Origin: Persicimonas caeni
GTDB lineage: Bacteria; Myxococcota_A; Bradymonadia; Bradymonadales; Bradymonadaceae
Assembly: GCF_006517175.1 (NCBI RefSeq)
Contig: NZ_CP041186.1
Span: 7,405,074 to 7,469,073 of the forward strand
Direction: 5' to 3'
DNA length: 64,000 nt
Below are positions 1 to 64,000 of the stretch, one piece after another (the first letter of the stretch is position 1; every line of letters starts with the position of its first letter). Under the pieces are notes generated by a model that saw only the letters and a list, made by a program, of their open reading frames with translations, did no database searches and was not told the DNA's origin. A program made the translations under genes and the position numbers.

Positions 1-390
1 GCGCGCCTGGGGCTCAAGGAGCGTGGCCTCAATCAGGCCATCGAACGCATCGTGACGACGGCCAAAGAGAGCCAATGGATCGTTGTGATCAGCGACCTGT
101 GCGGTGTGATGAACACCGAAGTCGTCACCCGCTCCATCCGCTTGGCACAAATCAAAGGCCACGCGGTTCGCTTCCTGGTGCCGTTTACCCCCGCCTATTA
201 TGAAGACGATCATGACGGCTCGGAGCGCTACAGCATCAGCCGTGAGCTCTTTTCGACCCGTGAGCGCGAAGAGCGCCTCAAGATCGCCAGCCATCTTCGC
301 AAGCTGGGCGTCCAGGTTGACTTTATGAAGCCGGGCCAGTCGGCCTTGCAGTTGTTATTGGGTGGGAGAGGGCGGCGCGTGGCGTCTTAG
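1..390 (+). CDS. DUF58 family protein, C-terminal part (5' end outside window)
   Basis: The reading frame is open from the first base, and the GTG at 52 is internal. The visible 129 residues match the C-terminal half of a DUF58/vWA-like domain: a conserved RGLNQAIERI helix, the IVVISDLCG strand (where DUF58 proteins have a 'LISD' core), then SIRLAQIKGHAVRFLVPF and a helical tail. Family members are usually encoded next to MoxR-type AAA+ ATPases and are thought to work with them in cell-envelope or metal-cofactor assembly; that partner would be upstream of the window. It converges on pgsA, with only 8 bp between the stops. The family is assigned from a partial sequence. Confidence 0.6.
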   Translation, partial: ARLGLKERGLNQAIERIVTTAKESQWIVVISDLCGVMNTEVVTRSIRLAQIKGHAVRFLVPFTPAYYEDDHDGSERYSISRELFSTREREERLKIASHLRKLGVQVDFMKPGQSALQLLLGGRGRRVAS

Positions 391-398
391 CCTCACGC

Positions 399-1016
399 CT
401 ATTCTCGACCGGTGGCCTCGGACTGCACCTTCTCGATCGCCTCCAAGAATCCCTTGAAGTACTCGTAGGCGCTCTGGAGGCTGAAGATCACCGAGATGAT
501 CAGGAGCCACAGTCCAATCAGGTGGAAGTTCAAGCGAAACTCGATGAACCAGTAGTCGACCAGGTATTCGTAGTGGATGATCAGGCCGAGTAGGCCGGTC
601 ATCTGGAAGGCGGTCTTGAACTTGCCGCCTTGTCCGGCGGCGATGATAAAGCCCTCGCCGGCGGCAATGCTTCGAAGACCCATGACCGAGAATTCACGGG
701 CCAAGATGATCATGACGAGCCACGGCGAGATGCGTCCGAGGGGAAGGAGCATCAGCAATGTGGCCATGACCAGCAGTTTGTCGGCCAGCGGGTCCAAAAA
801 CTTTCCGGTGAGGCTCACCAGGTTGCGCTTTCTGGCCAGATAGCCGTCCAACCAATCCGTGACGCTGGCCACCCAGAAGAGCAACACCGCAATCAACCCG
901 GACATCGGATCGCCGTAATAGATAAACAGCGACACCACCGGGATCAGCGCGATCCGAAAGAGCGTCAGGAGGTTGGGAAGGTTGAAGATGTCCTCGCGAA
1001 TCGTGGCCGCGCTCAC
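399..1016 (-). CDS. pgsA: CDP-diacylglycerol--glycerol-3-phosphate 3-phosphatidyltransferase
   Basis: This inner-membrane enzyme makes phosphatidylglycerophosphate from CDP-diacylglycerol and glycerol-3-phosphate, the committed step to phosphatidylglycerol. The 205-residue protein has the complete CDP-alcohol phosphotransferase signature D-x2-DG-x2-AR-x8-G-x3-D-x3-D, seen as DWLDGYLAR followed by GKFLDPLAD at about residues 53-79, and several hydrophobic segments. The length is typical of PgsA. The start is a GTG that overlaps the TGA of the upstream transglycosylase gene (GTGA, 4 bp), so the two are translationally coupled. Other CDP-alcohol transferases share the signature, but size and the N-terminal NLPNLLTLFRI stretch favour PgsA. 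Confidence 0.9.
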   Translation of the reverse strand: MSAATIREDIFNLPNLLTLFRIALIPVVSLFIYYGDPMSGLIAVLLFWVASVTDWLDGYLARKRNLVSLTGKFLDPLADKLLVMATLLMLLPLGRISPWLVMIILAREFSVMGLRSIAAGEGFIIAAGQGGKFKTAFQMTGLLGLIIHYEYLVDYWFIEFRLNFHLIGLWLLIISVIFSLQSAYEYFKGFLEAIEKVQSEATGRE

Positions 1017-1699
1017 TTAGACTCCTCTTCCTTCTGGTAGATCTTGTACCAATAGAAGACCGACGCGACGTAATCGCGGGTCTGCGGGTAAGGAATGCCG
1101 TCGTAGCGTTTCACGGCGGCATCTCCGGCATTATAAGCAGCCAAAATCAAGTTGATGTCGCCGTCATATCGGTCGATCAGGATGCGCAGGAACTTCGCGC
1201 CACCGTAGATATTCTGCCTGGGATCGAACGAGTCGGTCACATTGAGGCTAGCCGCGGTGCGCGGCATCAGTTGCATCAGCCCCTGGGCACCGGCGTGGCT
1301 CTCCGCGTTCGGCTTGAATGCACTCTCCACGCGAATGACTGCTTTGATGAAGCCAAAGGGGACATCGTAGGCTTCGGACGCTTCGGCGATGATGTCGTCG
1401 AATGCGTCTTCGCCTTTGCGCTTGGAGTGCTTTCTGCGCTTTCGCTTGGTCTTCGTGCTCGAAGACTTGCTGGCGCTTCGCTTGCGAATCTTTTTGTCTT
1501 TGGTCGACGTCTTTGAGCCACCGGAGAGAACCTCGAGAAGCTTGTAGCCAGACTTCTTCTCGGTGGTGATGAGGATTTTGCCGTCGGGCGTCTCGTAGCG
1601 GTAAAGCTCGGCGCTCGCCGGCGAGGGCACGAGCACGCTCGCGCACATCAGGACGGCGGCGAGCAAGAAGCCCTGGAGTTTTGGACGTGCTGTGGTCAT
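1013..1699 (-). CDS. exported lytic transglycosylase (SLT domain) with basic linker
   Basis: A 228-residue periplasmic murein lytic transglycosylase that should cleave the MurNAc-GlcNAc bond. It has an N-terminal Sec signal peptide ending near SPASA. A short domain beginning ELYRYETPDGK follows (DUF4124-like), then a very basic Lys/Arg/Ser linker (about residues 65-95), then the SLT domain. The domain shows the catalytic glutamate in VESAF, the GLMQLMP motif and the AYNAG motif. The basic linker could bind anionic lipid or nucleic acid (inference). It is co-transcribed and translationally coupled with pgsA. Confidence 0.88.
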   Translation of the reverse strand: MTTARPKLQGFLLAAVLMCASVLVPSPASAELYRYETPDGKILITTEKKSGYKLLEVLSGGSKTSTKDKKIRKRSASKSSSTKTKRKRRKHSKRKGEDAFDDIIAEASEAYDVPFGFIKAVIRVESAFKPNAESHAGAQGLMQLMPRTAASLNVTDSFDPRQNIYGGAKFLRILIDRYDGDINLILAAYNAGDAAVKRYDGIPYPQTRDYVASVFYWYKIYQKEEESK

Positions 1700-1742
1700 C
1701 TGCGCGGCTCGTGGAGTATCGCAACTCCTCTACCAATAGCGC

Positions 1743-1787
1743 ATGGGGAGGCAGGGACGCAAGTTTTGGGCGTCCCTGCCTCCCCAT
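1743..1787 (-). terminator. 17-bp perfect hairpin downstream of the cysteine-rich lipoprotein gene
   Basis: The arms 1743-1759 and 1771-1787 are perfectly complementary around an 11-nt loop. The hairpin lies just after the stop of the minus-strand gene at 1802 and before the transglycosylase gene, so it probably ends the former transcript. No strong T-tract follows. The core GGAGGCAG/CTGCCTCC also occurs in the palindrome at 33115-33156. Confidence 0.55.
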
Positions 1788-1801
1788 TTAGCGTAACTCG
1801 T

Positions 1802-3355
1802 CTAGCGCGTGCAGTATCCACCCGTCGCGCAGGTGCCGGTGCGGCAATCCGTGCCGTCCCAGCAACTCGTGGTGCAGAAGCCGTTGACGCAGGTGGCGTC
1901 GCCGGCGCAGTTGCTGTTGTCACGGCACTCGTAGCCAGCGCGGTAGTCGGGGCGACATACGCCGTGGTCGCACATCATCTGGCTGCCGCAGTCGGCGTCG
2001 GCCGAGCAGGGGGCGAAGCAGAATCCGTCGATGCAGGTTTCGCCCGAGGGGCACTCGCTGCTGGCGGTGCAAGCTTGGGCCGGGCTCGGGTTGGTCTTGC
2101 ATACGCCGCTCTGGCAAGTCTGGCTGTAGGGGCAGTCACTGTCGGAAGAGCAATCGTAGTGGCAGAAGCCCGACAGGCAGCTCTTCTCGAGGCCGCATTG
2201 CGCGTCGGTCACGCAGATCTTGTCGACGACCTGGCAGGTGCCCGACACACACATCTCGCACGGCTCACAGTCGGCCGAGGACTCACACGACACAGGCCCG
2301 GTCGGGCCGGAGTCGGCCACGCAACGTCCGTCGGCGCCGCAAGACTCACCGCTTCGGCACTGCGCGTCGTCGGTGCATCCCAGGCGGCACTGACCACGGT
2401 CGCAGTACGAGCCGTCGGTGCAGTCGCTGTCGCTCTGGCAAAACTCGTCCGTCACGCACAGTCCGTCCTCGCAGCGCTCGTTGGCCGAGCAGTCGGCGTT
2501 CGACGAGCAGGTCGGCGCTTCGCTTCGGTCCGGGTCGGTGCTCGAGCCAGCGTCGTCTGCGTCGGGCGTGCCGGCATCGGTGCCTCCATTATTGTCGGGC
2601 TGCCCGACCACAGGCGGCGCCGGGGCAGGGCGGCTCGGGTCGAGCGGCGAAGCCGGCGTACACACACCTCGCCAGCAAAGGCCGTTTTGGCCACATTCGT
2701 CGTCTTGGGTGCAACCCGATGAGCAGTGCCCTTCGAAGCAGACTGCATCTTGACCGCAGTCGGTGTCATCGGCGCATTCGACGCGACAACTTCCGTCTTC
2801 ACACAGTCCATTCTCGCCGCAGTCCGTATCTTGCGTGCAGCTGCCGCCGACCACACAGCGTCCTTCGTGGCAGACTTCGTCCACCGCGCAGTCGACGCTC
2901 GCCTCACAGGCCGGTACACACACGCCGTCGACGCTACAAAACTCGCCTTCGAAGCACTCGGCATCCGACTCGCAGCGCACCGGCGCCTCACACATCCCGT
3001 CGTCGCAGCGGCGCGACTGGCAGTCGAGATCCGATTCGCACTCGCCGACACCCGGCTCGGGCCAGCAGTAGCGCCCGGCGGTGCAAATCTCCCCATCGGC
3101 ACACTCCGAGTCGGCGGCGCACACCTCCACGCAGCTATCTTCGCGGCATACCTGGCCTTCACTGCAGTCGCCGTCGGCACTGCATGTCTCCACGACGCTG
3201 TAGGGGCCGTCCTCCTTGTCATTGCAGCCGGAGCAGCCGGCCAAGAACATCAGGGCCAAGGAGGCCAGCACCTGAAGGCATCGCGTGGCAGATATGCGTC
3301 GACATCGACTCATCAAAGGCGTCATTCTCGAGTCTCGATCCATGGGGGAAGCCAT
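1802..3355 (-). CDS. large cysteine-rich repeat lipoprotein
   Basis: About 517 residues. The ATG at 3355 is chosen because AGGAGA lies about 8 nt upstream and a lipoprotein signal peptide follows, ending in the lipobox LAGC. The mature protein is almost wholly short Cys repeats of the type C-x(2-6)-DC-x(2-3)-G-x2-C-x(3-6)-C, well over a dozen units. A Pro/Asp/Thr-rich spacer near the middle contains PDNNGGTDAGTPD. Similar repeats are found in surface lipoproteins of myxobacteria and relatives, sometimes annotated as Dickkopf- or EB-like. The pattern predicts a disulfide-stabilised, extended cell-surface stalk. No enzymatic domain is visible. The gene stands alone with a long upstream region containing a palindromic element. 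Confidence 0.75.
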   Translation of the reverse strand: MASPMDRDSRMTPLMSRCRRISATRCLQVLASLALMFLAGCSGCNDKEDGPYSVVETCSADGDCSEGQVCREDSCVEVCAADSECADGEICTAGRYCWPEPGVGECESDLDCQSRRCDDGMCEAPVRCESDAECFEGEFCSVDGVCVPACEASVDCAVDEVCHEGRCVVGGSCTQDTDCGENGLCEDGSCRVECADDTDCGQDAVCFEGHCSSGCTQDDECGQNGLCWRGVCTPASPLDPSRPAPAPPVVGQPDNNGGTDAGTPDADDAGSSTDPDRSEAPTCSSNADCSANERCEDGLCVTDEFCQSDSDCTDGSYCDRGQCRLGCTDDAQCRSGESCGADGRCVADSGPTGPVSCESSADCEPCEMCVSGTCQVVDKICVTDAQCGLEKSCLSGFCHYDCSSDSDCPYSQTCQSGVCKTNPSPAQACTASSECPSGETCIDGFCFAPCSADADCGSQMMCDHGVCRPDYRAGYECRDNSNCAGDATCVNGFCTTSCWDGTDCRTGTCATGGYCTR

Positions 3356-3384
3356 TTGGGGTCTCTCCTGATAGCTAGAATCAG

Positions 3385-3550
3385 CTAGTGGGGTGACACC
3401 GAAGTGAGATTCAACCTTTCGGTGAGGATAGCGCCGCCAGATTCGGATGCGAACCCCGCAGGCGATGCAGCGCATCGTCGAGGAGTGAGCGCCGAAGCTG
3501 GTGTTGCTAGACCGGCGAAGGTGAATCGAATCTCGGTGTCACACCACTAG
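3385..3550. repeat. MITE-like palindromic element with CTAGTGG terminal inverted repeats
   Basis: The two ends start CTAGTGGgGTGACACCGA and, on the other strand, CTAGTGGtGTGACACCGA. The similarity continues inward with small indels for about 65-70 bp per arm, so the whole 166 bp folds as one imperfect hairpin. There is no open reading frame inside. It sits in the 502-bp gap (3356-3857) between the divergent cysteine-rich and DUF507 genes. The rest of that gap shows no further feature except the DUF507 ribosome-binding site. Related ends are seen at 21430-21449 and 44667-44676. Confidence 0.6.
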
Positions 3551-3857
3551 AGTATATCTCATTGCCGCGCCAATTTTCTATCCACACGCTCGCGCACGGC
3601 TCCTGTTGATGTCTTCGCTTTGTTTGGACTGAGGTGCGCCGAAGATATTCAATTTTTCTGTGGGAGATTTTGAAAGACCCGGCGCGCTTTGACTGTTCAG
3701 TCGCCAGAGGACATTTTTGGTCCGGGGCACAGGGCCGGCCGCGCGTGCTCGAAGGTTCGAAATCACTTTAGGCTTGCCTTCAGCTAGCAAAGCTGCAAAA
3801 AACAAGGCTCGAAGCCCCCAACGAAAGCTAAGTTTTACCGCGGAAACTGGAGGAGAT

Positions 3858-4367
3858 ATGCGGCTCTATCATGGTCAGGTGTCAGCAGTTGCCGGAGAGC
3901 TCGCGCGCACTCTGAGCAAAGAGGACCATCTCGAAATCGAGCCGGCCAATTTGGCGGAAGTCCAGATGGACATCGAGTCGGTACTCAAAGAGTATATTCG
4001 GCTCGATCGCGAGTTGAATAGCCGTGCCCGCGATATTCAGTCGTCCGAGGGCGGCAGCTTCGCGCGCATCAAAAGCCGGCTGGCCCGTCGCAAGGGCGTC
4101 GATGTTCACGACGATCCCATCGGCTACATCATCGACCAGCTCATCGACATCTTCTTTCACTCGCACTTCGTCAACGAAGTCTTCGCCGACGACCGCACGC
4201 TTCGCCTGACGATGAAGCCGATCCTCGAGCGCTATATGAGCGTTCAAGAGGAGCTCGACGAAGAAGTCCGCGACAAGATCAAGAACCTCGAAGAAGGCAG
4301 TCGCGAGTGGGAAGTCGAGTACGAAAAGGTCATGGGGCGCCTCAAGCGCACCAAGAATCTCGAGTAG
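3858..4367 (+). CDS. DUF507 family protein
   Basis: 169 residues starting at the ATG at 3858, which has GGAGGAG 3-9 nt upstream; the frame is open further upstream but without a better start. The C-terminus carries the DUF507 hallmark EGSREWEVEYEKV, preceded by an acidic helix (EELDEEVRDKIKNLEEG). The N-terminus MRLYHGQVSAVAGEL also fits the family. Family members are cytoplasmic, helical and uncharacterised, mostly from deltaproteobacteria and Aquificae-like lineages. The protein seems to hold two related DUF507 halves, since LAEVQMDIESVLKEYIRLD resembles a first copy. Function unknown. Confidence 0.8.
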   Translation: MRLYHGQVSAVAGELARTLSKEDHLEIEPANLAEVQMDIESVLKEYIRLDRELNSRARDIQSSEGGSFARIKSRLARRKGVDVHDDPIGYIIDQLIDIFFHSHFVNEVFADDRTLRLTMKPILERYMSVQEELDEEVRDKIKNLEEGSREWEVEYEKVMGRLKRTKNLE

Positions 4368-4376
4368 GCCGACTGG

Positions 4377-6242
4377 TCATCGAGCGGCGACCATGCGCTG
4401 GCGCACCGAGCGCCACCAACGCGACCAGTAACGGTGCAGCCGTGCGTGACTCCAGGCTTCCAGCGGGGCCCAGCGCCCGGTGACACGCTTGAGCGTCAAG
4501 TTGGCGTTATAAGCCACGTGCTCGGGTCCCTTCTTCAGCATCGGGATGAGCTCGTCGACGGCGTCGACCGTAAAGACGTCGTCGGCCTCGAGCCCGTGGG
4601 CGATAAAGCCCTCCTCGAGCCAGTCATCGCGCCTCTTATCGCCGTTGTCCTTCCACCACTTCTTCCAACTTGCCAGGGCTTTGGCGCGTGCATCGTCAGA
4701 TGCCTTCTCCCAATCCACATTCTCGGCGCGATTCGTCACGCGACGTAGCGCTACGGCAAGCTCTGCACGTACGGCGTCGGGCTGTGTCTCGAGTTGTTGG
4801 AGTAGAAAGGGCACGAGCTCCGGCTCCATAAGATGGATGAGCGAACGCGCCGCCATCACGCGCTCGGCCTCGGCCAGCTCGGTGTCGGCGATGCGTTTCT
4901 TGAGGCGATCGACCGCCAATGTATCCGCCGCCCGACGAATCACGCTGTAGGCGTAAGCCTTCTCCTCCAGACTAAATTCGCTGCGCTCGACGAATCGAAG
5001 CGCGGCACCGACGGCGGCGCCGGACCAGATCGGCACATCTTTGGCGACCTCGAGCGCGCGCTTTCGCACCTTGTCGCTCTTTTCGTGCAACGCGGCCGCA
5101 AGGGCCAACTCCGGGGCGTAAGGCGAGCGAATGCGCTCCAAAAAGTCGAGGGCGCGAATGCGCGTCTCCTCTTTAGGGGCCCGAAACGCTCGGGCCACCG
5201 CCATCGAACGGGCGAGTAGATCGTCGTAATGCCAGTCGACCCACTCCCAGCGCGGCCCAAAATCGAGGCATCCTTCCAAGCGATCGCGTTTGGGGCAGGT
5301 GATGCGAAGGTGGAAGTGATCATCGTGTGGCGACGAGTCGGTCGGCTGGTGGAGCACCTTCTCGGCACGCTTGATGATTTCTTCGTCGGCGCCTTGTGCG
5401 CGGGCGTGGTCGAGCAACAGCTTCTTGAGGCCCTCGCTGATGAAGAGCCACTGAATATGCACGCGCTCGTGGCTCAACAAGGCCTCGACGAGCTTCCAGT
5501 TGCGCTCGACGTCGAACACCAGATCCGGACGCTTGATGCCATCGCCGCTCGAGTCGAAGTCGAGCAGTCCTGGCGCCAGCACCGGTTTGCCGTCCTTTTT
5601 GGTCTTGCAGAAGAATGCCAGATCGGCGTCTCGTCCCGAATTGTGTGATGCACTCCAGGGGATATCGCCGCCGTGTTTCCTGCTCATGTTGCCAATGCGA
5701 AGCTTCGAGCCTGGATATGCCTTCGATACCACCTTCGCCGAGTCCAAGATCACTTCGATGAGTGCCTCCGAGCCAAACTGCGTGTTTCGATTGCGGTGGC
5801 GCTCGATAACCGAATGATGGTCTCCGTCTTCAGGGATACGCGCGGCGTTGCGAAGCTCGCCTCTTCCGACGGTGCCCAGGGACAGCGAATGGATGAACTG
5901 GCGCTTCGGGTCGAGCAGTTTCGCAAAGTCGGGCTGCTCGGGAAGCGGCTTCCACCAACCGACGACTCGTTCACCGGCCGCGTTCACCGCGTGACCGAGC
6001 GCCTTCGAAGCGGCGGCCTTCGCTGGCGCGAGGTCGACGGTCGGCTCGCGCTCGATGACGCGCACCTCGGGCTCCTCGGCCTCCAACTGCACCTCGGCAA
6101 CACTTGCCGGCTGCGATCGCGCAGCCTCCGCGCTCTGTCCACTCTGCAGCAACTCGTGGCTCGTGCCACACGCCGCCAGGGCGAGCAAAGCTATCCAGGT
6201 ACCTGAAACGATATACTTCGACGTATTCAAGCGGGGCGCCAT
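4377..6242 (-). CDS. MepA-type murein endopeptidase lipoprotein with C-terminal HEAT-like repeats
   Basis: About 621 residues. Starts at 6287 (GTG), 6272 (ATG) and 6242 (ATG) are possible; 6242 places a normal lipoprotein signal ending LLALAACG at the N-terminus. The first half is a LAS/M74 penicillin-insensitive murein endopeptidase with the zinc motif HNSGRDADLAF and the distal HDDHFHLRI motif. Such enzymes cut D-Ala-mDAP cross-links in the periplasm. The second half (about residues 330-600) has repeated helical pairs with Arg/Leu periodicity, such as ALDFLERIRSPYAPELA and ALRRVTNRAENVDWEKA, which looks like HEAT/armadillo repeats. That addition is not part of standard MepA. The stop lies 9 bp from that of the convergent DUF507 gene. 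Confidence 0.8.
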   Translation of the reverse strand: MAPRLNTSKYIVSGTWIALLALAACGTSHELLQSGQSAEAARSQPASVAEVQLEAEEPEVRVIEREPTVDLAPAKAAASKALGHAVNAAGERVVGWWKPLPEQPDFAKLLDPKRQFIHSLSLGTVGRGELRNAARIPEDGDHHSVIERHRNRNTQFGSEALIEVILDSAKVVSKAYPGSKLRIGNMSRKHGGDIPWSASHNSGRDADLAFFCKTKKDGKPVLAPGLLDFDSSGDGIKRPDLVFDVERNWKLVEALLSHERVHIQWLFISEGLKKLLLDHARAQGADEEIIKRAEKVLHQPTDSSPHDDHFHLRITCPKRDRLEGCLDFGPRWEWVDWHYDDLLARSMAVARAFRAPKEETRIRALDFLERIRSPYAPELALAAALHEKSDKVRKRALEVAKDVPIWSGAAVGAALRFVERSEFSLEEKAYAYSVIRRAADTLAVDRLKKRIADTELAEAERVMAARSLIHLMEPELVPFLLQQLETQPDAVRAELAVALRRVTNRAENVDWEKASDDARAKALASWKKWWKDNGDKRRDDWLEEGFIAHGLEADDVFTVDAVDELIPMLKKGPEHVAYNANLTLKRVTGRWAPLEAWSHARLHRYWSRWWRSVRQRMVAAR

Positions 6243-6483
6243 CGCGTCTCGTGATCCGATTTTGTTGTGCATGATCCAAGGGTTCACTGCTTAATTCTAA
6301 GGCATCTACGGCTGCAGGTCCATTTCGGAGATGGGTTGAAGCGTTACTTGAGAGCGTGATTAAGTGTTTGAGAACGTACGGGATCGAAATGGTCGACAAA
6401 GTGGCGAAGGTGACCTAAAAGAGAACTGCGCTGCAATGTCCTACGCGCATCAAAACCCCTGAGCGGCCCCTTCTGGTAGTTCA

Positions 6484-9162
6484 ATGAAGTCCAACTCTCC
6501 GACCAGTCTCATCATGTGGGCGGTGGCGCTGTTATTGGCCATTGCCAGCCTTGTCTTCGGTTACCTGCAGCTCGACGGGCTGCCCGATTTGGGCGTCCAG
6601 TTCGGCCCGGATCTGACCGTGCGCTCGGTCTCCGTCGACCGTCAAGAGGGCGCAGAGCGCCAGGAATTCAAGCGTGGCGACCGCCTCGTGGCGTTGGAGG
6701 GGCAATCTGTCGAGGATCTGCGTGACCTCAGAATGGTCCTCCAGAACCTCCCGGACACTCCCGTCGCTTCCGGTGAGCCGCTCGGCCCCGGTGACAAGGC
6801 GCAGCCGACGGTTGCCGGAGCCGAGGCGGGGCAGGCGGAAGCAATCGACGACGCGTCGCGCACGGCGAGCTACCAACTCGTGCGGCCACTGCATCGCTTT
6901 CACATCACCCTTCAAGGAGAACTCAAAGATCCGACCGCGCTTCCCCAGGGGGTCGAGCCCACGGACCGCCTGATCGAACTCGACGGGCGGAAATTGCAGA
7001 CCAAGGTCGGCCCGGAGGCGGTGCGCAGCATCGTGGCCAGCCGTCCCGAGGCGCTGCTCGTCTTCGAGCGCAAAAACGCGGTCTTCTCGGGGTCGATGAA
7101 GGTCCCGGACCCCGAGCCGCCTTATGGCGTCGTGGGCACCTTCGGCCTCGTCGCCATCGTGCTCATCGGGCTGTGGTGGTTTCGCTCACGCGAACTCGAA
7201 CCGGGCGCCGTCGTCGCCATCAGCCTCCAGACAGTCTGCATCGGCTGGATTGCGCTGCTCGCCTTCGAGTATCAGTGGACGCTCTCTGATTACGGGTTGA
7301 CCGCCGCTGTGATCGCAGGCTTCGCGCTCGTGCGTCCGTTTGCGTTCTTCGCGCGCAATATCGGCTCGGGCTACGGCACCCAGAGCGGCTGGAGTTCACT
7401 GGCCGTGGGGCTGTTCGCGACCGGCTCGGTGCTCGGTTTGCTCTTTGGCGGCTACTTCGAGAGTGCCGAGCAGGCGCTTCATGTGGCTGCCCTGATCGCC
7501 GGACTCTTCGTCGTCTACGAGATCTTTTTGGCGAGCATCGACGACACCGGCCCCGCGAGTACGCTGGGAGAGGGCACCGGATACTTGGCGTGGATCCTCG
7601 TGCTCGCGCTCTTCTCGGCGCTGCTCGCATGGTACCTCGCGCCGATTTCCTTCGAGGAGAACCGCTGGCGTTGGTTCTCGGCGGTCATTGTCGGGCTCGT
7701 CTGGTTCGGAGACGTCCTCTATTGCTTCCGCGGGCCGGGAGCCTCCGGTTACGACGCCATTGCTCACAAGGCGGACCGCCAGATTGTCGTGAGCGACTAT
7801 CTGGCGCAGGTGCGCGAGCTCGTCCCGGAAGCAGAGCCGTTTATCGTCGTGGCCACGCGTGAAGAATCTGTTTTGCTCGAGACTCGCGGTGACGGCCTGC
7901 GAACCAGCCCGACCTCCGAAGCGCTGCACGACGCGGTGTCGATCCTCATCCAAGAGGGCGTTCGCGTCCCATTGCCGGACGGAATTCACCGCCAAGCCCA
8001 CCCGATGGGAGGCATCGCCAAGACGATGGATATGGCGCTCGCCCTGCGCCTCGCGCCGCCCGAGGGCGGTGTCAGAGTCGACGGGGTCGAACTGGTGCTC
8101 GTCGGGATCGAGGAGTCACCCGCCGCAGAGTTACCGGTCCACCCATCGAACGAGATCCTCGACGCATTGCAAGACCTGTTGTCCGGTCAAATCTGGACCG
8201 CAGCCCTCGTCGAAGGACTTCCCGAGCTTCGGCTCCCCGAAGCCAAGTCGCCCCCCGAGGCCCATGCGGAGCCTTCCAGCATCTCCGTTGCCGAGAGCGA
8301 GGAGGTCGATGCACTTAAAGAAGAAGTTGAAGAACTGCGCCGGCAGCTTCTCGAGGCGAGGTCGGCTTCTGAGTCGGACTCCGATGAACCTGCTACTGTG
8401 GAACAAGCTCCCGTAGAGCCCGAGCCGGCTCCTGCAGCAGTTGCGGTGACGAAGGCGGTTCCGCTCGACGCGCCGCCGGCAGACTTTGAAGCGTTGCTCG
8501 AGCCGGAGCTTGTAGACGCGCTTCTCTACCTACTCGATTCGCCCGAGCCGATCGTCTTGGCCGGTGCGCGAGGCGCCGGCAAAACGTTCACGGCACGCTG
8601 TGCCCACGCGCTCGAGGCACATCGCGAGTCCACGCTAATCGCTTACGACGCGGGCGATGCACGCGGAGCGGACCATGCCGTAGCACTCTTCGGTCAGCCC
8701 GACGACACCGCTGATACCGGGGTGGTCTCCGAGATGCAGGGCGGTGCGCTGCTCATTCAGGATGCCAGCGAACTCTCCGACACAGTGATCCTTCGGTTGT
8801 GCCAGGCCGCCGAACTCGGCGATTTGCGCCTGTACCTCGAGTTCAACTCGGCCGACGCTGAAGAACGCTCGGTATTCGACGAGCGCTCCAGTGAGGTTCG
8901 AGAGTTGCTCGAACATCGTGAGTTGATTATTCCGCACCTGTCTCACCGCCTCTCGGTGCTTCAAGTCCTACTCGAGCGTTTCTGTGCCGAGCAGGGGCTC
9001 GACGACTTCACGGACGAGGCCTTCGAAGCGCTGATGAATTACGATTATCCCGGCGAGGTCGCCGAGGCGCAGACGATCGTCGAGGCTGCTGTAACTCGAG
9101 CAGAAGGCGAGGTGATCACCCTCCAAGACCTTCCGGACAGCATCTTCGAGACGTCGTCTTGA
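6484..9162 (+). CDS. PDZ-like, multi-TM protein fused to a degenerate NtrC-family AAA+ domain
   Basis: 892 residues. Residues 12-30 form one TM helix. Two PDZ-like segments follow (FKRGDRLVALEGQSVEDLRD and TDRLIELDGRKLQ), then about six to seven TM helices (about 210-420), a soluble region, and a Glu-rich coiled coil (EEVDALKEEVEELRRQLLEA). The C-terminus resembles a sigma54-activator AAA+ domain: Walker A GARGAGKT at 694-701, a Walker B-like GGALLIQDASEL, and YDYPGEVAEAQ in place of the usual YxWPGNVREL. The GAFTGA loop is missing, the acidic Walker B is altered, and no HTH follows, so it is unlikely to activate sigma54 promoters. It may be a membrane-anchored switch; function not known. Confidence 0.6.
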   Translation: MKSNSPTSLIMWAVALLLAIASLVFGYLQLDGLPDLGVQFGPDLTVRSVSVDRQEGAERQEFKRGDRLVALEGQSVEDLRDLRMVLQNLPDTPVASGEPLGPGDKAQPTVAGAEAGQAEAIDDASRTASYQLVRPLHRFHITLQGELKDPTALPQGVEPTDRLIELDGRKLQTKVGPEAVRSIVASRPEALLVFERKNAVFSGSMKVPDPEPPYGVVGTFGLVAIVLIGLWWFRSRELEPGAVVAISLQTVCIGWIALLAFEYQWTLSDYGLTAAVIAGFALVRPFAFFARNIGSGYGTQSGWSSLAVGLFATGSVLGLLFGGYFESAEQALHVAALIAGLFVVYEIFLASIDDTGPASTLGEGTGYLAWILVLALFSALLAWYLAPISFEENRWRWFSAVIVGLVWFGDVLYCFRGPGASGYDAIAHKADRQIVVSDYLAQVRELVPEAEPFIVVATREESVLLETRGDGLRTSPTSEALHDAVSILIQEGVRVPLPDGIHRQAHPMGGIAKTMDMALALRLAPPEGGVRVDGVELVLVGIEESPAAELPVHPSNEILDALQDLLSGQIWTAALVEGLPELRLPEAKSPPEAHAEPSSISVAESEEVDALKEEVEELRRQLLEARSASESDSDEPATVEQAPVEPEPAPAAVAVTKAVPLDAPPADFEALLEPELVDALLYLLDSPEPIVLAGARGAGKTFTARCAHALEAHRESTLIAYDAGDARGADHAVALFGQPDDTADTGVVSEMQGGALLIQDASELSDTVILRLCQAAELGDLRLYLEFNSADAEERSVFDERSSEVRELLEHRELIIPHLSHRLSVLQVLLERFCAEQGLDDFTDEAFEALMNYDYPGEVAEAQTIVEAAVTRAEGEVITLQDLPDSIFETSS

Positions 9163-9273
9163 GCTCGTCGAGGCGATGCCGATGCCCAGTCGCCACTCGG
9201 CGATTTGACCTTTGCCCTCCGACTGCAGCAAAATAGGGGGCGTTCGAACGCCACGCCTATTGCGAGTCGACGA

Positions 9274-11226
9274 GTGACGACTGTGAGAAACCGTTTTTGC
9301 ATTGTTTGTGCGATCGTCTTTTCCTTCGGAACGGCCGGTTGTCTGTCCGGAACAGAGGACAATAACCAACCGGAGAACGAGCGTATCGTTCGATTGGTGC
9401 CGGTCGACAATGACCAGCGCACATTGGTGCCGAGTTCTGTGCTGCAGCTCCGGCTCCAGAGCACCGACCGGGTGGTGGCCGACAAGGCGACTGTCAGCTT
9501 TGCCGGCGTCCACAGCGTCCACGGGAAGTTCATCGAAACCTATTCGGCCGAGGTCGACCGCCTCGGAGACGTCGGCGACATTGTCGTGCGTCTGCCAGTG
9601 AGCCAATCGCTTTGGGACGACGTCGACACTCCCTCGCCGAGTTCTTTCGAGGGCAATGTGGAGGTCGAACTTAGCGACGCGCTCGGCCCGGTGGTGCGCG
9701 GACGCCTCGACAGCGTTCAATTCGAGTTCGTGCGCCAACTCGAGCCGTTCGCCGAGGCGTTTTCGGTGGGCGACGTCTATCCGAACCAGCTCATCGAAAT
9801 CAGCGGCGCAGGGTTTTTGCGCCCAGAGGAGGGGGCCACTGTCGCGGTCATCGAGTCCGGCAGTGTCGACACTGACGCGGGGCCGTCGCGAGACGTCTCC
9901 GGCCAAGAGATCGCGCTTCGGTGGGCCGGCAGTCGCGACAAGGCGCTCGTGCCGGTCGATCCTGCGGTTTTTGGGGTGCAGACGGCCAGTTTCGAGGTGA
10001 GCGTTTATCTCGAAAACCAGTTGACCGACGGCTCGACGTCGGGTCGAACACAGACGGTCGAACTGAGCGGAACGATCCAGCAACCCTACATTGCACGGCT
10101 GTCACCCGATGCAGGAAGCCGGGGGCAGAAGATCACAATCGTCGGCCGCGGCCTCATCCCCACCGACGACGAGGGTGGCTACGGCATGTTGCTGCGCTAC
10201 GAGGGTACCTTCACCCCGGATGACCCCGAACTTCCTTCGCAGGAGTTCAACACCACGCCGCTCCGACGCCCGCCCGATCGCATCGTCAACGAGCAAGAGG
10301 CCGAGCAGAGCGTCTGGTACACCATCGAAGACGATCGCAGCCTGACCGGTCTGGGAGCTACGCCGGGCGTCTTCGAGGGGACTATCACGCCGGAACTGTT
10401 CGACAACTGGGGCGACCAGGAAGGCATTGCTTGGCAGGGCGTCTTTCGCGTGCTCCCGACCAAGCAGGTCGTCTACCTGAAGTACCTGCCCGCCTTCTCC
10501 AAAGGCCTCGAGAAGTACGGGCTTCGCAACGTCGAGCGCGAGATTCGCGATCGTGTGCTCGAAGTGGCCGAGCGTGACTATGAGGGCATCAACATCGATT
10601 TTCGTGAGGCACAGCCCGACGACTTCATCGAATACGCGGTCATCGAGTTGGGTGGGCCGGATCCGAGCGGACGCAACGCGTTTGGCTACGACAACACCTT
10701 CAACGGTGTCGCCAAGGATACCGGCAACCTCTTTTTGGGGGACTACCTGGGCGGCGTGAACGCCCAGAGTGGCGAAGAGTTTAACAATCCGTACGGCGGC
10801 ATCTTCATCGAGTCGTTCTCGTTCTTCAGCCCGACGCTCAACCCCGATAGCCAGTACACGTCGCCGGCGTTCGACCGGATCATGAAGCCCTTTATGCCGG
10901 CGCTCGACGGCGAGCCGATCAAAGGGTCGGAGTGGCCCGACGGGCCGCGACGCGAGGCCATCGCCGATGCAATCCACATGGTCGGCAGCGTCATCGGCAA
11001 CACCGTCTCCCACGAGTTGGGTCATTCGTTCGGATTAACCTATTTTCCCGAAGACGACATCGAGCCGACCAATCGCTTCCACAATCAGGTCAGCGGCCCC
11101 TACATCATGGACCCGGGCGCGGAGCGACCCTTCGAAGAGCGCGCGGAGCTCGACGGGCAGGGGCCGGCGCGCTTCAATGACCGAAATTACAACTACTTAC
11201 GCACCCATCTGCCGGCACCCGAATAA
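9274..11226 (+). CDS. lipoprotein with IPT/TIG-like domains and a metzincin-like HExxH site
   Basis: About 650 residues. The GTG at 9274 puts the lipobox FGTAGC about 20 residues in; GTG 9283 is an alternative. At least two IPT/TIG-like modules are visible (NQLIEISGAGFL and RGQKITIVGRGLIP). A C-terminal metallopeptidase-like domain follows with SHELGHSFGLTYF and, about 30 residues later, YIMDPG, which fits a metzincin Met-turn. The usual third zinc ligand of HExxHxxGxxH is a tyrosine here, so activity is uncertain. It probably sits on the outer membrane or cell surface as a calcium- or adhesion-type protease (inference). It lies upstream of rpsO with a separate putative promoter between them. 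Confidence 0.65.
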   Translation: MTTVRNRFCIVCAIVFSFGTAGCLSGTEDNNQPENERIVRLVPVDNDQRTLVPSSVLQLRLQSTDRVVADKATVSFAGVHSVHGKFIETYSAEVDRLGDVGDIVVRLPVSQSLWDDVDTPSPSSFEGNVEVELSDALGPVVRGRLDSVQFEFVRQLEPFAEAFSVGDVYPNQLIEISGAGFLRPEEGATVAVIESGSVDTDAGPSRDVSGQEIALRWAGSRDKALVPVDPAVFGVQTASFEVSVYLENQLTDGSTSGRTQTVELSGTIQQPYIARLSPDAGSRGQKITIVGRGLIPTDDEGGYGMLLRYEGTFTPDDPELPSQEFNTTPLRRPPDRIVNEQEAEQSVWYTIEDDRSLTGLGATPGVFEGTITPELFDNWGDQEGIAWQGVFRVLPTKQVVYLKYLPAFSKGLEKYGLRNVEREIRDRVLEVAERDYEGINIDFREAQPDDFIEYAVIELGGPDPSGRNAFGYDNTFNGVAKDTGNLFLGDYLGGVNAQSGEEFNNPYGGIFIESFSFFSPTLNPDSQYTSPAFDRIMKPFMPALDGEPIKGSEWPDGPRREAIADAIHMVGSVIGNTVSHELGHSFGLTYFPEDDIEPTNRFHNQVSGPYIMDPGAERPFEERAELDGQGPARFNDRNYNYLRTHLPAPE

Positions 11227-11290
11227 ACCGGCGCGACCGTCAGTTCGACAGGGGAGAGGCGAGGTGCTGTCGACCGCTTGCACCGAAGGC

Positions 11291-11319
11291 TTGACTTCGG
11301 TCGATGCGGGGCCTACGGT
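11291..11319 (+). promoter_or_regulatory. candidate sigma70-type promoter for rpsO-pnp
   Basis: TTGACT at 11291, a 17-bp spacer, then TACGGT at 11314. The -35 is 5/6 to consensus and the -10 is weak. It lies about 110 bp before the rpsO start. The leader between them may hold the S15 autoregulatory site known for other bacteria, but I could not identify its fold. Confidence 0.35.
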
Positions 11320-11430
11320 CTGCGCCGAATCGGGCCGGGACTACTCTCCATGGGTGGGTTTTCCGGCGCCACGTAACGAACCGGACGAGCGCCGAGATGG
11401 CGCTCAGACAAACGAAAGGAGAGAAACCCC

Positions 11431-11700
11431 ATGGCATTGCATCCGGACAGAAAAGCGGAAATCATCGAAGAATTCAAACGCGGAGAAGGTGACACGGGAA
11501 GCCCCGAAGTCCAGGTTGCGCTCCTGACCGAGCGAATCAACCAGCTTCAGGATCACTTCGCTGATCATAAGCATGATCACCACTCCCGCCGGGGCCTGCT
11601 GAAACTGGTCGGTCGGCGCCGTCGTCTGCTTCGCTACCTGAAAAAGAAAGACATCGAGCGCTATCGCCAGTTGATCAAAGCGCTTGGTCTCAGGAAGTAA
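11431..11700 (+). CDS. rpsO: 30S ribosomal protein S15
   Basis: 89 residues, the standard S15 length. It contains the signature from the [20 protein letters not shown] stretch and the rRNA-binding part ([33 protein letters not shown]). AAAGGAGAG lies about 8 nt before the ATG. S15 is a primary binder of the 16S rRNA central domain. It is followed by pnp, the widely conserved rpsO-pnp order. Confidence 0.98.
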
Positions 11701-11715
11701 GCAGCGAGAATCGAG

Positions 11716-11749
11716 CCCCCACGGTCCACGCGGATCCTGGGGGTTTTCG
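11716..11749 (+). terminator. intrinsic terminator after rpsO
   Basis: A CCCCCA/TGGGGG stem with an inner GGTCC/GGATC pairing is followed by TTTTCGTT. It lies 15 bp after the rpsO stop and would attenuate transcription into pnp. The remaining gap to pnp (11750-12051, about 300 bp) must contain pnp's own promoter, but I see no clear motif. Confidence 0.7.
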
Positions 11750-12051
11750 TTAGCACACCCAGCAAGAGTTTTCGGCAAGCCTGCAGAAGACGACTCTCGG
11801 AGTATCTGCGGCTGGGTAGCCTGTAGCGGGGCACACCAGAATCGGCTGGTGAATCGCGTTACAAGCTACGCGTCGCAGCTTGAGAAGTCCTCCCGACTCG
11901 TCCCACCTGTTTTGCTCGCCTGACCTCGTCGCTGGAGTTTTTGACAACGCCAAAGGTGTCGCCGCCGCGGTGCGTCCAGATGACGCATTCGCCGAGGGCA
12001 CCGGTTTAACTGATGGATCCCACTAATCCGTCTCAAACGAGGAAGAGCATT

Positions 12052-14157
12052 ATGAGCATTGTACGCGAAGGCGCGAAACTAGGAGACAAGGAACTGACCA
12101 TCGAGCACGGCCGCATGGCTATGCAGGCCAACGGCTCGATCGTCATCAGCTACGGTGACAGCCAGGTGCTGTGCACCGCATGTGACGGCGGCGAGAAGGA
12201 GCACCTTCCGTTCTTCCCGCTGCTTTGCGACTACGTCGAGAACTTCTGGGCGGCCGGCAAGGTCCCCGGTGGCTTCTTCAAGCGCGAAGGTAAGCCGAGC
12301 GAGAAGGCGACGCTGACCAGCCGCCTGATCGACCGTCCGCACCGTCCGCTGTTCCCGGAAGGCTACCGTCGTGACACCCAACTGGTCGCATGGGTCATTT
12401 CGGCCGACCAGGTCAACGACACCGACGTGCTCGCCATCACCGGCTGCTCGGCTGCGCTTATGGTCAGCGACCTGCCGTTCAACGGCCCGGTTGCCGGCGT
12501 GCGTGTCGGCTTGGTCGACGGCGAGTTCATCGCCAACCCCACCTTCGAACAGCGCGAGAAGTCCGACATGGACATCGTGCTTGCGGTGACCGACAAGGCC
12601 ATCGTCATGGTCGAAGGTGAGGCCAAAGAGGTGCCCGAAGAGGTGATGGTCGACGCGCTCGAGTTCGGCCAGAACGCCGTCCAAGACGTCCTCGAACTGC
12701 AGAAGCGCTTGGCCGAAGAAGTCGGCAAAGAGCGCATGGACGTCGCTGACAAAGAACTCGACCCCGAAATCGTCAGCGCCGTGTACGACGAGGTCCACGA
12801 AGACCTCGCCGCTGCGCTTCAGATCAAGGACAAGTTGGAGCGCTACGGCCGTCAGGACGAGCTGAAAGCGCAGGTTGTCGAAGCTCTCTCCGAGCGCTTC
12901 GAAGACCGCGAAGGCGAGATCAAGGATGCCTTTGGCGACCTCAAAAAATCGATCATGCGCAAGCGCGTCATCGAGACCGGCGAGCGCATCGACGGTCGTA
13001 GCTCCACCGACGTGCGCAAAGTGACCGTCGAAGTGGGCCTGCTTCCCAAAGCCCACGGCTCGGCGCTGTTCACCCGCGGTGAGACCCAGGCGCTGGTGAC
13101 CTGCACGCTCGGCAACGAGTACGACGAGAAGGTCATCGACGGGCTGGAGGACGACTACAAGAAGAAGTTCTACCTGCACTACAACTTCCCGGCCTTCAGC
13201 GTCGGTGAAAGCCGCCCGTTCCGCAGCACCTCGCGTCGCGAAACCGGCCACGGCGAACTCGCCGAGCGCGCCCTGACCGCGGCGCTTCCGGACTTCGAAG
13301 AGGAGTTCCCCTACACGGTGCGTATCGTCAGCGACACGCTCAGCTCGAACGGCTCGAGCTCGATGGCCGCTGTCTGCGGTGGCAGCCTCGCCATGATGGA
13401 CGCCGGTGTGCCGTTCAAGAAGCCGACTGCCGGCATCGCCATGGGCCTCATCAAAGAGGGCGACGACCACGTCGTCCTGACCGACATCCTCGGTGACGAG
13501 GACCACATGGGTGACATGGACTTCAAGGTCACCGGTACCGCCGACGGCATCACGGCTTTCCAGCTCGACACCAAGATTGAAGGCATCAGCTTCGATACGA
13601 TGAAGCAGGCGCTCCTTCAGGCCAAAGATGGTCGCGACCACATCTTGGGCGTCATGAACGAGACGCTGGCCGAGCCGCGCAAGGACCTGTCCGAGAACGC
13701 TCCGCGTATCACGTCCATCAAGATCAACCCGTCGTCCATCGGCGCGGTGATCGGCTCGGGTGGTAAGACCATCCGCGGCATTCAGGACACCACCGGCGCC
13801 AGCATCAACATCGACGATGACGGCACCGTCAAAATCGCGGCTGACAACGCCGAAGCTGCGCAGCAGGCCATCGAGATCATCGAAGGTCTGACCGCCGAGC
13901 CGGAAGTGGGCGAGACCTACCTCGGCACGGTCAAGAACATCACCGACTTCGGCGCCTTCGTCGAGATCCTGCCGGGCACCGAGGGCCTTTGCCACATCTC
14001 GGAGCTCACGGAGGGCCGCGTCGACAAGGTCGAAGATATCCTCAAAGAGGGCGACGAGGTGCTGGTCAAGTGCCTCGACGTCGACATGAAGCGTGGGCGC
14101 ATCAAGCTTAGCCGCCGCGCTGCTCTCGGTGAGCAGAAAGAAGGTTCCGAGGAGTAA
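12052..14157 (+). CDS. pnp: polyribonucleotide nucleotidyltransferase (PNPase)
   Basis: 701 residues from the ATG at 12052, preceded by GAGGAAG; an in-frame ATG at 12013 lacks such a site. PNPase degrades RNA 3'-5' phosphorolytically and is part of RNA turnover complexes. Two RNase PH domains are visible: the first with FFPLLCDYVE and GGFFKREGKPSEKA, the second with GQTQALVTCTLG-like GETQALVTCTLG and FPYTVRIVSD. A helical linker lies between them, then a KH domain (IGAVIGSGGKTIRGIQ) and an S1 domain (GAFVEILPGTEGLCHISEL). All parts are present at normal length. Confidence 0.98.
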   Translation: MSIVREGAKLGDKELTIEHGRMAMQANGSIVISYGDSQVLCTACDGGEKEHLPFFPLLCDYVENFWAAGKVPGGFFKREGKPSEKATLTSRLIDRPHRPLFPEGYRRDTQLVAWVISADQVNDTDVLAITGCSAALMVSDLPFNGPVAGVRVGLVDGEFIANPTFEQREKSDMDIVLAVTDKAIVMVEGEAKEVPEEVMVDALEFGQNAVQDVLELQKRLAEEVGKERMDVADKELDPEIVSAVYDEVHEDLAAALQIKDKLERYGRQDELKAQVVEALSERFEDREGEIKDAFGDLKKSIMRKRVIETGERIDGRSSTDVRKVTVEVGLLPKAHGSALFTRGETQALVTCTLGNEYDEKVIDGLEDDYKKKFYLHYNFPAFSVGESRPFRSTSRRETGHGELAERALTAALPDFEEEFPYTVRIVSDTLSSNGSSSMAAVCGGSLAMMDAGVPFKKPTAGIAMGLIKEGDDHVVLTDILGDEDHMGDMDFKVTGTADGITAFQLDTKIEGISFDTMKQALLQAKDGRDHILGVMNETLAEPRKDLSENAPRITSIKINPSSIGAVIGSGGKTIRGIQDTTGASINIDDDGTVKIAADNAEAAQQAIEIIEGLTAEPEVGETYLGTVKNITDFGAFVEILPGTEGLCHISELTEGRVDKVEDILKEGDEVLVKCLDVDMKRGRIKLSRRAALGEQKEGSEE

Positions 14158-14186
14158 TGCTCCACGGCACCTAGAGTGACCCGAAG

Positions 14187-14218
14187 AGGCCACCGTCTAT
14201 TTGGCGGTGGCCTTTTTC
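14187..14218 (+). terminator. intrinsic terminator after pnp
   Basis: A perfect 9-bp stem AGGCCACCG/CGGTGGCCT with a 9-nt loop is followed by TTTTTCG and a second T run, 30 bp after the pnp stop. Confidence 0.85.
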
Positions 14219-14340
14219 GTTTTTCGTGTGGCAACGTTGCTCGTGCGCGTATCGAGCCGCTAGAGTGGCGGCAGATGAATTTCCGACGGACTCGCTGTGT
14301 CCAACCAGATAACGCCCCTGTGGAGAGAGACCACAGCAAC

Positions 14341-15144
14341 ATGATGTATCGAATCATAAAGTTTGTAGGTTTGCTCGTCGTCGCCAGTTGCTTCGGCGGG
14401 TGCATTTTGGCCGAGGACTTCTCGGAGTCGAGTGAGACCTCGACCGACGCGCGCACCGCGCTCGAGGATCAGTTGCCCGGTGATTGGGCCGGTCTGTCGA
14501 CGAGTGAGCAGGCACCGAATTCCGGTTACGTCGGGCTGGTCCGGTTCCGCGAAGGCGGCACGGTCACCCTCGACTTTGGAATGGTCGAGTACGAGGGCAC
14601 ATGGGTGATCACCGAAGAGGAGGCCGTCGAGCTTCGCTTTTCGGGGAGCCCCGACCAGGACAACCTCATCGTCCAGCCGACGGTCATCAACGGCAATCTG
14701 GTTGACCTGACGGTGCCGTTGGATCTGCGTACCGGACGGGGACGGCAACCCATACGATTGCGGCGCGTCGATCGGAGCACGGTCACGACCGGGGAGCTAC
14801 AGGGAGACTGGCGAACGAGCCTCCTCGATGGGAATCGCCTCGGCACCGAGTTCGGTGAGACGAGTTACTACACCTTTTATCGGGGCGCCGAATCCCAGCG
14901 GGTGATCGAGGGGGACCTGCGCGTGTTTCCGTGCGAGTCGAACCGCTCCTGTTGGGTGATCAGTGGTGCCAAGATCGCCCCGGGTGTCACAGACGATGAC
15001 AACCGCGATATTTCCGGACGCCCGGCGCCGCTGCTCGGTGGCGAGATCATTGTCGAGGCCTCTGGGCCGAGTGCGATCTATCTCCCCGTGCTGGATGACA
15101 ACGGCATCGTCGGGCAGCTGCTCGCAGAGCCGAGCCTGCTGTAG
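14341..15144 (+). CDS. hypothetical lipoprotein
   Basis: About 267 residues. The paired ATG codons at 14341/14344 follow GGAGAGAG and begin a lipoprotein signal (IIKFVGLLVVASCFGGC). The open frame reaches further upstream, but through the pnp terminator, so a longer start is rejected. The mature part has alternating beta-rich segments and a repeated 'GDWAGL...EGTWVI...GDWRTS' pattern, reminiscent of small lipocalin-like or DUF-type domains that begin G-x-W. No family recognised. It may be exported to the outer membrane. Confidence 0.6.
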   Translation: MMYRIIKFVGLLVVASCFGGCILAEDFSESSETSTDARTALEDQLPGDWAGLSTSEQAPNSGYVGLVRFREGGTVTLDFGMVEYEGTWVITEEEAVELRFSGSPDQDNLIVQPTVINGNLVDLTVPLDLRTGRGRQPIRLRRVDRSTVTTGELQGDWRTSLLDGNRLGTEFGETSYYTFYRGAESQRVIEGDLRVFPCESNRSCWVISGAKIAPGVTDDDNRDISGRPAPLLGGEIIVEASGPSAIYLPVLDDNGIVGQLLAEPSLL

Positions 15145-15245
15145 CGTCCTGCGGGCAGCCGTGTTGTCGCCACAGGGGGGATCTGGTACCGTTTTTGACG
15201 AATCTGCTGACGCGTCACCGCTTACCTTCATCGAGGATCATCATC

Positions 15246-16232
15246 ATGAGCAACACCTCACGACTTGTCTCAGGACTGGTTGTTGTGTTGAGTCTCTTTT
15301 GCTTTGCGCTACCGGCTTTTGCAGGCAGTAAAGACGGCCTCTCCGCGCCACTGGGCGATATCAAGTGGGGCGATAAGAAGGCCAAGGTCGTCGAGAAGGT
15401 CAAGCAACAGATGCTCCAAAAGCTGCGTGAGCGCGACGATCTCAAAAATGACCGCGTGCTCATGCAGCGAGAGCGACGCCGGGTGCTCGATGAGATCGAC
15501 CGATTCGAGAAGAGCTACGAAGAGCTCGACAAGAACACGAGCTACAAAGTCAGCATCATCTCCGACGAGTTCATCAAGGGGAACGGCGAAGCGGTGATGC
15601 GCGTCAAAGACAAGATCGCCAACCGCTACTACTTCTTCATCGACGGCGGTCTCTACAAGATGGTCGTCGCCTACAATCAGCAGTACCTCAAGAACGTCGG
15701 CTTCGAGACTTTCGTGGTCCAGGCGGCCAAGAAGTACGGCAAGCCCGACGACACGGCCTACGGTTACGCCGACGGCGAAGAAGTGCTCACCGCCGCGGAG
15801 TGGACGGACAACAACACCGTCTTGCGCGTCAAGAACAAGAAGGAATTCTACGACACCTTCACGATGACCTTCGCCGAGAAGTCGACCGACAAGCGCCTCG
15901 AGGCCAAGCGCGAGTCGATGGCCGACGACGGCGAGGGCGACGAGATCTCGTCGGAAGTCAAGGCGCTGACCGCGCGAAGCGCGTCCGACGCCGACGCCGA
16001 CGTCGTCGACTCCATCGTGGGCGACTCGGACATCAACCTCAACGAAGGTCGTCCGGTCGACGAACAAGTGCGCCACGGCGAGCAGGCCAAGCAGGCCGAA
16101 GCAGTCGCGGCCAAAGAGAAGAAAACGAAGAAGAAGAAACGAAAGAAAAAGAAGCGCAAAAAGAAAAAGAAGCGCGATTTCAGCGACATCGAAGCTTCGG
16201 GTGGCGGTGGTGACGACCTGATCATCTACTAG
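15246..16232 (+). CDS. hypothetical exported protein with Lys-rich tail
   Basis: 328 residues starting at ATG 15246 (GAGGA 9-13 nt before). The Sec signal peptide ends ALPAFA with GSKDG after it. The middle is a mixed alpha/beta domain that opens DIKWGDKKAKVVEKVKQQM and contains YYFFIDGGLYKMVVAYN; it looks like a small substrate-recognition fold but matches no family I know. The C-terminus is an almost pure Lys/Arg stretch of about 25 residues, then a short acidic/Gly-rich end. The basic tail may bind anionic envelope polymers. The gene ends at a strong shared terminator. Confidence 0.6.
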   Translation: MSNTSRLVSGLVVVLSLFCFALPAFAGSKDGLSAPLGDIKWGDKKAKVVEKVKQQMLQKLRERDDLKNDRVLMQRERRRVLDEIDRFEKSYEELDKNTSYKVSIISDEFIKGNGEAVMRVKDKIANRYYFFIDGGLYKMVVAYNQQYLKNVGFETFVVQAAKKYGKPDDTAYGYADGEEVLTAAEWTDNNTVLRVKNKKEFYDTFTMTFAEKSTDKRLEAKRESMADDGEGDEISSEVKALTARSASDADADVVDSIVGDSDINLNEGRPVDEQVRHGEQAKQAEAVAAKEKKTKKKKRKKKKRKKKKKRDFSDIEASGGGGDDLIIY

Positions 16233-16254
16233 GCCGCCTTCCGCCCCCCCGCCG

Positions 16255-16291
16255 AGCCGGCCCACCCTCCGATGAGGGTGGGCCGGCTTTA
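16255..16291. terminator. bidirectional intrinsic terminator
   Basis: A 15-bp perfect stem (16255-16269 with 16274-16288) and CGAT loop separates two convergent genes. The plus-strand side runs into TTTACTTTTT. The hairpin ends exactly at the stop of the minus-strand thioredoxin gene. Confidence 0.85.
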
Positions 16292-17149
16292 CTTTTTCGC
16301 GGCCAATTTCTCGACGAGCTTTCTGATCTCGTCGATATGCCCGAGCCCCACAAACACACCGGCGACTTTGCCGTCGGCATCGAGCACGAAGACGGTGGGA
16401 TACGATTCGACCAGGTACCGTTGCATGACCTTTTCACTGGCCGTGCCCACCGCAAACCCGTGCGGGTGACTTGCCAGAAAGCGCTCTACGACCTCGGTCT
16501 TCTCGGAGGTCAACCCCACGAAGGTGACGCTTTCACCCGTCTTTTTGCTCAGCTTCGCCAACTTGCGGCTCAACGGACGACACGGGCCGCACCACGTCGC
16601 CCAGAAGTCGACGACCACAGGCTTTCCTTTGAGCTCTGCAAGGGTGACGGTTGCGTCCTCTTTGCCCACCACCTTCGCTTTGAAGGCAGGAGCGGCATGG
16701 CCGACGAATTGATTGCGCAGAATCTGCTCGGTGCTCGGAGCACTTCCCAATTCAATGGTGAGGGTCTTTGCTTTGCCATCACGGCGCAATTCGACGGTCG
16801 CGTTATGGCCATTTGACTTCGCGCGCACAACTTTTTGGACATCAGACGGTGAATCGACCGCCGTTTCATCGACCTTGAGAATGCGATCGCCGATCTTCAG
16901 TCCACCGCTTTCGGCCGGCGAGCTACGCAGCACCCCGACGACGTCGACGCCTTGCTCATCGTCGGGGGCCTCGAGCATGACCCCCAACCAGCCCGAGCTT
17001 TGTTTGGATTTCTTGTCTTTCCGTAATTCGGGCGCGAGATCTTCGACCCCGGTCGGCGCCGACTCCACGCCTTGTGCGAAGAGAGAGGCGGGAGCGCCGG
17101 TCAGGAAGATGAGAAGGCCGAGCAGCGTTATACGAGTCGGACATTTCAT
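16289..17149 (-). CDS. exported PDZ-thioredoxin fusion (TlpA/ResA-like)
   Basis: 286 residues. A signal peptide (LLIFLTGAPASLFAQ) is followed by a PDZ domain at about 50-135 (GWLGVMLEAP, SPAESGGLKIGDRILKVD) and a TlpA-type thioredoxin domain at about 150-285. That domain has the redox motif WATWCGPC and the cis-proline region SYPTVFVLD. It should reduce or exchange disulfides in the periplasm. The PDZ domain would tether it to substrate C-termini or a protease complex (inference). The PDZ-TlpA order is uncommon. It is transcribed alone, divergent from the FmdB-like gene. Confidence 0.85.
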   Translation of the reverse strand: MKCPTRITLLGLLIFLTGAPASLFAQGVESAPTGVEDLAPELRKDKKSKQSSGWLGVMLEAPDDEQGVDVVGVLRSSPAESGGLKIGDRILKVDETAVDSPSDVQKVVRAKSNGHNATVELRRDGKAKTLTIELGSAPSTEQILRNQFVGHAAPAFKAKVVGKEDATVTLAELKGKPVVVDFWATWCGPCRPLSRKLAKLSKKTGESVTFVGLTSEKTEVVERFLASHPHGFAVGTASEKVMQRYLVESYPTVFVLDADGKVAGVFVGLGHIDEIRKLVEKLAAKK

Positions 17150-17478
17150 GGTGCATCACCCAATTCAAAGAGCAACGAAAGGCACCGGTTGTAGCTGCAG
17201 CGACGCCCTGTGCGCACAACAGAGGCGCGGGGCATCCTATTTCGGGTTGCAAAACGCTGCAAATGTTGCAACAAACGGTGCCGAAGACGGATTTTGGCCC
17301 CCACACAGGGGGCAGCGGGTGCGCAGATGCGCCCCCGGACTTGACCGCGGCGAGACGGTGTCGAACTTCCGTGCGACCCTCGGTCAACCCTTGCGCGCTG
17401 GGCGCGCACCCGGGCACACACGCCTGGCAACGAACCCCAAACTGACTGGTAGGCAACAGTTGTACGAGGTAGTAGGCC
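17150..17478. other. divergent intergenic region
   Basis: 329 bp between two divergent genes. It holds a small perfect hairpin, GCCCCC/GGGGGC with an ACACA loop at 17297-17313, and GAGGTAG before the FmdB-like start. No confident promoter or operator is seen. Confidence 0.4.
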
Positions 17479-17766
17479 ATGCCAATCTACAAGTACGAGT
17501 GCAAGTCGTGCGGACATATCTTTGAAGATCTGCGCGGATTCAACGATCCCAACCCCGATGCATGCCCCGAGTGCGGAGAAGCTCAGATCGAGCGGTTGAT
17601 CTCCGGGGGCAACTTTCACTTGAAAGGCAGTGGCTGGTACGTCACCGATTACGGCGGGTCTTCGACGGGCAATTCCTCGTCGGACAGCTCGTCTTCGAGC
17701 AGTGACGATTCAGCAGGCAGTGGCGGCTCGGCCGAAGGTTCTTCTGACGGAACCGAAGCCGCCTGA
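17479..17766 (+). CDS. FmdB family zinc-ribbon protein
   Basis: 95 residues. The N-terminal 45 residues are a classic FmdB/CxxC_CxxC_SSSS zinc ribbon: MPIYKYECKSCGHIFED, then CPECG and LISGGNFHLKGSGWY. The remainder is a low-complexity Ser/Gly/Asp tail, also usual for the family. It is probably a small regulatory or structural protein of unknown role. It precedes dnaK, 191 bp apart, but need not be co-transcribed. Confidence 0.88.
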   Translation: MPIYKYECKSCGHIFEDLRGFNDPNPDACPECGEAQIERLISGGNFHLKGSGWYVTDYGGSSTGNSSSDSSSSSSDDSAGSGGSAEGSSDGTEAA

Positions 17767-17957
17767 GGCGCGGGCCTTGCCTTGCGCGAATTGGTGTCTA
17801 AGTTCTCCGTCGAACAAGATTGACGCGGGTGGAGGCGAATCCGGGAAACCCGCGCCTGTCACGCCCGGATGGACGGGTCTGGGACCCCGTCGCCAGTTCG
17901 CCCCACTTGACGCACCCGTAATTTGAAGCGATTTCGTGACACGCAGGAGAGTATCGT

Positions 17958-19874
<1,917 letters not shown>

Positions 19875-19901
19875 GCGCTGGCGATAAGCCAACAGCAGTG
19901 A

Positions 19902-19941
19902 TGCCGGCCCTGGCGCGACGCCAGGGCCGGCATTATTTTTG
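19902..19941 (+). terminator. intrinsic terminator after dnaK
   Basis: A perfect 15-bp stem (19902-19916 with 19920-19934), 3-nt loop, then TATTTTT. Confidence 0.9.
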
Positions 19942-20051
19942 CGGGAACCAGTTTTGGCAGGCTGCGCTTCGTGAATCGTCACACAGTCTGCTACGATTGG
20001 CCCGTCCACACGTTATTGGCGTGGCCAGGCGCCCCAGCGGCAGGAGACTGA

Positions 20052-20864
20052 ATGACTGCTAATCAGGACAAGGACCCTAGCGAACATCAAGCCAAGAGCA
20101 GTGATGTACAGGCTCGTCAGGCCGACGACGGCAGCTTCGAGTTGGTCGTCGAGAACGCCGCGGCGTCTGCATCGTCTGACTCCGCTGACGGCGGCACTCC
20201 GGCCCGTCCAGGGGCCGACAGCCCCCGAGGGCGCTCGCGTAGCTTCAATCGCCTCAGCGTCGTCATCGTCGCCGTGCTCGCTGCCGTTGGCGTGACGGTC
20301 TATGCCCTCTCGGGAGACGAGTCGTCGCAGCCTGAGTCTGCTGAGAGCGGCGGGCAGGGCGGTTCGGGGTCGTTTCGCCCTTATCAGGGCGGTCCGGGCA
20401 ACGAAGCCGCAAATGCTGAAGCCGCCCCGGTGAGGCAGGTCGACGACGAGGAGGAGCCCGTCGAGGACCCTGCGGTCGACGAGTTGCCAGACGAGCCTGA
20501 AATCGTCGAGGGCGACGAGATCGCCGATGAGGAGTGGGAGCCTGAAGACGACAGCGAAGTCGTCGTCATCGAGGAGGAGCATCCCGATGAGGCTTATGAC
20601 GAGGAAGTCGGCGAGGACGAAGCGGCCGACGATCAGAACGAGCCGGCGCGCTTGAATCCGAAGATCGACACGTCGAAGTTCCGGATCCCCAACGATCGCA
20701 TCAAGCTTCCGGTTCAGCCCCCGAAGCTCAACAGAATTCCGACCCCCAACCTCCAGAAGCTGCAACAGGTTCAGCCTAGCGGGACTACGCCAGGAGCCGG
20801 CGAGGACGGGGCGGAATACGACTCTGCGGGGGAGCGTTTCGATGATCAGAACGAGGGATACTGA
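20052..20864 (+). CDS. single-pass membrane protein with acidic periplasmic region
   Basis: 270 residues, start at ATG 20052 with GGCAGGAGACTG before it. A 75-residue polar N-terminus precedes one TM helix (LSVVIVAVLAAVGVTVYAL). An extremely Asp/Glu-rich low-complexity stretch (about 130-215) follows, then a Pro-rich basic segment (DRIKLPVQPPKLNRIPTPN). The orientation is probably N-in. No domain recognised; it may be an envelope spacer or scaffold. Low complexity makes functional assignment unsafe. Confidence 0.6.
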   Translation: MTANQDKDPSEHQAKSSDVQARQADDGSFELVVENAAASASSDSADGGTPARPGADSPRGRSRSFNRLSVVIVAVLAAVGVTVYALSGDESSQPESAESGGQGGSGSFRPYQGGPGNEAANAEAAPVRQVDDEEEPVEDPAVDELPDEPEIVEGDEIADEEWEPEDDSEVVVIEEEHPDEAYDEEVGEDEAADDQNEPARLNPKIDTSKFRIPNDRIKLPVQPPKLNRIPTPNLQKLQQVQPSGTTPGAGEDGAEYDSAGERFDDQNEGY

Positions 20865-20892
20865 GGCCGTCGACAACTTTTTCGAAATCTTG

Positions 20893-20921
20893 TTGACAGG
20901 TCCTGTTGCCTCGCCTATAAC
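20893..20921 (+). promoter_or_regulatory. near-consensus sigma70 promoter for the tRNA-Gly array
   Basis: TTGACA at 20893, a 17-bp spacer and TATAAC at 20916. This is the best promoter match seen in the window, 44 bp before the first tRNA. A GC-rich CCCTCCGTCCCGG stretch follows the -10, as in stringently controlled stable-RNA promoters (inference). Confidence 0.75.
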
Positions 20922-20964
20922 CCTCCGTCCCGGAGGTAATCCGGGGCTTCGAGCGACGCCCCAT

Positions 20965-21036
<72 letters not shown>

Positions 21037-21103
21037 CTACACGCAGGCCTTCAACAAAGGCCGCATTCGCGTCGCCCAGAAGCTCCTCCCCTCCGGGAAA
21101 CAT

Positions 21104-21175
<72 letters not shown>

Positions 21176-21239
21176 CTACACGAGGCCCTCGAAAGAGGCC
21201 TCGACGGCTCGCCCAACGCCGAAAAGCCGGGCACTACAT

Positions 21240-21311
<72 letters not shown>

Positions 21312-21319
21312 CTTCGAAG

Positions 21320-21363
21320 AAACACGAAAGGCCCTCAGATTTTGAGGGCCTTTCGTGTTTCTT
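21320..21363 (+). terminator. intrinsic terminator of the tRNA-Gly array
   Basis: A perfect 18-bp stem (21320-21337 with 21343-21360) with a 5-nt loop. The 3' arm ends in a T run. Confidence 0.9.
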
Positions 21364-21427
21364 GAGCAAAGGAGCAAAGAAGCAAAAGAGCAAGGAGACA
21401 AAAGAGCAAGGAAGCAAAAGAATAAAT
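21364..21427. repeat. degenerate 8-bp tandem repeat (about 8 units)
   Basis: Units run GAGCAAAG, GAGCAAAG, AAGCAAAA, GAGCAAGG, AGACAAAA, GAGCAAGG, AAGCAAAA, GAATAAAT. The tract is purine-only on the + strand apart from C, and is non-coding. It lies between the tRNA terminator and a CTAGTGG motif at 21430. Confidence 0.7.
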
Positions 21428-21453
21428 AGCTAGTGGTGTCACTCCACTAAACA

Positions 21454-21492
21454 AAAAGCCCCGCCGCGGCCTGAGAGCCGGGCGGGGCTTTT
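21454..21492 (-). terminator. terminator of the PpiD-like gene (works on both strands)
   Basis: Arms AAAAGCCCCGCC (21454-21465) and GGCGGGGCTTTT (21481-21492) enclose a smaller inner GC hairpin. T runs occur on both strands. Confidence 0.8.
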
Positions 21493-21514
21493 CGCTAGCA
21501 GCGAGCAGGAAGCG

Positions 21515-23434
21515 TCATTCCTTCTCGTCGCCGGCTTCCTTCTGAGCCGGAGCCTCGGTCGGGCTGAGCTCGACGGGCGCGCCCTCGGCGCCCTCAGCGG
21601 TCGCTGCGACTGCCGTCGGGTCGATCATGGCGACCATCGGGTCATTAGCCGACTCGAGATCAATGACACCCGACTTGACGGCCTGCTCGTACTGTTGCTC
21701 GAGCCAGGGGCCGTAGTCCATCGACGGGCTGGCGAAGAGAAGCTCCCAGCGGCCAAGCAGGCCTTGGACCTTCTCGTCGCGAAGCTCGGCCAGCAGTTCG
21801 TCGTCGGCGCCGGCAGCAGGCTTCTCATCGCCTCCTTCGGCCTTGTCCGCAGATGCATCCGGCGTCGTCTTGCTCTTCAGGCGAACGACGACCTTGGTGT
21901 CGTTGACTGCGTAGGGCTTCTCGGCGAGCGGCTTCTCCTCGGTGAGCTTGGTGAAGGCGTCGACGGCGAGCTTGCGGCTCTGACCAATCTTGGGGATGCG
22001 GTCCCACGGCGAGCGTCCCAGCGAGACTCCCGGCGGAAGCTGGCCGCGGAACATGCTCGACAGGTCTTGGCCTTCGAGGGTGAACTCGCCGGTGGTGCCA
22101 ACCTCGACGGCGGACCAGGGCAGGGTGTCGGGAGCGACGATGGCGAGAGCTCCTTTCTCACCTTCGCCTTCGGCATCGGTACCTTCACCTTCACCGTTCA
22201 TCTTCGGCTCGAGTTCGGCGAGCGCCTTCTCGAGCGAGCCTGCCTCTTTGGCCTTTGCCACGAGCTTCTCGCTCATCTTCGCGACGAGTTCGTCGACCTT
22301 TTCTTGCTGCAGAAGGTCGCGGGCGATCTCGTTTTGCACGTCGGCGAGCGGCGTCTTGACCGCTTCCTGGCGCTCCTCGAGCTTCACCAGCATGAACTCG
22401 GTGTCGTTTTTGATTTCGCGGAAGTCGCCGACCTCGACGCCTTCGAGAGCTTCGACGATGTCTTGGCTCATGTTTTCGGCCGACGTGAGCTTCATGAAGC
22501 CTTGCTCGGCCTTGAGAGCGTCGTTGATCTCGCCGGCCACGGTGGCGAAGTCCTCGCCGCCTTCGATGCGCTTCTTGGCTTCCGTAAACCGCTGCTCGGC
22601 GGTCTTGCCGTCGACCTCAGCGCCGCGCTCGATGTAGATGCGTCGCACGGCGAGCTTCTCGGGCGTCTCGTAGTCGGCCTGGTTTTCCTCGTAATACTTC
22701 TCGACCTTGTCCTTGTTGTTGGCGATGAACTGCTGGACCTGTTCGTCGGTAACCTGAACATGCTCGGCGAGCTGCTCGGGCTGGAACTTGACGAACTCCA
22801 GGTTCAACTTGGTGTTGCGGATCTGATCGAGGTTCTCGACTTCCTGAGGAAGCACGCCGATCTGCATCTCCATGAGAGTCAGATACTTACGCGCCAGCAT
22901 CTCCTCGCGCTTGAACTGCTCGTAGTCGGGCAGGCTGACGCGCAACATATTCTGGACGTAGCGCTTATAGAAGGTACCATCCCAGCTGCCTTGGTTGCCG
23001 TAGGCGGCGCGAAGCTCCGGGATATTCATCGGCGAGCGCATGTAGTTGGTCGTCTCGAACGACGACAGGTGCGTGGCCGGGTTGGCCATAAACGCCTTGA
23101 ACTCCTCGTCGCTGACACGCAGTCCAGCTTCGCGAGCTTTGTGTGCAAGCAACTCGATAATCAGGTATGCTTTGAGTGCTTGGGCCTGCTGCCGCTGAAT
23201 CTGGGCTTCGTCACCGCGGTCACGGGTACCGTAAACGCGGTTGTAGATGACGTTGAGATCATCAGTATGCACATCTTCGCCGGCAACGCTGGCTACGTGA
23301 CGCCGGGCGCCGGGGGCGCCGCCGCCACAACTGTCAGCGGGCACGCCGAAGAAAAAGGCGAAGATGACGATCAGACCAGCAACCAGTATATAGGAGAAGC
23401 CACTTCTTGCTGCGCGGCGGACGTCTTCTAGCAT
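21515..23434 (-). CDS. PpiD/SurA-like periplasmic peptidyl-prolyl isomerase chaperone
   Basis: 639 residues, close to PpiD. A short cytoplasmic start is followed by one TM anchor (YILVAGLIVIFAFFFG) and a SurA_N-like helical chaperone domain (RVYGTRDRGDE, YLIIELLAHKAREAGLRVSD). A PPIC-type parvulin core comes next at about 255-350 (RRIYIERGAEV, ARKRIEGGEDFATVA-like, GFMKLTSAENM). A second part is interrupted by a Gly/Glu-rich insert. It should assist folding of exported proteins at the inner membrane. AGGGA is upstream of the ATG. It is divergent from mreB across a 344-bp region. Confidence 0.8.
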   Translation of the reverse strand: MLEDVRRAARSGFSYILVAGLIVIFAFFFGVPADSCGGGAPGARRHVASVAGEDVHTDDLNVIYNRVYGTRDRGDEAQIQRQQAQALKAYLIIELLAHKAREAGLRVSDEEFKAFMANPATHLSSFETTNYMRSPMNIPELRAAYGNQGSWDGTFYKRYVQNMLRVSLPDYEQFKREEMLARKYLTLMEMQIGVLPQEVENLDQIRNTKLNLEFVKFQPEQLAEHVQVTDEQVQQFIANNKDKVEKYYEENQADYETPEKLAVRRIYIERGAEVDGKTAEQRFTEAKKRIEGGEDFATVAGEINDALKAEQGFMKLTSAENMSQDIVEALEGVEVGDFREIKNDTEFMLVKLEERQEAVKTPLADVQNEIARDLLQQEKVDELVAKMSEKLVAKAKEAGSLEKALAELEPKMNGEGEGTDAEGEGEKGALAIVAPDTLPWSAVEVGTTGEFTLEGQDLSSMFRGQLPPGVSLGRSPWDRIPKIGQSRKLAVDAFTKLTEEKPLAEKPYAVNDTKVVVRLKSKTTPDASADKAEGGDEKPAAGADDELLAELRDEKVQGLLGRWELLFASPSMDYGPWLEQQYEQAVKSGVIDLESANDPMVAMIDPTAVAATAEGAEGAPVELSPTEAPAQKEAGDEKE

Positions 23435-24819
<1,385 letters not shown>

Positions 24820-24910
24820 GGCCTCGACCGAGACAAACTGACCGCAAGCAGAGCCCATCCGCAACTCGAACCGGGCGCATTGAACTGGCCGGGGCGCAAG
24901 ACTCGCGATT

Positions 24911-25747
24911 ATGTACGATTTTTTGAGCAACCATCGACCCAAGCTCGTAGCGCTCCTCTTGGTGGCGCTTCCGCTGGTCATGCTCGCCTCGGCGGGAGAC
25001 GCCCGAGTCGGTCACGAGCCGTCGAGCAAGCCTGTTCAGGTGGTGCGCAGCGGCCTCGCCTGGACTGAACTGGGCGCCTATCGCTCGGTAGGCTGGTTGG
25101 GAGATGCCTGGGCGCGGCTGGTCGACGGAGAGTTGGCCGACGAGAACGAAAAGCTTCGCAAGGAGGTCGCCCGGCTTCGCGAGGAGAAGTCACGGCTGAT
25201 TGGCGTGCTCCAAGAGAACGCCCGCCTTCGCGACCTCGTCGGCTTCAAGAAGCGCCATCCCGAGTTCGAGATGGTTCCGGCGCGCGTGGTCGGCCGAGAT
25301 ATCAGCCCCTACTTTCGAGTATTGCGCCTCAAGCTCGAGTCGAACCAGAAGCTAAAGCCGCGCCAGCCTGTCGTGGTCGCCAGCGGTGTTGTCGGCCAGA
25401 TTCACGAGGTCTACGGCCAATTCGCCGAGGTGATCATCGTCTCCGACCCCAGAAGCCGCATCGACGCGGTCAGTCAACGAAACCGCGCCCCCGGCATCGT
25501 CGAGGGCCTGGGTCACGAGCGCGACTACCTCGCCCGCGTCTCCTATCTGAACCAGAAGGACGAGATGCGCGAGGGCGACGTCATGGTTACCGGCGGCAAA
25601 GGCGGAGTCTTTCCCAAGGAGCTCGTCATCGGCACGGTGACCGCCGTCGACAACGCCGAGCGAGGGCTCTTCCAGCAGGTACGCCTCGAGCCGGCCGTCG
25701 ACTTTTCGCGGCTCGAAGAAGTCTTTGTCATCACCGGCACGAAGTAG
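24911..25747 (+). CDS. mreC: rod shape-determining protein MreC
   Basis: 278 residues: N-terminal TM (LVALLLVALPLVMLAS), a coiled coil (about 75-110, NEKLRKEVARLREEKSRLI), then the beta-barrel MreC core (VPARVVGRDISPYFRVLRL, VVVASGVVGQIHEVY, VMVTGGKGGVFPKELVIGTV). It is a periplasmic scaffold that activates PBP2/RodA. 91 bp after mreB and 6 bp before mreD, so in one transcript. Confidence 0.95.
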   Translation: MYDFLSNHRPKLVALLLVALPLVMLASAGDARVGHEPSSKPVQVVRSGLAWTELGAYRSVGWLGDAWARLVDGELADENEKLRKEVARLREEKSRLIGVLQENARLRDLVGFKKRHPEFEMVPARVVGRDISPYFRVLRLKLESNQKLKPRQPVVVASGVVGQIHEVYGQFAEVIIVSDPRSRIDAVSQRNRAPGIVEGLGHERDYLARVSYLNQKDEMREGDVMVTGGKGGVFPKELVIGTVTAVDNAERGLFQQVRLEPAVDFSRLEEVFVITGTK

Positions 25748-25753
25748 GGCGTT

Positions 25754-26269
25754 ATGCCGTCATGGCTTACATGGCTGGTCGCAATGGGCGTACTGGTGCT
25801 CGAAAGCGCGCTTCTGGCGGCTTTTGGCGTCGACGGCTGGGCGCTGCAGACTGCAGTCGCGCTGACGATCTTCTTAGCGCTGCGCCGCGACTTCGTCGGG
25901 GGCGCATTCGTCCTCGCCGGGCTGCTGATCCCCATCGAATGGCTGGTGGTGGGTCCGCCGGGCTATTATTCGCTCTCGCTGGTCTTCGTCTTCTTCGCGC
26001 TGCAACTGGCGCGCGGGAATATCCAGTCGGACTGGGGCTTTTCGCAAGCAGTGCTTGCCATGGTCACGGTGGTGATCCAGACGGCGGTCATGGCCGTCGC
26101 TCTTTTGGTCTTCGAGCCCAACACGGTGCTCTTGGAGTCGCTCCTTTGGGGTACCCTTCCGGGGGCGCTCGGCGCGGCTCTGGTCGTGTGGCCGCTGGGG
26201 GCGCTGCTGACGCGCCTCGATCGGGCGGTCGACCCCCATTCGGATCGCAAGCGCAGAGGGTTGTTGTGA
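25754..26269 (+). CDS. mreD: rod shape-determining protein MreD
   Basis: 171 residues with about five hydrophobic helices (SWLTWLVAMGVLVLESALLA, LFALQ-type segments, SLVFVFFALQLARG). MreD is poorly conserved, so the call rests mainly on size, topology and position between mreC and mrdA. The ATG at 25754 lies 6 bp after the mreC stop; the ribosome-binding site is weak, suggesting coupling. Confidence 0.8.
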   Translation: MPSWLTWLVAMGVLVLESALLAAFGVDGWALQTAVALTIFLALRRDFVGGAFVLAGLLIPIEWLVVGPPGYYSLSLVFVFFALQLARGNIQSDWGFSQAVLAMVTVVIQTAVMAVALLVFEPNTVLLESLLWGTLPGALGAALVVWPLGALLTRLDRAVDPHSDRKRRGLL

Positions 26270-26294
26270 AATCGGCAGAGGTTTGACGTAGTCG

Positions 26295-28220
26295 ATGGCA
26301 GGATCGTCTCACATCCCGAAACGCCGCCAGGGCGGCGGTATCGATAACTACCGCGGCCGGTATATCTGGTTGATCGCCGGCTTCGCGTTCGCCTTTTTGT
26401 GCATCATCGCTCGCCTCTGGTACTTGCAGATCATCCGAGGCGACGAATTTTATCGGTCGAGCTCCGAGAACATCATCCGGGACATCGAATTGCGCGCCCC
26501 GCGCGGCCGGATCTTGGACCGCAATGGCCGCGTGCTCGCCGAGAATCGCCCCTCCTTCGACATCTACGTGCTTCCGCACATCTTCCGGAAGCACGACACC
26601 GACAAGACCCTCGACTTGTTGCAGCGCTACTTGCACCTGTCGGAAGGAGAGGTCGAGCGCATCGCTCAGCGAGCGAAGGCCAACGCTTCGGAGGTCCTCG
26701 TACGCCGCGACGCCACCCGCGCGCAGGTCGCCGCGCTCGAGACCGACAAGATGCGCCTTCCCGGCGTCGAAGTGCGTGCCAACTCCCATCGACACTATCC
26801 GCTCAATCATGTCGGCGCCCACGCCATCGGTTTCTTGGCCGAGGCGGGCCAGAGTGAGCTCGAACGCCTCGAAGCCTACGGCTACAGCCCCGGAGATTAT
26901 ATCGGGCGCATGGGACTCGAACGCGCGTTCGAGGAGGTTTTGCGAGGCTCGCCAGGGATCGATCGTCAGGTCGTCGACGCGCACGGCATCCCGCAGGGTG
27001 AGGCGCAGACGCGCTTTCTGATCGGCGATTACAAAGAGGTCAAACCGGTGCCCGGGCGCGACTTGGTGACCACGCTCGACGCCGATCTGATGGAGTCGAT
27101 CGACCAGGCGATGCGCAAATATCCGTCGGGGGCGGTCGTGGCGATGGACCCGCGCGACGGCAGCGTGCTCGCGCTCTACAGCAAGCCGAGCATCAACCCG
27201 AACTCTTGGACGGGGCGTCTGTCGTCGCTCGAGAAGATGCGGACCGACAACGACCCGTTCAAGCCGATGCTCGACAAGACGGTCAGCGCCTATTTCCCCG
27301 GGTCGATCTACAAGACCGTGTCCAGCGCGGCCGCGCTCGAAGAAGGCTTGATGAGCACCGACAGCGAGGTGACTTGCTACGGCGCCTACAAATTCGGCGG
27401 GCGCCGCTTCCGCTGCTGGAAATGGGGCGGCCACGGTCACGTCGACGTCGTCGAGGCGCTCAAGGGCTCGTGCGACGTCTACTACTACCAGGTCGCCGAC
27501 CAACTCGGCATCGACACCTTGGCCGAGTACGGCTACGAGTTCGGCTTTGGCGAGAAGACCGGACTTCCCATCAACTACGAGAGCGCCGGCCGGGTCCCCA
27601 CCAAGGAATGGCATCGAAAGCATAGCCCCGAGGGCTTCCAGTACGGCTTTGCCCTGAACACGGTCATCGGGCAGGGCGACACGCTCGTCACTCCGTTGCA
27701 GGCAGCGGTCTCCTACGCCGCGATCGCCAACGGCGGCAAGCTCTACTATCCGAAGCTCGTCAGAGATATCCGCAGCGCCGGCGGTGACACGCTGTTCGAG
27801 TTCGCCTCGAAGGTGCGCCGACGCCTCGACATCGAGGACGAGACGCTCGAGACGATCAAGCGCGGGCTCGAAGCCGTCGTCCAGGAGGATGGAGGCACCG
27901 CGTACTCGAAGCGGCTCGACAACGTCAAAGTGGCCGGCAAGACCGGTACCGCCCAGGTTCACTCCATCGGGGCGGTACGCGTGGCCAACCGCGACAAAGA
28001 GTTCCAGCTTCGCGACCACGCCTGGTTTGCCTCTTATGCGCCAAGCGACAACCCCGAAATCGTCGTCGTGGTCTTCCTCGAGCACGCCGGCCACGGCGGC
28101 AGCGAGGCCGCCCCGGTGGCCATGAAAGTGCTCGAAGAGTACTTCGACAAAGACGACGAGCTGTCGATGAACACCATGCCGAACACGACCAACGACTCCA
28201 TTGGCAGCGAGGCGCAGTGA
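26295..28220 (+). CDS. mrdA: peptidoglycan D,D-transpeptidase PBP2
   Basis: 641 residues. Cytoplasmic N-terminus and one TM (YIWLIAGFAFAFLCIIARL) are followed by the pedestal domain (RAPRGRILDRNGRVLAENRP) and the transpeptidase domain. The active-site SxxK is in FPGSIYK (Ser about 337), the second motif is SCD at 392 (SxD is usual for PBP2) and KTGTAQ is at 549. It cross-links lateral wall peptidoglycan with RodA. The RRFRCWKWGGHG segment before SCD matches PBP2 of Gram-negatives. Confidence 0.96.
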   Translation: MAGSSHIPKRRQGGGIDNYRGRYIWLIAGFAFAFLCIIARLWYLQIIRGDEFYRSSSENIIRDIELRAPRGRILDRNGRVLAENRPSFDIYVLPHIFRKHDTDKTLDLLQRYLHLSEGEVERIAQRAKANASEVLVRRDATRAQVAALETDKMRLPGVEVRANSHRHYPLNHVGAHAIGFLAEAGQSELERLEAYGYSPGDYIGRMGLERAFEEVLRGSPGIDRQVVDAHGIPQGEAQTRFLIGDYKEVKPVPGRDLVTTLDADLMESIDQAMRKYPSGAVVAMDPRDGSVLALYSKPSINPNSWTGRLSSLEKMRTDNDPFKPMLDKTVSAYFPGSIYKTVSSAAALEEGLMSTDSEVTCYGAYKFGGRRFRCWKWGGHGHVDVVEALKGSCDVYYYQVADQLGIDTLAEYGYEFGFGEKTGLPINYESAGRVPTKEWHRKHSPEGFQYGFALNTVIGQGDTLVTPLQAAVSYAAIANGGKLYYPKLVRDIRSAGGDTLFEFASKVRRRLDIEDETLETIKRGLEAVVQEDGGTAYSKRLDNVKVAGKTGTAQVHSIGAVRVANRDKEFQLRDHAWFASYAPSDNPEIVVVVFLEHAGHGGSEAAPVAMKVLEEYFDKDDELSMNTMPNTTNDSIGSEAQ

Positions 28221-29335
28221 TGCAGGGACCGTCCGGAAAACTGCAGCTCCTCTTCGAGCGCATCGACTGGCCGCTGCTGCTCATCGTGGGCACCCTCGGC
28301 GGCCTGGGCGTGCTCAACCTGTACAGCGCGGCGAGCGCCACCGGCGGCTTCGCGCTGCACACTCGCCAAGCCATCTGGTTTCTGACCGGGCTGGGGCTGG
28401 TCGGATTGGTCGCGCTTGTCGACTACCGCGTGATTGCGCGCTGGGCCTATATTATCTTCGGCGCCGTCGTCTTCCTCCTGGTCGCCGTCTTGCTCGTCGG
28501 CACCGAGCTCAACGGCTCGAAGCGCTGGCTGAACTTCGGCTTCTTCATGATGCAGCCCTCCGAGCTGCTCAAAGTGGCGGTGATCATCGTCACCGCACGC
28601 TTTTTCCACGATCAGGACCGATCCGAACCCTACGGGCTGTTCCAACTGGCCAAGCCGCTGGGGATCGTGGGCTTTGGCGTCTTTTTCGTGCTCATCCAGC
28701 CCGATCTGGGCACCTCGCTGGTCATCTTGGCGATCTTCGGCACGATGGCGCTCTTCGAGGGCGTTCGCTGGCAGACCATCCTGGCGGTCGTGCTCGCCGG
28801 GCTCGTCTCGCTGCCTTTTGTCTGGAGTTTCGGCCTCAAGGAGTACCAGAAGGACCGTGTGATCTCGTTCCTCAACCTCGACGACGACGAGTACGGCAAA
28901 TCCTGGCAGGTGCGCCAGTCGATCATCGCCTTCGGATCGGGGCGCATGTGGGGCAAGGGCCACGTCGAAGGGACTCAGATTCAAAAAGGCTTTGTGCCCG
29001 AGCACGAAAACGACTTCGTCGCCGCCAACTGGGCCGAGGAGCACGGCTTTGCCGGCATGCTCTTTTTGCTCGGCGTCTACATGGCGCTGTTGCTATGGTC
29101 GTTACGCATCTCGAGCGCCGCGAGGGACAGATTCGGCGCACATGTCGGTGTGGGGGTGGCCGCGCTCATCTTCTGGCATGTGGTCGTCAACCTGGGCATG
29201 GTCACCGGCATGTTGCCGGTCGTCGGGCTGACGCTTCCCTTGCTGAGCTACGGGGGCAGCTCGTTGCTGACGATGATGCTCGCCCTCGGCTTGCTGCTCA
29301 ATGTGAGCATGCGCCGAAAGCCGCTCATGGCCTGA
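28220..29335 (+). CDS. rodA: peptidoglycan glycosyltransferase RodA
   Basis: 371 residues, SEDS family, about ten TM helices. Visible SEDS signatures: NGSKRWLNFGFFMMQPSELLK, FVLIQPDLGTSLVI, HENDFVAANWAEEHGF and LPLLSYGGSSLL. It polymerises lipid II during elongation as PBP2's partner. The ATG at 28220 overlaps the mrdA TGA by one base (TGATG); a GTG three bases earlier is also possible. Last gene of the rod operon. Confidence 0.96.
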   Translation: MQGPSGKLQLLFERIDWPLLLIVGTLGGLGVLNLYSAASATGGFALHTRQAIWFLTGLGLVGLVALVDYRVIARWAYIIFGAVVFLLVAVLLVGTELNGSKRWLNFGFFMMQPSELLKVAVIIVTARFFHDQDRSEPYGLFQLAKPLGIVGFGVFFVLIQPDLGTSLVILAIFGTMALFEGVRWQTILAVVLAGLVSLPFVWSFGLKEYQKDRVISFLNLDDDEYGKSWQVRQSIIAFGSGRMWGKGHVEGTQIQKGFVPEHENDFVAANWAEEHGFAGMLFLLGVYMALLLWSLRISSAARDRFGAHVGVGVAALIFWHVVVNLGMVTGMLPVVGLTLPLLSYGGSSLLTMMLALGLLLNVSMRRKPLMA

Positions 29336-29354
29336 TGATTGGGCCGCAGCCCTT

Positions 29355-29687
29355 TCAACCGGCCGCCTGCTCGAAGAGTTGGCGCAGGGTGCGCTTGGAG
29401 GCCGAGCCGGTCACGCGTGCGACCGTCTGGCCGTCGGCGAACAGCACGTACGAGGGCAGGTTGGTCACGCTGAAGTTACTGGCGGTCTGAGGATTGTCGT
29501 CGACGTTGATGCGCACGGTGCGCACCGTCTCCTCGAAATCGGCCGCGACTGCCTCGAGGCCCGCCTCGGCGCGCTCGCAAGCGCTCGACCACGGCGCCCA
29601 GAATTCGACCAACGTCGGACGGTCGGCCTTGAGCACCTCGGTGTCGAAATTTGCGTCGCTGAGCTCGTCGATCGTTGCTGTTGCCAT
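29355..29687 (-). CDS. thioredoxin-fold protein lacking the first redox cysteine
   Basis: 110 residues with full thioredoxin architecture: TLVEFWAPW, the alpha-2 region, VRTVRINVDDNP, the cis-Pro segment VTNLPSYVLFADGQTV and the C-terminal helix. The active site reads WSSAC instead of WCGPC, so only the second (normally buried) Cys remains and the dithiol cycle is impossible. It may act as a mono-thiol, a peroxidase-like resolving partner or a non-redox chaperone. It ends 19 bp from rodA, convergent with it. Confidence 0.8.
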   Translation of the reverse strand: MATATIDELSDANFDTEVLKADRPTLVEFWAPWSSACERAEAGLEAVAADFEETVRTVRINVDDNPQTASNFSVTNLPSYVLFADGQTVARVTGSASKRTLRQLFEQAAG

Positions 29688-29761
29688 TGCGTAGTCTTGG
29701 TCCGGTGCTCTTCGAGTTGCCGTTCAGTGTTTTCTTTGTACCGCAGTTTGGCCCGTACGTC

Positions 29762-31402
29762 ATGACCGAAGCCAGCGAGCAAAATTCGAACACGCCCGCG
29801 CAGGCGGCCGAAGACCGCAAGAACCTGCTCGTGCCCGACGTCGAGCGGTGGCCCGTCGACGGCGGCGAGCCGATCATCGAGCTGCGCGACGTCCACAAGT
29901 CGTTTGGCGACGAGACGGTGCTCGACGGGCTGTCCCTCACCATCACGCCCGGCGAGATCACCGTGATCATGGGGGCCTCGGCGTCCGGCAAGTCCGTGCT
30001 CATCAAGCACATGAACGGACTCCTCAAGCCCGACGAGGGGCAGGTGATGCTCTTTGGTAACGACACCAAAGAGCTGGGCGACGTCGACCTCGACCGTCAG
30101 CGTAAGCGCGTGGGCACGCTGTTCCAGAACTACGCGCTCTTCGACTCGATGACGGTGCTCGAAAACGTCGCCTTCCCGCTGGTCGAAAACAAAGCCATGT
30201 CCATCGGCGAGGCCGAGGAGCGCGCCGCCGAGATTCTCGATGACCTGGGCCTGGGCCACGTGCTCGACGCGTATCCTCCGTCGCTCTCCGGCGGCATGAA
30301 AAAGCGCGTCTCACTTGCGCGCGCCATCATCCCCAACCCCGAAGTCGTCCTGTTCGACGAGCCCACCACCGGCCTCGACCCGATCATGATGGAGTTCGTC
30401 GACGACATGATCCTCGACATCACCGAGCGCTTCGGGCTGACGAGCGTCATCATCAGCCACGACATCGCCTCGACGATGCGTCTGGCCGACAGCATCGCCA
30501 TCTTGTACGGCGGCAAGATCATCGCCCACGGGCCGCCCGACGAGATTCGCAAGAGCGACGACGAGCGCATCCAGAAGTTGTTGGCGGGGGCGAACAAGAC
30601 CGACATCAGCGCCGACACCGCCGCGTCGACCGAGTTTGGGGAGGATTACGAGTACACGGTGCGCGTGACCGACGTCTACAAGTCGTTCGGCAACAACGAC
30701 GTGCTCAAAGGCGTGTCGTTTACGCTGCCCAAGGACAAGATCACGATTCTCATCGGCGCTTCGGGCTCCGGGAAGAGCGTGATGATGAAGCATATCCTGG
30801 GGCTCTTTCAGCCCGACCGCGGAAAGGTCGAGGTCTTCGGCAATGACCTGTCGAAGATGAGCGAGAGTGAGCTTCGCGAGATGCGCACCAAGATCGGTAT
30901 GCTCTTCCAGCACGCCGCGCTCTTCGACTCGATGACGGTTGCCGAAAACGTCGCCTTTCCGCTGGTCGCCCGCGGCACGATGAGCCAATCGGAAGCCGCG
31001 CCGCGCGTCGACGACATCCTCGACAAGTTGCGCCTGTCGAAGGTGCGCGACGACTTTCCCAACGAGATCTCCAACGGCCAGCAAAAGCGCGTCTCACTCG
31101 CCCGCGCGCTGCTGACCGAGCCCAAGCTGATGATCTACGACGAGCCGACCACCGGCCAGGATCCCATCTTGGCCAAATACGTCGAGGACATGATCGTCGA
31201 GACGCAGGAGGCGTTCGACGTCACCAGCGTCATCATCAGCCACGACATGGCCCAGACCTTCCGCATCGCCGACAAGGTCGCGCTGTTGCATCACGGCGAG
31301 ATCATCGCCGAGGGCGCGCCGGCCTCGTTGCTCGAGTCGGAAGACGAGCGGGTGCGCGAGTTCGTCTTCGCCGCCGACGTCTCGCGCGCCACGAAAGACT
31401 GA
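29762..31402 (+). CDS. tandem-fused Mla-type ABC transporter ATPase (two ABC domains)
   Basis: 546 residues, start ATG 29762. Two ABC ATPase domains in one chain, about 38-280 and 298-540. Domain 1: Walker A GASASGKS, signature LSGGMKKRVSLARAI, Walker B VVLFDEPTTGLDP, H-loop ISHDI. Domain 2: GASGSGKS, degenerate signature ISNGQQKRVSLARAL, MIYDEPTTGQDP, ISHDM. The GGMKKR and GLDPI features are those of MlaF/Mkl, the ATPase of phospholipid (MCE) transporters. MlaF is normally a single-domain homodimer, so a fused pair with one weakened signature implies an asymmetric transporter. No MlaE permease or MCE gene is adjacent. Confidence 0.85.
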   Translation: MTEASEQNSNTPAQAAEDRKNLLVPDVERWPVDGGEPIIELRDVHKSFGDETVLDGLSLTITPGEITVIMGASASGKSVLIKHMNGLLKPDEGQVMLFGNDTKELGDVDLDRQRKRVGTLFQNYALFDSMTVLENVAFPLVENKAMSIGEAEERAAEILDDLGLGHVLDAYPPSLSGGMKKRVSLARAIIPNPEVVLFDEPTTGLDPIMMEFVDDMILDITERFGLTSVIISHDIASTMRLADSIAILYGGKIIAHGPPDEIRKSDDERIQKLLAGANKTDISADTAASTEFGEDYEYTVRVTDVYKSFGNNDVLKGVSFTLPKDKITILIGASGSGKSVMMKHILGLFQPDRGKVEVFGNDLSKMSESELREMRTKIGMLFQHAALFDSMTVAENVAFPLVARGTMSQSEAAPRVDDILDKLRLSKVRDDFPNEISNGQQKRVSLARALLTEPKLMIYDEPTTGQDPILAKYVEDMIVETQEAFDVTSVIISHDMAQTFRIADKVALLHHGEIIAEGAPASLLESEDERVREFVFAADVSRATKD

Positions 31403-31408
31403 GAACGA

Positions 31409-31762
31409 CTAAACCAGCTTGCCGTCGTCGGGCACGCCGACCAAAATGTAGCCGTCTTCGACGCGGGTGGGGTAGCGGCGGGTGCTGTAGCGCGGGTTCG
31501 TGCGACACGCGCCCGTTTTGACGTCGAAGCCCCAGTGGTGGCGCGGGCAGCGCACCACGCCGTTGGAGAACTCGCCCAGGCCCAGCGGGCCGCCGGCGTG
31601 CGGGCAGAAATTCTGGATGGCGTGAACCTCGCCCTCGTACTTGAAGATCGCCACCTTCTTGAGCCCGGCGCGCACCTCTTTGCCTTCGCCCTCGGCGAGC
31701 TTGTCGTCGGCCAATACTTTGAAAAATTTGTATTCTTGCTCTTCTTTCGTGTCTTCGGACAT
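31409..31762 (-). CDS. Rieske [2Fe-2S] protein (NirD-like)
   Basis: 117 residues. The cluster-binding motifs are CPHAGGPL and CPRHHWGFD, 18 residues apart, i.e. C-x-H...C-x2-H. The small size with no signal peptide fits a soluble cytoplasmic ferredoxin-type Rieske protein. The partner oxidoreductase is not encoded nearby. The stop lies 6 bp from that of the ABC gene; the start is 25 bp from that of the divergent MazG-like gene. Confidence 0.88.
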   Translation of the reverse strand: MSEDTKEEQEYKFFKVLADDKLAEGEGKEVRAGLKKVAIFKYEGEVHAIQNFCPHAGGPLGLGEFSNGVVRCPRHHWGFDVKTGACRTNPRYSTRRYPTRVEDGYILVGVPDDGKLV

Positions 31763-31787
31763 GACGTACTCGAATGGAGAAATGAAA

Positions 31788-32132
31788 ATGACCGAAAAGT
31801 CTTCCGAGCTCAGTCTGCAACAGATTCAGGACGCTGTCGATGGATGGATCTCTCAGTGGGAGGAGGGCTACTGGAGCCCGCTGGCCAACCTCGCTCGCCT
31901 CGTCGAGGAGGTCGGCGAGCTATCGCGCGAGATCAACGACCAGCACGGCGAGAAACCCAAAAAGTCGAGCGAAGAGGAGGGCCGTATCGGCTCCGAACTC
32001 GCCGATATCCTGTTCGTGCTCGTTTGCATCGCCAACTCACTCGACGTCGACCTGACCGAGGAGTTCGAAGGCGTGCTCGAAAAGTACGATATCCGTGATG
32101 CGGACCGGTGGACGCGCAAAGAGGACGCCTGA
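31788..32132 (+). CDS. MazG-like nucleotide pyrophosphohydrolase
   Basis: 114 residues. Three in-frame ATGs are close (31761, 31782, 31788); GGAG at 31775 is well spaced only for 31788. The protein shows the all-alpha NTP-PPase pattern: W-x3-Y-W-x2-LANLARLVEEVGELSREI (the E-x2-E metal site), then EEEGRIGSELADILFVLVCI (E-x3-D site). Such enzymes hydrolyse (d)NTPs to monophosphates and clear aberrant nucleotides. Single MazG domain. Confidence 0.85.
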   Translation: MTEKSSELSLQQIQDAVDGWISQWEEGYWSPLANLARLVEEVGELSREINDQHGEKPKKSSEEEGRIGSELADILFVLVCIANSLDVDLTEEFEGVLEKYDIRDADRWTRKEDA

Positions 32133-32167
32133 TTGTCATTGAAAAAAGAGCGACCGTCGCCTTCAAA

Positions 32168-32274
32168 CGAGCGGGGGACCTCTCTTCCTCCGACCGAACG
32201 CCGGCGACCTGCGCTTGGAGCAAATCAATTGCGTCGATCGCGGTCTACGTCAGAGAGGTCCCCCGCTCGTTTTT
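32168..32274. repeat. palindromic element copy 1 (possible terminator)
   Basis: Arms CGAGCGGGGGACCTCTCT (32168-32185) and its exact complement (32252-32269), then TTTTT. The loop is 66 nt, long for a terminator, and its inner half is related to the copy at 32347-32455 in inverted orientation. The whole gene-free stretch 32133-32631 is made of these two elements plus a 30-bp direct repeat (CGGCTTGCAGGGC / CGGCTCGCAGGGC at about 32275 and 32323) and the leader of the next gene. Confidence 0.6.
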
Positions 32275-32346
32275 CGGCTTGCAGGGCCTTCCAGCCCAGA
32301 GGTCCCACGCTTCTTTTCCGGCTCGCAGGGCGTTCCAACACAGAAG

Positions 32347-32455
32347 CAAGGGCGACGGGGGCCTCTTCGAGGAAGAATGCGATCGGCGCAATTGGGTTTC
32401 TCGAGGCGCACCCCATCGCCGTTCATTCGCCCGAGAAGAGGCCCCCGAGCCCTTG
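32347..32455. repeat. palindromic element copy 2
   Basis: Arms CGGGGGCCTCTTC (32356-32368) and GAAGAGGCCCCCG (32435-32447), extended outward by CAAGGG / CCCTTG. On the complementary strand its interior AATTGCGCCGATCGCATTC aligns with AATTGCGTCGATCGCGGTC of copy 1, so the two elements are homologous and inverted relative to each other. Confidence 0.55.
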
Positions 32456-32631
32456 CGAAACACCGCCGGCCCAGAACAACCCTGCACTAGAACAACCCGT
32501 TGCAAACATTAAACTTCGGCCATATCCCACCGGCTTCTTGCCTGCATGCTCTGCCGTGTCGAACCTTCAATTAGGGGGTAGACCTTCTATTTGACGAAAA
32601 GAACGACCGAAGCATAGCCGGGGGAGGGCAT

Positions 32632-33111
32632 ATGCAAGTAGGGCGCGCAGTGTTTGCAGGCGTGGCCGGGGCGTTGGCGATGACGGTCGCCGCGCTCGTA
32701 TTCGGCGAGTTGGGGATTGCCGTCAGTCTCGAGAGTCTCTTGGGGACCTTTTTAGGCTTCGAGCCCGGCAGCGGCGCCGGCTGGCTCGCCGGCCTCGTCG
32801 CACATCTTATCGTGGGGGCATGGTTCGCCGTGATCTACGTGCACGGCTTCGAAGATCTCACCGGCCGGGCCGGCTGGAGCGTGGGCGCGGCGTTTTCGAT
32901 GATTCACATCATCCTGGCGGGCTTTCTCGTCACGTTTCTACCGATGGTACTCCCGCACGCCACGGTTCAACCCGGCATGTTCATGGCCCACGAGGGGCTG
33001 GCCGGCGTCTGCGTCTTCATGCTGCTCCACATCGTCTACGGCGCCGTGGTCGGCTCCGTGTACGCCTTTCTCCTCACACCGCTCTACAGCAGCCGAAACG
33101 CGCTGGTTTAA
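32632..33111 (+). CDS. small integral membrane protein
   Basis: 159 residues with four predicted TM helices (AVFAGVAGALAMTVAALVFG, LAGLVAHLIVGAWFAVIYV, AFSMIHIILAGFLVTFLPMV, LAGVCVFMLLHIVYGAVVGS). GGGGGAGGG lies before the ATG. Conserved-looking His residues sit in helices 2-4 (AHLIV, IHIIL, LHIVYG), which could bind haem or metal. No family recognised. It ends at a strong palindrome shared with purT. Confidence 0.65.
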   Translation: MQVGRAVFAGVAGALAMTVAALVFGELGIAVSLESLLGTFLGFEPGSGAGWLAGLVAHLIVGAWFAVIYVHGFEDLTGRAGWSVGAAFSMIHIILAGFLVTFLPMVLPHATVQPGMFMAHEGLAGVCVFMLLHIVYGAVVGSVYAFLLTPLYSSRNALV

Positions 33112-33114
33112 ACT

Positions 33115-33156
33115 ATTGGAGGCAGCGCTTCCAGCGCTGGAAGCGCTGCCTCCAAT
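33115..33156. terminator. 42-bp perfect palindrome between convergent genes
   Basis: Each 21-bp arm runs ATTGGAGGCAGCGCTTCCAG and one more base, symmetric around AGCGCT. It lies 3 bp after the membrane-protein stop and 15 bp before the purT stop, so it probably works as a two-way terminator. It shares GGAGGCAG with the hairpin at 1743-1787. Confidence 0.65.
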
Positions 33157-33170
33157 GCTCCGGCCGGTGC

Positions 33171-34373
33171 TCAATCCGCGTCCTCCGCGTAACCGACCTC
33201 CACCGCCGACGCGACCTTTTTCGCGTTCTCGCGCGCCTGCTCGACACTCTCCGCCCGCGCCAAACCGACACCCATACGCCGCCCAGGCCGCGTCGTGGGC
33301 TTGCCGAACAACCGCAGATGCGTCCCCGGCGTCTCCAACGCCGCCGTGTCGACCGTAAAGATCGGCTTCGTGCCGTGTCCGTCGGCGCGAATGACCGCCG
33401 AGGCGCCAGGCGAGAGCAGGGCGATCTCGGGGATCGGCAGCCCCAAAATGGCGCGCACGTGCAGCGCGAACTCGCTCAGCTCTTGGCTGACCATCGTGAC
33501 CATGCCCGTGTCGTGCGGCCGCGGCGACAACTCGCTGAAGTAGACCGTCTCGCCGTCGATGAAAAACTCGACGCCGAAGAGTCCCCACCCGCCGAGCTCC
33601 TCGGTGACCTTGGCTGCCATTTGCTGCGCTTCTTCCAGCACGCCGTCGGCCAACGGCTGCGGCTGCCACGACTCGACGTAATCGCCGCCTTCCTGGCGGT
33701 GGCCGACCGGCGGGCAGAAGCTCGTACCGCCGGCGTGACGCACGGTGAGCAGCGTGATCTCGGTGTCGAAGTCGACGAATCCCTCGACGATGACGCGCTG
33801 CGAACGGCCGCGGCTTCCGGCGATGGCGTACTCCCAGGCGTCGAGCGCGCGCCCGCCGGGCTCGATGACCGACTGGCCCTTACCGCTCGACGACATCACC
33901 GGCTTGACCACACACGGGGTGCCGATCTCTTCGACGGCGGCCAAGAATTCTTCTTCGGTGCTGGCGAAGGCGTACGGCGAGGTGCGCAGGCCGAGCTCTT
34001 CGGCCACGAGCTTGCGAATCCCCTCGCGGTCCATCGTCAGCCGGGTGGCCCGAGCCGTCGGGATCACGTTGAAGCCTTCCTCCTCGAGCTCCTCGAGCGT
34101 GGCGGTGGCGATCGCCTCGATCTCGGGGACGATGAAGTCGGGCTTTTCCTTCTCGACCAACGCACGAAGGGCGTCGGCGTCCTGCATGTCGATGACGTGC
34201 GAGCGATGCGCGACCTGCATCGCCGGCGCCGCCTCGTAGCTATCGACCGCGATGGTCTCGACGCCGAGGCGTTGCGCCTCCAAGATGACCTCTTTTCCCA
34301 GCTCTCCCGAGCCGAGCAACAGTAGCTTGCGTGCGCCTTCCTGATTCGGGGTTCCAAACGTGAGCGTGCTCAT
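33171..34373 (-). CDS. purT: formate-dependent phosphoribosylglycinamide formyltransferase
   Basis: 400 residues, the usual PurT length, from ATG 34373 with GGAGAAAC upstream. An ATP-grasp enzyme that makes formyl-GAR from GAR, formate and ATP, the folate-independent third step of purine synthesis. Motifs: [41 protein letters not shown], the ATP-grasp core [33 protein letters not shown] and [11 protein letters not shown]. It is monocistronic. Confidence 0.97.
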
Positions 34374-34612
34374 GAGTTTCTCCGGCAGGTATGTGGTTCG
34401 CCAATGCGCGACAGCGATCTGTGCGCACTGATCTACACGTCGACACGACAAATGCAAGGTGGAGACGTCCTCGCCATTACGCTTGGCCGGGAGGCAAAAA
34501 ATGCGCCGCGATCAAGACACTACGCCGTATACTATTTTGCCAAGAGCGCTGTTTGCTCGCAGCAGCGGGGCCCCGCAATATGCGCCTTCTGTGCCCCGCA
34601 GGGGTGCGATTA

Positions 34613-34640
34613 TTGCGCTGTGGCGTGTATTCTCTATAAG
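34613..34640 (+). promoter_or_regulatory. candidate promoter in the 428-bp gap before the giant lipoprotein
   Basis: TTGCGC at 34613, 16-bp spacer, TATAAG at 34635. The flanking region 34374-34801 is AT-richer than the rest and otherwise holds only a small GCGGGGCCCCGC palindrome (34565-34576), an 8-base-class inverted repeat near 34680, and AAGGAG at 34790 for the next gene. Confidence 0.35.
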
Positions 34641-34801
34641 CAGCGAATCGCTTGCATTCGCCCTCGCAAAAAATGTATGCTTCTGAATAGAAGTATTTCT
34701 TAGGACCTGCAGAGACCGATCAGGAAGATCGTGTCTCGTGGGGTAGACGCCGCCGCATTTGGCGCGGTGTTTGGCAGGGTTGTTCGTATAAGGAGTGACA
34801 A

Positions 34802-37800
34802 ATGAGAGTATGTTCGAAGAGGCTGAGCAAGCTAAGAGGGGTGCTGTCAGCGACAGCCCTTCTAGCTTTGGGCTTTGCTAGCGCTTGTAGCGAAGATGTC
34901 GAGGGGCCCGAGCCGTCGCTCGAGGCGCCCGCGGCCGACCAAGAGCCGTTACCGATCGAGCCCGGAATCGTCTGCGCCGATCAACTCACCACCACGGTGA
35001 CCGTGACCGGTCAGAACTTCTCGCCGCTGGTCATCGATTCGCTCGAGGACGAGTCTCGGATCGAGTATCCGACCATCTCGCTCGACCGGATGACGTCGCT
35101 GACCGGCGAAGAGGCCGAAGCAGCGAACGTCACCTACAGCGGTGATCCCGACAACCCGACCAACCGCGGGCTGCTCAAGTGGCAGAGCCAGGAGCAGATG
35201 ACCTTCACGGTCAACCCCGAGCTCACCTTGGCGGACGGCACCACCGGCCCGCTGCCCACCGGCATCCTCGACGTCACTGTCACCAACGCCAACGACAACG
35301 AGGCCGTCTCGCAGGGCGCGCTCGCCGTGGCGCCCAAGCCCGAGCTGACCGACCTCGCTCCGGACGTGGTCTGCCTGACCGAAGGCGACCGCACCGTGAC
35401 CGTGTCGGGCTCGACCTTCCTCGAAATTGCCGGCCAGACGCCCACCGTCGCCGTCGTACCCGAAGAGGGCGAGGCCAAGACCTACGACGTGAGCTTCGCC
35501 GACGAGAACTGCCAGAACATCGCCCACGAGGGCATCGACGCGCGCACCTGCAGCGCCGGCGACATCACGCTGCCGCAGGGCGATATCGCGCCGGGTTATC
35601 CCGCGCTGACGCTCAACAACCCCGAAACGGCGCAGTGCAACAGCGAAGAGACCATCAACCTTCGCGTCGTGCCGCCGCCGACCATCGACACCATCGCCCC
35701 GCCGATGGCCTGCGTCGCCCAGAGCGAGCGCACCTTCGAGATCAGCGGCTCCGATTTCCTGACGATCAACGGCGAGCTGCCCACCGTCACCGTCGACGGC
35801 ACCGAGTTCGACGTCACCGCCTCGGACTGCTCGCCGCTCGAGGCCTTGAACAGCACCATCGAAAGCTGCACCACCTTGACCATGGTCGTGCCCGAGGGCG
35901 CGGTCGACCCGGGCCGCCAGCCCGTCGTGGTCACCAACCCCGAGCCCGCCGGCTGCTCGAACCAAGACCAGGCCTACGTGACCATCGTGCCTCCGCCGAC
36001 GGTCGACGAAGTTCGCCCGCCCGCCGTCTGCGTCGATGACGGCCCGCGCGACGTGACCATCGTCGGCTCCGGCTTCATCACCGTCGTCGCCGGCAACGGT
36101 CTCGAGCTTCCCACGGTCACCTTCGACGGCACGGCTGTCGACCCGACCAGTATCGCCCCGCAAGACTGCTCGGCGCTCGTCGTCGACGGCATGGACGTCC
36201 AGTCGTGTAACGAGCTCGTCGTCACCGTCTCCGATGCCGAGCTCGCAGGCACTCCGCCGTTCAACCCGGAAGTCTCGGTCACCAACCCCGACCCGGCCGG
36301 CTGCTCGGACACCCAGCAAGACCTGCTCACCGTGCTCGAAGGCCCGACCCTCGAGAGCGCCGAGCCCGCGCTCGCTTGCACCGATGAAGGCGCTCGCGAC
36401 GTGGTCCTGACGGGCACGAATTTCCTGACGGTCGACGGCACCGTGCCCACGGTCACCCTCGACGGGGTGGCGGTCGACTCGGCCAACGTGGCCGCGAGCG
36501 ACTGCGCCGCGACCGCCAACGTCGCCGGCGGACTGACCGTCGAGGCATGCACCACGCTCACGTTGAGCCTGCCCCAGGGCACCCTCGCCGCGGGCGACAC
36601 CCAGGTCGAGGTCATCAACCCGAACCCGGTCGGCTGCTCGGTCTCCGACAGCACCATCTTGACCGTGCCGCCCACGCTGGCCATCGCGTCGGTCACCCCG
36701 GCCAACGTCTGCTCGACGAGCACGGGGACAAACTCCATCGAGATCAGCGGCAGCGGCTTCCTCAAGGTCGACGGCCAGTGGTTCACCCTCGACATCGGTG
36801 GCCAGAGCATCGCCATCGACGACTCTAAAGTGAGCGACTGCACCGCCTTGACCGTCGACGGCCAGACCGCCGAGAGCTGCGGGACGATCACCGTCGACGT
36901 CGACACCTCCGGCTTCAGCGAGGGCCCGATCGACGTCACCATCGATAACCCTGGCGTGGCCACCTGCGACGCGACCATCAGCGACAAATTCGGCATCGCG
37001 CCGCCGCCCACCGTCACGAGCGTCCAGCCGGCCAACGTCTGCGCCGACACCGCCAGCGTGATCACCGTCAACGGCGCCGACTTCGCCCAGGGGGCCACGG
37101 TCACCGCGATCGCCTCCGACGGCACGCGCACCCAGGCCGACACGGTCACCTTCGTGAGCAGCACCGAACTCGAAGCCGAGTTTAGCGCCGGCCTGACCGA
37201 CGGAAGCTACGACATCGAGGTCGACAACGGCCAGAGCTGCAGCGGCCTCGCCGCCGACGCGCTCGTGGTCAACCCGCTCCCGGTCGTCTTCTTCGTCGAC
37301 CCGCCCGTGCTCTACAACGGCATCGACACCCAGGTGACCATCTTCACCTCCGGGCTGGCCGCGGCTCCGAGCAGCCTCGAGCTCGTCGACAGCACCGGCA
37401 CCGCCACGACCATCAGCAGCTACTCGAGCCCCGAGCCCAACCGCATCCTGGCGACCGTGCCCAGCGGGCTGACCGCCGACTCCTACGAGGTGCGCGTGAC
37501 CAGCCAGTTTGGCTGCACCGGCGGGCTTCCGGGCGCCGTGGAGGTCACCGACCAGACCACCGTCCAGATCGCCTCCATCGATCCCACCTTCGGCTGGCAG
37601 AATTCGCCGACGAGCGTGACGATCACCGCCGACGAGAACGCCCCGACGGCCAACCAGTTCAAGGCCGTCCCGCGCGTCTACCTCAACCCGGCGACGAGCA
37701 CCTCGGGCGCCACGGCCACCGAGCTTCGCGCGGCGACCTTCAACAGCGCCACCGAGCTCAGCGGCATCGTCCCGCCGGGCCTCGACGTGGGTGAGTACGA

Positions 37801-39700
37801 CATCATCGTGGTCAACCCCGACGGCACCGTCGGCATCCTGACCGACCCGAACAACACCCCCGGCGAGGGCGCCTTCGAGGTGCTCCTCGAAGCCCCGCCG
37901 GTCATCGACTCGGTCAACCCGGGCACCTGGCCCGACAACGAGATCAGCTCCGGGGCCATCCGAGGCGAGAATTTCCGCCTCGATGAGACCACCAACAGCG
38001 AGCCGATCACCGTCGAGTGCGTGGGCCCCACGGGCACCTCGTTCACCATCGACCCGCTGGCCATCGACGTCGACTGGACCACCTACAACGCCTCGACCGC
38101 CCAGGAGCAGTCGACCACCATCCCGTTCACCGTCGACCTGAACAACGCCACGGTCGAGAAGGGCGCGGTCTGCGTGGCCACGGTGACCAACACCGACGAC
38201 ACCTTCGCCGAATTCGCGCCCGTGGCCATCTCGTGGCCCGCCAGCGCCTGGCGCCTGGGCCCGTTCCAGGCCGGCCCGGACATGCTCACCGCGCGTCGCA
38301 CGCCGGTGGCCAACACCGGCCAACCCTCGCGTGAGCAGCGCTTCCTGTACGCCATCGGCGGCGACGACGGCACGGCCGACAACGCCTTCGACACCGTCGA
38401 ATTCGCTCGCCTCGATCGCCTCGGCAACCCCTTGGCCTTCGAGACGATGCCGCGACACAGCCTGCCCGCAGGCGGCCTGACGCTGACCAAGTCGGTGCGC
38501 ATCGACGACTTCATCTATGTCGTCGGCGGCTACAAGGGCACCGGCGCGACCACCACCGGCGCGACCGGCGAGGTGCTGCGCGCCAAGGTCCTCGACCCGC
38601 TCAACGTGCCCGACATCAGCGACGTCGACTTCGAGGTCGACGCCGGCAACGGCCTGACCGAGGGTACCTACTACTACCGCGTCGCGGCGGTCCTCAACGA
38701 CACCCCCGCCCAGGGCGAGCCGCTGTATAACCCCGGCGGCGAGACCCTGGCCTCCGAGCCCTTGCCCCTGGCCGTGCCCGCGCCGGTCAGCGGCGACCTC
38801 GTGCCCACCATCACCTGGGATGCGTTCCCCGATGCGACGAGCTACCGCATCTATCGCAGCCCGTCGCCGAACACCCCGTTCGGCCAAGAGGTGCTCATCG
38901 GCGAGGTCACCGACAACGGCTCGTCTACCTACTCGCTGCGCGACCCGAACCTGGCCCAGGTCAACGCGGACAACCCGCTTCCGATCGGCTCGCTGGGCGA
39001 ATGGCACCAGCCCGACCCGAACGCGACGATCACCGCGCGTCACTCCCACGGCCTGACCATCGTCGAGGACCCGAGCGACCCGACGCTGCACCACATCTAC
39101 GCAGCCGGCGGTGTCGACGCGACCGATACGGCGCTCGCCGACATCGACTACGTGACCATCCAGGTCAACGGTCCGCTCGACCAGACGATCCAGTCGGTCA
39201 CCACCAACGCCGCGACCTTGAGTGGGGCGCGCTTCGAGAACTCCGCCGCCATGGCCACCTCGAAGAGCGCGACCAACCTGTCGAACCCGCCGATTCTGTA
39301 CGTCATGGGCGGCCAGACCGGCGCCGGTCTGACCAACGACGTCGACTACTACTCGGTGGGAGCCGGCGGCACGCTCGGCGCTCGCCAGACGTTCGATACC
39401 CGCGGCATGGGCAGCTTTGCCGGGTACGTCGGCGGCGTGGCCAACAACCACCTCTTCCTCATCCACGGCCAGGGCGGCCTACCCAACCAGGCGGCCACCA
39501 AGTCGGCCGAGCTGTTGAGCACGGGTCAAAACCAGGCCCCGTGGTGGAGCAACCTGACCGTCGACGGCAGCATCGAGGACCGCTACCTGCCCGGGAGCAC
39601 GCCGCTCTTCGGCATCATGTACGTCCTCGGCGGCGTGGGCACCAACAACGCCATTCTGCAGTCGACCGACTACTCGGTGGTCGGCGCGACCTCCGAATGA
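34802..39700 (+). CDS. giant surface lipoprotein: IPT/TIG-like repeats plus Kelch-like motifs
   Basis: 1632 residues. A lipoprotein signal with GFASAC is followed by about ten IPT/TIG-like immunoglobulin modules. Seven open with a conserved Cys after a proline (for example APPMACVAQSERTFEISGSDF) and share the internal SDC and GCS cysteines, so each probably has two disulfides. The C-terminal third has five Kelch-like strands (YAIGGDDGT, YVVGGYKGT, YAAGGVDAT, YVMGGQTGA, YVLGGVGTN), interrupted by a fibronectin-III-like insert (TWDAFPDATSYRIYRS). It is probably an outer-membrane-anchored adhesin or glycan-binding protein (inference). It precedes a beta-barrel gene. Codon use is strongly GC-biased like the neighbours. 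Confidence 0.75.
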   Translation: MRVCSKRLSKLRGVLSATALLALGFASACSEDVEGPEPSLEAPAADQEPLPIEPGIVCADQLTTTVTVTGQNFSPLVIDSLEDESRIEYPTISLDRMTSLTGEEAEAANVTYSGDPDNPTNRGLLKWQSQEQMTFTVNPELTLADGTTGPLPTGILDVTVTNANDNEAVSQGALAVAPKPELTDLAPDVVCLTEGDRTVTVSGSTFLEIAGQTPTVAVVPEEGEAKTYDVSFADENCQNIAHEGIDARTCSAGDITLPQGDIAPGYPALTLNNPETAQCNSEETINLRVVPPPTIDTIAPPMACVAQSERTFEISGSDFLTINGELPTVTVDGTEFDVTASDCSPLEALNSTIESCTTLTMVVPEGAVDPGRQPVVVTNPEPAGCSNQDQAYVTIVPPPTVDEVRPPAVCVDDGPRDVTIVGSGFITVVAGNGLELPTVTFDGTAVDPTSIAPQDCSALVVDGMDVQSCNELVVTVSDAELAGTPPFNPEVSVTNPDPAGCSDTQQDLLTVLEGPTLESAEPALACTDEGARDVVLTGTNFLTVDGTVPTVTLDGVAVDSANVAASDCAATANVAGGLTVEACTTLTLSLPQGTLAAGDTQVEVINPNPVGCSVSDSTILTVPPTLAIASVTPANVCSTSTGTNSIEISGSGFLKVDGQWFTLDIGGQSIAIDDSKVSDCTALTVDGQTAESCGTITVDVDTSGFSEGPIDVTIDNPGVATCDATISDKFGIAPPPTVTSVQPANVCADTASVITVNGADFAQGATVTAIASDGTRTQADTVTFVSSTELEAEFSAGLTDGSYDIEVDNGQSCSGLAADALVVNPLPVVFFVDPPVLYNGIDTQVTIFTSGLAAAPSSLELVDSTGTATTISSYSSPEPNRILATVPSGLTADSYEVRVTSQFGCTGGLPGAVEVTDQTTVQIASIDPTFGWQNSPTSVTITADENAPTANQFKAVPRVYLNPATSTSGATATELRAATFNSATELSGIVPPGLDVGEYDIIVVNPDGTVGILTDPNNTPGEGAFEVLLEAPPVIDSVNPGTWPDNEISSGAIRGENFRLDETTNSEPITVECVGPTGTSFTIDPLAIDVDWTTYNASTAQEQSTTIPFTVDLNNATVEKGAVCVATVTNTDDTFAEFAPVAISWPASAWRLGPFQAGPDMLTARRTPVANTGQPSREQRFLYAIGGDDGTADNAFDTVEFARLDRLGNPLAFETMPRHSLPAGGLTLTKSVRIDDFIYVVGGYKGTGATTTGATGEVLRAKVLDPLNVPDISDVDFEVDAGNGLTEGTYYYRVAAVLNDTPAQGEPLYNPGGETLASEPLPLAVPAPVSGDLVPTITWDAFPDATSYRIYRSPSPNTPFGQEVLIGEVTDNGSSTYSLRDPNLAQVNADNPLPIGSLGEWHQPDPNATITARHSHGLTIVEDPSDPTLHHIYAAGGVDATDTALADIDYVTIQVNGPLDQTIQSVTTNAATLSGARFENSAAMATSKSATNLSNPPILYVMGGQTGAGLTNDVDYYSVGAGGTLGARQTFDTRGMGSFAGYVGGVANNHLFLIHGQGGLPNQAATKSAELLSTGQNQAPWWSNLTVDGSIEDRYLPGSTPLFGIMYVLGGVGTNNAILQSTDYSVVGATSE

Positions 39701-39728
39701 GGTTGACCGGGTGACCACGCGCCCGAAC

Positions 39729-39767
39729 GGGCGACGCACGCTGCGCCAATGGCCGCGTGCGTCGCCC
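39729..39767 (+). terminator. 13-bp hairpin after the giant lipoprotein gene
   Basis: GGGCGACGCACGC (39729-39741) pairs perfectly with 39755-39767. There is no T-tract, so termination may be partial or the hairpin may protect the mRNA 3' end. Confidence 0.5.
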
Positions 39768-39811
39768 TCGGACAGCCTGAAATTTGGTTTGATATCGACA
39801 GGAGATACAAA

Positions 39812-40549
39812 GTGAACACGCAGTCAAAACTCCTCATCGCCGCGGTGCTCGCCGCCGGCTTGACCTTCTCGACGAACGCCTTCGCGCAGGACGAAGCCCC
39901 TGCAGATACAGGTGCAGAAGAGACCGCCTCGGCCCAGATCGAGGCCGAATCCCAGCACCCGGCCGCCACCAACTCGATTGTGGTCGCCCCCCACGTCGGC
40001 GCGCTCTTCCCGCAGCTCACCAGCGACCTGGGCACCTGGCCGGTCTTCGGCCTGTCGGCAGGCTATATCCTGCCGGTCGACCTCGCCGGCTTCGAGCGTC
40101 CTATCGAGATTGGCCTCGACCTCATGTACACCCAGCCGGGCGCCGACGGCACCGGCACCGACCCCAACCTGGGCGACCCCACCTCGGACACCGCCGGCGA
40201 CTACGACTGGGAGCTCACCCAGCGCATGCTCGTCCTGGAGCTGTACGCCCTCTGGAGATTCATGCCCCCCGGCGAGTTCATCAGCGCCTACGGCATGATC
40301 GGCCCGCGCGCCTACTTCATGGAGGCCGAAATGGTCGCCTCGGGCAACGACGGCCAAGACTTTGGCACCAACACCCAGACCAACGACGAGTACGGCCTTG
40401 TGTTTGGCGGCGGCGCGGACTTCGCGGTCGGCCCGGGCACCATTTATGGAACACTCGAGTTCGGGTGGAGTGATCTCAACCAGCGTATCACCGGGGACTC
40501 GAATACCGGGGCGATTGTGATCGACGCGGGGTATCGCCTGTACTTCTGA
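39812..40549 (+). CDS. outer-membrane beta-barrel protein
   Basis: 245 residues. The GTG at 39812 follows CAGGAGAT and starts a normal Sec signal peptide (LLIAAVLAAGLTFSTNAFAQ). The mature part alternates short amphipathic strands (VVAPHVGALFP, VFGLSAGYILPV, PIEIGLDLMYTQPG, GLVFGGGADFAVGPG) and ends with YRLYF, the aromatic C-terminal residue recognised by the BAM complex. It is probably a small OmpA/OmpW-like eight-stranded barrel without a peptidoglycan domain. It may work with the upstream lipoprotein. Confidence 0.75.
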   Translation: MNTQSKLLIAAVLAAGLTFSTNAFAQDEAPADTGAEETASAQIEAESQHPAATNSIVVAPHVGALFPQLTSDLGTWPVFGLSAGYILPVDLAGFERPIEIGLDLMYTQPGADGTGTDPNLGDPTSDTAGDYDWELTQRMLVLELYALWRFMPPGEFISAYGMIGPRAYFMEAEMVASGNDGQDFGTNTQTNDEYGLVFGGGADFAVGPGTIYGTLEFGWSDLNQRITGDSNTGAIVIDAGYRLYF

Positions 40550-40562
40550 GTGCTTCCGTTTT

Positions 40563-40786
40563 CGGTGCGTGGGCATCTTGCCCTCGCCACCGGCGCGTGG
40601 GCATCTTGCCCTCGTCATCGGTGCGTGGGCATCTTGCCCTCGCCACCGGTGCGTGGGCATCTTGCCCTCGTCATCGGTGCGTGGGCATCTTGCCCTCGTC
40701 ATCGGTGCGTGGGCATCTTGCCCTCGTCATCGGTGCGTGGGCATCTTGCCCTCGTCATCGGTGCGTGGGCATCTTGCCCTCGCCAA
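40563..40786. repeat. 28-bp tandem repeat, 8 units
   Basis: Eight head-to-tail copies of a 28-bp unit containing GTGGGCATCTTGCCCTCG; the variable end is GTCATC or GCCACC. Each unit has a small GGGCA/TGCCC inverted repeat. The unit is not a multiple of three and no reading frame has a credible start, so it is non-coding. It begins 14 bp after the beta-barrel stop. The gene-free stretch 40550-41192 consists of this repeat, a terminator and two other tandem repeats. Confidence 0.9.
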
Positions 40787-40865
40787 CGAGAGCTGGAAGC
40801 ACTCGCACCGAAAGACGAAAGCCCACCGTAGTTGCACAAAGCCCCCGTTGAAAAATTCGAGAAAG

Positions 40866-40902
40866 CCTCCGCAAGCCCAAAGATGCTCGCGGAGGTTTTT
40901 TT
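40866..40902 (+). terminator. intrinsic terminator inside the repeat block
   Basis: CCTCCGC (40866-40872) pairs with GCGGAGG (40889-40895), then TTTTTTT. This is probably the functional terminator for the beta-barrel transcript, lying after the 28-bp repeats. Confidence 0.7.
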
Positions 40903-40908
40903 ATGCCC

Positions 40909-40988
40909 GCGGAGCATTCGAGACGCACGCGGAGCATTCGAGACGCACGCGGAGCATTCGAGACGCACGCGGAGCATTCGAGACGCAC
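40909..40988. repeat. 20-bp tandem repeat, 4 perfect units
   Basis: Unit GCGGAGCATTCGAGACGCAC repeated four times without change, then a degraded unit (GCGGCGCGCTCGAG). A related fragment, GAGACGCACGCGGAGC, reappears at about 41167. Confidence 0.9.
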
Positions 40989-41029
40989 GCGGCGCGCTCG
41001 AGCTGTGGCTGTCTGGGCTCGAGCGAGGG

Positions 41030-41155
41030 GTGTCCCGGTTTTTGCAGGGGCTGTCTCGATTTTTGGAGGGGGTGGAAGAGTTCGAGAGGGGGCTGTCTCG
41101 ATTTTTGGAGGGGGTGGAAGAGTTCCAGAAGGGGGTGTCTCGATTTTTGGCGAAG
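41030..41155. repeat. 21/42-bp repeat, six 21-bp units
   Basis: A 42-bp period (CTGTCTCGATTTTTGGAGG then GGTGGAAGAGTTCGAGAG) made of two related 21-bp halves. Read on the + strand it encodes seven-residue units such as LSRFLEG and VEEFERG in an amphipathic heptad pattern. No start codon or ribosome-binding site supports translation. Confidence 0.7.
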
Positions 41156-41192
41156 CCGGAAAAGCTCGAGACGCACGCGGAGCGCTCGAGAA

Positions 41193-41999
41193 CTATTCGG
41201 AGGCGTCGAGTCCCCCCTGCATCAGCCTCAGAAGCCTCTGCGCGTCGTCGAACTTCTCGAAATTGTTGAACATGCACCAGACGCGCTCGTGGCGCTCGCA
41301 CAGCCCGTCGAGGATCGTGGCGAGTTCGGCGAGCTCGGCGTCGGTGTATTTGTAGTCGAAGTCGGTCAGGGGCTCGTTGTTGCCGTGCAGGCGCACGTAG
41401 GCGTCGGGCTTGGCGGTGAGCACGTCGTTGCGAAACGGGTCGACCACGTGGAGGAGGTCGAGCTCGTCGCACAGCTCGACGATGAGGTCGGTCTCCTCTT
41501 CGAAGTCGCCGCGCGGCTCCCAGGCGAGCGTGTGACCGCCGCGGTCGATGCTCTCGAGAAACGCGCGCATGTTGCCGACGTGCTTGTCGGTCGGCTTGAA
41601 GGAGGGCGGACATTGCAGCACGACGATCTCTGCGTCGAGCGCGTCGGCGATGTCGCGCGTCTGCTGCCAGGCCCAGCGGTTCGCCTCGGTGGGGCGCAGC
41701 CAACCGACGTCTTTTTGCCATTCGTCGGGCACCTGCGAGGTGCGCTTTCGCCAGGTCGGGCTCCACGTCGGGTGGGTGAGCGCCTGCCAGGCCTTCATGC
41801 AGAAAACGAACCCCTCGCAGGCGTTCTCGCGCCACTTCTCGGCGGTCTTGACCTGCGGCAACTTGTAGAAGGTGCGGTTGAGCTCGACGGTCGAGAACGC
41901 GTCGGTATACGCCTGCAGCTTCGACACATAGCGCTCCTTCCACCCCTCGGGCGGCCGGTAATCGCTGTAGTTGCACACGCCAACTTGGAGTTTTTCCAT
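41193..41999 (-). CDS. DUF72 domain-containing protein
   Basis: 268 residues, typical for DUF72 (TIM-barrel-like). It starts VGVCNYSDYRPPEGW, has the family's VELNRTFYKLP segment, then FCMKAWQALTHP, IVVLQCPPSFKP, the strand YVRLHGNNE and the C-terminal WCMFNNFEKFDDAQRLL. Function is unknown; structural relatives bind or cut DNA or sugars. Its stop lies just downstream of the tandem repeat block. Confidence 0.9.
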   Translation of the reverse strand: MEKLQVGVCNYSDYRPPEGWKERYVSKLQAYTDAFSTVELNRTFYKLPQVKTAEKWRENACEGFVFCMKAWQALTHPTWSPTWRKRTSQVPDEWQKDVGWLRPTEANRWAWQQTRDIADALDAEIVVLQCPPSFKPTDKHVGNMRAFLESIDRGGHTLAWEPRGDFEEETDLIVELCDELDLLHVVDPFRNDVLTAKPDAYVRLHGNNEPLTDFDYKYTDAELAELATILDGLCERHERVWCMFNNFEKFDDAQRLLRLMQGGLDASE

Positions 42000-42110
42000 C
42001 TTTCTGCCGGGTGACCTTTAGTTCGCCAGATGACAGGGTGAACTGTTTCCGTTAGACAACACCCCTCGTAGACAAGGTTGTGTCGTAAGCGATCAAAACA
42101 AGGTGGGCAC

Positions 42111-43475
42111 ATGGCTGCAGATGGAGATCGACAGGCAAGCGAAGTAATCATCGTCGGCGCAGGGCTCGCCGGGCTGACGGCCGCGCGCAAGCTGCACGGC
42201 GAGGGCGTCGACGTCGTCGTGCTCGAGGCGCAGGACAGGGTAGGGGGCCGCACCTACAGCAAGGCCTTGAGCGACGGCTACGTCATCGACCTGGGCGGCC
42301 AATGGGTCGGCCCGACCCAGGACCGCGTCATCGCACTGGCCGACGAGCTCAACATCGAGCGGTTTACGCAGTTCGACACGGGCCGAAAGTCGATGTCGAT
42401 CGGCGGCGAGATCTCGACCTACAAACACACCATCCCGTCGCTCCCCATCTGGAGCCTCGTCGACCTGCAGTGGGTGATCATGAAGGTCGACCGCCTGGCC
42501 AAGAAGGTCCCCCTCGATCGCCCATTCAGCGCCAAAAAGGCGCGCGAGTGGGACGCGATGACCGTCGAGACGTGGAAGCAGAACAACGTGCGCACGGCCA
42601 AGGCGCGCACCGCCTTCGACTTCGCCGTGCGCGCGATCTTCGCGGCCGAGCCCAACGAGGTCTCGTTTCTGCACTTTCTGTTCTATGTCCGCTCCGGCGG
42701 CGGGTTCATGCGGCTGGCGAGCATCCCGGAGGGCGCTCAACAAGAGCGCTTCGTGGGCGGCGCGCAGCAATTGAGCGACGTGATGGCCGACGAACTCGGC
42801 GACCGCGTTCGCCTCGAGCACCCCGTGCGCGCCATCGAGCAGGACGACGACGGCGTCACCGTGCGCACCGACGCGGCGACCTTCCGCGCCGCGCGCGTCA
42901 TCGTCGCCATCCCGCCGACCCTGTGCGGCCGCATCGACTACACCCCCGAGCTCCCCGCGCGCCGAGACCAGCTCACCCAACGCATGCCCATGGGCTCGGT
43001 CATCAAATGCATCGCCGCCTACAAACGCCCGTTCTGGCGAGACGCCGGCTACTCCGGCGAGATGCTCGCCGACACCGGCGCCATCCAGCTCGGCTTCGAC
43101 GACTGCTCCCACGACGGCAGCCACGCCGCGCTCGTCGGGTTCATGCTCGGCGAGAACGCCCGCGAGTGGACCGCCCGCCCCGAAGACGCGCGCCGCCAGG
43201 CAGTCCTGGCCGAATTCGCCCGCTTCTTCGGCTCCGAAGCCCTCTCACCGGTCGAATACGCCGAAAAAGACTGGCTCGCCGAGCCCTGGAGCCGCGGCTG
43301 CTACGTCGGCTTCATGCCCCCGGGCGTCCACACCACCATCGGCGACGCGCTGCGCGCCCCCGTCGGGCGCATCCACTGGGCGGGCACGGAGACGGCCACT
43401 CAGTGGAACGGGTATATGGACGGCGCGATCGAGTCGGGCGAACGGGCGGCCGGGGAGGTCGCTGCTGGACTGTAG
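42111..43475 (+). CDS. flavin-dependent amine oxidase family protein
   Basis: 454 residues from ATG 42111. FAD-binding Rossmann motif IIVGAGLAGLTAARKL, then LEAQDRVGGRTYS (second FAD motif) and IDLGGQWVGPTQDRV. The C-terminal FAD motif is IHWAGTETATQWNGYMDGAI, as in monoamine oxidases and related flavin oxidases. The active-site-capping regions fit MAO more than phytoene desaturase. The amine or amino-acid substrate is unknown. There is no signal peptide. It stands alone. Confidence 0.85.
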   Translation: MAADGDRQASEVIIVGAGLAGLTAARKLHGEGVDVVVLEAQDRVGGRTYSKALSDGYVIDLGGQWVGPTQDRVIALADELNIERFTQFDTGRKSMSIGGEISTYKHTIPSLPIWSLVDLQWVIMKVDRLAKKVPLDRPFSAKKAREWDAMTVETWKQNNVRTAKARTAFDFAVRAIFAAEPNEVSFLHFLFYVRSGGGFMRLASIPEGAQQERFVGGAQQLSDVMADELGDRVRLEHPVRAIEQDDDGVTVRTDAATFRAARVIVAIPPTLCGRIDYTPELPARRDQLTQRMPMGSVIKCIAAYKRPFWRDAGYSGEMLADTGAIQLGFDDCSHDGSHAALVGFMLGENAREWTARPEDARRQAVLAEFARFFGSEALSPVEYAEKDWLAEPWSRGCYVGFMPPGVHTTIGDALRAPVGRIHWAGTETATQWNGYMDGAIESGERAAGEVAAGL

Positions 43476-43520
43476 GGTGTGTGTGTCCGTTTCGAATGCC
43501 TTGCAGAGACGGCACGTCCA

Positions 43521-43681
43521 CTACATAAGGCGCGCTGGAAAACGCGCGTTAAGGACATTGGGGCTGCGAGTTGCGCCACTTGGATGTCTGAAGGCGCGCC
43601 ATCGTCGGCTGCAGCAACCCACACGCTGCGCCACGCAACCCCTATGTCCTTAACGCCCGCTGTTCAGGGCGCCCCATGTAG
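43521..43681. repeat. MITE-like palindromic element with CTACAT ends
   Basis: The 48-bp terminal arms (43521-43568 and 43634-43681, inverted) agree at about 38 of 48 positions, including GCGTTAAGGACAT. A near-repeat lies outside both ends: CGAATGCCTTGCAGAGACG near 43493 and CGAACGCCCTGCAGAGACG near 43730. There is no reading frame inside. It occupies most of the gene-free stretch 43476-43976; the rest is the rplC leader with nothing else clear. Confidence 0.6.
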
Positions 43682-43976
43682 CTGGCGTCGCGCCCTTGCA
43701 TGGCCTACGCCTCGGAGAAACGACCAAAGCGAACGCCCTGCAGAGACGACGCGTTTGCGCGTGACGGCGTGCGTGCAGATCAGCTGCGTGTTCCATACTT
43801 GACCTCCTCCCAACCATAAGCTAAGACTCCCGCCTCCATTCGCGCGCCAACGGGGCGTGCGGGTGTTTAGCTTCGCCCCCGAAGTTCGACAGAACTCCTG
43901 CTCCAATGCGTTGGTTGTCACCAGGCAAGGCGTACGAGTGGTGAGGGGTTTCCCAACACCTTATTGAGGCTACACA

Positions 43977-44657
43977 ATGCGCAAAGGACTTATTGGTAAG
44001 AAAGTCGGCATGACTCAGCTGTTCGGCCCGGACGGCGTCCGCATCCCGGTCACCGTCATCGACGTGGGCAGCAACGTGGTCATCCAGAAGAAGAGCGAGC
44101 ACGGCAAAGACGGCTACGCCGCCGTCAAGCTGGGCTACGGCTCGGTCAAAAAGCTCGAGAAAGAGGGCACCGAGCCGCGCTGGCGCCTGGCCAAGCCGCA
44201 GGTGGGCATGTTCGCCGCCGCCGGCATCGACGAGCCGCGCAAGCACGTTCGTGAGTTCCGCGTCGACGAGGCGGACCTCGACCAGTACGAAGTCGGCCAG
44301 GAGCTCGGCGCCGATTACTTCCAGGTCGGCGAGTACATCGACGCCACCGGCACCAGCAAGGGTCGCGGCTTCAGCGGCGTCATGCGCCGTCACAACTTCG
44401 CCGGCGCCAAGGCCAGCCACGGTGTGCACGAGTTCTTCCGTCACGGTGGTTCGATCGGTATGTCGGCTGACCCCAGCCGCGTCCTGCCCGGCATGAAGAT
44501 GCCCGGCCAGTACGGCAACGCCATCACGACCATCCAGAACCTGCAGGTCGTCCAGGTGCTCCCCGAGGACAACGCCGTCCTCGTCAAGGGTAGCGTGCCC
44601 GGCCCGAACGGTGGCATCGTCACCCTTCGCACCGCCGTCAAGAAGTACCACGGCTGA
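43977..44657 (+). CDS. rplC: 50S ribosomal protein L3
   Basis: 226 residues. MRKGLIGKKVGMTQLFGPDG is the standard L3 start, and the signature region reads GRGFSGVMRRHNFAGAKASH followed by EFFRHGGSIGMSADPSRV and GMKMPGQYGN. L3 nucleates 23S rRNA folding near the peptidyl transferase centre. Unusually, it is not followed by rplD/rplW as in the S10 operon but by a terminator and a signalling gene, so it is either a relocated gene or a second copy. Confidence 0.95.
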   Translation: MRKGLIGKKVGMTQLFGPDGVRIPVTVIDVGSNVVIQKKSEHGKDGYAAVKLGYGSVKKLEKEGTEPRWRLAKPQVGMFAAAGIDEPRKHVREFRVDEADLDQYEVGQELGADYFQVGEYIDATGTSKGRGFSGVMRRHNFAGAKASHGVHEFFRHGGSIGMSADPSRVLPGMKMPGQYGNAITTIQNLQVVQVLPEDNAVLVKGSVPGPNGGIVTLRTAVKKYHG

Positions 44658-44690
44658 ACGAGCGAACACCACTAGAGCAAGTAGAACGCA

Positions 44691-44726
44691 AAAAGGTCGC
44701 CTCCCGAAAAGGGGGCGGCCTTTTTG
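44691..44726 (+). terminator. intrinsic terminator after rplC
   Basis: AAAAAGGTCGCCTCC pairs with GGGGGCGGCCTTTTT (one G-U pair), then TTTTTGT. A CACCACTAG motif (44667-44676) like the element at 3550 lies between the stop and the hairpin. Confidence 0.85.
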
Positions 44727-44910
44727 TCGTTTTTGTGATTGTCACTTTACGCATGTTTGACATGCGCGTGACCCCGCCGATAATGTTGTGCGCTGAATGA
44801 CTCGACACTCGGGTGGTAAAACTCCGTCTAACCAACGGAAAATGCGGTAAAAACCCGCCGTTTGGCCCCCTCAAGATGCCCGGCAGTCCGAGCGGGCAGG
44901 CTGACGCGAC

Positions 44911-47055
44911 ATGACCTCGAAGAAGCTCCGGAAATATCTGGCGTATTACCAGAAGACCTTGCGTGAAGAGCCCGACAACATCGAGGCTCGGCTGCGCTTG
45001 GCCGCCATTTTCCGGGATATGGGCCGCGAGGCCCACGCCGTCGAGGAGTACGTCACCGCCTCGAAGTTGCTGGCCCGCGAGGGCTTGCCGCTCGAGGCGA
45101 TCGCGGCGTGCAAGGCCGTGCTCGAGATGGAGCCCCAGCACACCGAGACGCAGCTCTTCTTGGCGCGCCTCTTCGCCCGCGTGCCCGACGCCGCCGGCGG
45201 CACGGCGCGCATTGCGCGTCCCGTCGAGCCCGAACCGGCCCCTCCCCGCATCGGCGGCGGGGACGCAGTCGATGCCAAGGCCCCGAAGTCGAGCAAGCGT
45301 GCAGCGCAGCCGATTACCCTCAGCAAGCCCAAGCAAACCAGGCCCCCCGAGAAGTCTCCGCACGAGGTCGAAACCGCCGTGTCGAACTCGGGCCTGGTGG
45401 AGCTTCCCGACGAAGAGCCGACCGCCGTGTCGAATTCCGGCCTGGTGGAGCTTCCCGACGAAGAACCCACGGCGGTGTCGAACTCCGGGTTGATCGACGG
45501 GCTCGCCGAGGCAGAAAAGGACGACGAGCCGCTCGAGAAGACGCGTCAGGCCGGGGCGACTGACCTTCCCGACCTCGATGAGCTTCGGGTGACCGAGGAG
45601 CGCGAGGAGACCCAGCAGTTGGGCACCGTGAGCCGACGCGAGAACAACGCCTCCCCCTATGAGGACGCGCGCAGCACCGTCGAGATGGAGGCCGCCGACC
45701 GCGAGAGCGTCCTGCGGGCGATGGCCGGGCCGCGCAACAATCAGACCGAGCTTCGCACCACCATCGACGTCGACGAGGGCGATATCGTCGCCGAAGAGAT
45801 CTTGGCGCCGCCGGCCCCCGCGCGATCCGACTCCGAGGACACCGATCGGGACCGACGCCAGACCTCACCGCTGGGGACCGATATGCCGCGTCGCGCCGAG
45901 CGCGTCGAGACGGAGTACGGGCTGCCCAGCGTCCACAAGGGTGACGGCCAGCGAGCAAGTATCCAGCAAGATGGGCCGATCACCACCGAAATCGAAGGCG
46001 CCGACGACGACGCCTGGCAAGAGACCTTCGAGGTGGGCGTCTTCGACATGGAGAGCCTGCGCCTCGACCGCGAGTCGACCGGCGACTGGGACGACCTCTC
46101 TTTTCTCGACGAGCTCGACGAGCCCGATACCTCCGAGGTCGCCGCGGCGATGAGCTCGACTGGCGAGTCGTCGTTGCTCAGCGTGAATCGCTCGGATTTG
46201 CCCGAAATCCCGCTCTTCAGCCAGCTCGAGCCGTCGCTCTTCATGCAGCTGTTGCACTATATGGAACTCAAAGAGGTCTCGGCCGGCGAGCGGCTCGTCG
46301 GACCCGGGCGCACCGAGCGCAGCCTCTTCGTGATCGTGCGCGGCACCGTCGTGGTCACCCGCCAGCTCGACGACGGCTCGACGGTCGAACTCGCCAAGAT
46401 GGGCGAGGGCGAATTCTTCGGCGAATTTGCGCTGCTCACCGGGCGAAGCCACGGCTCGGCCACCGTCAGCGCGCACACAGACATGGCGCTGCTCGAGGTT
46501 CGCCAGGATGTGCTCGACCTCATCGCCGAGGACCACCCCGAAATCTGGGACGTGCTCTGGGATTTCTACTACGCGCGCATGCTCAACAACCTGCTCGCCT
46601 CGAGCACCATCTTCCGCAGCCTGACCGACGAGCAGCGACGCGCGTTGGCCGAAAAGTTCAGCCTCGAAGAAGTCCCCGCCGACGAACTGCTCTTGGGGCA
46701 GGGCGACCACGACGACGACCTGTATCTGATCTGTAACGGAGAGGTGCGCGTCGAGCGCAACGCCGGGGCCGGGTTGGCTCAGGAGATCGACACGCTTCGC
46801 GAAGGTGAGTTTGTGGGGCTGATCTCGAGCGCCGAGGAAGAGCCGGTCGTCGCCAACCTACGTGCGACGTGCGACACGACCCTGCTCGTGCTGCCGGGCG
46901 CCGAATTCCGGCGCGTCATGCAGGAAAACCCGCTCATCGAGCGCCAGGTGCGCCAGGTCGTGCGCGAGAGAAAGGCGATCGCCGGACGCTACACGAGCGG
47001 GGTCACCAGCTACGCCGAGCTCGGCATCGCGCCTCACGCAGACTCGGCGGACTGA
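44911..47055 (+). CDS. TPR protein with two cyclic-nucleotide-binding domains
   Basis: 714 residues. An N-terminal TPR pair (about 10-85: LAYYQKTLREEPDNIEARLRL, HAVEEYVTASKLLAREG) is followed by a long acidic, probably unstructured linker. The linker contains a 16-residue tandem repeat TAVSNSGLVELPDEEP (2.5 copies, about 155-195). Two cNMP-binding domains follow, at about 430-545 (GEGEFFGEFALLTGRSHGSATV) and 560-690 (degenerate, GEFVGLISSAEEEPVVAN). The first keeps the phosphate-binding cassette GEFALL but the Arg-Thr/Ser-Ala is RSHGSA; the second has lost it. It probably transmits a cAMP-like or ligand-free signal to a partner through the TPRs. No DNA-binding or output domain. Confidence 0.8.
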   Translation: MTSKKLRKYLAYYQKTLREEPDNIEARLRLAAIFRDMGREAHAVEEYVTASKLLAREGLPLEAIAACKAVLEMEPQHTETQLFLARLFARVPDAAGGTARIARPVEPEPAPPRIGGGDAVDAKAPKSSKRAAQPITLSKPKQTRPPEKSPHEVETAVSNSGLVELPDEEPTAVSNSGLVELPDEEPTAVSNSGLIDGLAEAEKDDEPLEKTRQAGATDLPDLDELRVTEEREETQQLGTVSRRENNASPYEDARSTVEMEAADRESVLRAMAGPRNNQTELRTTIDVDEGDIVAEEILAPPAPARSDSEDTDRDRRQTSPLGTDMPRRAERVETEYGLPSVHKGDGQRASIQQDGPITTEIEGADDDAWQETFEVGVFDMESLRLDRESTGDWDDLSFLDELDEPDTSEVAAAMSSTGESSLLSVNRSDLPEIPLFSQLEPSLFMQLLHYMELKEVSAGERLVGPGRTERSLFVIVRGTVVVTRQLDDGSTVELAKMGEGEFFGEFALLTGRSHGSATVSAHTDMALLEVRQDVLDLIAEDHPEIWDVLWDFYYARMLNNLLASSTIFRSLTDEQRRALAEKFSLEEVPADELLLGQGDHDDDLYLICNGEVRVERNAGAGLAQEIDTLREGEFVGLISSAEEEPVVANLRATCDTTLLVLPGAEFRRVMQENPLIERQVRQVVRERKAIAGRYTSGVTSYAELGIAPHADSAD

Positions 47056-47867
47056 GCCGCCTGTGCTCTCGATAATCCCGAATAAAACATGACCGCGCCG
47101 TAGGTGGCGAAGTGGACGTCCTCGAAGGGCGCCTCTTCGAGCTCGCGCGCCAGGAATTCGGCCGTGCGCAGCAGCGGATAGACGCCGTAGCGCTCGTAGC
47201 GGTCGAGGAGCGTGTCGGCCACGCCCTCCTGGCCGCGCACGAGCGCCGAGCCGGCCAAAAAGCCGTCGTCGGTCATGCAGCGGGCGAACTCGCGCAGCGT
47301 GGCCACGCGATTCTCGAAGGTGTGGATGCCGTTGAGGCTGTGCACGCTGTCGACGACCCCGTCGCGAAGCGGCAGGTGCTGGAAGCTCGCCCGGATGAGC
47401 AGCACGTTGTGGTCGGTGTCCTCGAAGCGGCGGGCCGCCTTGCGGAGCATCTTCCACGACTGGTCGATCCCGATGACCGTCAGGTCGTGGTACGGGGCGA
47501 GGACCCGCTCGAGAGGCGCGCCTGTGCCCACCGGGGCGGCCAAGAGCACGCCGCCGTTGGCGCGACCGACCGCCTGGTTGGCCATGTCGACATAGCGCAG
47601 CGGGCTGCAGCGCCACACGCCCAGGCTCATCAGCGGCAACACCGCGTCGTAGACGCCGGCGATGAGGTTGAAGAGCGTCTCGGTGCGGTAGTTACCCGGG
47701 GCGGGCATCTTCTCGGGCGGCGTCATGTCGACGATGCCGTCGACGACCGGAAATCGCGCGTCGCACCCTACGCAGACGAGCGCCGGGCGGCGGTCGCTGC
47801 CGATTTGGAGGTGCGGGTCCCCGCACGAGGGGCATTGCAGAAGCTCGAGTACAGACTTGGAGAGCAT
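47034..47867 (-). CDS. class I SAM-dependent methyltransferase with Trm112-like zinc domain
   Basis: 277 residues; ATG 47867 is chosen because GAGGAC precedes it. The N-terminal 50 residues form a Trm112-like zinc finger (LLQCPSCGD ... LVCVGCDARFPVVDGI). The methyltransferase core follows, with the altered SAM motif VLLAAPVGTGAP, TVIGIDQSWKML and ASFQHLPLRDGVVDSVHSL. It looks like a UbiE/Methyltransf_11 type acting on a small molecule or lipid. The last 22 bp overlap the convergent cNMP-domain gene; the start is coupled to the stop of the upstream TPR gene. Confidence 0.8.
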   Translation of the reverse strand: MLSKSVLELLQCPSCGDPHLQIGSDRRPALVCVGCDARFPVVDGIVDMTPPEKMPAPGNYRTETLFNLIAGVYDAVLPLMSLGVWRCSPLRYVDMANQAVGRANGGVLLAAPVGTGAPLERVLAPYHDLTVIGIDQSWKMLRKAARRFEDTDHNVLLIRASFQHLPLRDGVVDSVHSLNGIHTFENRVATLREFARCMTDDGFLAGSALVRGQEGVADTLLDRYERYGVYPLLRTAEFLARELEEAPFEDVHFATYGAVMFYSGLSRAQAAQSAESA

Positions 47868-47871
47868 TCGT

Positions 47872-50800
47872 TCAGTCCTCACAGTGCTCGGTGTGCAGTC
47901 GCCCGATGCGCTCGAGCTTGTCGGTGGAATCCCACTGCTCGTAAATCGCGCGCAGGGAGCCGAGCGCGTCGCAATTGAACGGCTCGAACTCGACGACCTT
48001 CTCGAAGGCGTCGGCCGCGGCGTCGCGGTCGGGGCGGCGCTGCTTCAGATAGTAGGCGCCTCGGGCTGCGTTGAGCGGGGGGAAGTCTGCGTCGCCGCGC
48101 TTGGCGCCGCGGTACAGATAACGCCCCACGAATCGATGCCTGAAGCCATACCTGTCGGCCCACGCCAGCGCAAGTTGTGTGTACGCCTGCGAGGAGCGCC
48201 AGGGAGGGGCAATCGCGTCGTCGAGCTTGCTCAGCGCCAGGCCGAAGTTCTCGCGCGCGTCGCCGAAGCGGCCCTGACGGCGGCGGGCCTCGCCGTAGAT
48301 GATCCAGGCCACAGGCTCGAACTCGAGGTCGGTGGTGTAGTCGCGAACGATGTCGACGGCCCGCTCGTGCTCGCCCAGTCGGGTGAGCGTGTGGGCATAG
48401 AAGAGGGCGGCGCGGGCGTCGTCCGGCGCCTTCTCGTGGGCGCGCTGGAAATAGCCGAGCGCCGAGGTGTAGCGGCCGCGCGCGAACGCCAAGCGCCCCT
48501 CGACGCGAAGGTGCAGCGGGGACTTGGCCGCCTGGGTGCCCGCCCAGCGGTTGATCGCCTTCTCGGCGCGCTCGACTTCGAAGCGCTCGAGGTGCGCGAG
48601 CGCCTTCCATTGGCTGATGCGCGGGTCGTCGGGAAAGCGGTCGGCGATGTCGCCGAGCATCTCGAGCACCGCGTCGGCACGGCCGCGGCGAAGCTCCAGG
48701 TCGGCCATCGTGAGTAACCCCGGCAGGTACGTGCCGTTGAGTCGGCGGCCCTTGCCGCAGTTGATGGACGCGTTGCTCGCGTCGCCGGCGAGCATCTGCT
48801 GGCGACACAAGTCAAATAGGAGCACGGCCTCGTTGCCGCCGTGCTCTTTGGCCCGCTCGAGCAGCTTACCGGCGCGCTGCAACAGTTTGTCGCGCGCCGA
48901 GCGCGAGTCGGTCACGCCTGCCACATGCATGGCGGCGAGGGCGCCGGCGCGCAGCACGTGCGGGTCGAGCGGGTATTTGCCCAAGAGGTTGTCGAGCCCG
49001 TCGCCAATCTCGTCGCGCTCCTCGCGCGAGCCGAGCTCCTCGGAGAGCAGGTGGTAGGCGCGCGCCGGAGCGAACTCGTCGCTCATCTGCGTGGCGGCCG
49101 CAAACGCTTCCGACGCCTCGTCGAGGCGGTCGAGGTCGACGAGCGCCATCCCTTCGAGCCAACGCGCCCGAGCGCTCACCAGCTCCTCGTCGTCGAGCTC
49201 GGCGAGCGCCGACTCCGGGCGGCCGGTCAACCGGAGAAGCTCGGCGCGACGCAGCGCCAGATCGGGCGACTGCGCGCCCTGCGACGCCGCGTCTTCGATA
49301 AGCTCGAGCGCCTTGTCCAGACGTCCGTCGTCTCGGTACAGCTCGATGAGCGGCGTGTAGACCTCGCTGCGCTGCGGCACGGCCTTCAGCGCCTTGCGGT
49401 ACTGCTCCTCGGCGCGGGCCGGCGAGTCGTCGTCGAGGTACAGGTCGCCCATCGCGATATGCGCGCGGGCCTTCTGCAGCGGCGAGGCGGCGTCGGCCAT
49501 CGCGCCGAGCGTCTCGTCGAGCAGCGACTTCGCCGCCTTGCCGTCGCCCGCGGCGCGCAGCGTATAACTGCGTTGGATGCGCGCCGAGATGTGCTGCGGG
49601 CTGAGCGACTCGATGATGTGGCGGAAGCGTCCGTCGGCAGCGTCCCTCTTCTGCCGACGCTCCACCAGACCCATGACGTAGTGCTGGTGGACGGTCGGCT
49701 CGTCGAGCTCACTCAGCACGTGCGCCGCCATCGCGGCCGACTGCACATTGCCCGCGTCGAGGTGTGCGCGGACCATCGCAGTCGCTGCGGGCGCGAGCCC
49801 CGGGAAATTCTTTCGGGTCGCCGACAGCGCTTCGATGGCGTCGTCGGCGCGGCCGGTGCTCAGTAGACGGTAGGCGCGGGCGACTTGCAACCGCGGGTCG
49901 CCCGATAGGGCCTCTTCGGCACGCTCGATGGTCTTCTGCGAACCGTGTGTGTCGAGATGCTCGTAGCGGTACTCGATCATCGCCTCGAGGGCGGCCAGCT
50001 CGATGAGCGCGTCGTCGCGCGCCGTCTGGGCCGCGCCCATCAACCCGACGTCGGCGAGAAGCCCGTCCGCCGCAGCGCCCAAAAAGCTGTGCGCCGAGGT
50101 GGCTTTCTCGAGCGCCGCTTCGGCCTGCAGATAGTCGGCGTAGGTGTCGGTGGACGACGCCTGTCGATACGTCGCCACATGTTGTTCGACCGCACTCGCC
50201 GCCGAGCTCGACGCCGCGAAGACGACGCCGCCTAAGGCGAGGCCGGCTGTGAGCAGGACGCCCGGGACGATGAACTTGAGCTTGGAGGTCGCCGAGCCTT
50301 GGCCGGCGCCTGCCTGCGTGGTGTGTCGTGGCGACGGTGCCTGTTTCGACGTCGGCTGGCGCTGCTGTGACGGGTCGACGGCACGGTTGCGTGCAGTCGG
50401 TCGGTGCCTGGCGTCTTGTTGGCTCCGAAATTGAGGTTCGCCTGCAGCCTGGTGTCCGCCTCGAACCGAGGGCGGAAGAGGGCGCTTTTCCGATCTCGGT
50501 TGGTCCTGCGAAGGCGACTGGGGTGAAGGCGACTGGGGCGAAGCCTGCTTTGACGGTTTCGGCTTCGGTAAGCTCGGCTTCGGCAGACTCGGCTTGTTTG
50601 CCGGCTGCTCGCCTCGGTTCCCGTCGCGCCTCGCCCGCGGCTTGTGGACTTGGGTGGGCGGCTCCTCGGGGAATTCGGGCGCTGGCTCCGGCTCCGGCGT
50701 CGACGGCGCGGGGAGCTTCATGCCGAGCATCTCGGTCCGCTCGTCGGCGAAGTCGTCCTCGGCCAAATCCTCTTCAGTCGATAGGCGCGGGCTTTCGTGG

Positions 50801-51768
50801 AGGCGCGGCGTGCGTTCACGTAGCGGCTCGACCTGCTCGGTCTGATCGCCGCTGCCGCCCGACCGAAGTCTGTCGAGGTCGAGGGCGGCGGTGGCGTCCG
50901 CCGGGCCGGCCATCTGCTCGGCGGGCGAATCGAGCCCCCACTGCGACGCGACGAGTTCGTCCTCGCGGTGCACGTGGGAGCTGGTCGTGTCCGGGTCGGC
51001 GGGCGCGCTCTCGTCGACGGGCACGCCCAGATCCAACAACAGGTCGTCGAAAGAGCGGTCGGCCGGGTCGTCGTCGTAGGTATCGACGAGCGTATCGAAG
51101 ATGCTCGGCGTGCCGGGCCCCTGCAGCTCGGCTGCGCCCGCGGCGAGTTCGAAGGACGACAGATTCGAGAACGAGCCGTCCTCGAAGACCGACGAACCGC
51201 TCGGATCGTCGGGAAGCTGCGGGGTAGGCCCGCTCGCCGACACATTCGGCTGCGTCGTATCGTCTTGGACCTCACCAAACGGGTCGGTCTCACGCTCGAG
51301 CGGCGGCATCGGCCCGGTCGCGTCGCCGATCGGCTGGGTCGGATCGTTCTGAGTCGGATCGTCTGGGGTGTCGGGAAGTTGCTGCTCGAGCTTGAAAAGC
51401 CGCAGCTTCGATGCGCCGAGGCGCTCGGCCTTGGCCAGCGTCTGCCTCGCCTGCGCGTGCCGACCGGCCTTGAGCTGCGCTTCGGCCAACAACAACACCG
51501 ACGGCACGTCGTTGGGCTGCTCGGCGAGCAGCTGGCCGAGCAGGCGGGCGCTCTCTTCGAAGTTGCCGTGCTTTTGGTGCAGCGCAGCCAGACTCTTTCG
51601 CAGGTGGGTACTCGGATGGCGCTCACAAGCAGCCGCGAGAAGCGCACACGCGCGGTCGGCGTCGCCCTGGATCTCCAGGTTGCGCGCCGTCGTCAGCACC
51701 TGCATTTCTGTGGCGGGCAGCGAGTCGAGCAGATGGTCGTACTCGGCGCCCAGCTTGGAAGGCTGCAT
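47872..51768 (-). CDS. very large TPR-repeat membrane protein
   Basis: About 1298 residues from the ATG at 51768; no good ribosome-binding site is visible, so the start is uncertain. Residues about 10-120 are TPRs. A long Asp/Pro/Ser-rich disordered region follows (120-530), holding basic KPSLPKPSLPKPKPSKQ stretches. One TM helix comes next (FIVPGVLLTAGLALGGVVFA), then roughly twenty TPR units (RARAHIAMGDLYLDDDSPARA-type) to the end. It would place a cytoplasmic TPR plus linker on one side and a periplasmic TPR solenoid on the other, a large scaffold. It is followed by the methyltransferase with 4-bp-scale coupling. Confidence 0.75.
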   Translation of the reverse strand: MQPSKLGAEYDHLLDSLPATEMQVLTTARNLEIQGDADRACALLAAACERHPSTHLRKSLAALHQKHGNFEESARLLGQLLAEQPNDVPSVLLLAEAQLKAGRHAQARQTLAKAERLGASKLRLFKLEQQLPDTPDDPTQNDPTQPIGDATGPMPPLERETDPFGEVQDDTTQPNVSASGPTPQLPDDPSGSSVFEDGSFSNLSSFELAAGAAELQGPGTPSIFDTLVDTYDDDPADRSFDDLLLDLGVPVDESAPADPDTTSSHVHREDELVASQWGLDSPAEQMAGPADATAALDLDRLRSGGSGDQTEQVEPLRERTPRLHESPRLSTEEDLAEDDFADERTEMLGMKLPAPSTPEPEPAPEFPEEPPTQVHKPRARRDGNRGEQPANKPSLPKPSLPKPKPSKQASPQSPSPQSPSQDQPRSEKRPLPPSVRGGHQAAGEPQFRSQQDARHRPTARNRAVDPSQQRQPTSKQAPSPRHTTQAGAGQGSATSKLKFIVPGVLLTAGLALGGVVFAASSSAASAVEQHVATYRQASSTDTYADYLQAEAALEKATSAHSFLGAAADGLLADVGLMGAAQTARDDALIELAALEAMIEYRYEHLDTHGSQKTIERAEEALSGDPRLQVARAYRLLSTGRADDAIEALSATRKNFPGLAPAATAMVRAHLDAGNVQSAAMAAHVLSELDEPTVHQHYVMGLVERRQKRDAADGRFRHIIESLSPQHISARIQRSYTLRAAGDGKAAKSLLDETLGAMADAASPLQKARAHIAMGDLYLDDDSPARAEEQYRKALKAVPQRSEVYTPLIELYRDDGRLDKALELIEDAASQGAQSPDLALRRAELLRLTGRPESALAELDDEELVSARARWLEGMALVDLDRLDEASEAFAAATQMSDEFAPARAYHLLSEELGSREERDEIGDGLDNLLGKYPLDPHVLRAGALAAMHVAGVTDSRSARDKLLQRAGKLLERAKEHGGNEAVLLFDLCRQQMLAGDASNASINCGKGRRLNGTYLPGLLTMADLELRRGRADAVLEMLGDIADRFPDDPRISQWKALAHLERFEVERAEKAINRWAGTQAAKSPLHLRVEGRLAFARGRYTSALGYFQRAHEKAPDDARAALFYAHTLTRLGEHERAVDIVRDYTTDLEFEPVAWIIYGEARRRQGRFGDARENFGLALSKLDDAIAPPWRSSQAYTQLALAWADRYGFRHRFVGRYLYRGAKRGDADFPPLNAARGAYYLKQRRPDRDAAADAFEKVVEFEPFNCDALGSLRAIYEQWDSTDKLERIGRLHTEHCED

Positions 51769-51978
51769 AGACCGGGGGGAGGTGGTGAGACTATCCCTTG
51801 CGACACTGTTATCGTCCACGGGCAAAGTAGCACATTGGTGGGGTGGGTGCCACCAGCGGCGTGGAGCCTGCGAGACTCGAGTCGTGGGGATTTTTTGACG
51901 GGCAGCGATGCTGCGGTAGAGTCTGCGTATCGAGTCGCGCATGGACTGCGCATGCTGAAAGTCTCCAAGGAGGAGCCG

Positions 51979-52644
51979 ATGCCTATCTCAAGAACTCACC
52001 GAATCATCCTCGCCCTGTTGGCCGCCGGAACCGTCGGACTCACTGCCTGCGGCGAACCTGTCGAGCCGCTGGGCGACGGAAGCCTGGCGTTGAGCTGGCA
52101 GGTCAGCCCGCATGGCTGCCAAGAGGCGGGCGTCGACACGATCAGCGTCCGGCTCGAAAACGCCCACCGAAGCTTCGCCGAGAACTACGCGTGCACCGAG
52201 GACGAAGTCATCGTCGAGGGGATCGCCTCGGCGAACTACGAGCTGACGCTTGTGGGCCTCGACGCCGCCGACCGCGAGACGTTCATCTCCGAGCCGCGCG
52301 TGGTGACCATCGGCGCCGAGAAGCTCAACGAGACCTCGATGGTGCGCCTGACCGCCAAGCCGGCCACCGCCGAAGTCGCCTGGCGCTTCGAAAACGGCCG
52401 CGTCTGCGGCGCTAACGGCGTCTCGCGCATCGAGGTCGCCGTCTACGACCACGCCTTCTACGAGATCAAGCGCCAGCGCTTCTCCTGCGACGCCGGCGTC
52501 GGCCTCGTCGCCGGCATCATCGCCGGCGACTACATCGTCGAAGCAGTCGCCGAGGGCGACGACGCCACCTGGCGCGGGGTGTCCGAGACGACGCTCAAGC
52601 GTGGTGACCACGCGCTGGTCGACGTGGAGCTCGGGCGCGACTGA
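51979..52644 (+). CDS. hypothetical lipoprotein with two similar domains
   Basis: 221 residues from ATG 51979, which has AAGGAGGAG upstream. The lipobox is VGLTAC. The mature protein is two immunoglobulin-like halves: LALSWQVSPHGCQEAGVDTI and VAWRFENGRVCGANGVSRI start matching segments, each with CxxxG and a later Cys (ENYACTEDE, QRFSCDAGV), so two disulfides are likely. Similar domains occur in myxobacterial outer-membrane lipoproteins of unknown role. It is divergent from the large TPR gene. Confidence 0.65.
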   Translation: MPISRTHRIILALLAAGTVGLTACGEPVEPLGDGSLALSWQVSPHGCQEAGVDTISVRLENAHRSFAENYACTEDEVIVEGIASANYELTLVGLDAADRETFISEPRVVTIGAEKLNETSMVRLTAKPATAEVAWRFENGRVCGANGVSRIEVAVYDHAFYEIKRQRFSCDAGVGLVAGIIAGDYIVEAVAEGDDATWRGVSETTLKRGDHALVDVELGRD

Positions 52645-52649
52645 GCTTT

Positions 52650-53636
52650 TCACGCCACGCGCAACACCGTCTTTCCAGCAGCGCCGCCACTCTCCACCGC
52701 CTCATGCGCCTGCGCCGCCCGGTCGAGCGGGTACACCGACTCGACGACCGGGCGCACCGCGCCCGCTTCGATGAGGCGAGCGACCTTCGCAAGCTCCTCA
52801 CCCGACGGTGTCACCCACACATGCTCGAGGCGCTTTTCGCGCCCGAAGAGCTTGGCCGCGGGCCGCACCAGCGGAAACGCAAAGCTCGACAGCGTCGCCA
52901 CGTTCTGCACGTACACCCCCGCGGGCCCCAACACCCCACAACACTCGCCGAATGACCGATTGGAGACGACGTCGTAGACCACGTCGTACTGCCTCGACTC
53001 CTCGCAAAAGTCGGTCTCCCGGTAATCGATGACCCGATCCGCCCCGAGCCCCTCGACGAGTTCGACGTTCCGGGCGCTGCACACCGCGGTGACATGGGCG
53101 CCGAGCGCCTTGGCGATCTGCACCGCAAAGCTGCCCACACCTCCCGAAGCCCCGTTGATCAAAATACGCTGCCCCTCCCGAAGCTTCGCACGGTCGACGA
53201 GCGCCTGATGCGCCGTCAGCGCCGCCAACGGAACCGCCGCCGCCTCGACGTGCGACAGGTTCTGCGGTTTGCGGCACAAGGTGTCGGCCCGCGTGACCGC
53301 GTACTCCGCATAACTCCCGCTCATCGCAAACCCGTTGCACGCGCGCCTGGCGTTGGCGTCGAGCATGCAGAAGACCTCGTCCCCGGGCGCAAACCCCTCG
53401 ACGTCGGCCCCCACCTTGACGACCCTCCCGGAGACGTCGTTCCCGAGCACCAGCGGAAACCTACGCCGCAACATCAAGCGCAGCTCACCGCTGCGCGTCT
53501 TGCAATCGAGCGGATTGACCGACGCCGCCTCCACCGCAATGACCACCTGATTGGCCGCGCATTGCGGCCGTGGCGCGTCTTGGACATATTCGAGGACGTT
53601 CGGGGCTCCGTAGCCCCGCATGACAACTGCTTTCAT
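52650..53636 (-). CDS. NADPH-dependent quinone oxidoreductase-like protein (MDR, zinc-free)
   Basis: 328 residues from ATG 53636 (CGGGAAG upstream). Medium-chain reductase with a GroES-like N-domain (VEAASVNPLDCKTRSGEL, FPLVLGNDVSGRV) and nucleotide motif INGASGGVGSFAVQIAKALG. The structural and catalytic zinc ligands of alcohol dehydrogenases are absent, as in quinone reductase and zeta-crystallin types. It probably reduces enones or quinones with NADPH. It ends 5 bp from the convergent lipoprotein gene. Confidence 0.85.
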   Translation of the reverse strand: MKAVVMRGYGAPNVLEYVQDAPRPQCAANQVVIAVEAASVNPLDCKTRSGELRLMLRRRFPLVLGNDVSGRVVKVGADVEGFAPGDEVFCMLDANARRACNGFAMSGSYAEYAVTRADTLCRKPQNLSHVEAAAVPLAALTAHQALVDRAKLREGQRILINGASGGVGSFAVQIAKALGAHVTAVCSARNVELVEGLGADRVIDYRETDFCEESRQYDVVYDVVSNRSFGECCGVLGPAGVYVQNVATLSSFAFPLVRPAAKLFGREKRLEHVWVTPSGEELAKVARLIEAGAVRPVVESVYPLDRAAQAHEAVESGGAAGKTVLRVA

Positions 53637-53794
53637 GGTATGACTTCCCGTAAGCATTCGTGTTCGGCCACCTCGCGCACAGCGCGTCAGGCGGCACCAT
53701 TGGGCGAACCGTGTGGGATAAACGCCGGCAAGAATGCGTCAAGTCGGAAGGGTGGGAAAGTCGCGCGCTCTGATTGAGTCACTCTTCGGCTAGC

Positions 53795-53913
53795 GCGGAG
53801 CGGGGGCTTGCCCCCTTGCTGGGCTAAACAGGACGTAGCCCTCGCCGGTGCAGCCCTTTATGCGGTTTAACCGTGCAAGGCTCGCCTTGGGGTTAGGCGT
53901 GTGAATCCTGAAC
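53795..53913. repeat. left copy of array-flanking repeat
   Basis: GCGGAGCGGGGGCTTGCCCC, GTAGCCCTCGCCGGTGCAG, AAGGCTCGCCTTGGGGTTAG and TCCTGAAC occur in the same order as at 61824-61912, with a few small inserts. Between this and the ubiE fragment (53914-54374) lies about 460 bp of non-coding, GC-rich sequence with GCGCCGCGCCCCG also found near 61789. Confidence 0.65.
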
Positions 53914-54374
53914 TCGGCTCATTTTGGAGCGCCGCGATTTGGCGAAATCGGTTGTCACGAATAGCCGACGCACCACGTCGGACAATGCAACGCAAACGCC
54001 GATTGCCGATCAACACCCCGGGGCAAGCCCGCGGGGCTGCACGGGCGCCCCAAACAACGGGGCGGGCTCCGCGGGCAGCAAGCAGCCGCTCCGCGGTCGT
54101 GCTAGAGCCGGTCCAAGCGAGCGCGCGCCGCGCCCCGGCCATTGTTGTTCGTTTGAGCTGAGGCGGAGCCGCGACCGCGCCCGCGCCCGCGACCCCGCCC
54201 CGTAGTTTAACCTGCATGGCCTCCGCAGCGCGTATCTCGCTCCGGTCGAGCGCATGCGGCCAACTCGAACCGACGGGCATAATGACCTCATTGCTGTCGA
54301 ACGGCGGGGCGCGGTCGCGGGCGGGGGCGCGGTCGCGGGTTGAGGCGCCCGCCGCGCTGAGCGCACGCATCATT

Positions 54375-54494
54375 GCTCCGGGTCGCCCCTTCGTCGTCCC
54401 CACATAAATCCAGTTCACCCCGAACATCGCCGGCCTCGCCTCGATATTGGCGAAGCGGCCGGTCGACGCCATTATGCCGATGAACTCGTCGCCG
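54375..54494 (-). pseudogene. duplicated 3' end of ubiE
   Basis: Aligns without indels to 61928-62047, about 110 of 120 bases equal by eye. It holds the last 35-40 codons of ubiE (TGRFANIEARPAMFGVNWIY) in the same orientation, then runs out of frame into unrelated DNA. It is not a gene but the second copy of a target duplication. Confidence 0.85.
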
Positions 54495-54592
54495 CAGGAG
54501 CGGCTGGGACGGCCGGCGCGTCTTCCGCAGTTCCGCAGCGCGACCCCCGCCGAGGGCAACAGTCGTCGTCCTACGGACGACTCCCTCGCCCC

Positions 54593-54754
54593 CGGCTACA
54601 AATTCTGTATCACCCACGAGGGGTTTGAGGCTGTAGGCCCAGCAACGACCACCGGCTCGGCCAGTCGAGTGCATCCTGCAGTTGGCAACAGCCTGGGAAT
54701 CCCTGCAATGACTACAAGCTCGAACCCCTTGGGGTGATACGGAACGTGTAGCTG
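54593..54754. repeat. 162-bp imperfect palindrome, copy 1
   Basis: The ends CGGCTACAAATTCTGTATC and, inverted, CAGCTACACGTTCCGTATC enclose further pairing (ACCCACGAGGGGTTTGAGG with CTCGAACCCCTTGGGGT). Length and order equal the copy at 61535-61696. Just upstream (54537-54592) is the GACCCCCGCCGAGGGCAAC leader also present before copy 3, and before that a scrap of RHS core (GGCCGGCGCGT). Confidence 0.7.
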
Positions 54755-54806
54755 CGGGCGAGTGAGGCGACCACCGGAAGCCGAACGTTGCCCGTAGCGG
54801 CGGTCG

Positions 54807-55754
54807 GTGCTCGCAAAGACGGCCATCGAGGGCGCGGCGTCGATCGACAAGGAGGCGGTCTACGGGGCGTGGGGCGAGCCGGTGGAGGTGTCTTCAGTGG
54901 CCAAGCCGCGCCACCAGTTTGTGGACTTCGAGCCGGACCGGGCGACCGGGTACTACTACATGGGGGCGAGGGTCTACGACCCGACGTTGAGGCGGTGGTT
55001 GTCGCCCGATCCGTTGTTGTGGGCGGTGCCTGGGCTCGAGGAGGGCAATGGGGCTGGGTTGAACCTCTATGCGTACGCGGACAATGATCCGGTTGGGTTG
55101 ATCGATCCGCAGGGAACAGATCCCCTTCCCTTAGAAGTGGAGATGCCGGGGCCTGGCTGTGCAATGAACGCGCAGTGTCAACGTGCTTCGGATTGGAGTA
55201 ATGATCACGGACTCGACAAGGCGCTGAATCAAGGCGCGGACACAGTCGAGGATTTGGGAGACGCCGGGGAGATTGGCGCTGCTACGCTGAGAAGCTTCGC
55301 CTTCGCATCCAATCCGACCGCCGACAATGCCGAGAAAGCTGGAGTCTCTATTGTTCTGGCCATTATTCCGCTTTCGTTCCTGTTGAAAAAGGCAAAGCAT
55401 GCGGACGAGGTGGGTGAGGCGGTCGGCGATGTGGTCAATGTGGGGAAGAAGCAGGCGAAGGAGTTCGTCAAGGAGAACGAGAAGAGGATAAACGAGAAGC
55501 TTGGTAAAAAGATTGGGCAGGGAAGGTTACCTTTCGAAAAGTCGAAAGAAGGCGTTGAGAAAGCACGAGATGCTGTCCGAGAGACTCTCGAGACTGCCGA
55601 TGAAACATCAAAGCCTTTCAAGACTCGAGGAGGACACGAGGTTGTCGATGTTTACAGCAAAGAAACCGGGATGACCGTCCGTATCCGCAAGGGCGGAGAG
55701 TTTGATACGCTGATTCCCGAGAAGTCCAAGCAGCTTAAATCACAAGACGAATAG
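54807..55754 (+). CDS. orphan RHS-core/toxin-tip module 1
   Basis: 315 residues, 5'-truncated: the frame opens at a GTG inside the RHS core, directly at a junction with the repeat tail. Residues 1-100 are core (KEAVYGAWGEPVEV, ATGYYYMGARVYDPTLRRWL, SPDPLL). After PQGTDP the sequence becomes unique, AT-richer and helical (about 115-310), ending with GGHEVVDVYSKETGMTVRIR and EFDTLIP. That last part is strand-rich like small BECR-type RNases, but I cannot name a family. The layout is that of a polymorphic toxin tip. Without a secretion or shell region it cannot act alone; recombination onto a full RHS gene would be needed. Confidence 0.65.
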   Translation: MLAKTAIEGAASIDKEAVYGAWGEPVEVSSVAKPRHQFVDFEPDRATGYYYMGARVYDPTLRRWLSPDPLLWAVPGLEEGNGAGLNLYAYADNDPVGLIDPQGTDPLPLEVEMPGPGCAMNAQCQRASDWSNDHGLDKALNQGADTVEDLGDAGEIGAATLRSFAFASNPTADNAEKAGVSIVLAIIPLSFLLKKAKHADEVGEAVGDVVNVGKKQAKEFVKENEKRINEKLGKKIGQGRLPFEKSKEGVEKARDAVRETLETADETSKPFKTRGGHEVVDVYSKETGMTVRIRKGGEFDTLIPEKSKQLKSQDE

Positions 55755-55774
55755 CAACATGTGAGACACAACTG

Positions 55775-56431
55775 ATGGGCGATTACGAGACCGACATCGA
55801 AGTCCTGCTGGCATTTGAATCGTTGAGTAAGGAGCGGATTGAGCAGGCGTCCAACGTACTTCGGGAGGAGGGGTTTACCAGCAGCCAAGCGCCGTGGATG
55901 ATGGCGCCGGATTTCGTCAAATTCGGGGACGAGACGACCTTCGCGGAGGCTTGCGCTCAAGGACGATCCGGAAGTGCGCTAGCAGTATATGTTACTCTCG
56001 TAGGGCCGCTGAATGGAACTACAGTGAAGTTGACACTTGCCGCCTATCTCGACGACGAAGTCTTGGAGGTGTCGATTAGCGACAAGTATGTCTGTGGAGA
56101 CACGTGCGACCCAGAGCACGGTCTCATTCTTCTCAAGCGGTTTGCGGAGGTCGGAAAGGCGATTGCGAATGTCCTTGAGCCTGTCATTGCCGTAATGACC
56201 TACGAGGAATTGCATCCAGATGACGTTTCACTCGCGCACGGTCCGACAGATATGTGTCACTCGTATCCCGAAGCGAGCCCCTTCACAGTCGTGGAGGTTG
56301 AAGCCTTCTGGGCATATTTGGAGAAGCAATGGCGCGGAGGCTTCGACTGGGTGGAGGCTGGAGCGATGGATGCGGACACCGGTCGCAGAAATTGGCTCTT
56401 TGAGCCAGGTCCCAAATCAGATGATGAGTAA
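55775..56431 (+). CDS. probable immunity protein for module 1
   Basis: 218 residues, 20 bp after the toxin tip. Soluble, acidic, no signal peptide or TM. No recognised immunity family (not clearly SUKH or Imm-type). Its position, lower GC and lack of relatives in the window suggest an immunity protein that binds the adjacent tip. It may be unrelated; the evidence is context only. Confidence 0.55.
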   Translation: MGDYETDIEVLLAFESLSKERIEQASNVLREEGFTSSQAPWMMAPDFVKFGDETTFAEACAQGRSGSALAVYVTLVGPLNGTTVKLTLAAYLDDEVLEVSISDKYVCGDTCDPEHGLILLKRFAEVGKAIANVLEPVIAVMTYEELHPDDVSLAHGPTDMCHSYPEASPFTVVEVEAFWAYLEKQWRGGFDWVEAGAMDADTGRRNWLFEPGPKSDDE

Positions 56432-56599
56432 ATCCTACTCGCAATCCGCCGACGATTGCCAAAATGGCCCGTGGCGAGTGCCTTGTAGCTAGACGAGCAG
56501 AACGGAGGCTGCCTCGATGCAGCAGTACCAAAGGCGCCTTATTGCTATCGACAGACGAGCCGCGGTTACACGCGCAGGTCCGAGAAGGTCGACTTCGAA

Positions 56600-58267
56600 G
56601 TGCATAGCCTCGCCGGCGGCGGAACCGTGCGAAAAATTCACACCTACGACGGCCTCGACCGGCTCAAGTTCACCGACTTCGACTCGCCGACGGTAAACTT
56701 CAACCAGGCGTTCGGCTACTCGTCGACCGGCAATATTTCCTATGTGGGCGACAAGAACGCGCCCGACGAGGATTACGCCTATGGCGACGACAGCATCTCG
56801 CAGGCGGTCACCTCGATTGCCTATGCGAACGCCGAGCCGGGCACGCGTACGCTGAGCTACGACCTCGACGGCCAGCTCGTCACGGACGTGCGCCAGTTCT
56901 TGCAGACAGGGGAGATCGAAAAGCGCAACATCGCCTACGACGCCACCGGCTGCATGCGTCAAATAGACGTGGTTCGCAAGGGCTCAAACGGCACATTGCT
57001 CGAGGACATGACCACCACGCACGTGTGCGGCCAGGGCGGTCGGCGCGTGTTTCGCAGCACGGTCGACTACGTCAACGGCGAGGTCAATCGGGTCATCGAC
57101 TTTGCCGGGATTGCCGAGATTCGGCCCGACGAGGGGCCGGATCGGGACCAAGACGGCTACCCGGACGGGCTCATCTTCGTGCGCATTCCGGTCAACGGCG
57201 CGGTCAGCGTCGAGGACGCGCGCTCGCTCGTCGACGGCAGCCGAATCGAAGAAGAGTCGGGCTATATCCACAGCGACCTGCGCGGGTCGGTGCTTGCCAA
57301 GACGGCCATCGAGGGCGCGGCGTCGATCGACAAGGAGGCAGTCTACGGGGCGTGGGGCGAGCCGGTGGAGGTGTCGACGGCGGCCAAGCCGCGCCACCAG
57401 TTTGTGGACTTCGAGCCGGACCGGGCGACCGGGTACTATTACATGGGTGCGCGGGTCTACGACCCGACGTTGAGGCGGTGGTTGTCGCCCGATCCGTTGT
57501 TGTGGGCGGTGCCTGGGCTGGAGGAGGGCAACGGGGCCGGTCTGAATCTGTATGCGTATGCGGACAATGACCCGGTCGGGTTGATCGATCCGCAAGGCAC
57601 GGACCCCGGTGCGGTGATTTGGGACGGAGGCGGCGGCTGCATGGCATCTCAGCCAGATTGTGGGCGGGATCCGAATCCGTTCAGCCAGCAAAAGCCACAC
57701 GAGTTGAGCGATGGCGGAAAGGTGGTTGGAGCAGTGGTGCTGGGGACTCTCTCCTTAGCCACCGACCCAGTTGCCGAAGCTGTGGAAGCTCCTGGGAAAA
57801 TCGCAAGTGCCGTGGAGTCTGGAGATGGCGTCCAGATAGCATCCGTTGGCGCGATGATTCTCGTCAACATTCTGACCCGTGGCAAAGGCGGAAAAGTCCG
57901 TAAGGTCCTTGATGAGGGTGCCGAGGTGGTCGAGGATGTGGCCAAGGCGGGGAAGAAGGCGAAACCCGGAAGCTACCGTCCCGAGCGTGAGATGCCGAAG
58001 ACAAAACATGGAGAGCACCAAGCTGACACGGATGCTCCACATTCACAGATTGCAACTAAGAGAAGTAAGAGGGGGAAAGGTGACTACACTCAAGCCAAGG
58101 AGTGGGGGTACGATGAGGACGGAAATCTCGTGCCCAAGCGACAGATTGATTTTACGGACCACGGCCGTCCCGATAAGCACACGAGTCCTCACCAGCACAA
58201 GTACGTCCCAAATGAAACTGGCGGAAGCCCGAAACGGGGTGAGCCCGAGCCATTGGAGGAACCGTGA
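56600..58267 (+). CDS. orphan RHS-core/toxin-tip module 2 (type-24-like tip)
   Basis: 555 residues from GTG 56600, but the frame is open and RHS-like back to about 56489, so this is a truncated gene with no true start. The long core includes YAYGDDSISQAVTSIAY, THVCGQGGRRVFRSTVDY and SPDPLL, then the shared PQGTDP end. The tip has a hydrophobic stretch (IASVGAMILVNILTRG) and ends RQIDFTDHGRPDKHTSPHQH, then NETGGSPKRGEPEPL. This DFTxHGRP...PHxH...GG.pkRG pattern is what I recall for 'polymorphic toxin type 24' tips; that family call needs a profile search. Its TGA overlaps the next start (GTGA). Confidence 0.7.
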   Translation: MHSLAGGGTVRKIHTYDGLDRLKFTDFDSPTVNFNQAFGYSSTGNISYVGDKNAPDEDYAYGDDSISQAVTSIAYANAEPGTRTLSYDLDGQLVTDVRQFLQTGEIEKRNIAYDATGCMRQIDVVRKGSNGTLLEDMTTTHVCGQGGRRVFRSTVDYVNGEVNRVIDFAGIAEIRPDEGPDRDQDGYPDGLIFVRIPVNGAVSVEDARSLVDGSRIEEESGYIHSDLRGSVLAKTAIEGAASIDKEAVYGAWGEPVEVSTAAKPRHQFVDFEPDRATGYYYMGARVYDPTLRRWLSPDPLLWAVPGLEEGNGAGLNLYAYADNDPVGLIDPQGTDPGAVIWDGGGGCMASQPDCGRDPNPFSQQKPHELSDGGKVVGAVVLGTLSLATDPVAEAVEAPGKIASAVESGDGVQIASVGAMILVNILTRGKGGKVRKVLDEGAEVVEDVAKAGKKAKPGSYRPEREMPKTKHGEHQADTDAPHSQIATKRSKRGKGDYTQAKEWGYDEDGNLVPKRQIDFTDHGRPDKHTSPHQHKYVPNETGGSPKRGEPEPLEEP

Positions 58268-58707
58268 TTGGCATCGAAATATCGGACGAGCGCGAAGGAG
58301 TCTTGGTGGTTGAGCTACCGGACCTCTTGGCATGCATCGATGACGGCGAGCAACTTTTCTGGTCGATCCTGTACTTTGAAGCCGTCGGGGATCTCAGTAG
58401 GTTTGGCACCAACGTGCTCGAGCTCGAGCGTGCGGCGCGAGAGTCGCCGACGGGTGTAGAAATCGAGTGGGACATGCTTCTTGAGATGGCCGGTGTGTTT
58501 CACCAGATTGTAGATATTGTCTTGATCGGGTGCCGTGAGCGACAGCAGATCCGTCAATATCGAGACGATGCCGAAATGTATGATACCTGCCGTCACGTGG
58601 TCGAACTCGTCGATACGTCATTCGCGCTCGTGCACTCCCAGGACAAATCCGTCATCGAGTGCCTTCATGATAGGTTTGAGGATGTGAAGTTGCTCGACCA
58701 CCCGTAG
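58264..58707 (+). CDS. probable immunity protein for module 2
   Basis: 147 residues. The GTG start overlaps the tip's stop by 4 bp, so the two are translationally coupled, typical for toxin-immunity pairs. Small, acidic, soluble, with an all-helix second half (QQIRQYRDDAEMYDTCRHVV). Family not recognised. Confidence 0.6.
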   Translation: MIGIEISDEREGVLVVELPDLLACIDDGEQLFWSILYFEAVGDLSRFGTNVLELERAARESPTGVEIEWDMLLEMAGVFHQIVDIVLIGCRERQQIRQYRDDAEMYDTCRHVVELVDTSFALVHSQDKSVIECLHDRFEDVKLLDHP

Positions 58708-58726
58708 AAGTGGGGCGACAGAGGGC

Positions 58727-58918
58727 ATCGACGGCCAGCTAGTCAGGGACGTGCGCCAGTTCTCGCAGACGGGGGAGAGCGAGACGCGCGGCATCGCTTA
58801 CGACGACACCGGCTGCATGCGCCAGATCGACGTGGTTCGCGAGGGCGCAAATGGTATGCTGCTCGGGGACATGACCACGACGCACGTGTGCGGCCAGGGC
58901 GGCCCGCGTGTGTTTTGA
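58727..58918 (+). pseudogene. RHS core fragment with premature stop
   Basis: Matches the core of module 2 from DGQLVTDVRQFLQTG to CGQGGRRVF and ends in a TGA where the others have an Arg codon (CGA to TGA). The breakpoint is the same RVF(R) codon as in the other broken copies; the 162-bp palindrome follows. Confidence 0.8.
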
Positions 58919-58935
58919 AGCGCGACCTCCGCCCC

Positions 58936-59007
58936 CGGCTACACGTTCTGTCCCACCCACAAGGGGTTTCAGGTTGTAGGCCAAGCAACGACCGACGGTT
59001 CGGCCAG
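58936..59007. repeat. partial copy of the 162-bp palindrome
   Basis: 72 bp match the left half of the copies at 54593 and 61535; then the sequence diverges and the right half is missing. The rest of 59008-59330 is non-coding with a GCGCCAGCGAGCGCGCGCCG stretch and no other feature. Confidence 0.65.
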
Positions 59008-59330
59008 TTTGGTCTGGCCCAAGCGAGCGCCAGCGAGCGCGCGCCGCGTTTTTTGCGGCGCCTCGGTAGCCCCGGGCGACGCGAAGCGAGTCCGGGGGAG
59101 GGCGTATCGTGTCATCGAGGCGCACGTTCGAGGAAGTCTTGGCGCTTCATGTCGTCTATTCGGTACGTTTGGGTTGTTGTCGCCCACCCGGGACTCCCTC
59201 CGCTACACCCCGGTCGCCCCGGGCTAGCGAGGCCTCGTTGAACGACACTCGGCGCGGCTCCCGATGGTCGCCTTAGGCTCGCAGACCCGCACCAAATGGG
59301 CTTCGTTGGGGAATCTCATGCCCTTCCGTC

Positions 59331-60569
59331 ATGCGTCAAATCGACGTGGCTCGCGAGGGCGCAAATGGTGCGTTGCTCAAGGACATGACCACGACGCACG
59401 TGTGCGGCCAGGGCGGCCGGCGCGTGTTCCGAAGCACCGTCGACTACATCAATGGCGAGGTCAACCGGGTCATCGACTTTGCCGGGATTGCCGAGATTCG
59501 GCCCGATGAGGGCCCAGACGACGACCAGGACGGCTACCCGGACGGGCTCATCTTCGTGCGCATTCCGGTCAACGGCGCGGTCAGCGTCGAGGACGCGCGC
59601 TCGCTCGTCGATGGCAGCCGAGTCAAAGAAGAGTCGGGCTATATCCACAGCGACATGCGCGGCTCGGTGCTGGCCAAGACGGCCATCGAGGGCGCGGCGT
59701 CGATCGACAAGGAGGCGGTCTACGGGGCGTGGGGCGAGCCGGTGGATGTGTCTTCAGTGGCCAAGCCGCGCCACCAGTTCGTCGACTTCGAGCCGGACCG
59801 GGCGACCGGGTACTACTACATGGGGGCGAGGGTCTACGACCCGACGTTGAGGCGGTGGTTGTCGCCCGATCCGTTGTTGTGGGCGATGCCGGAGATTGAC
59901 TCTGCTGACGGTGGTCAACTCAATCTGTTTGCATACGCAAAGAATAACCCAACGCGATTCACTGACCCGTCTGGGTTTTATGTAAAGCCTAGTAAGCTTC
60001 AGGAGTGGAAGGACGGCTTCGTAAAACGTGGGTCCATCGAACTCTTTGGGGGCGGGGGCATCCTCAAGGGACTCAAAATTGCAAGTGCTGCGGGGAAGGG
60101 CGCTCGCGCACTCAAGGCCGCGAAGTTGGCAAAGGCAACGTCGCTTCGAAACACAGCACGTTGGCTGCGTGGAAAGCTGACGAAAGCGCAGGTGGAAGCA
60201 GCGAAGGATGTGGCGGCAGTCGAGAAGGTGGTCAAAAGTGCTTCTGCAAAGGGGAAGGCGGGAAAACACACTGTGAAGCACGCAAAGGACTTGTCGAAGA
60301 TAATCAGAGACTCTGAACGAGTAGGGTCAGGGGCTCACGAGGTGCAGGGAGGCTTGGCAGGAGCGGCAAAAACGCAAGCCAAGACTGGATATAAGGCAGG
60401 AGGCAAAGACCATATTCAAAAGCTAGATGAGAGCATCGATAGGCTGGATAAGGTGATATACCGAATCAAAAACGCGAAGTCGATTCCAGACAAGCAAAAG
60501 AAAAGACTTCTTGAGAAAGCGCAGAAATATCGGGATCGCTATCAAAAGGCGAGAGATTCGATCGACTGA
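59331..60569 (+). CDS. orphan RHS-core/toxin-tip module 3
   Basis: 412 residues. The ATG at 59331 is a core Met (the MRQIDV of module 2) placed right at a recombination junction. The core continues to SPDPLLWAMP, then changes to a different tip. From about 200 the protein is Lys/Ala-rich, helical and clearly AT-richer than the core (GLKIASAAGKGARALKAAKL; ends LLEKAQKYRDRYQKARD), and matches no toxin family I know. It is the longest intact core after module 2. It has no signal or shell region of its own. Confidence 0.65.
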   Translation: MRQIDVAREGANGALLKDMTTTHVCGQGGRRVFRSTVDYINGEVNRVIDFAGIAEIRPDEGPDDDQDGYPDGLIFVRIPVNGAVSVEDARSLVDGSRVKEESGYIHSDMRGSVLAKTAIEGAASIDKEAVYGAWGEPVDVSSVAKPRHQFVDFEPDRATGYYYMGARVYDPTLRRWLSPDPLLWAMPEIDSADGGQLNLFAYAKNNPTRFTDPSGFYVKPSKLQEWKDGFVKRGSIELFGGGGILKGLKIASAAGKGARALKAAKLAKATSLRNTARWLRGKLTKAQVEAAKDVAAVEKVVKSASAKGKAGKHTVKHAKDLSKIIRDSERVGSGAHEVQGGLAGAAKTQAKTGYKAGGKDHIQKLDESIDRLDKVIYRIKNAKSIPDKQKKRLLEKAQKYRDRYQKARDSID

Positions 60570-60584
60570 TTCCTAGGGTGACCA

Positions 60585-61130
60585 ATGACTGAACTAACAG
60601 TGGACCAGCTAGATGAGGTTTCGCTGGATGCGCCAGCGACGTGGATCGATCCGCGTGAGCTCGTTGATTTGGACCTAGAGAAGTGTAGACGGCTCAATTA
60701 CCAGTATCATGTGGAGGGACGAAGAGAGCTGATTGCCGAAGAGCGGCCCGATGAGTTGGTTGTGAACTACATGGGTCATCACTACATGGCAACGGTCGAG
60801 AGCGGCAATCTGTGTCGGTTTGATGCACGAGCATTTGTGGAGGCCACGCTTTATCTAATCTTCGAGGCTTGGTCTTCGGCCGCGGCTTTTCAACTATGCG
60901 AGTCGCCGCTACTCGAGTTTCCAGAGACGTGGTGTGTGGTTCGACTCGCACGTCAGAAGTTTCGAGCGGATTGGGCGCCATTTCCCCGAAAACTCATTCG
61001 CGAATACATGCTTTGGCTGTTCGAGATCTCCAGTTTGGCGGATATTCACACTCCACGGATGCGGGAGAATCTATCGAGCGAGGATAGAGAGTTTCTCGAA
61101 GAGTTATGGCATATGGACATCGCGCTGTAG
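60585..61130 (+). CDS. probable immunity protein for module 3
   Basis: 181 residues, 15 bp after the tip, with an AGGG ribosome-binding site. Soluble, acidic, Trp-rich in the middle (FEAWSSAAAFQ, TWCVVRLARQKF). No family recognised; role inferred from position. Confidence 0.55.
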   Translation: MTELTVDQLDEVSLDAPATWIDPRELVDLDLEKCRRLNYQYHVEGRRELIAEERPDELVVNYMGHHYMATVESGNLCRFDARAFVEATLYLIFEAWSSAAAFQLCESPLLEFPETWCVVRLARQKFRADWAPFPRKLIREYMLWLFEISSLADIHTPRMRENLSSEDREFLEELWHMDIAL

Positions 61131-61151
61131 CGGGGGCCGCCCGGAGGTGAC

Positions 61152-61457
61152 TTGGATGTCAGACCCGCCAAGGGCAACGGTCTTCGTTCTAACGAATACG
61201 CCTATGGCGACGACAGCATCTCGCAGGCGGTCACCTCGATTGCGTACGCTGGCTCGGACTCGGGCACACGCACGCTGAGCTGCAACCTCGACGGTCAGCT
61301 CGTCACAGACGTGCGCCAGCTCTCGCAGACGGGAGAGAGCGAGACCCGCGGCATCGCCTACGACGCCATCGGCTGCATGCGTCAAATCGACGTAGTTCGC
61401 TCGGATGCGAGCGGTACGCTGCTCAAGGACACGACCACGACCCACGTCTGCGGCTAG
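61152..61457 (+). pseudogene. RHS core fragment with nonsense codon
   Basis: Core from YAYGDDSISQAVTSIAY to THVCG, then TAG where the others have a Gln codon (CAG). After the stop the frame still reads GGRRVFRG before switching into the palindrome leader, so this was a coding copy once. The remainder of 61131-61935 holds only the repeats listed below. Confidence 0.8.
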
Positions 61458-61534
61458 GGCGGCCGCCGTGTGTTTCGAGGCGCGACCCCCGCCGAGGGCA
61501 ACGGTCGTCGTCCTACGGACGACTCCCTCGCCCC

Positions 61535-61696
61535 CGGCTACAAGTTCTGTCTCACCCACGAGGGGTTTGAGGCTGTCGCCCCACCACGAACTTACGGCTT
61601 CGCCAGTCGACCCCACCCTACGGACGGCTGTGGATGTGGAGTACCTGCAGTGACTACAAACTCGAACCCCTTGGGGTGTTACGGAACGAGTAGCTG
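61535..61696. repeat. 162-bp imperfect palindrome, copy 3
   Basis: Same length and order as 54593-54754. The arms CGGCTACAAGTTCTG and CAGCTACTCGTTCCG (inverted) are at the ends. It is followed by GTTGCCCGTAGCGGCGGTCGG, which is also found immediately before RHS module 1. Confidence 0.7.
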
Positions 61697-61823
61697 CGGG
61701 CGAGCGCGGCGCGGAGCGACGCGCGTTGCCCGTAGCGGCGGTCGGACCACGCAAGCTGGAGCCGGGAGGCTCCAGGGCGGGCCAGAGGCGCCGCGCCCCG
61801 ACCATGGTGCAATATCTCTAAAT

Positions 61824-61912
61824 GCGGAGCGGGGGCTTGCCCCCAGCGTAGCCCTCGCCGGTGCAGCCCCAAGGCTCGCCTTGGGGTTAGGCGTGCGGGT
61901 CCTGAACACCGA
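61824..61912. repeat. right copy of array-flanking repeat
   Basis: Matches 53795-53913; lies 16 bp before the region of ubiE that is duplicated at 54375. Contains the GCGGGGGCTTGCCCCC hairpin. Confidence 0.65.
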
Positions 61913-61935
61913 TCGTCAGTATCGATCGCTCCGGG

Positions 61936-62628
61936 TCACCCCTTCGTCGTCCCCACATAAATCCAGTTCACCCCGAACATCGCCGGTTTCGCTTCGATAT
62001 TGGCGAAGCGGCCGGTCGACTCCATCATCGAAATGAACTCGTCGCCGTAGGGGAAGTTGTCGGAGGTGCGTTGCAGGTATTTGTAGGCGTCTTTGTCGCC
62101 GCTGACCATGCCGCCGATGGTCGGGATGACGAAGCGGTTGTAGGCCATGTAGAAGGGCTTGAGCAGCGCGGGGGGCTGGCCGAATTCGAGGACGACGAGG
62201 CGGCCGCCGGGGCGCAGGACGCGCGTCATCGACTCGAGGGCCTTGATGGGGTCGTCGACGTTGCGGATGCCGTAGGCGATGGAGACGATGTCGAAGCTGT
62301 CGTCTTCGAAGCTCAGGTCCTGGGCGTCTTCGACCTGCCAGGTGATGTCGAGGCCTTCGTCTTTGGCCTTGTCGGGGGCGAACGAGAGCATGTCGGGGTT
62401 GAAATCGGTGCCCACGACGCGGCCCTCGGGGCCGACGGTCTTCTTGAACAGGATCGTCAGGTCGCCGGTGCCGGCGGCGCAGTCGAGCACGTCCTCGCCG
62501 GGCTTGGCGCCCGACATCTTGACGGCCTTGCGGCGCACGCTCTGGTCGGTGCCCAGCGAGATGAAGCGGTTGGCTTTGTCGTAGCGGTCGGCGATCCGCG
62601 AGAACATCTGGTTGACTTCGGTCGACAT
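61936..62628 (-). CDS. ubiE: ubiquinone/menaquinone methyltransferase
   Basis: 230 residues from ATG 62628 (GGAG 8 nt upstream). Class I methyltransferase with UbiE signatures: RIADRYDKANRFISLGTDQ, VLDCAAGTGDLTILF, GTDFNPDML and YGIRNVDDPIKALESMTRVL. It methylates demethylmenaquinone (and/or a ubiquinone precursor). Given the MenE-like gene two genes upstream, a menaquinone role (MenG) is likely. The 3' end has a second, decayed copy at 54375-54494. Confidence 0.93.
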   Translation of the reverse strand: MSTEVNQMFSRIADRYDKANRFISLGTDQSVRRKAVKMSGAKPGEDVLDCAAGTGDLTILFKKTVGPEGRVVGTDFNPDMLSFAPDKAKDEGLDITWQVEDAQDLSFEDDSFDIVSIAYGIRNVDDPIKALESMTRVLRPGGRLVVLEFGQPPALLKPFYMAYNRFVIPTIGGMVSGDKDAYKYLQRTSDNFPYGDEFISMMESTGRFANIEAKPAMFGVNWIYVGTTKG

Positions 62629-62687
62629 GGTTTTCACTCCGCTGGTGCTGCAAAAAGTTGGTGCTTCGGTCGGAACGGAAGCTTTGG

Positions 62688-63575
62688 TCAGATCGAACGC
62701 CCCGCAGCGCGTGCGATGGGGGCGACGCGCTCCATGAGCTCTTCAAATTGGGTCGGGGTCAGGGCCTGGTCGGCGTCGCACAGGGCGCGCGAGGCGTCCG
62801 GGTGGACTTCGACCATCACGCCGTCCAAACCGGCGGCTGCGCCCGCAGCGACGGCGCCGGCGAGCAGGTCGGGGATGCCGATGGCGTGCGACGGGTCGAT
62901 GATGACCGGCAGGTGGCTGCGTTGCTTGGCCCACATCGCGCCGGCCAGGTCGAGCGTGAAGCGCGTCTCGTCGCCGAAGCTTCGGATGCCGCGCTCGCAC
63001 AGCAAGATCTGGTCGTTGCCGCCCTTGGCGATGTACTCGGCGGCCTTGAGCCATTCGCTGACCGTGGCGCCGAAGTTTCGCTTGAGCATCACCGGCGTGC
63101 GCGTCTGGCCGATGGCCTCGAGCAGCGCGAAGTTCTGCATGTTGCGCGCGCCCACCTGGAAGGCGTCGACGATAGGCTCCATCTCGCCGACCATCTCGGG
63201 CGACATCACCTCGGTGACGAACGGCACGCCGTACTCGCGCGAGGCCTGCTGCATGATCGTCAGCCCCGACATGCCCAGTCCCTGGAAGCTGTCGGGCGAG
63301 GTGCGCGGCTTGAAGGCGCCGCCGCGAAGGACGCGGGCGCCCAGGCGGCTGACCAGGCGCGCGGCCTCGTCGTACAGCGCGTGCGACTCGACGGCGCAGG
63401 GGCCGGCGATGACCACGAACTCGTCGGCGCCAAAGGCGACGTCGCCGATGGAGACGACCGAGCCGTCGGGGCGAACCTCGCGGCCGACCCGCGGGAACTG
63501 CGCGTCTGCGCCGGGGGCGCGGCAGTCCGAGGGGGCCTCAGCGTGGGCGATCTTTGCGGTGTTGTCGTGAAGCAT
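62688..63575 (-). CDS. 3-deoxy-7-phosphoheptulonate (DAHP) synthase, type I-beta
   Basis: 295 residues. DAHP synthase makes the first intermediate of the shikimate pathway from PEP and erythrose-4-phosphate. Seen: FVVIAGPCAVES, LRGGAFKPRTSPDSFQGLG, FQVGARNMQNF, VMLKRNFGATVSEWLKAAEY, ILCERGIR-type LLCERGIRSF, and DPSHAIGIPDLL. This is the AroA-beta/KDO8P-related subfamily. The short N-terminal extension (about 45 residues) may be regulatory. It feeds chorismate, the precursor of menaquinone made by its neighbours. Confidence 0.93.
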   Translation of the reverse strand: MLHDNTAKIAHAEAPSDCRAPGADAQFPRVGREVRPDGSVVSIGDVAFGADEFVVIAGPCAVESHALYDEAARLVSRLGARVLRGGAFKPRTSPDSFQGLGMSGLTIMQQASREYGVPFVTEVMSPEMVGEMEPIVDAFQVGARNMQNFALLEAIGQTRTPVMLKRNFGATVSEWLKAAEYIAKGGNDQILLCERGIRSFGDETRFTLDLAGAMWAKQRSHLPVIIDPSHAIGIPDLLAGAVAAGAAAGLDGVMVEVHPDASRALCDADQALTPTQFEELMERVAPIARAAGRSI

Positions 63576-63597
63576 AATGCTCTCTCTTCCTTACAAC

Positions 63598-64000
63598 TCA
63601 CTCGACCGGAGCGTCCCGCAACAACTGGCGGGTCTGCTCGCGGTGAATCTTGCCGCTGTGGGTCTGCGGCAATTCGCTGCAGATAACCCATCGTTGCGGC
63701 GTTTTGAAGCCGGCGAGCTCGCTTTTGCAATGCTCGCCGAGTTCTTCGAAAAAGGCGGCCGGCTCGTCGACCGGCTCGCTGGGGACGACCGCCGCGGCGA
63801 CGACTTCGCCCCATTCGGGGTCGTCGAGCCCTACGACGGCGACGTCGCGCACACCCGAGGCCGCCCGCAGCACCGCCTCGACTTCGCCCGGGTCGACGTT
63901 CTCGCCGCCGGTGACGATGAGGTCGGTGAGCCGGTGCTCGATGCGCAAAAAACCATTGCGGTCGATGCGTCCGATATCTCCGGTGCGAAACCAGCCGTCG
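63598..64000 (-). CDS. MenE-like acyl-CoA/AMP ligase, C-terminal part
   Basis: The frame is open to the window edge. Residues near the edge read GWFRTGDIGRIDRNGFLRIE, then RLTDLIVTGGENVDPGEVEA, the A8-A10 block of ANL enzymes, and the catalytic Lys is in THSGKIHRE. o-Succinylbenzoyl-CoA synthetase (MenE) is the likely identity because of the ubiE neighbour, but other CoA ligases share these motifs. Confidence 0.75.
   Translation of the reverse strand, partial: DGWFRTGDIGRIDRNGFLRIEHRLTDLIVTGGENVDPGEVEAVLRAASGVRDVAVVGLDDPEWGEVVAAAVVPSEPVDEPAAFFEELGEHCKSELAGFKTPQRWVICSELPQTHSGKIHREQTRQLLRDAPVE

Follow-up and report, generated by a model that had tools for sequence, protein, structure and literature searches.

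Sigma54 activators are textbook AAA+ motors that drive transcription. In a 64,000-nucleotide stretch of the Persicimonas caeni genome (hereafter the window), a single gene joins an AAA+ domain of this type to PDZ-like domains and a series of transmembrane (TM) helices, raising the question of what an activator module might do within a membrane protein. GAFTGA-less activator relatives and transmembrane transcription regulators are already known separately; in the open-access literature, no description was found of a PDZ(-TM) protein joined to a sigma54-type AAA+ domain.

Architecture of the PDZ-TM-AAA+ protein

The gene product comprises one TM helix, two PDZ-like domains, seven further TM helices, a cytosolic middle domain, and an AAA+ domain, with the protein ending after the AAA+ lid. 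These features, and the evidence on which each was placed, are as follows.

6484..9162, + strand: PDZ-TM-pseudoAAA+ gene, 892 aa, an intact ORF with exactly these bounds
6505..6561, + strand: TM1, N-in (residues 8-26; hydropathy and charge pattern)
6568..6768, + strand: PDZ1, predicted periplasmic (residues about 29-95; Pfam and profile matches)
6856..7125, + strand: PDZ2, predicted periplasmic (residues about 125-214; RseP tandem profile match, PDZ1-PDZ2 hhalign)
7126..7728, + strand: TM2-TM8 (residues 215-415; hydropathy)
7759..8253, + strand: conserved cytosolic middle domain, no fold assigned (residues 426-590; E491 invariant)
8281..8403, + strand: charged linker, probably coiled-coil (residues about 600-640; read from sequence; the fastest-evolving part)
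8491..9153, + strand: degenerate AAA+ domain, sigma54-activator type (residues 670-890; Pfam, phmmer, profile, alignment)

In a Pfam scan of the window protein, AAA_lid_14 matched at 37.6 bits (cut-off 27) and Sigma54_activat at 20.0 bits, marginally below its cut-off of 20.2; PDZ_6 (25.5 bits) and PDZ_2 (24.8 bits) both fell marginally below a cut-off of 27. Searches of the PDB with phmmer matched ZraR, NtrC1, and PspF from residue 673-689 through 875-889, with the ZraR match covering residues 679-889 (E 5e-9). Together with the lid match, this bears out the first-pass annotation, made from the sequence alone, in its statement that the AAA+ part aligns with sigma54 activators to its end. A profile built from 25 family members (A1) matched NtrC1 at E 1e-40 and, at the opposite end, the DegQ PDZ domain at E 1.5e-4. 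The corresponding profile of the N-terminal region (24 relatives) matched the DegP/DegQ PDZ at E about 8e-7 and the PDZ tandem of A. aeolicus RseP at 6e-5; the PDZ2 profile alone matched this tandem weakly (E 0.006), and the PDZ1 and PDZ2 profiles matched one another in hhalign (85%, E 6e-6). By sequence profile, PDZ membership is found for the family, the window protein alone remaining sub-threshold. The PDZ profiles, eight TM helices, and AAA+ matches agree with the earlier description of a membrane PDZ protein fused to an NtrC-like AAA+ domain. Single-sequence structure models reached pLDDT values of 46.2 for the AAA+ part and 48.4 for the PDZ tandem, too low for either fold to be modelled with confidence.

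Periplasmic PDZ domains, as predicted here, are a feature shared with RseP-type site-2 proteases and DegP-type proteins, and the match to DegP/DegQ is stronger than that to A. aeolicus RseP. In contrast to RseP, the window protein does not contain the HExxH zinc motif (sequence check), and its output domain is an AAA+ domain. The middle domain had no profile match in the PDB. A GAF identity was considered for it and rejected, as hhalign likewise found no match to 12 GAF domains from the same genome or to 3 mid regions of FHA-AAA+ proteins.

By hydropathy, one of the eight hydrophobic helices precedes the PDZ pair and the other seven follow. By the same simple method, most of 25 proteins contain 7 to 9 TM helices (6 in L028 and 10 in L020; L018, with 2 counted, is a fragment), and Lys/Arg content tends to be higher in loops assigned inside than in those assigned outside. 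The charge bias and helix count together predict a topology in which the PDZ pair is periplasmic and the AAA+ domain cytosolic.

Loss of activator motifs in the AAA+ domain

AAA+ domains from 29 of the 33 family members were aligned with PspF and with 18 activator-type controls from the same genomes. The aligned members include 17 of the 18 from the window's own taxonomic family (f1; the near-duplicate in G018 was omitted), together with four from f2, two from f4, five of the eight from f5, and one from f6. In the window protein, the relevant sites are:

8563..8586, + strand: Walker A motif GARGAGKT, kept (residues 694-701)
8695..8718, + strand: site of the missing GAFTGA loop, directly after LFG (alignments)
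8743..8769, + strand: Walker B region GALLIQDAS, in which Q and D replace D107 and E108

The first-pass annotation had described a missing GAFTGA loop and an altered Walker B motif, and had proposed alignment with PspF as a check of the ATPase residues; both observations extend across the relatives. GAFTGA is kept in 0/29 members, and the loop end (PspF T86, G87, and A88) is a gap in every one of these, whereas F85 and T86 are present at the GAFTGA core in 15/18 controls. The controls without GAFTGA (L023, L094, and L097) are FHA-type AAA+ proteins with no terminal helix-turn-helix (HTH), in which R162 and R227 are kept. At Walker B, the window protein has LLIQD in place of LFLDE, and the Asp-Glu pair is absent from all 29 members: the residue at D107 is Q, R, E, K, or, once, D, while that at E108 is D (as in the window protein), H, S, G, R, T, or N. 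Among controls, D107 is found in 17/18 and E108 in 16/18. R162, an arginine finger of PspF, is found in no member and in all 18 controls. R227, the sensor II arginine, is retained in 3/29 members (Ala in the window protein) as compared with 18/18 controls, a loss that the first-pass annotation had not recorded. R168, the other arginine finger, is present in 7/29 members and 15/18 controls, an uncertain comparison given that this stretch is poorly aligned; the window protein has no Arg at the R162, R168, or R227 columns. The P-loop (Walker A) lysine is kept in 27/29 members, including the window protein (K700), and is replaced by Arg in L003 and L028.

The absence of GAFTGA across 29 relatives, as compared with PspF and 18 controls, cannot reflect an alignment slip in a single sequence, and the wider alignment recovered no intact GAFTGA. 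The roles of D107/E108, R168, and GAFTGA in PspF-type proteins are described in earlier work (PMC7175178, PMC10274813). Substitutions of both Walker B acids, the R162 finger, and the sensor II Arg, seen in the window protein and in nearly all of its relatives, make ATP hydrolysis by the AAA+ domain unlikely. Nucleotide binding through the retained P-loop is possible, and would not be general to the family, since the lysine is gone in two members; these residues favour a pseudo-ATPase, with a nucleotide-binding or scaffold role, over an ATPase. The same losses support the view that the window protein could not function as a sigma54 activator.

With sigma54 activators (bEBPs: PspF, NtrC1, and ZraR), the window protein shares the AAA+ domain and lid, the P-loop, and the NtrC1 profile match; it lacks their GAFTGA, Walker B Asp-Glu, R162 finger, sensor II Arg, and HTH, and adds the TM and PDZ regions. 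Activator relatives without GAFTGA have been described, including NtrC of Caulobacter and of R. capsulatus, VpsR (reportedly independent of ATP), TyrR, DhaR, and HupR (PMC10274813, PMC3162934). In these regulators, as in the window protein, the sigma54-contact loop is deleted or defective. However, they are described as transcription regulators, the passages cited mention no membrane or PDZ part, and the window form lacks catalytic residues and HTH as well. FleT of R. sphaeroides is an activator without signal and DNA-binding domains, for which FleQ is the partner in transcription activation (PMC3162934, PMC7277832); both it and the window protein are activator-type AAA+ proteins without HTH, but the latter is degenerate and membrane-anchored.

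Distribution, HTH history, and selection

Relatives were identified in 33/57 genomes of the class, a count read from the match list; the raw tally of 57/57 takes in ordinary activators as well. They occur in 18/21 genomes of f1, 4/5 of f2, 2/6 of f4, 8/8 of f5, and 1/1 of f6, and none were found in f3 (0/13) or f7 (0/3). One f1 member (G002) is split over two contigs, and one f5 member (G045) is cut by its contig. A profile of the N-terminal PDZ-TM-middle region matched 32/377 sampled genomes of the phylum, all from the same class, while a search of the window protein against contigs of named genomes returned two distant AAA+ matches only. This conservation of the architecture goes beyond the first-pass annotation, which had asked for its distribution among relatives; with the full-length arrangement present in many independent assemblies, a domain-boundary error or gene fusion artefact is ruled out.

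The window protein was correctly described as lacking an HTH, as it ends after the lid, and other f1 proteins similarly end after a short tail. Sequences from f2, f4, f5, and f6 instead carry a further C-terminal Fis-like HTH. Pfam HTH_8 matched 5/25 A1 members at E up to 0.01. When ten non-f1 C-termini were scanned separately, four exceeded the HTH_8 cut-off (L021, L024, L027 at 47.6 bits, and L099 at 46.3 bits); the remaining six had weaker HTH_8 or HTH_50 matches, with the f5 HTH being divergent. No separate HTH gene was seen downstream of the window gene.

Phylogenetic analysis of 48 AAA+ domains placed all 19 activators (PspF plus 18 controls) in one group (support 100/98) and the 17 HTH-less f1 sequences in one clade (100/100), with the HTH-bearing forms in between. 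Rooted on the activators, this topology fits the HTH having been lost once, at the base of f1. Since relatives in other families keep a Fis-like HTH, the family is, by origin, a membrane-tethered transcription regulator; these sequences support descent of the window protein from a membrane-tethered DNA-binding regulator, while indicating that it would itself be no DNA-binding factor in f1. The earlier suggestion of a membrane ATPase switch rather than a transcription factor survives in part: the protein is predicted to be membrane-anchored and without DNA binding here, but the catalytic residues of an ATPase are lost, and the contrast with transcription factors is incomplete in view of the HTH-bearing relatives.

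It is these relatives that ToxR, TcpP, and CadC resemble, which are single-protein transmembrane transcription regulators (PMC10269533); the PDZ-AAA+ family is distinguished by its 8 TM helices, PDZ tandem, and AAA+ domain. TM anchoring is common to both groups, whereas the cytosolic DNA-binding domain is absent in the window protein and present in its relatives. The terms "PDZ" and "sigma54" are absent from the main text of PMC10269533.

Estimates of dN/dS in four close pairs ranged from 0.02-0.10 for the PDZ region, 0-0.10 for the TM region, 0.06-0.12 for the middle domain, and 0.05-0.19 for the AAA+ domain; the linker gave 0.19-0.27 in three pairs and was saturated in the fourth. The AAA+ domain evolves faster than the PDZ region in 4/4 pairs, and its motifs differ among members, as would suit a decaying relic attached to a PDZ and TM part that alone matters. 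However, AAA+ dN/dS is far below 1, which argues that the degenerate domain is not drifting freely, and the AAA+ domain and lid are complete in the f1 C-termini examined; we consider a relic unlikely.

A proposed envelope receptor and its gene neighbourhood

The combination of a sensor end resembling envelope PDZ proteins with an AAA+ domain lacking the elements for sigma54 contact, ATP hydrolysis, and DNA binding points to a membrane receptor with a docking or oligomerisation platform. The protein appears to sense the cell envelope through the pair of PDZ domains outside, with signalling inward through the disabled AAA+ domain. With moderate confidence, we interpret it as a polytopic inner-membrane receptor comprising a PDZ sensor, a conserved cytosolic domain, and an inactive, activator-derived AAA+ module. 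The ligand of the tandem periplasmic PDZ-like domains would come from the envelope, the likeliest candidates being peptide ends exposed on periplasmic or outer-membrane proteins; its signal would pass through the eight TM helices and the conserved cytosolic domain to the AAA+ module. That module, of sigma54-activator origin, would no longer contact sigma54 or hydrolyse ATP and, in this lineage, is also without the HTH; it would probably still bind nucleotide and offer a cytosolic partner a ligand-gated platform for docking or oligomerisation. In HTH-bearing relatives, the same receptor would bind DNA while in the membrane. The data show the anatomy, motif losses, HTH history, purifying selection, and gene order, while hydropathy- and charge-based topology, absent hydrolysis, bound nucleotide, ligand, partner, and the peptidoglycan connection are inferences.

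This arrangement suggests a single-protein envelope-sensing pathway without need of a kinase, anti-sigma factor, or protease. Across a bacterial family, selection has retained an activator module that is without its motor residues and fused to a periplasmic sensor; because the HTH-bearing state persists in relatives, the way in which a motor-driven transcription factor became a membrane signalling protein can be tested stepwise.

A degenerate AAA+ domain might alternatively enter the ring of a normal activator of the same cell as a membrane-anchored, dominant-negative or co-subunit, keeping the ring membrane-bound as long as the PDZ domains are empty, by analogy with the restraint of PspF by PspA. 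The genome carries sigma54 and many intact activators, which makes such a role possible; purifying selection maintains the AAA+ fold and lid although the catalytic residues are gone, and activator hetero-oligomers have a described precedent in the joining of FleT to FleQ (PMC7277832, PMC9542535). However, the gene neighbourhood contains no linked partner, and the HTH-bearing relatives suggest self-sufficient DNA binding; we regard this alternative as distinctly unlikely. Improbable, too, is an extension of it, in which a class-wide receptor family carries a dead activator ring and the HTH-less lineage joins the AAA+ rings of other regulators upon envelope or peptidoglycan damage. The active membrane ATPase switch of the earlier reading, operating with non-canonical catalytic residues, could draw on the widely retained P-loop lysine and on the D that the window protein keeps, as its single acid, in place of E108, but is very improbable given loss of the Asp-Glu pair and R162 in 29/29 members and of the sensor II Arg in 26/29, all near-complete in the 18 controls.

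The receptor interpretation is extended by the genes adjoining the PDZ-AAA+ gene:

4377..6287, - strand: Peptidase_M74 murein endopeptidase with HEAT repeats, divergent partner (Pfam M74 54.9 bits; N-terminal lipobox, LAAC as read from sequence)
6288..6483, no strand: divergent intergenic region, 196 bp
9205..11226, + strand: probable lipoprotein with HELGHSFG metalloprotease motif, starting 42 bp past the stop of the PDZ-AAA+ gene

A divergent, adjoining M74 gene is present in 17/18 f1 genomes (11 from neighbourhood comparison and 6 from match coordinates), with the contig of the 18th (G007) ending there, and in 2/2 f4 members (G027 and G033). In f6 (G031), a GAF-histidine-kinase-like ORF separates the gene from a divergent M74; in f2 (0/4) and f5 (0/8), no M74 match was found on the gene's contig, some of these contigs being short. 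The divergent pairing suggests envelope signalling, and the receptor, for which an envelope or murein signalling role is probable, may monitor peptidoglycan or the envelope. As M74 is not adjacent in f2 and f5, and an ORF lies between in f6, any murein link would not be universal; as M74 also occurs in genomes without the PDZ-AAA+ family, co-occurrence alone says little.

The pairing kept in f1 and f4 is typical of a regulator and its target, and the protein might, as a membrane-tethered regulator without an HTH of its own, still control M74 expression via RNA polymerase or a partner. We find this highly doubtful, however, as the HTH is lost in the window's family and simple scans of the 196-bp region detected no sigma54 or strong sigma70 promoter signature. 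Two promoter-like sites in the intergenic region, against 0.9 expected, were not taken as promoter evidence, and no meaning was attached to three GG-N10-GC matches in 296 bases.

Several further observations concern these loci. The lipoprotein gene (9205-11226, +) has relatives in 7 other compared loci and is possibly in the same operon as the PDZ-AAA+ gene. Beyond the M74 gene lies that of a DUF507 protein (3717-4367, +), with a relative in 11 other compared loci. A cysteine-rich repeat protein (1802-3475, -) has matches in 7 other neighbourhoods. One f4 sequence (L021 / L083:7853-9553, from G033; 579 aa) no longer has the PDZ pair or most of the TM helices; it keeps the AAA+ domain, an HTH above the Pfam cut-off, and a divergent M74 neighbour. 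FHA-type proteins with an activator AAA+ domain and lid, and with no HTH or GAFTGA (L023:2196-4058, L094:40-1701, and L097:24-1730), occur in three f2 and f4 genomes and form a lineage separate from the PDZ family; in G021, an M74 gene is on the same contig as the FHA-type protein. In f5 and f6, a small conserved gene adjoins the HTH-bearing form:

L077:181-495, L078:12865-13149, L080:4397-4777, L081:6128-6415, L082:1164-1457: small conserved gene of f5/f6 loci

Both of the two scanned, of these five, match PHA_gran_rgn (PF09650).
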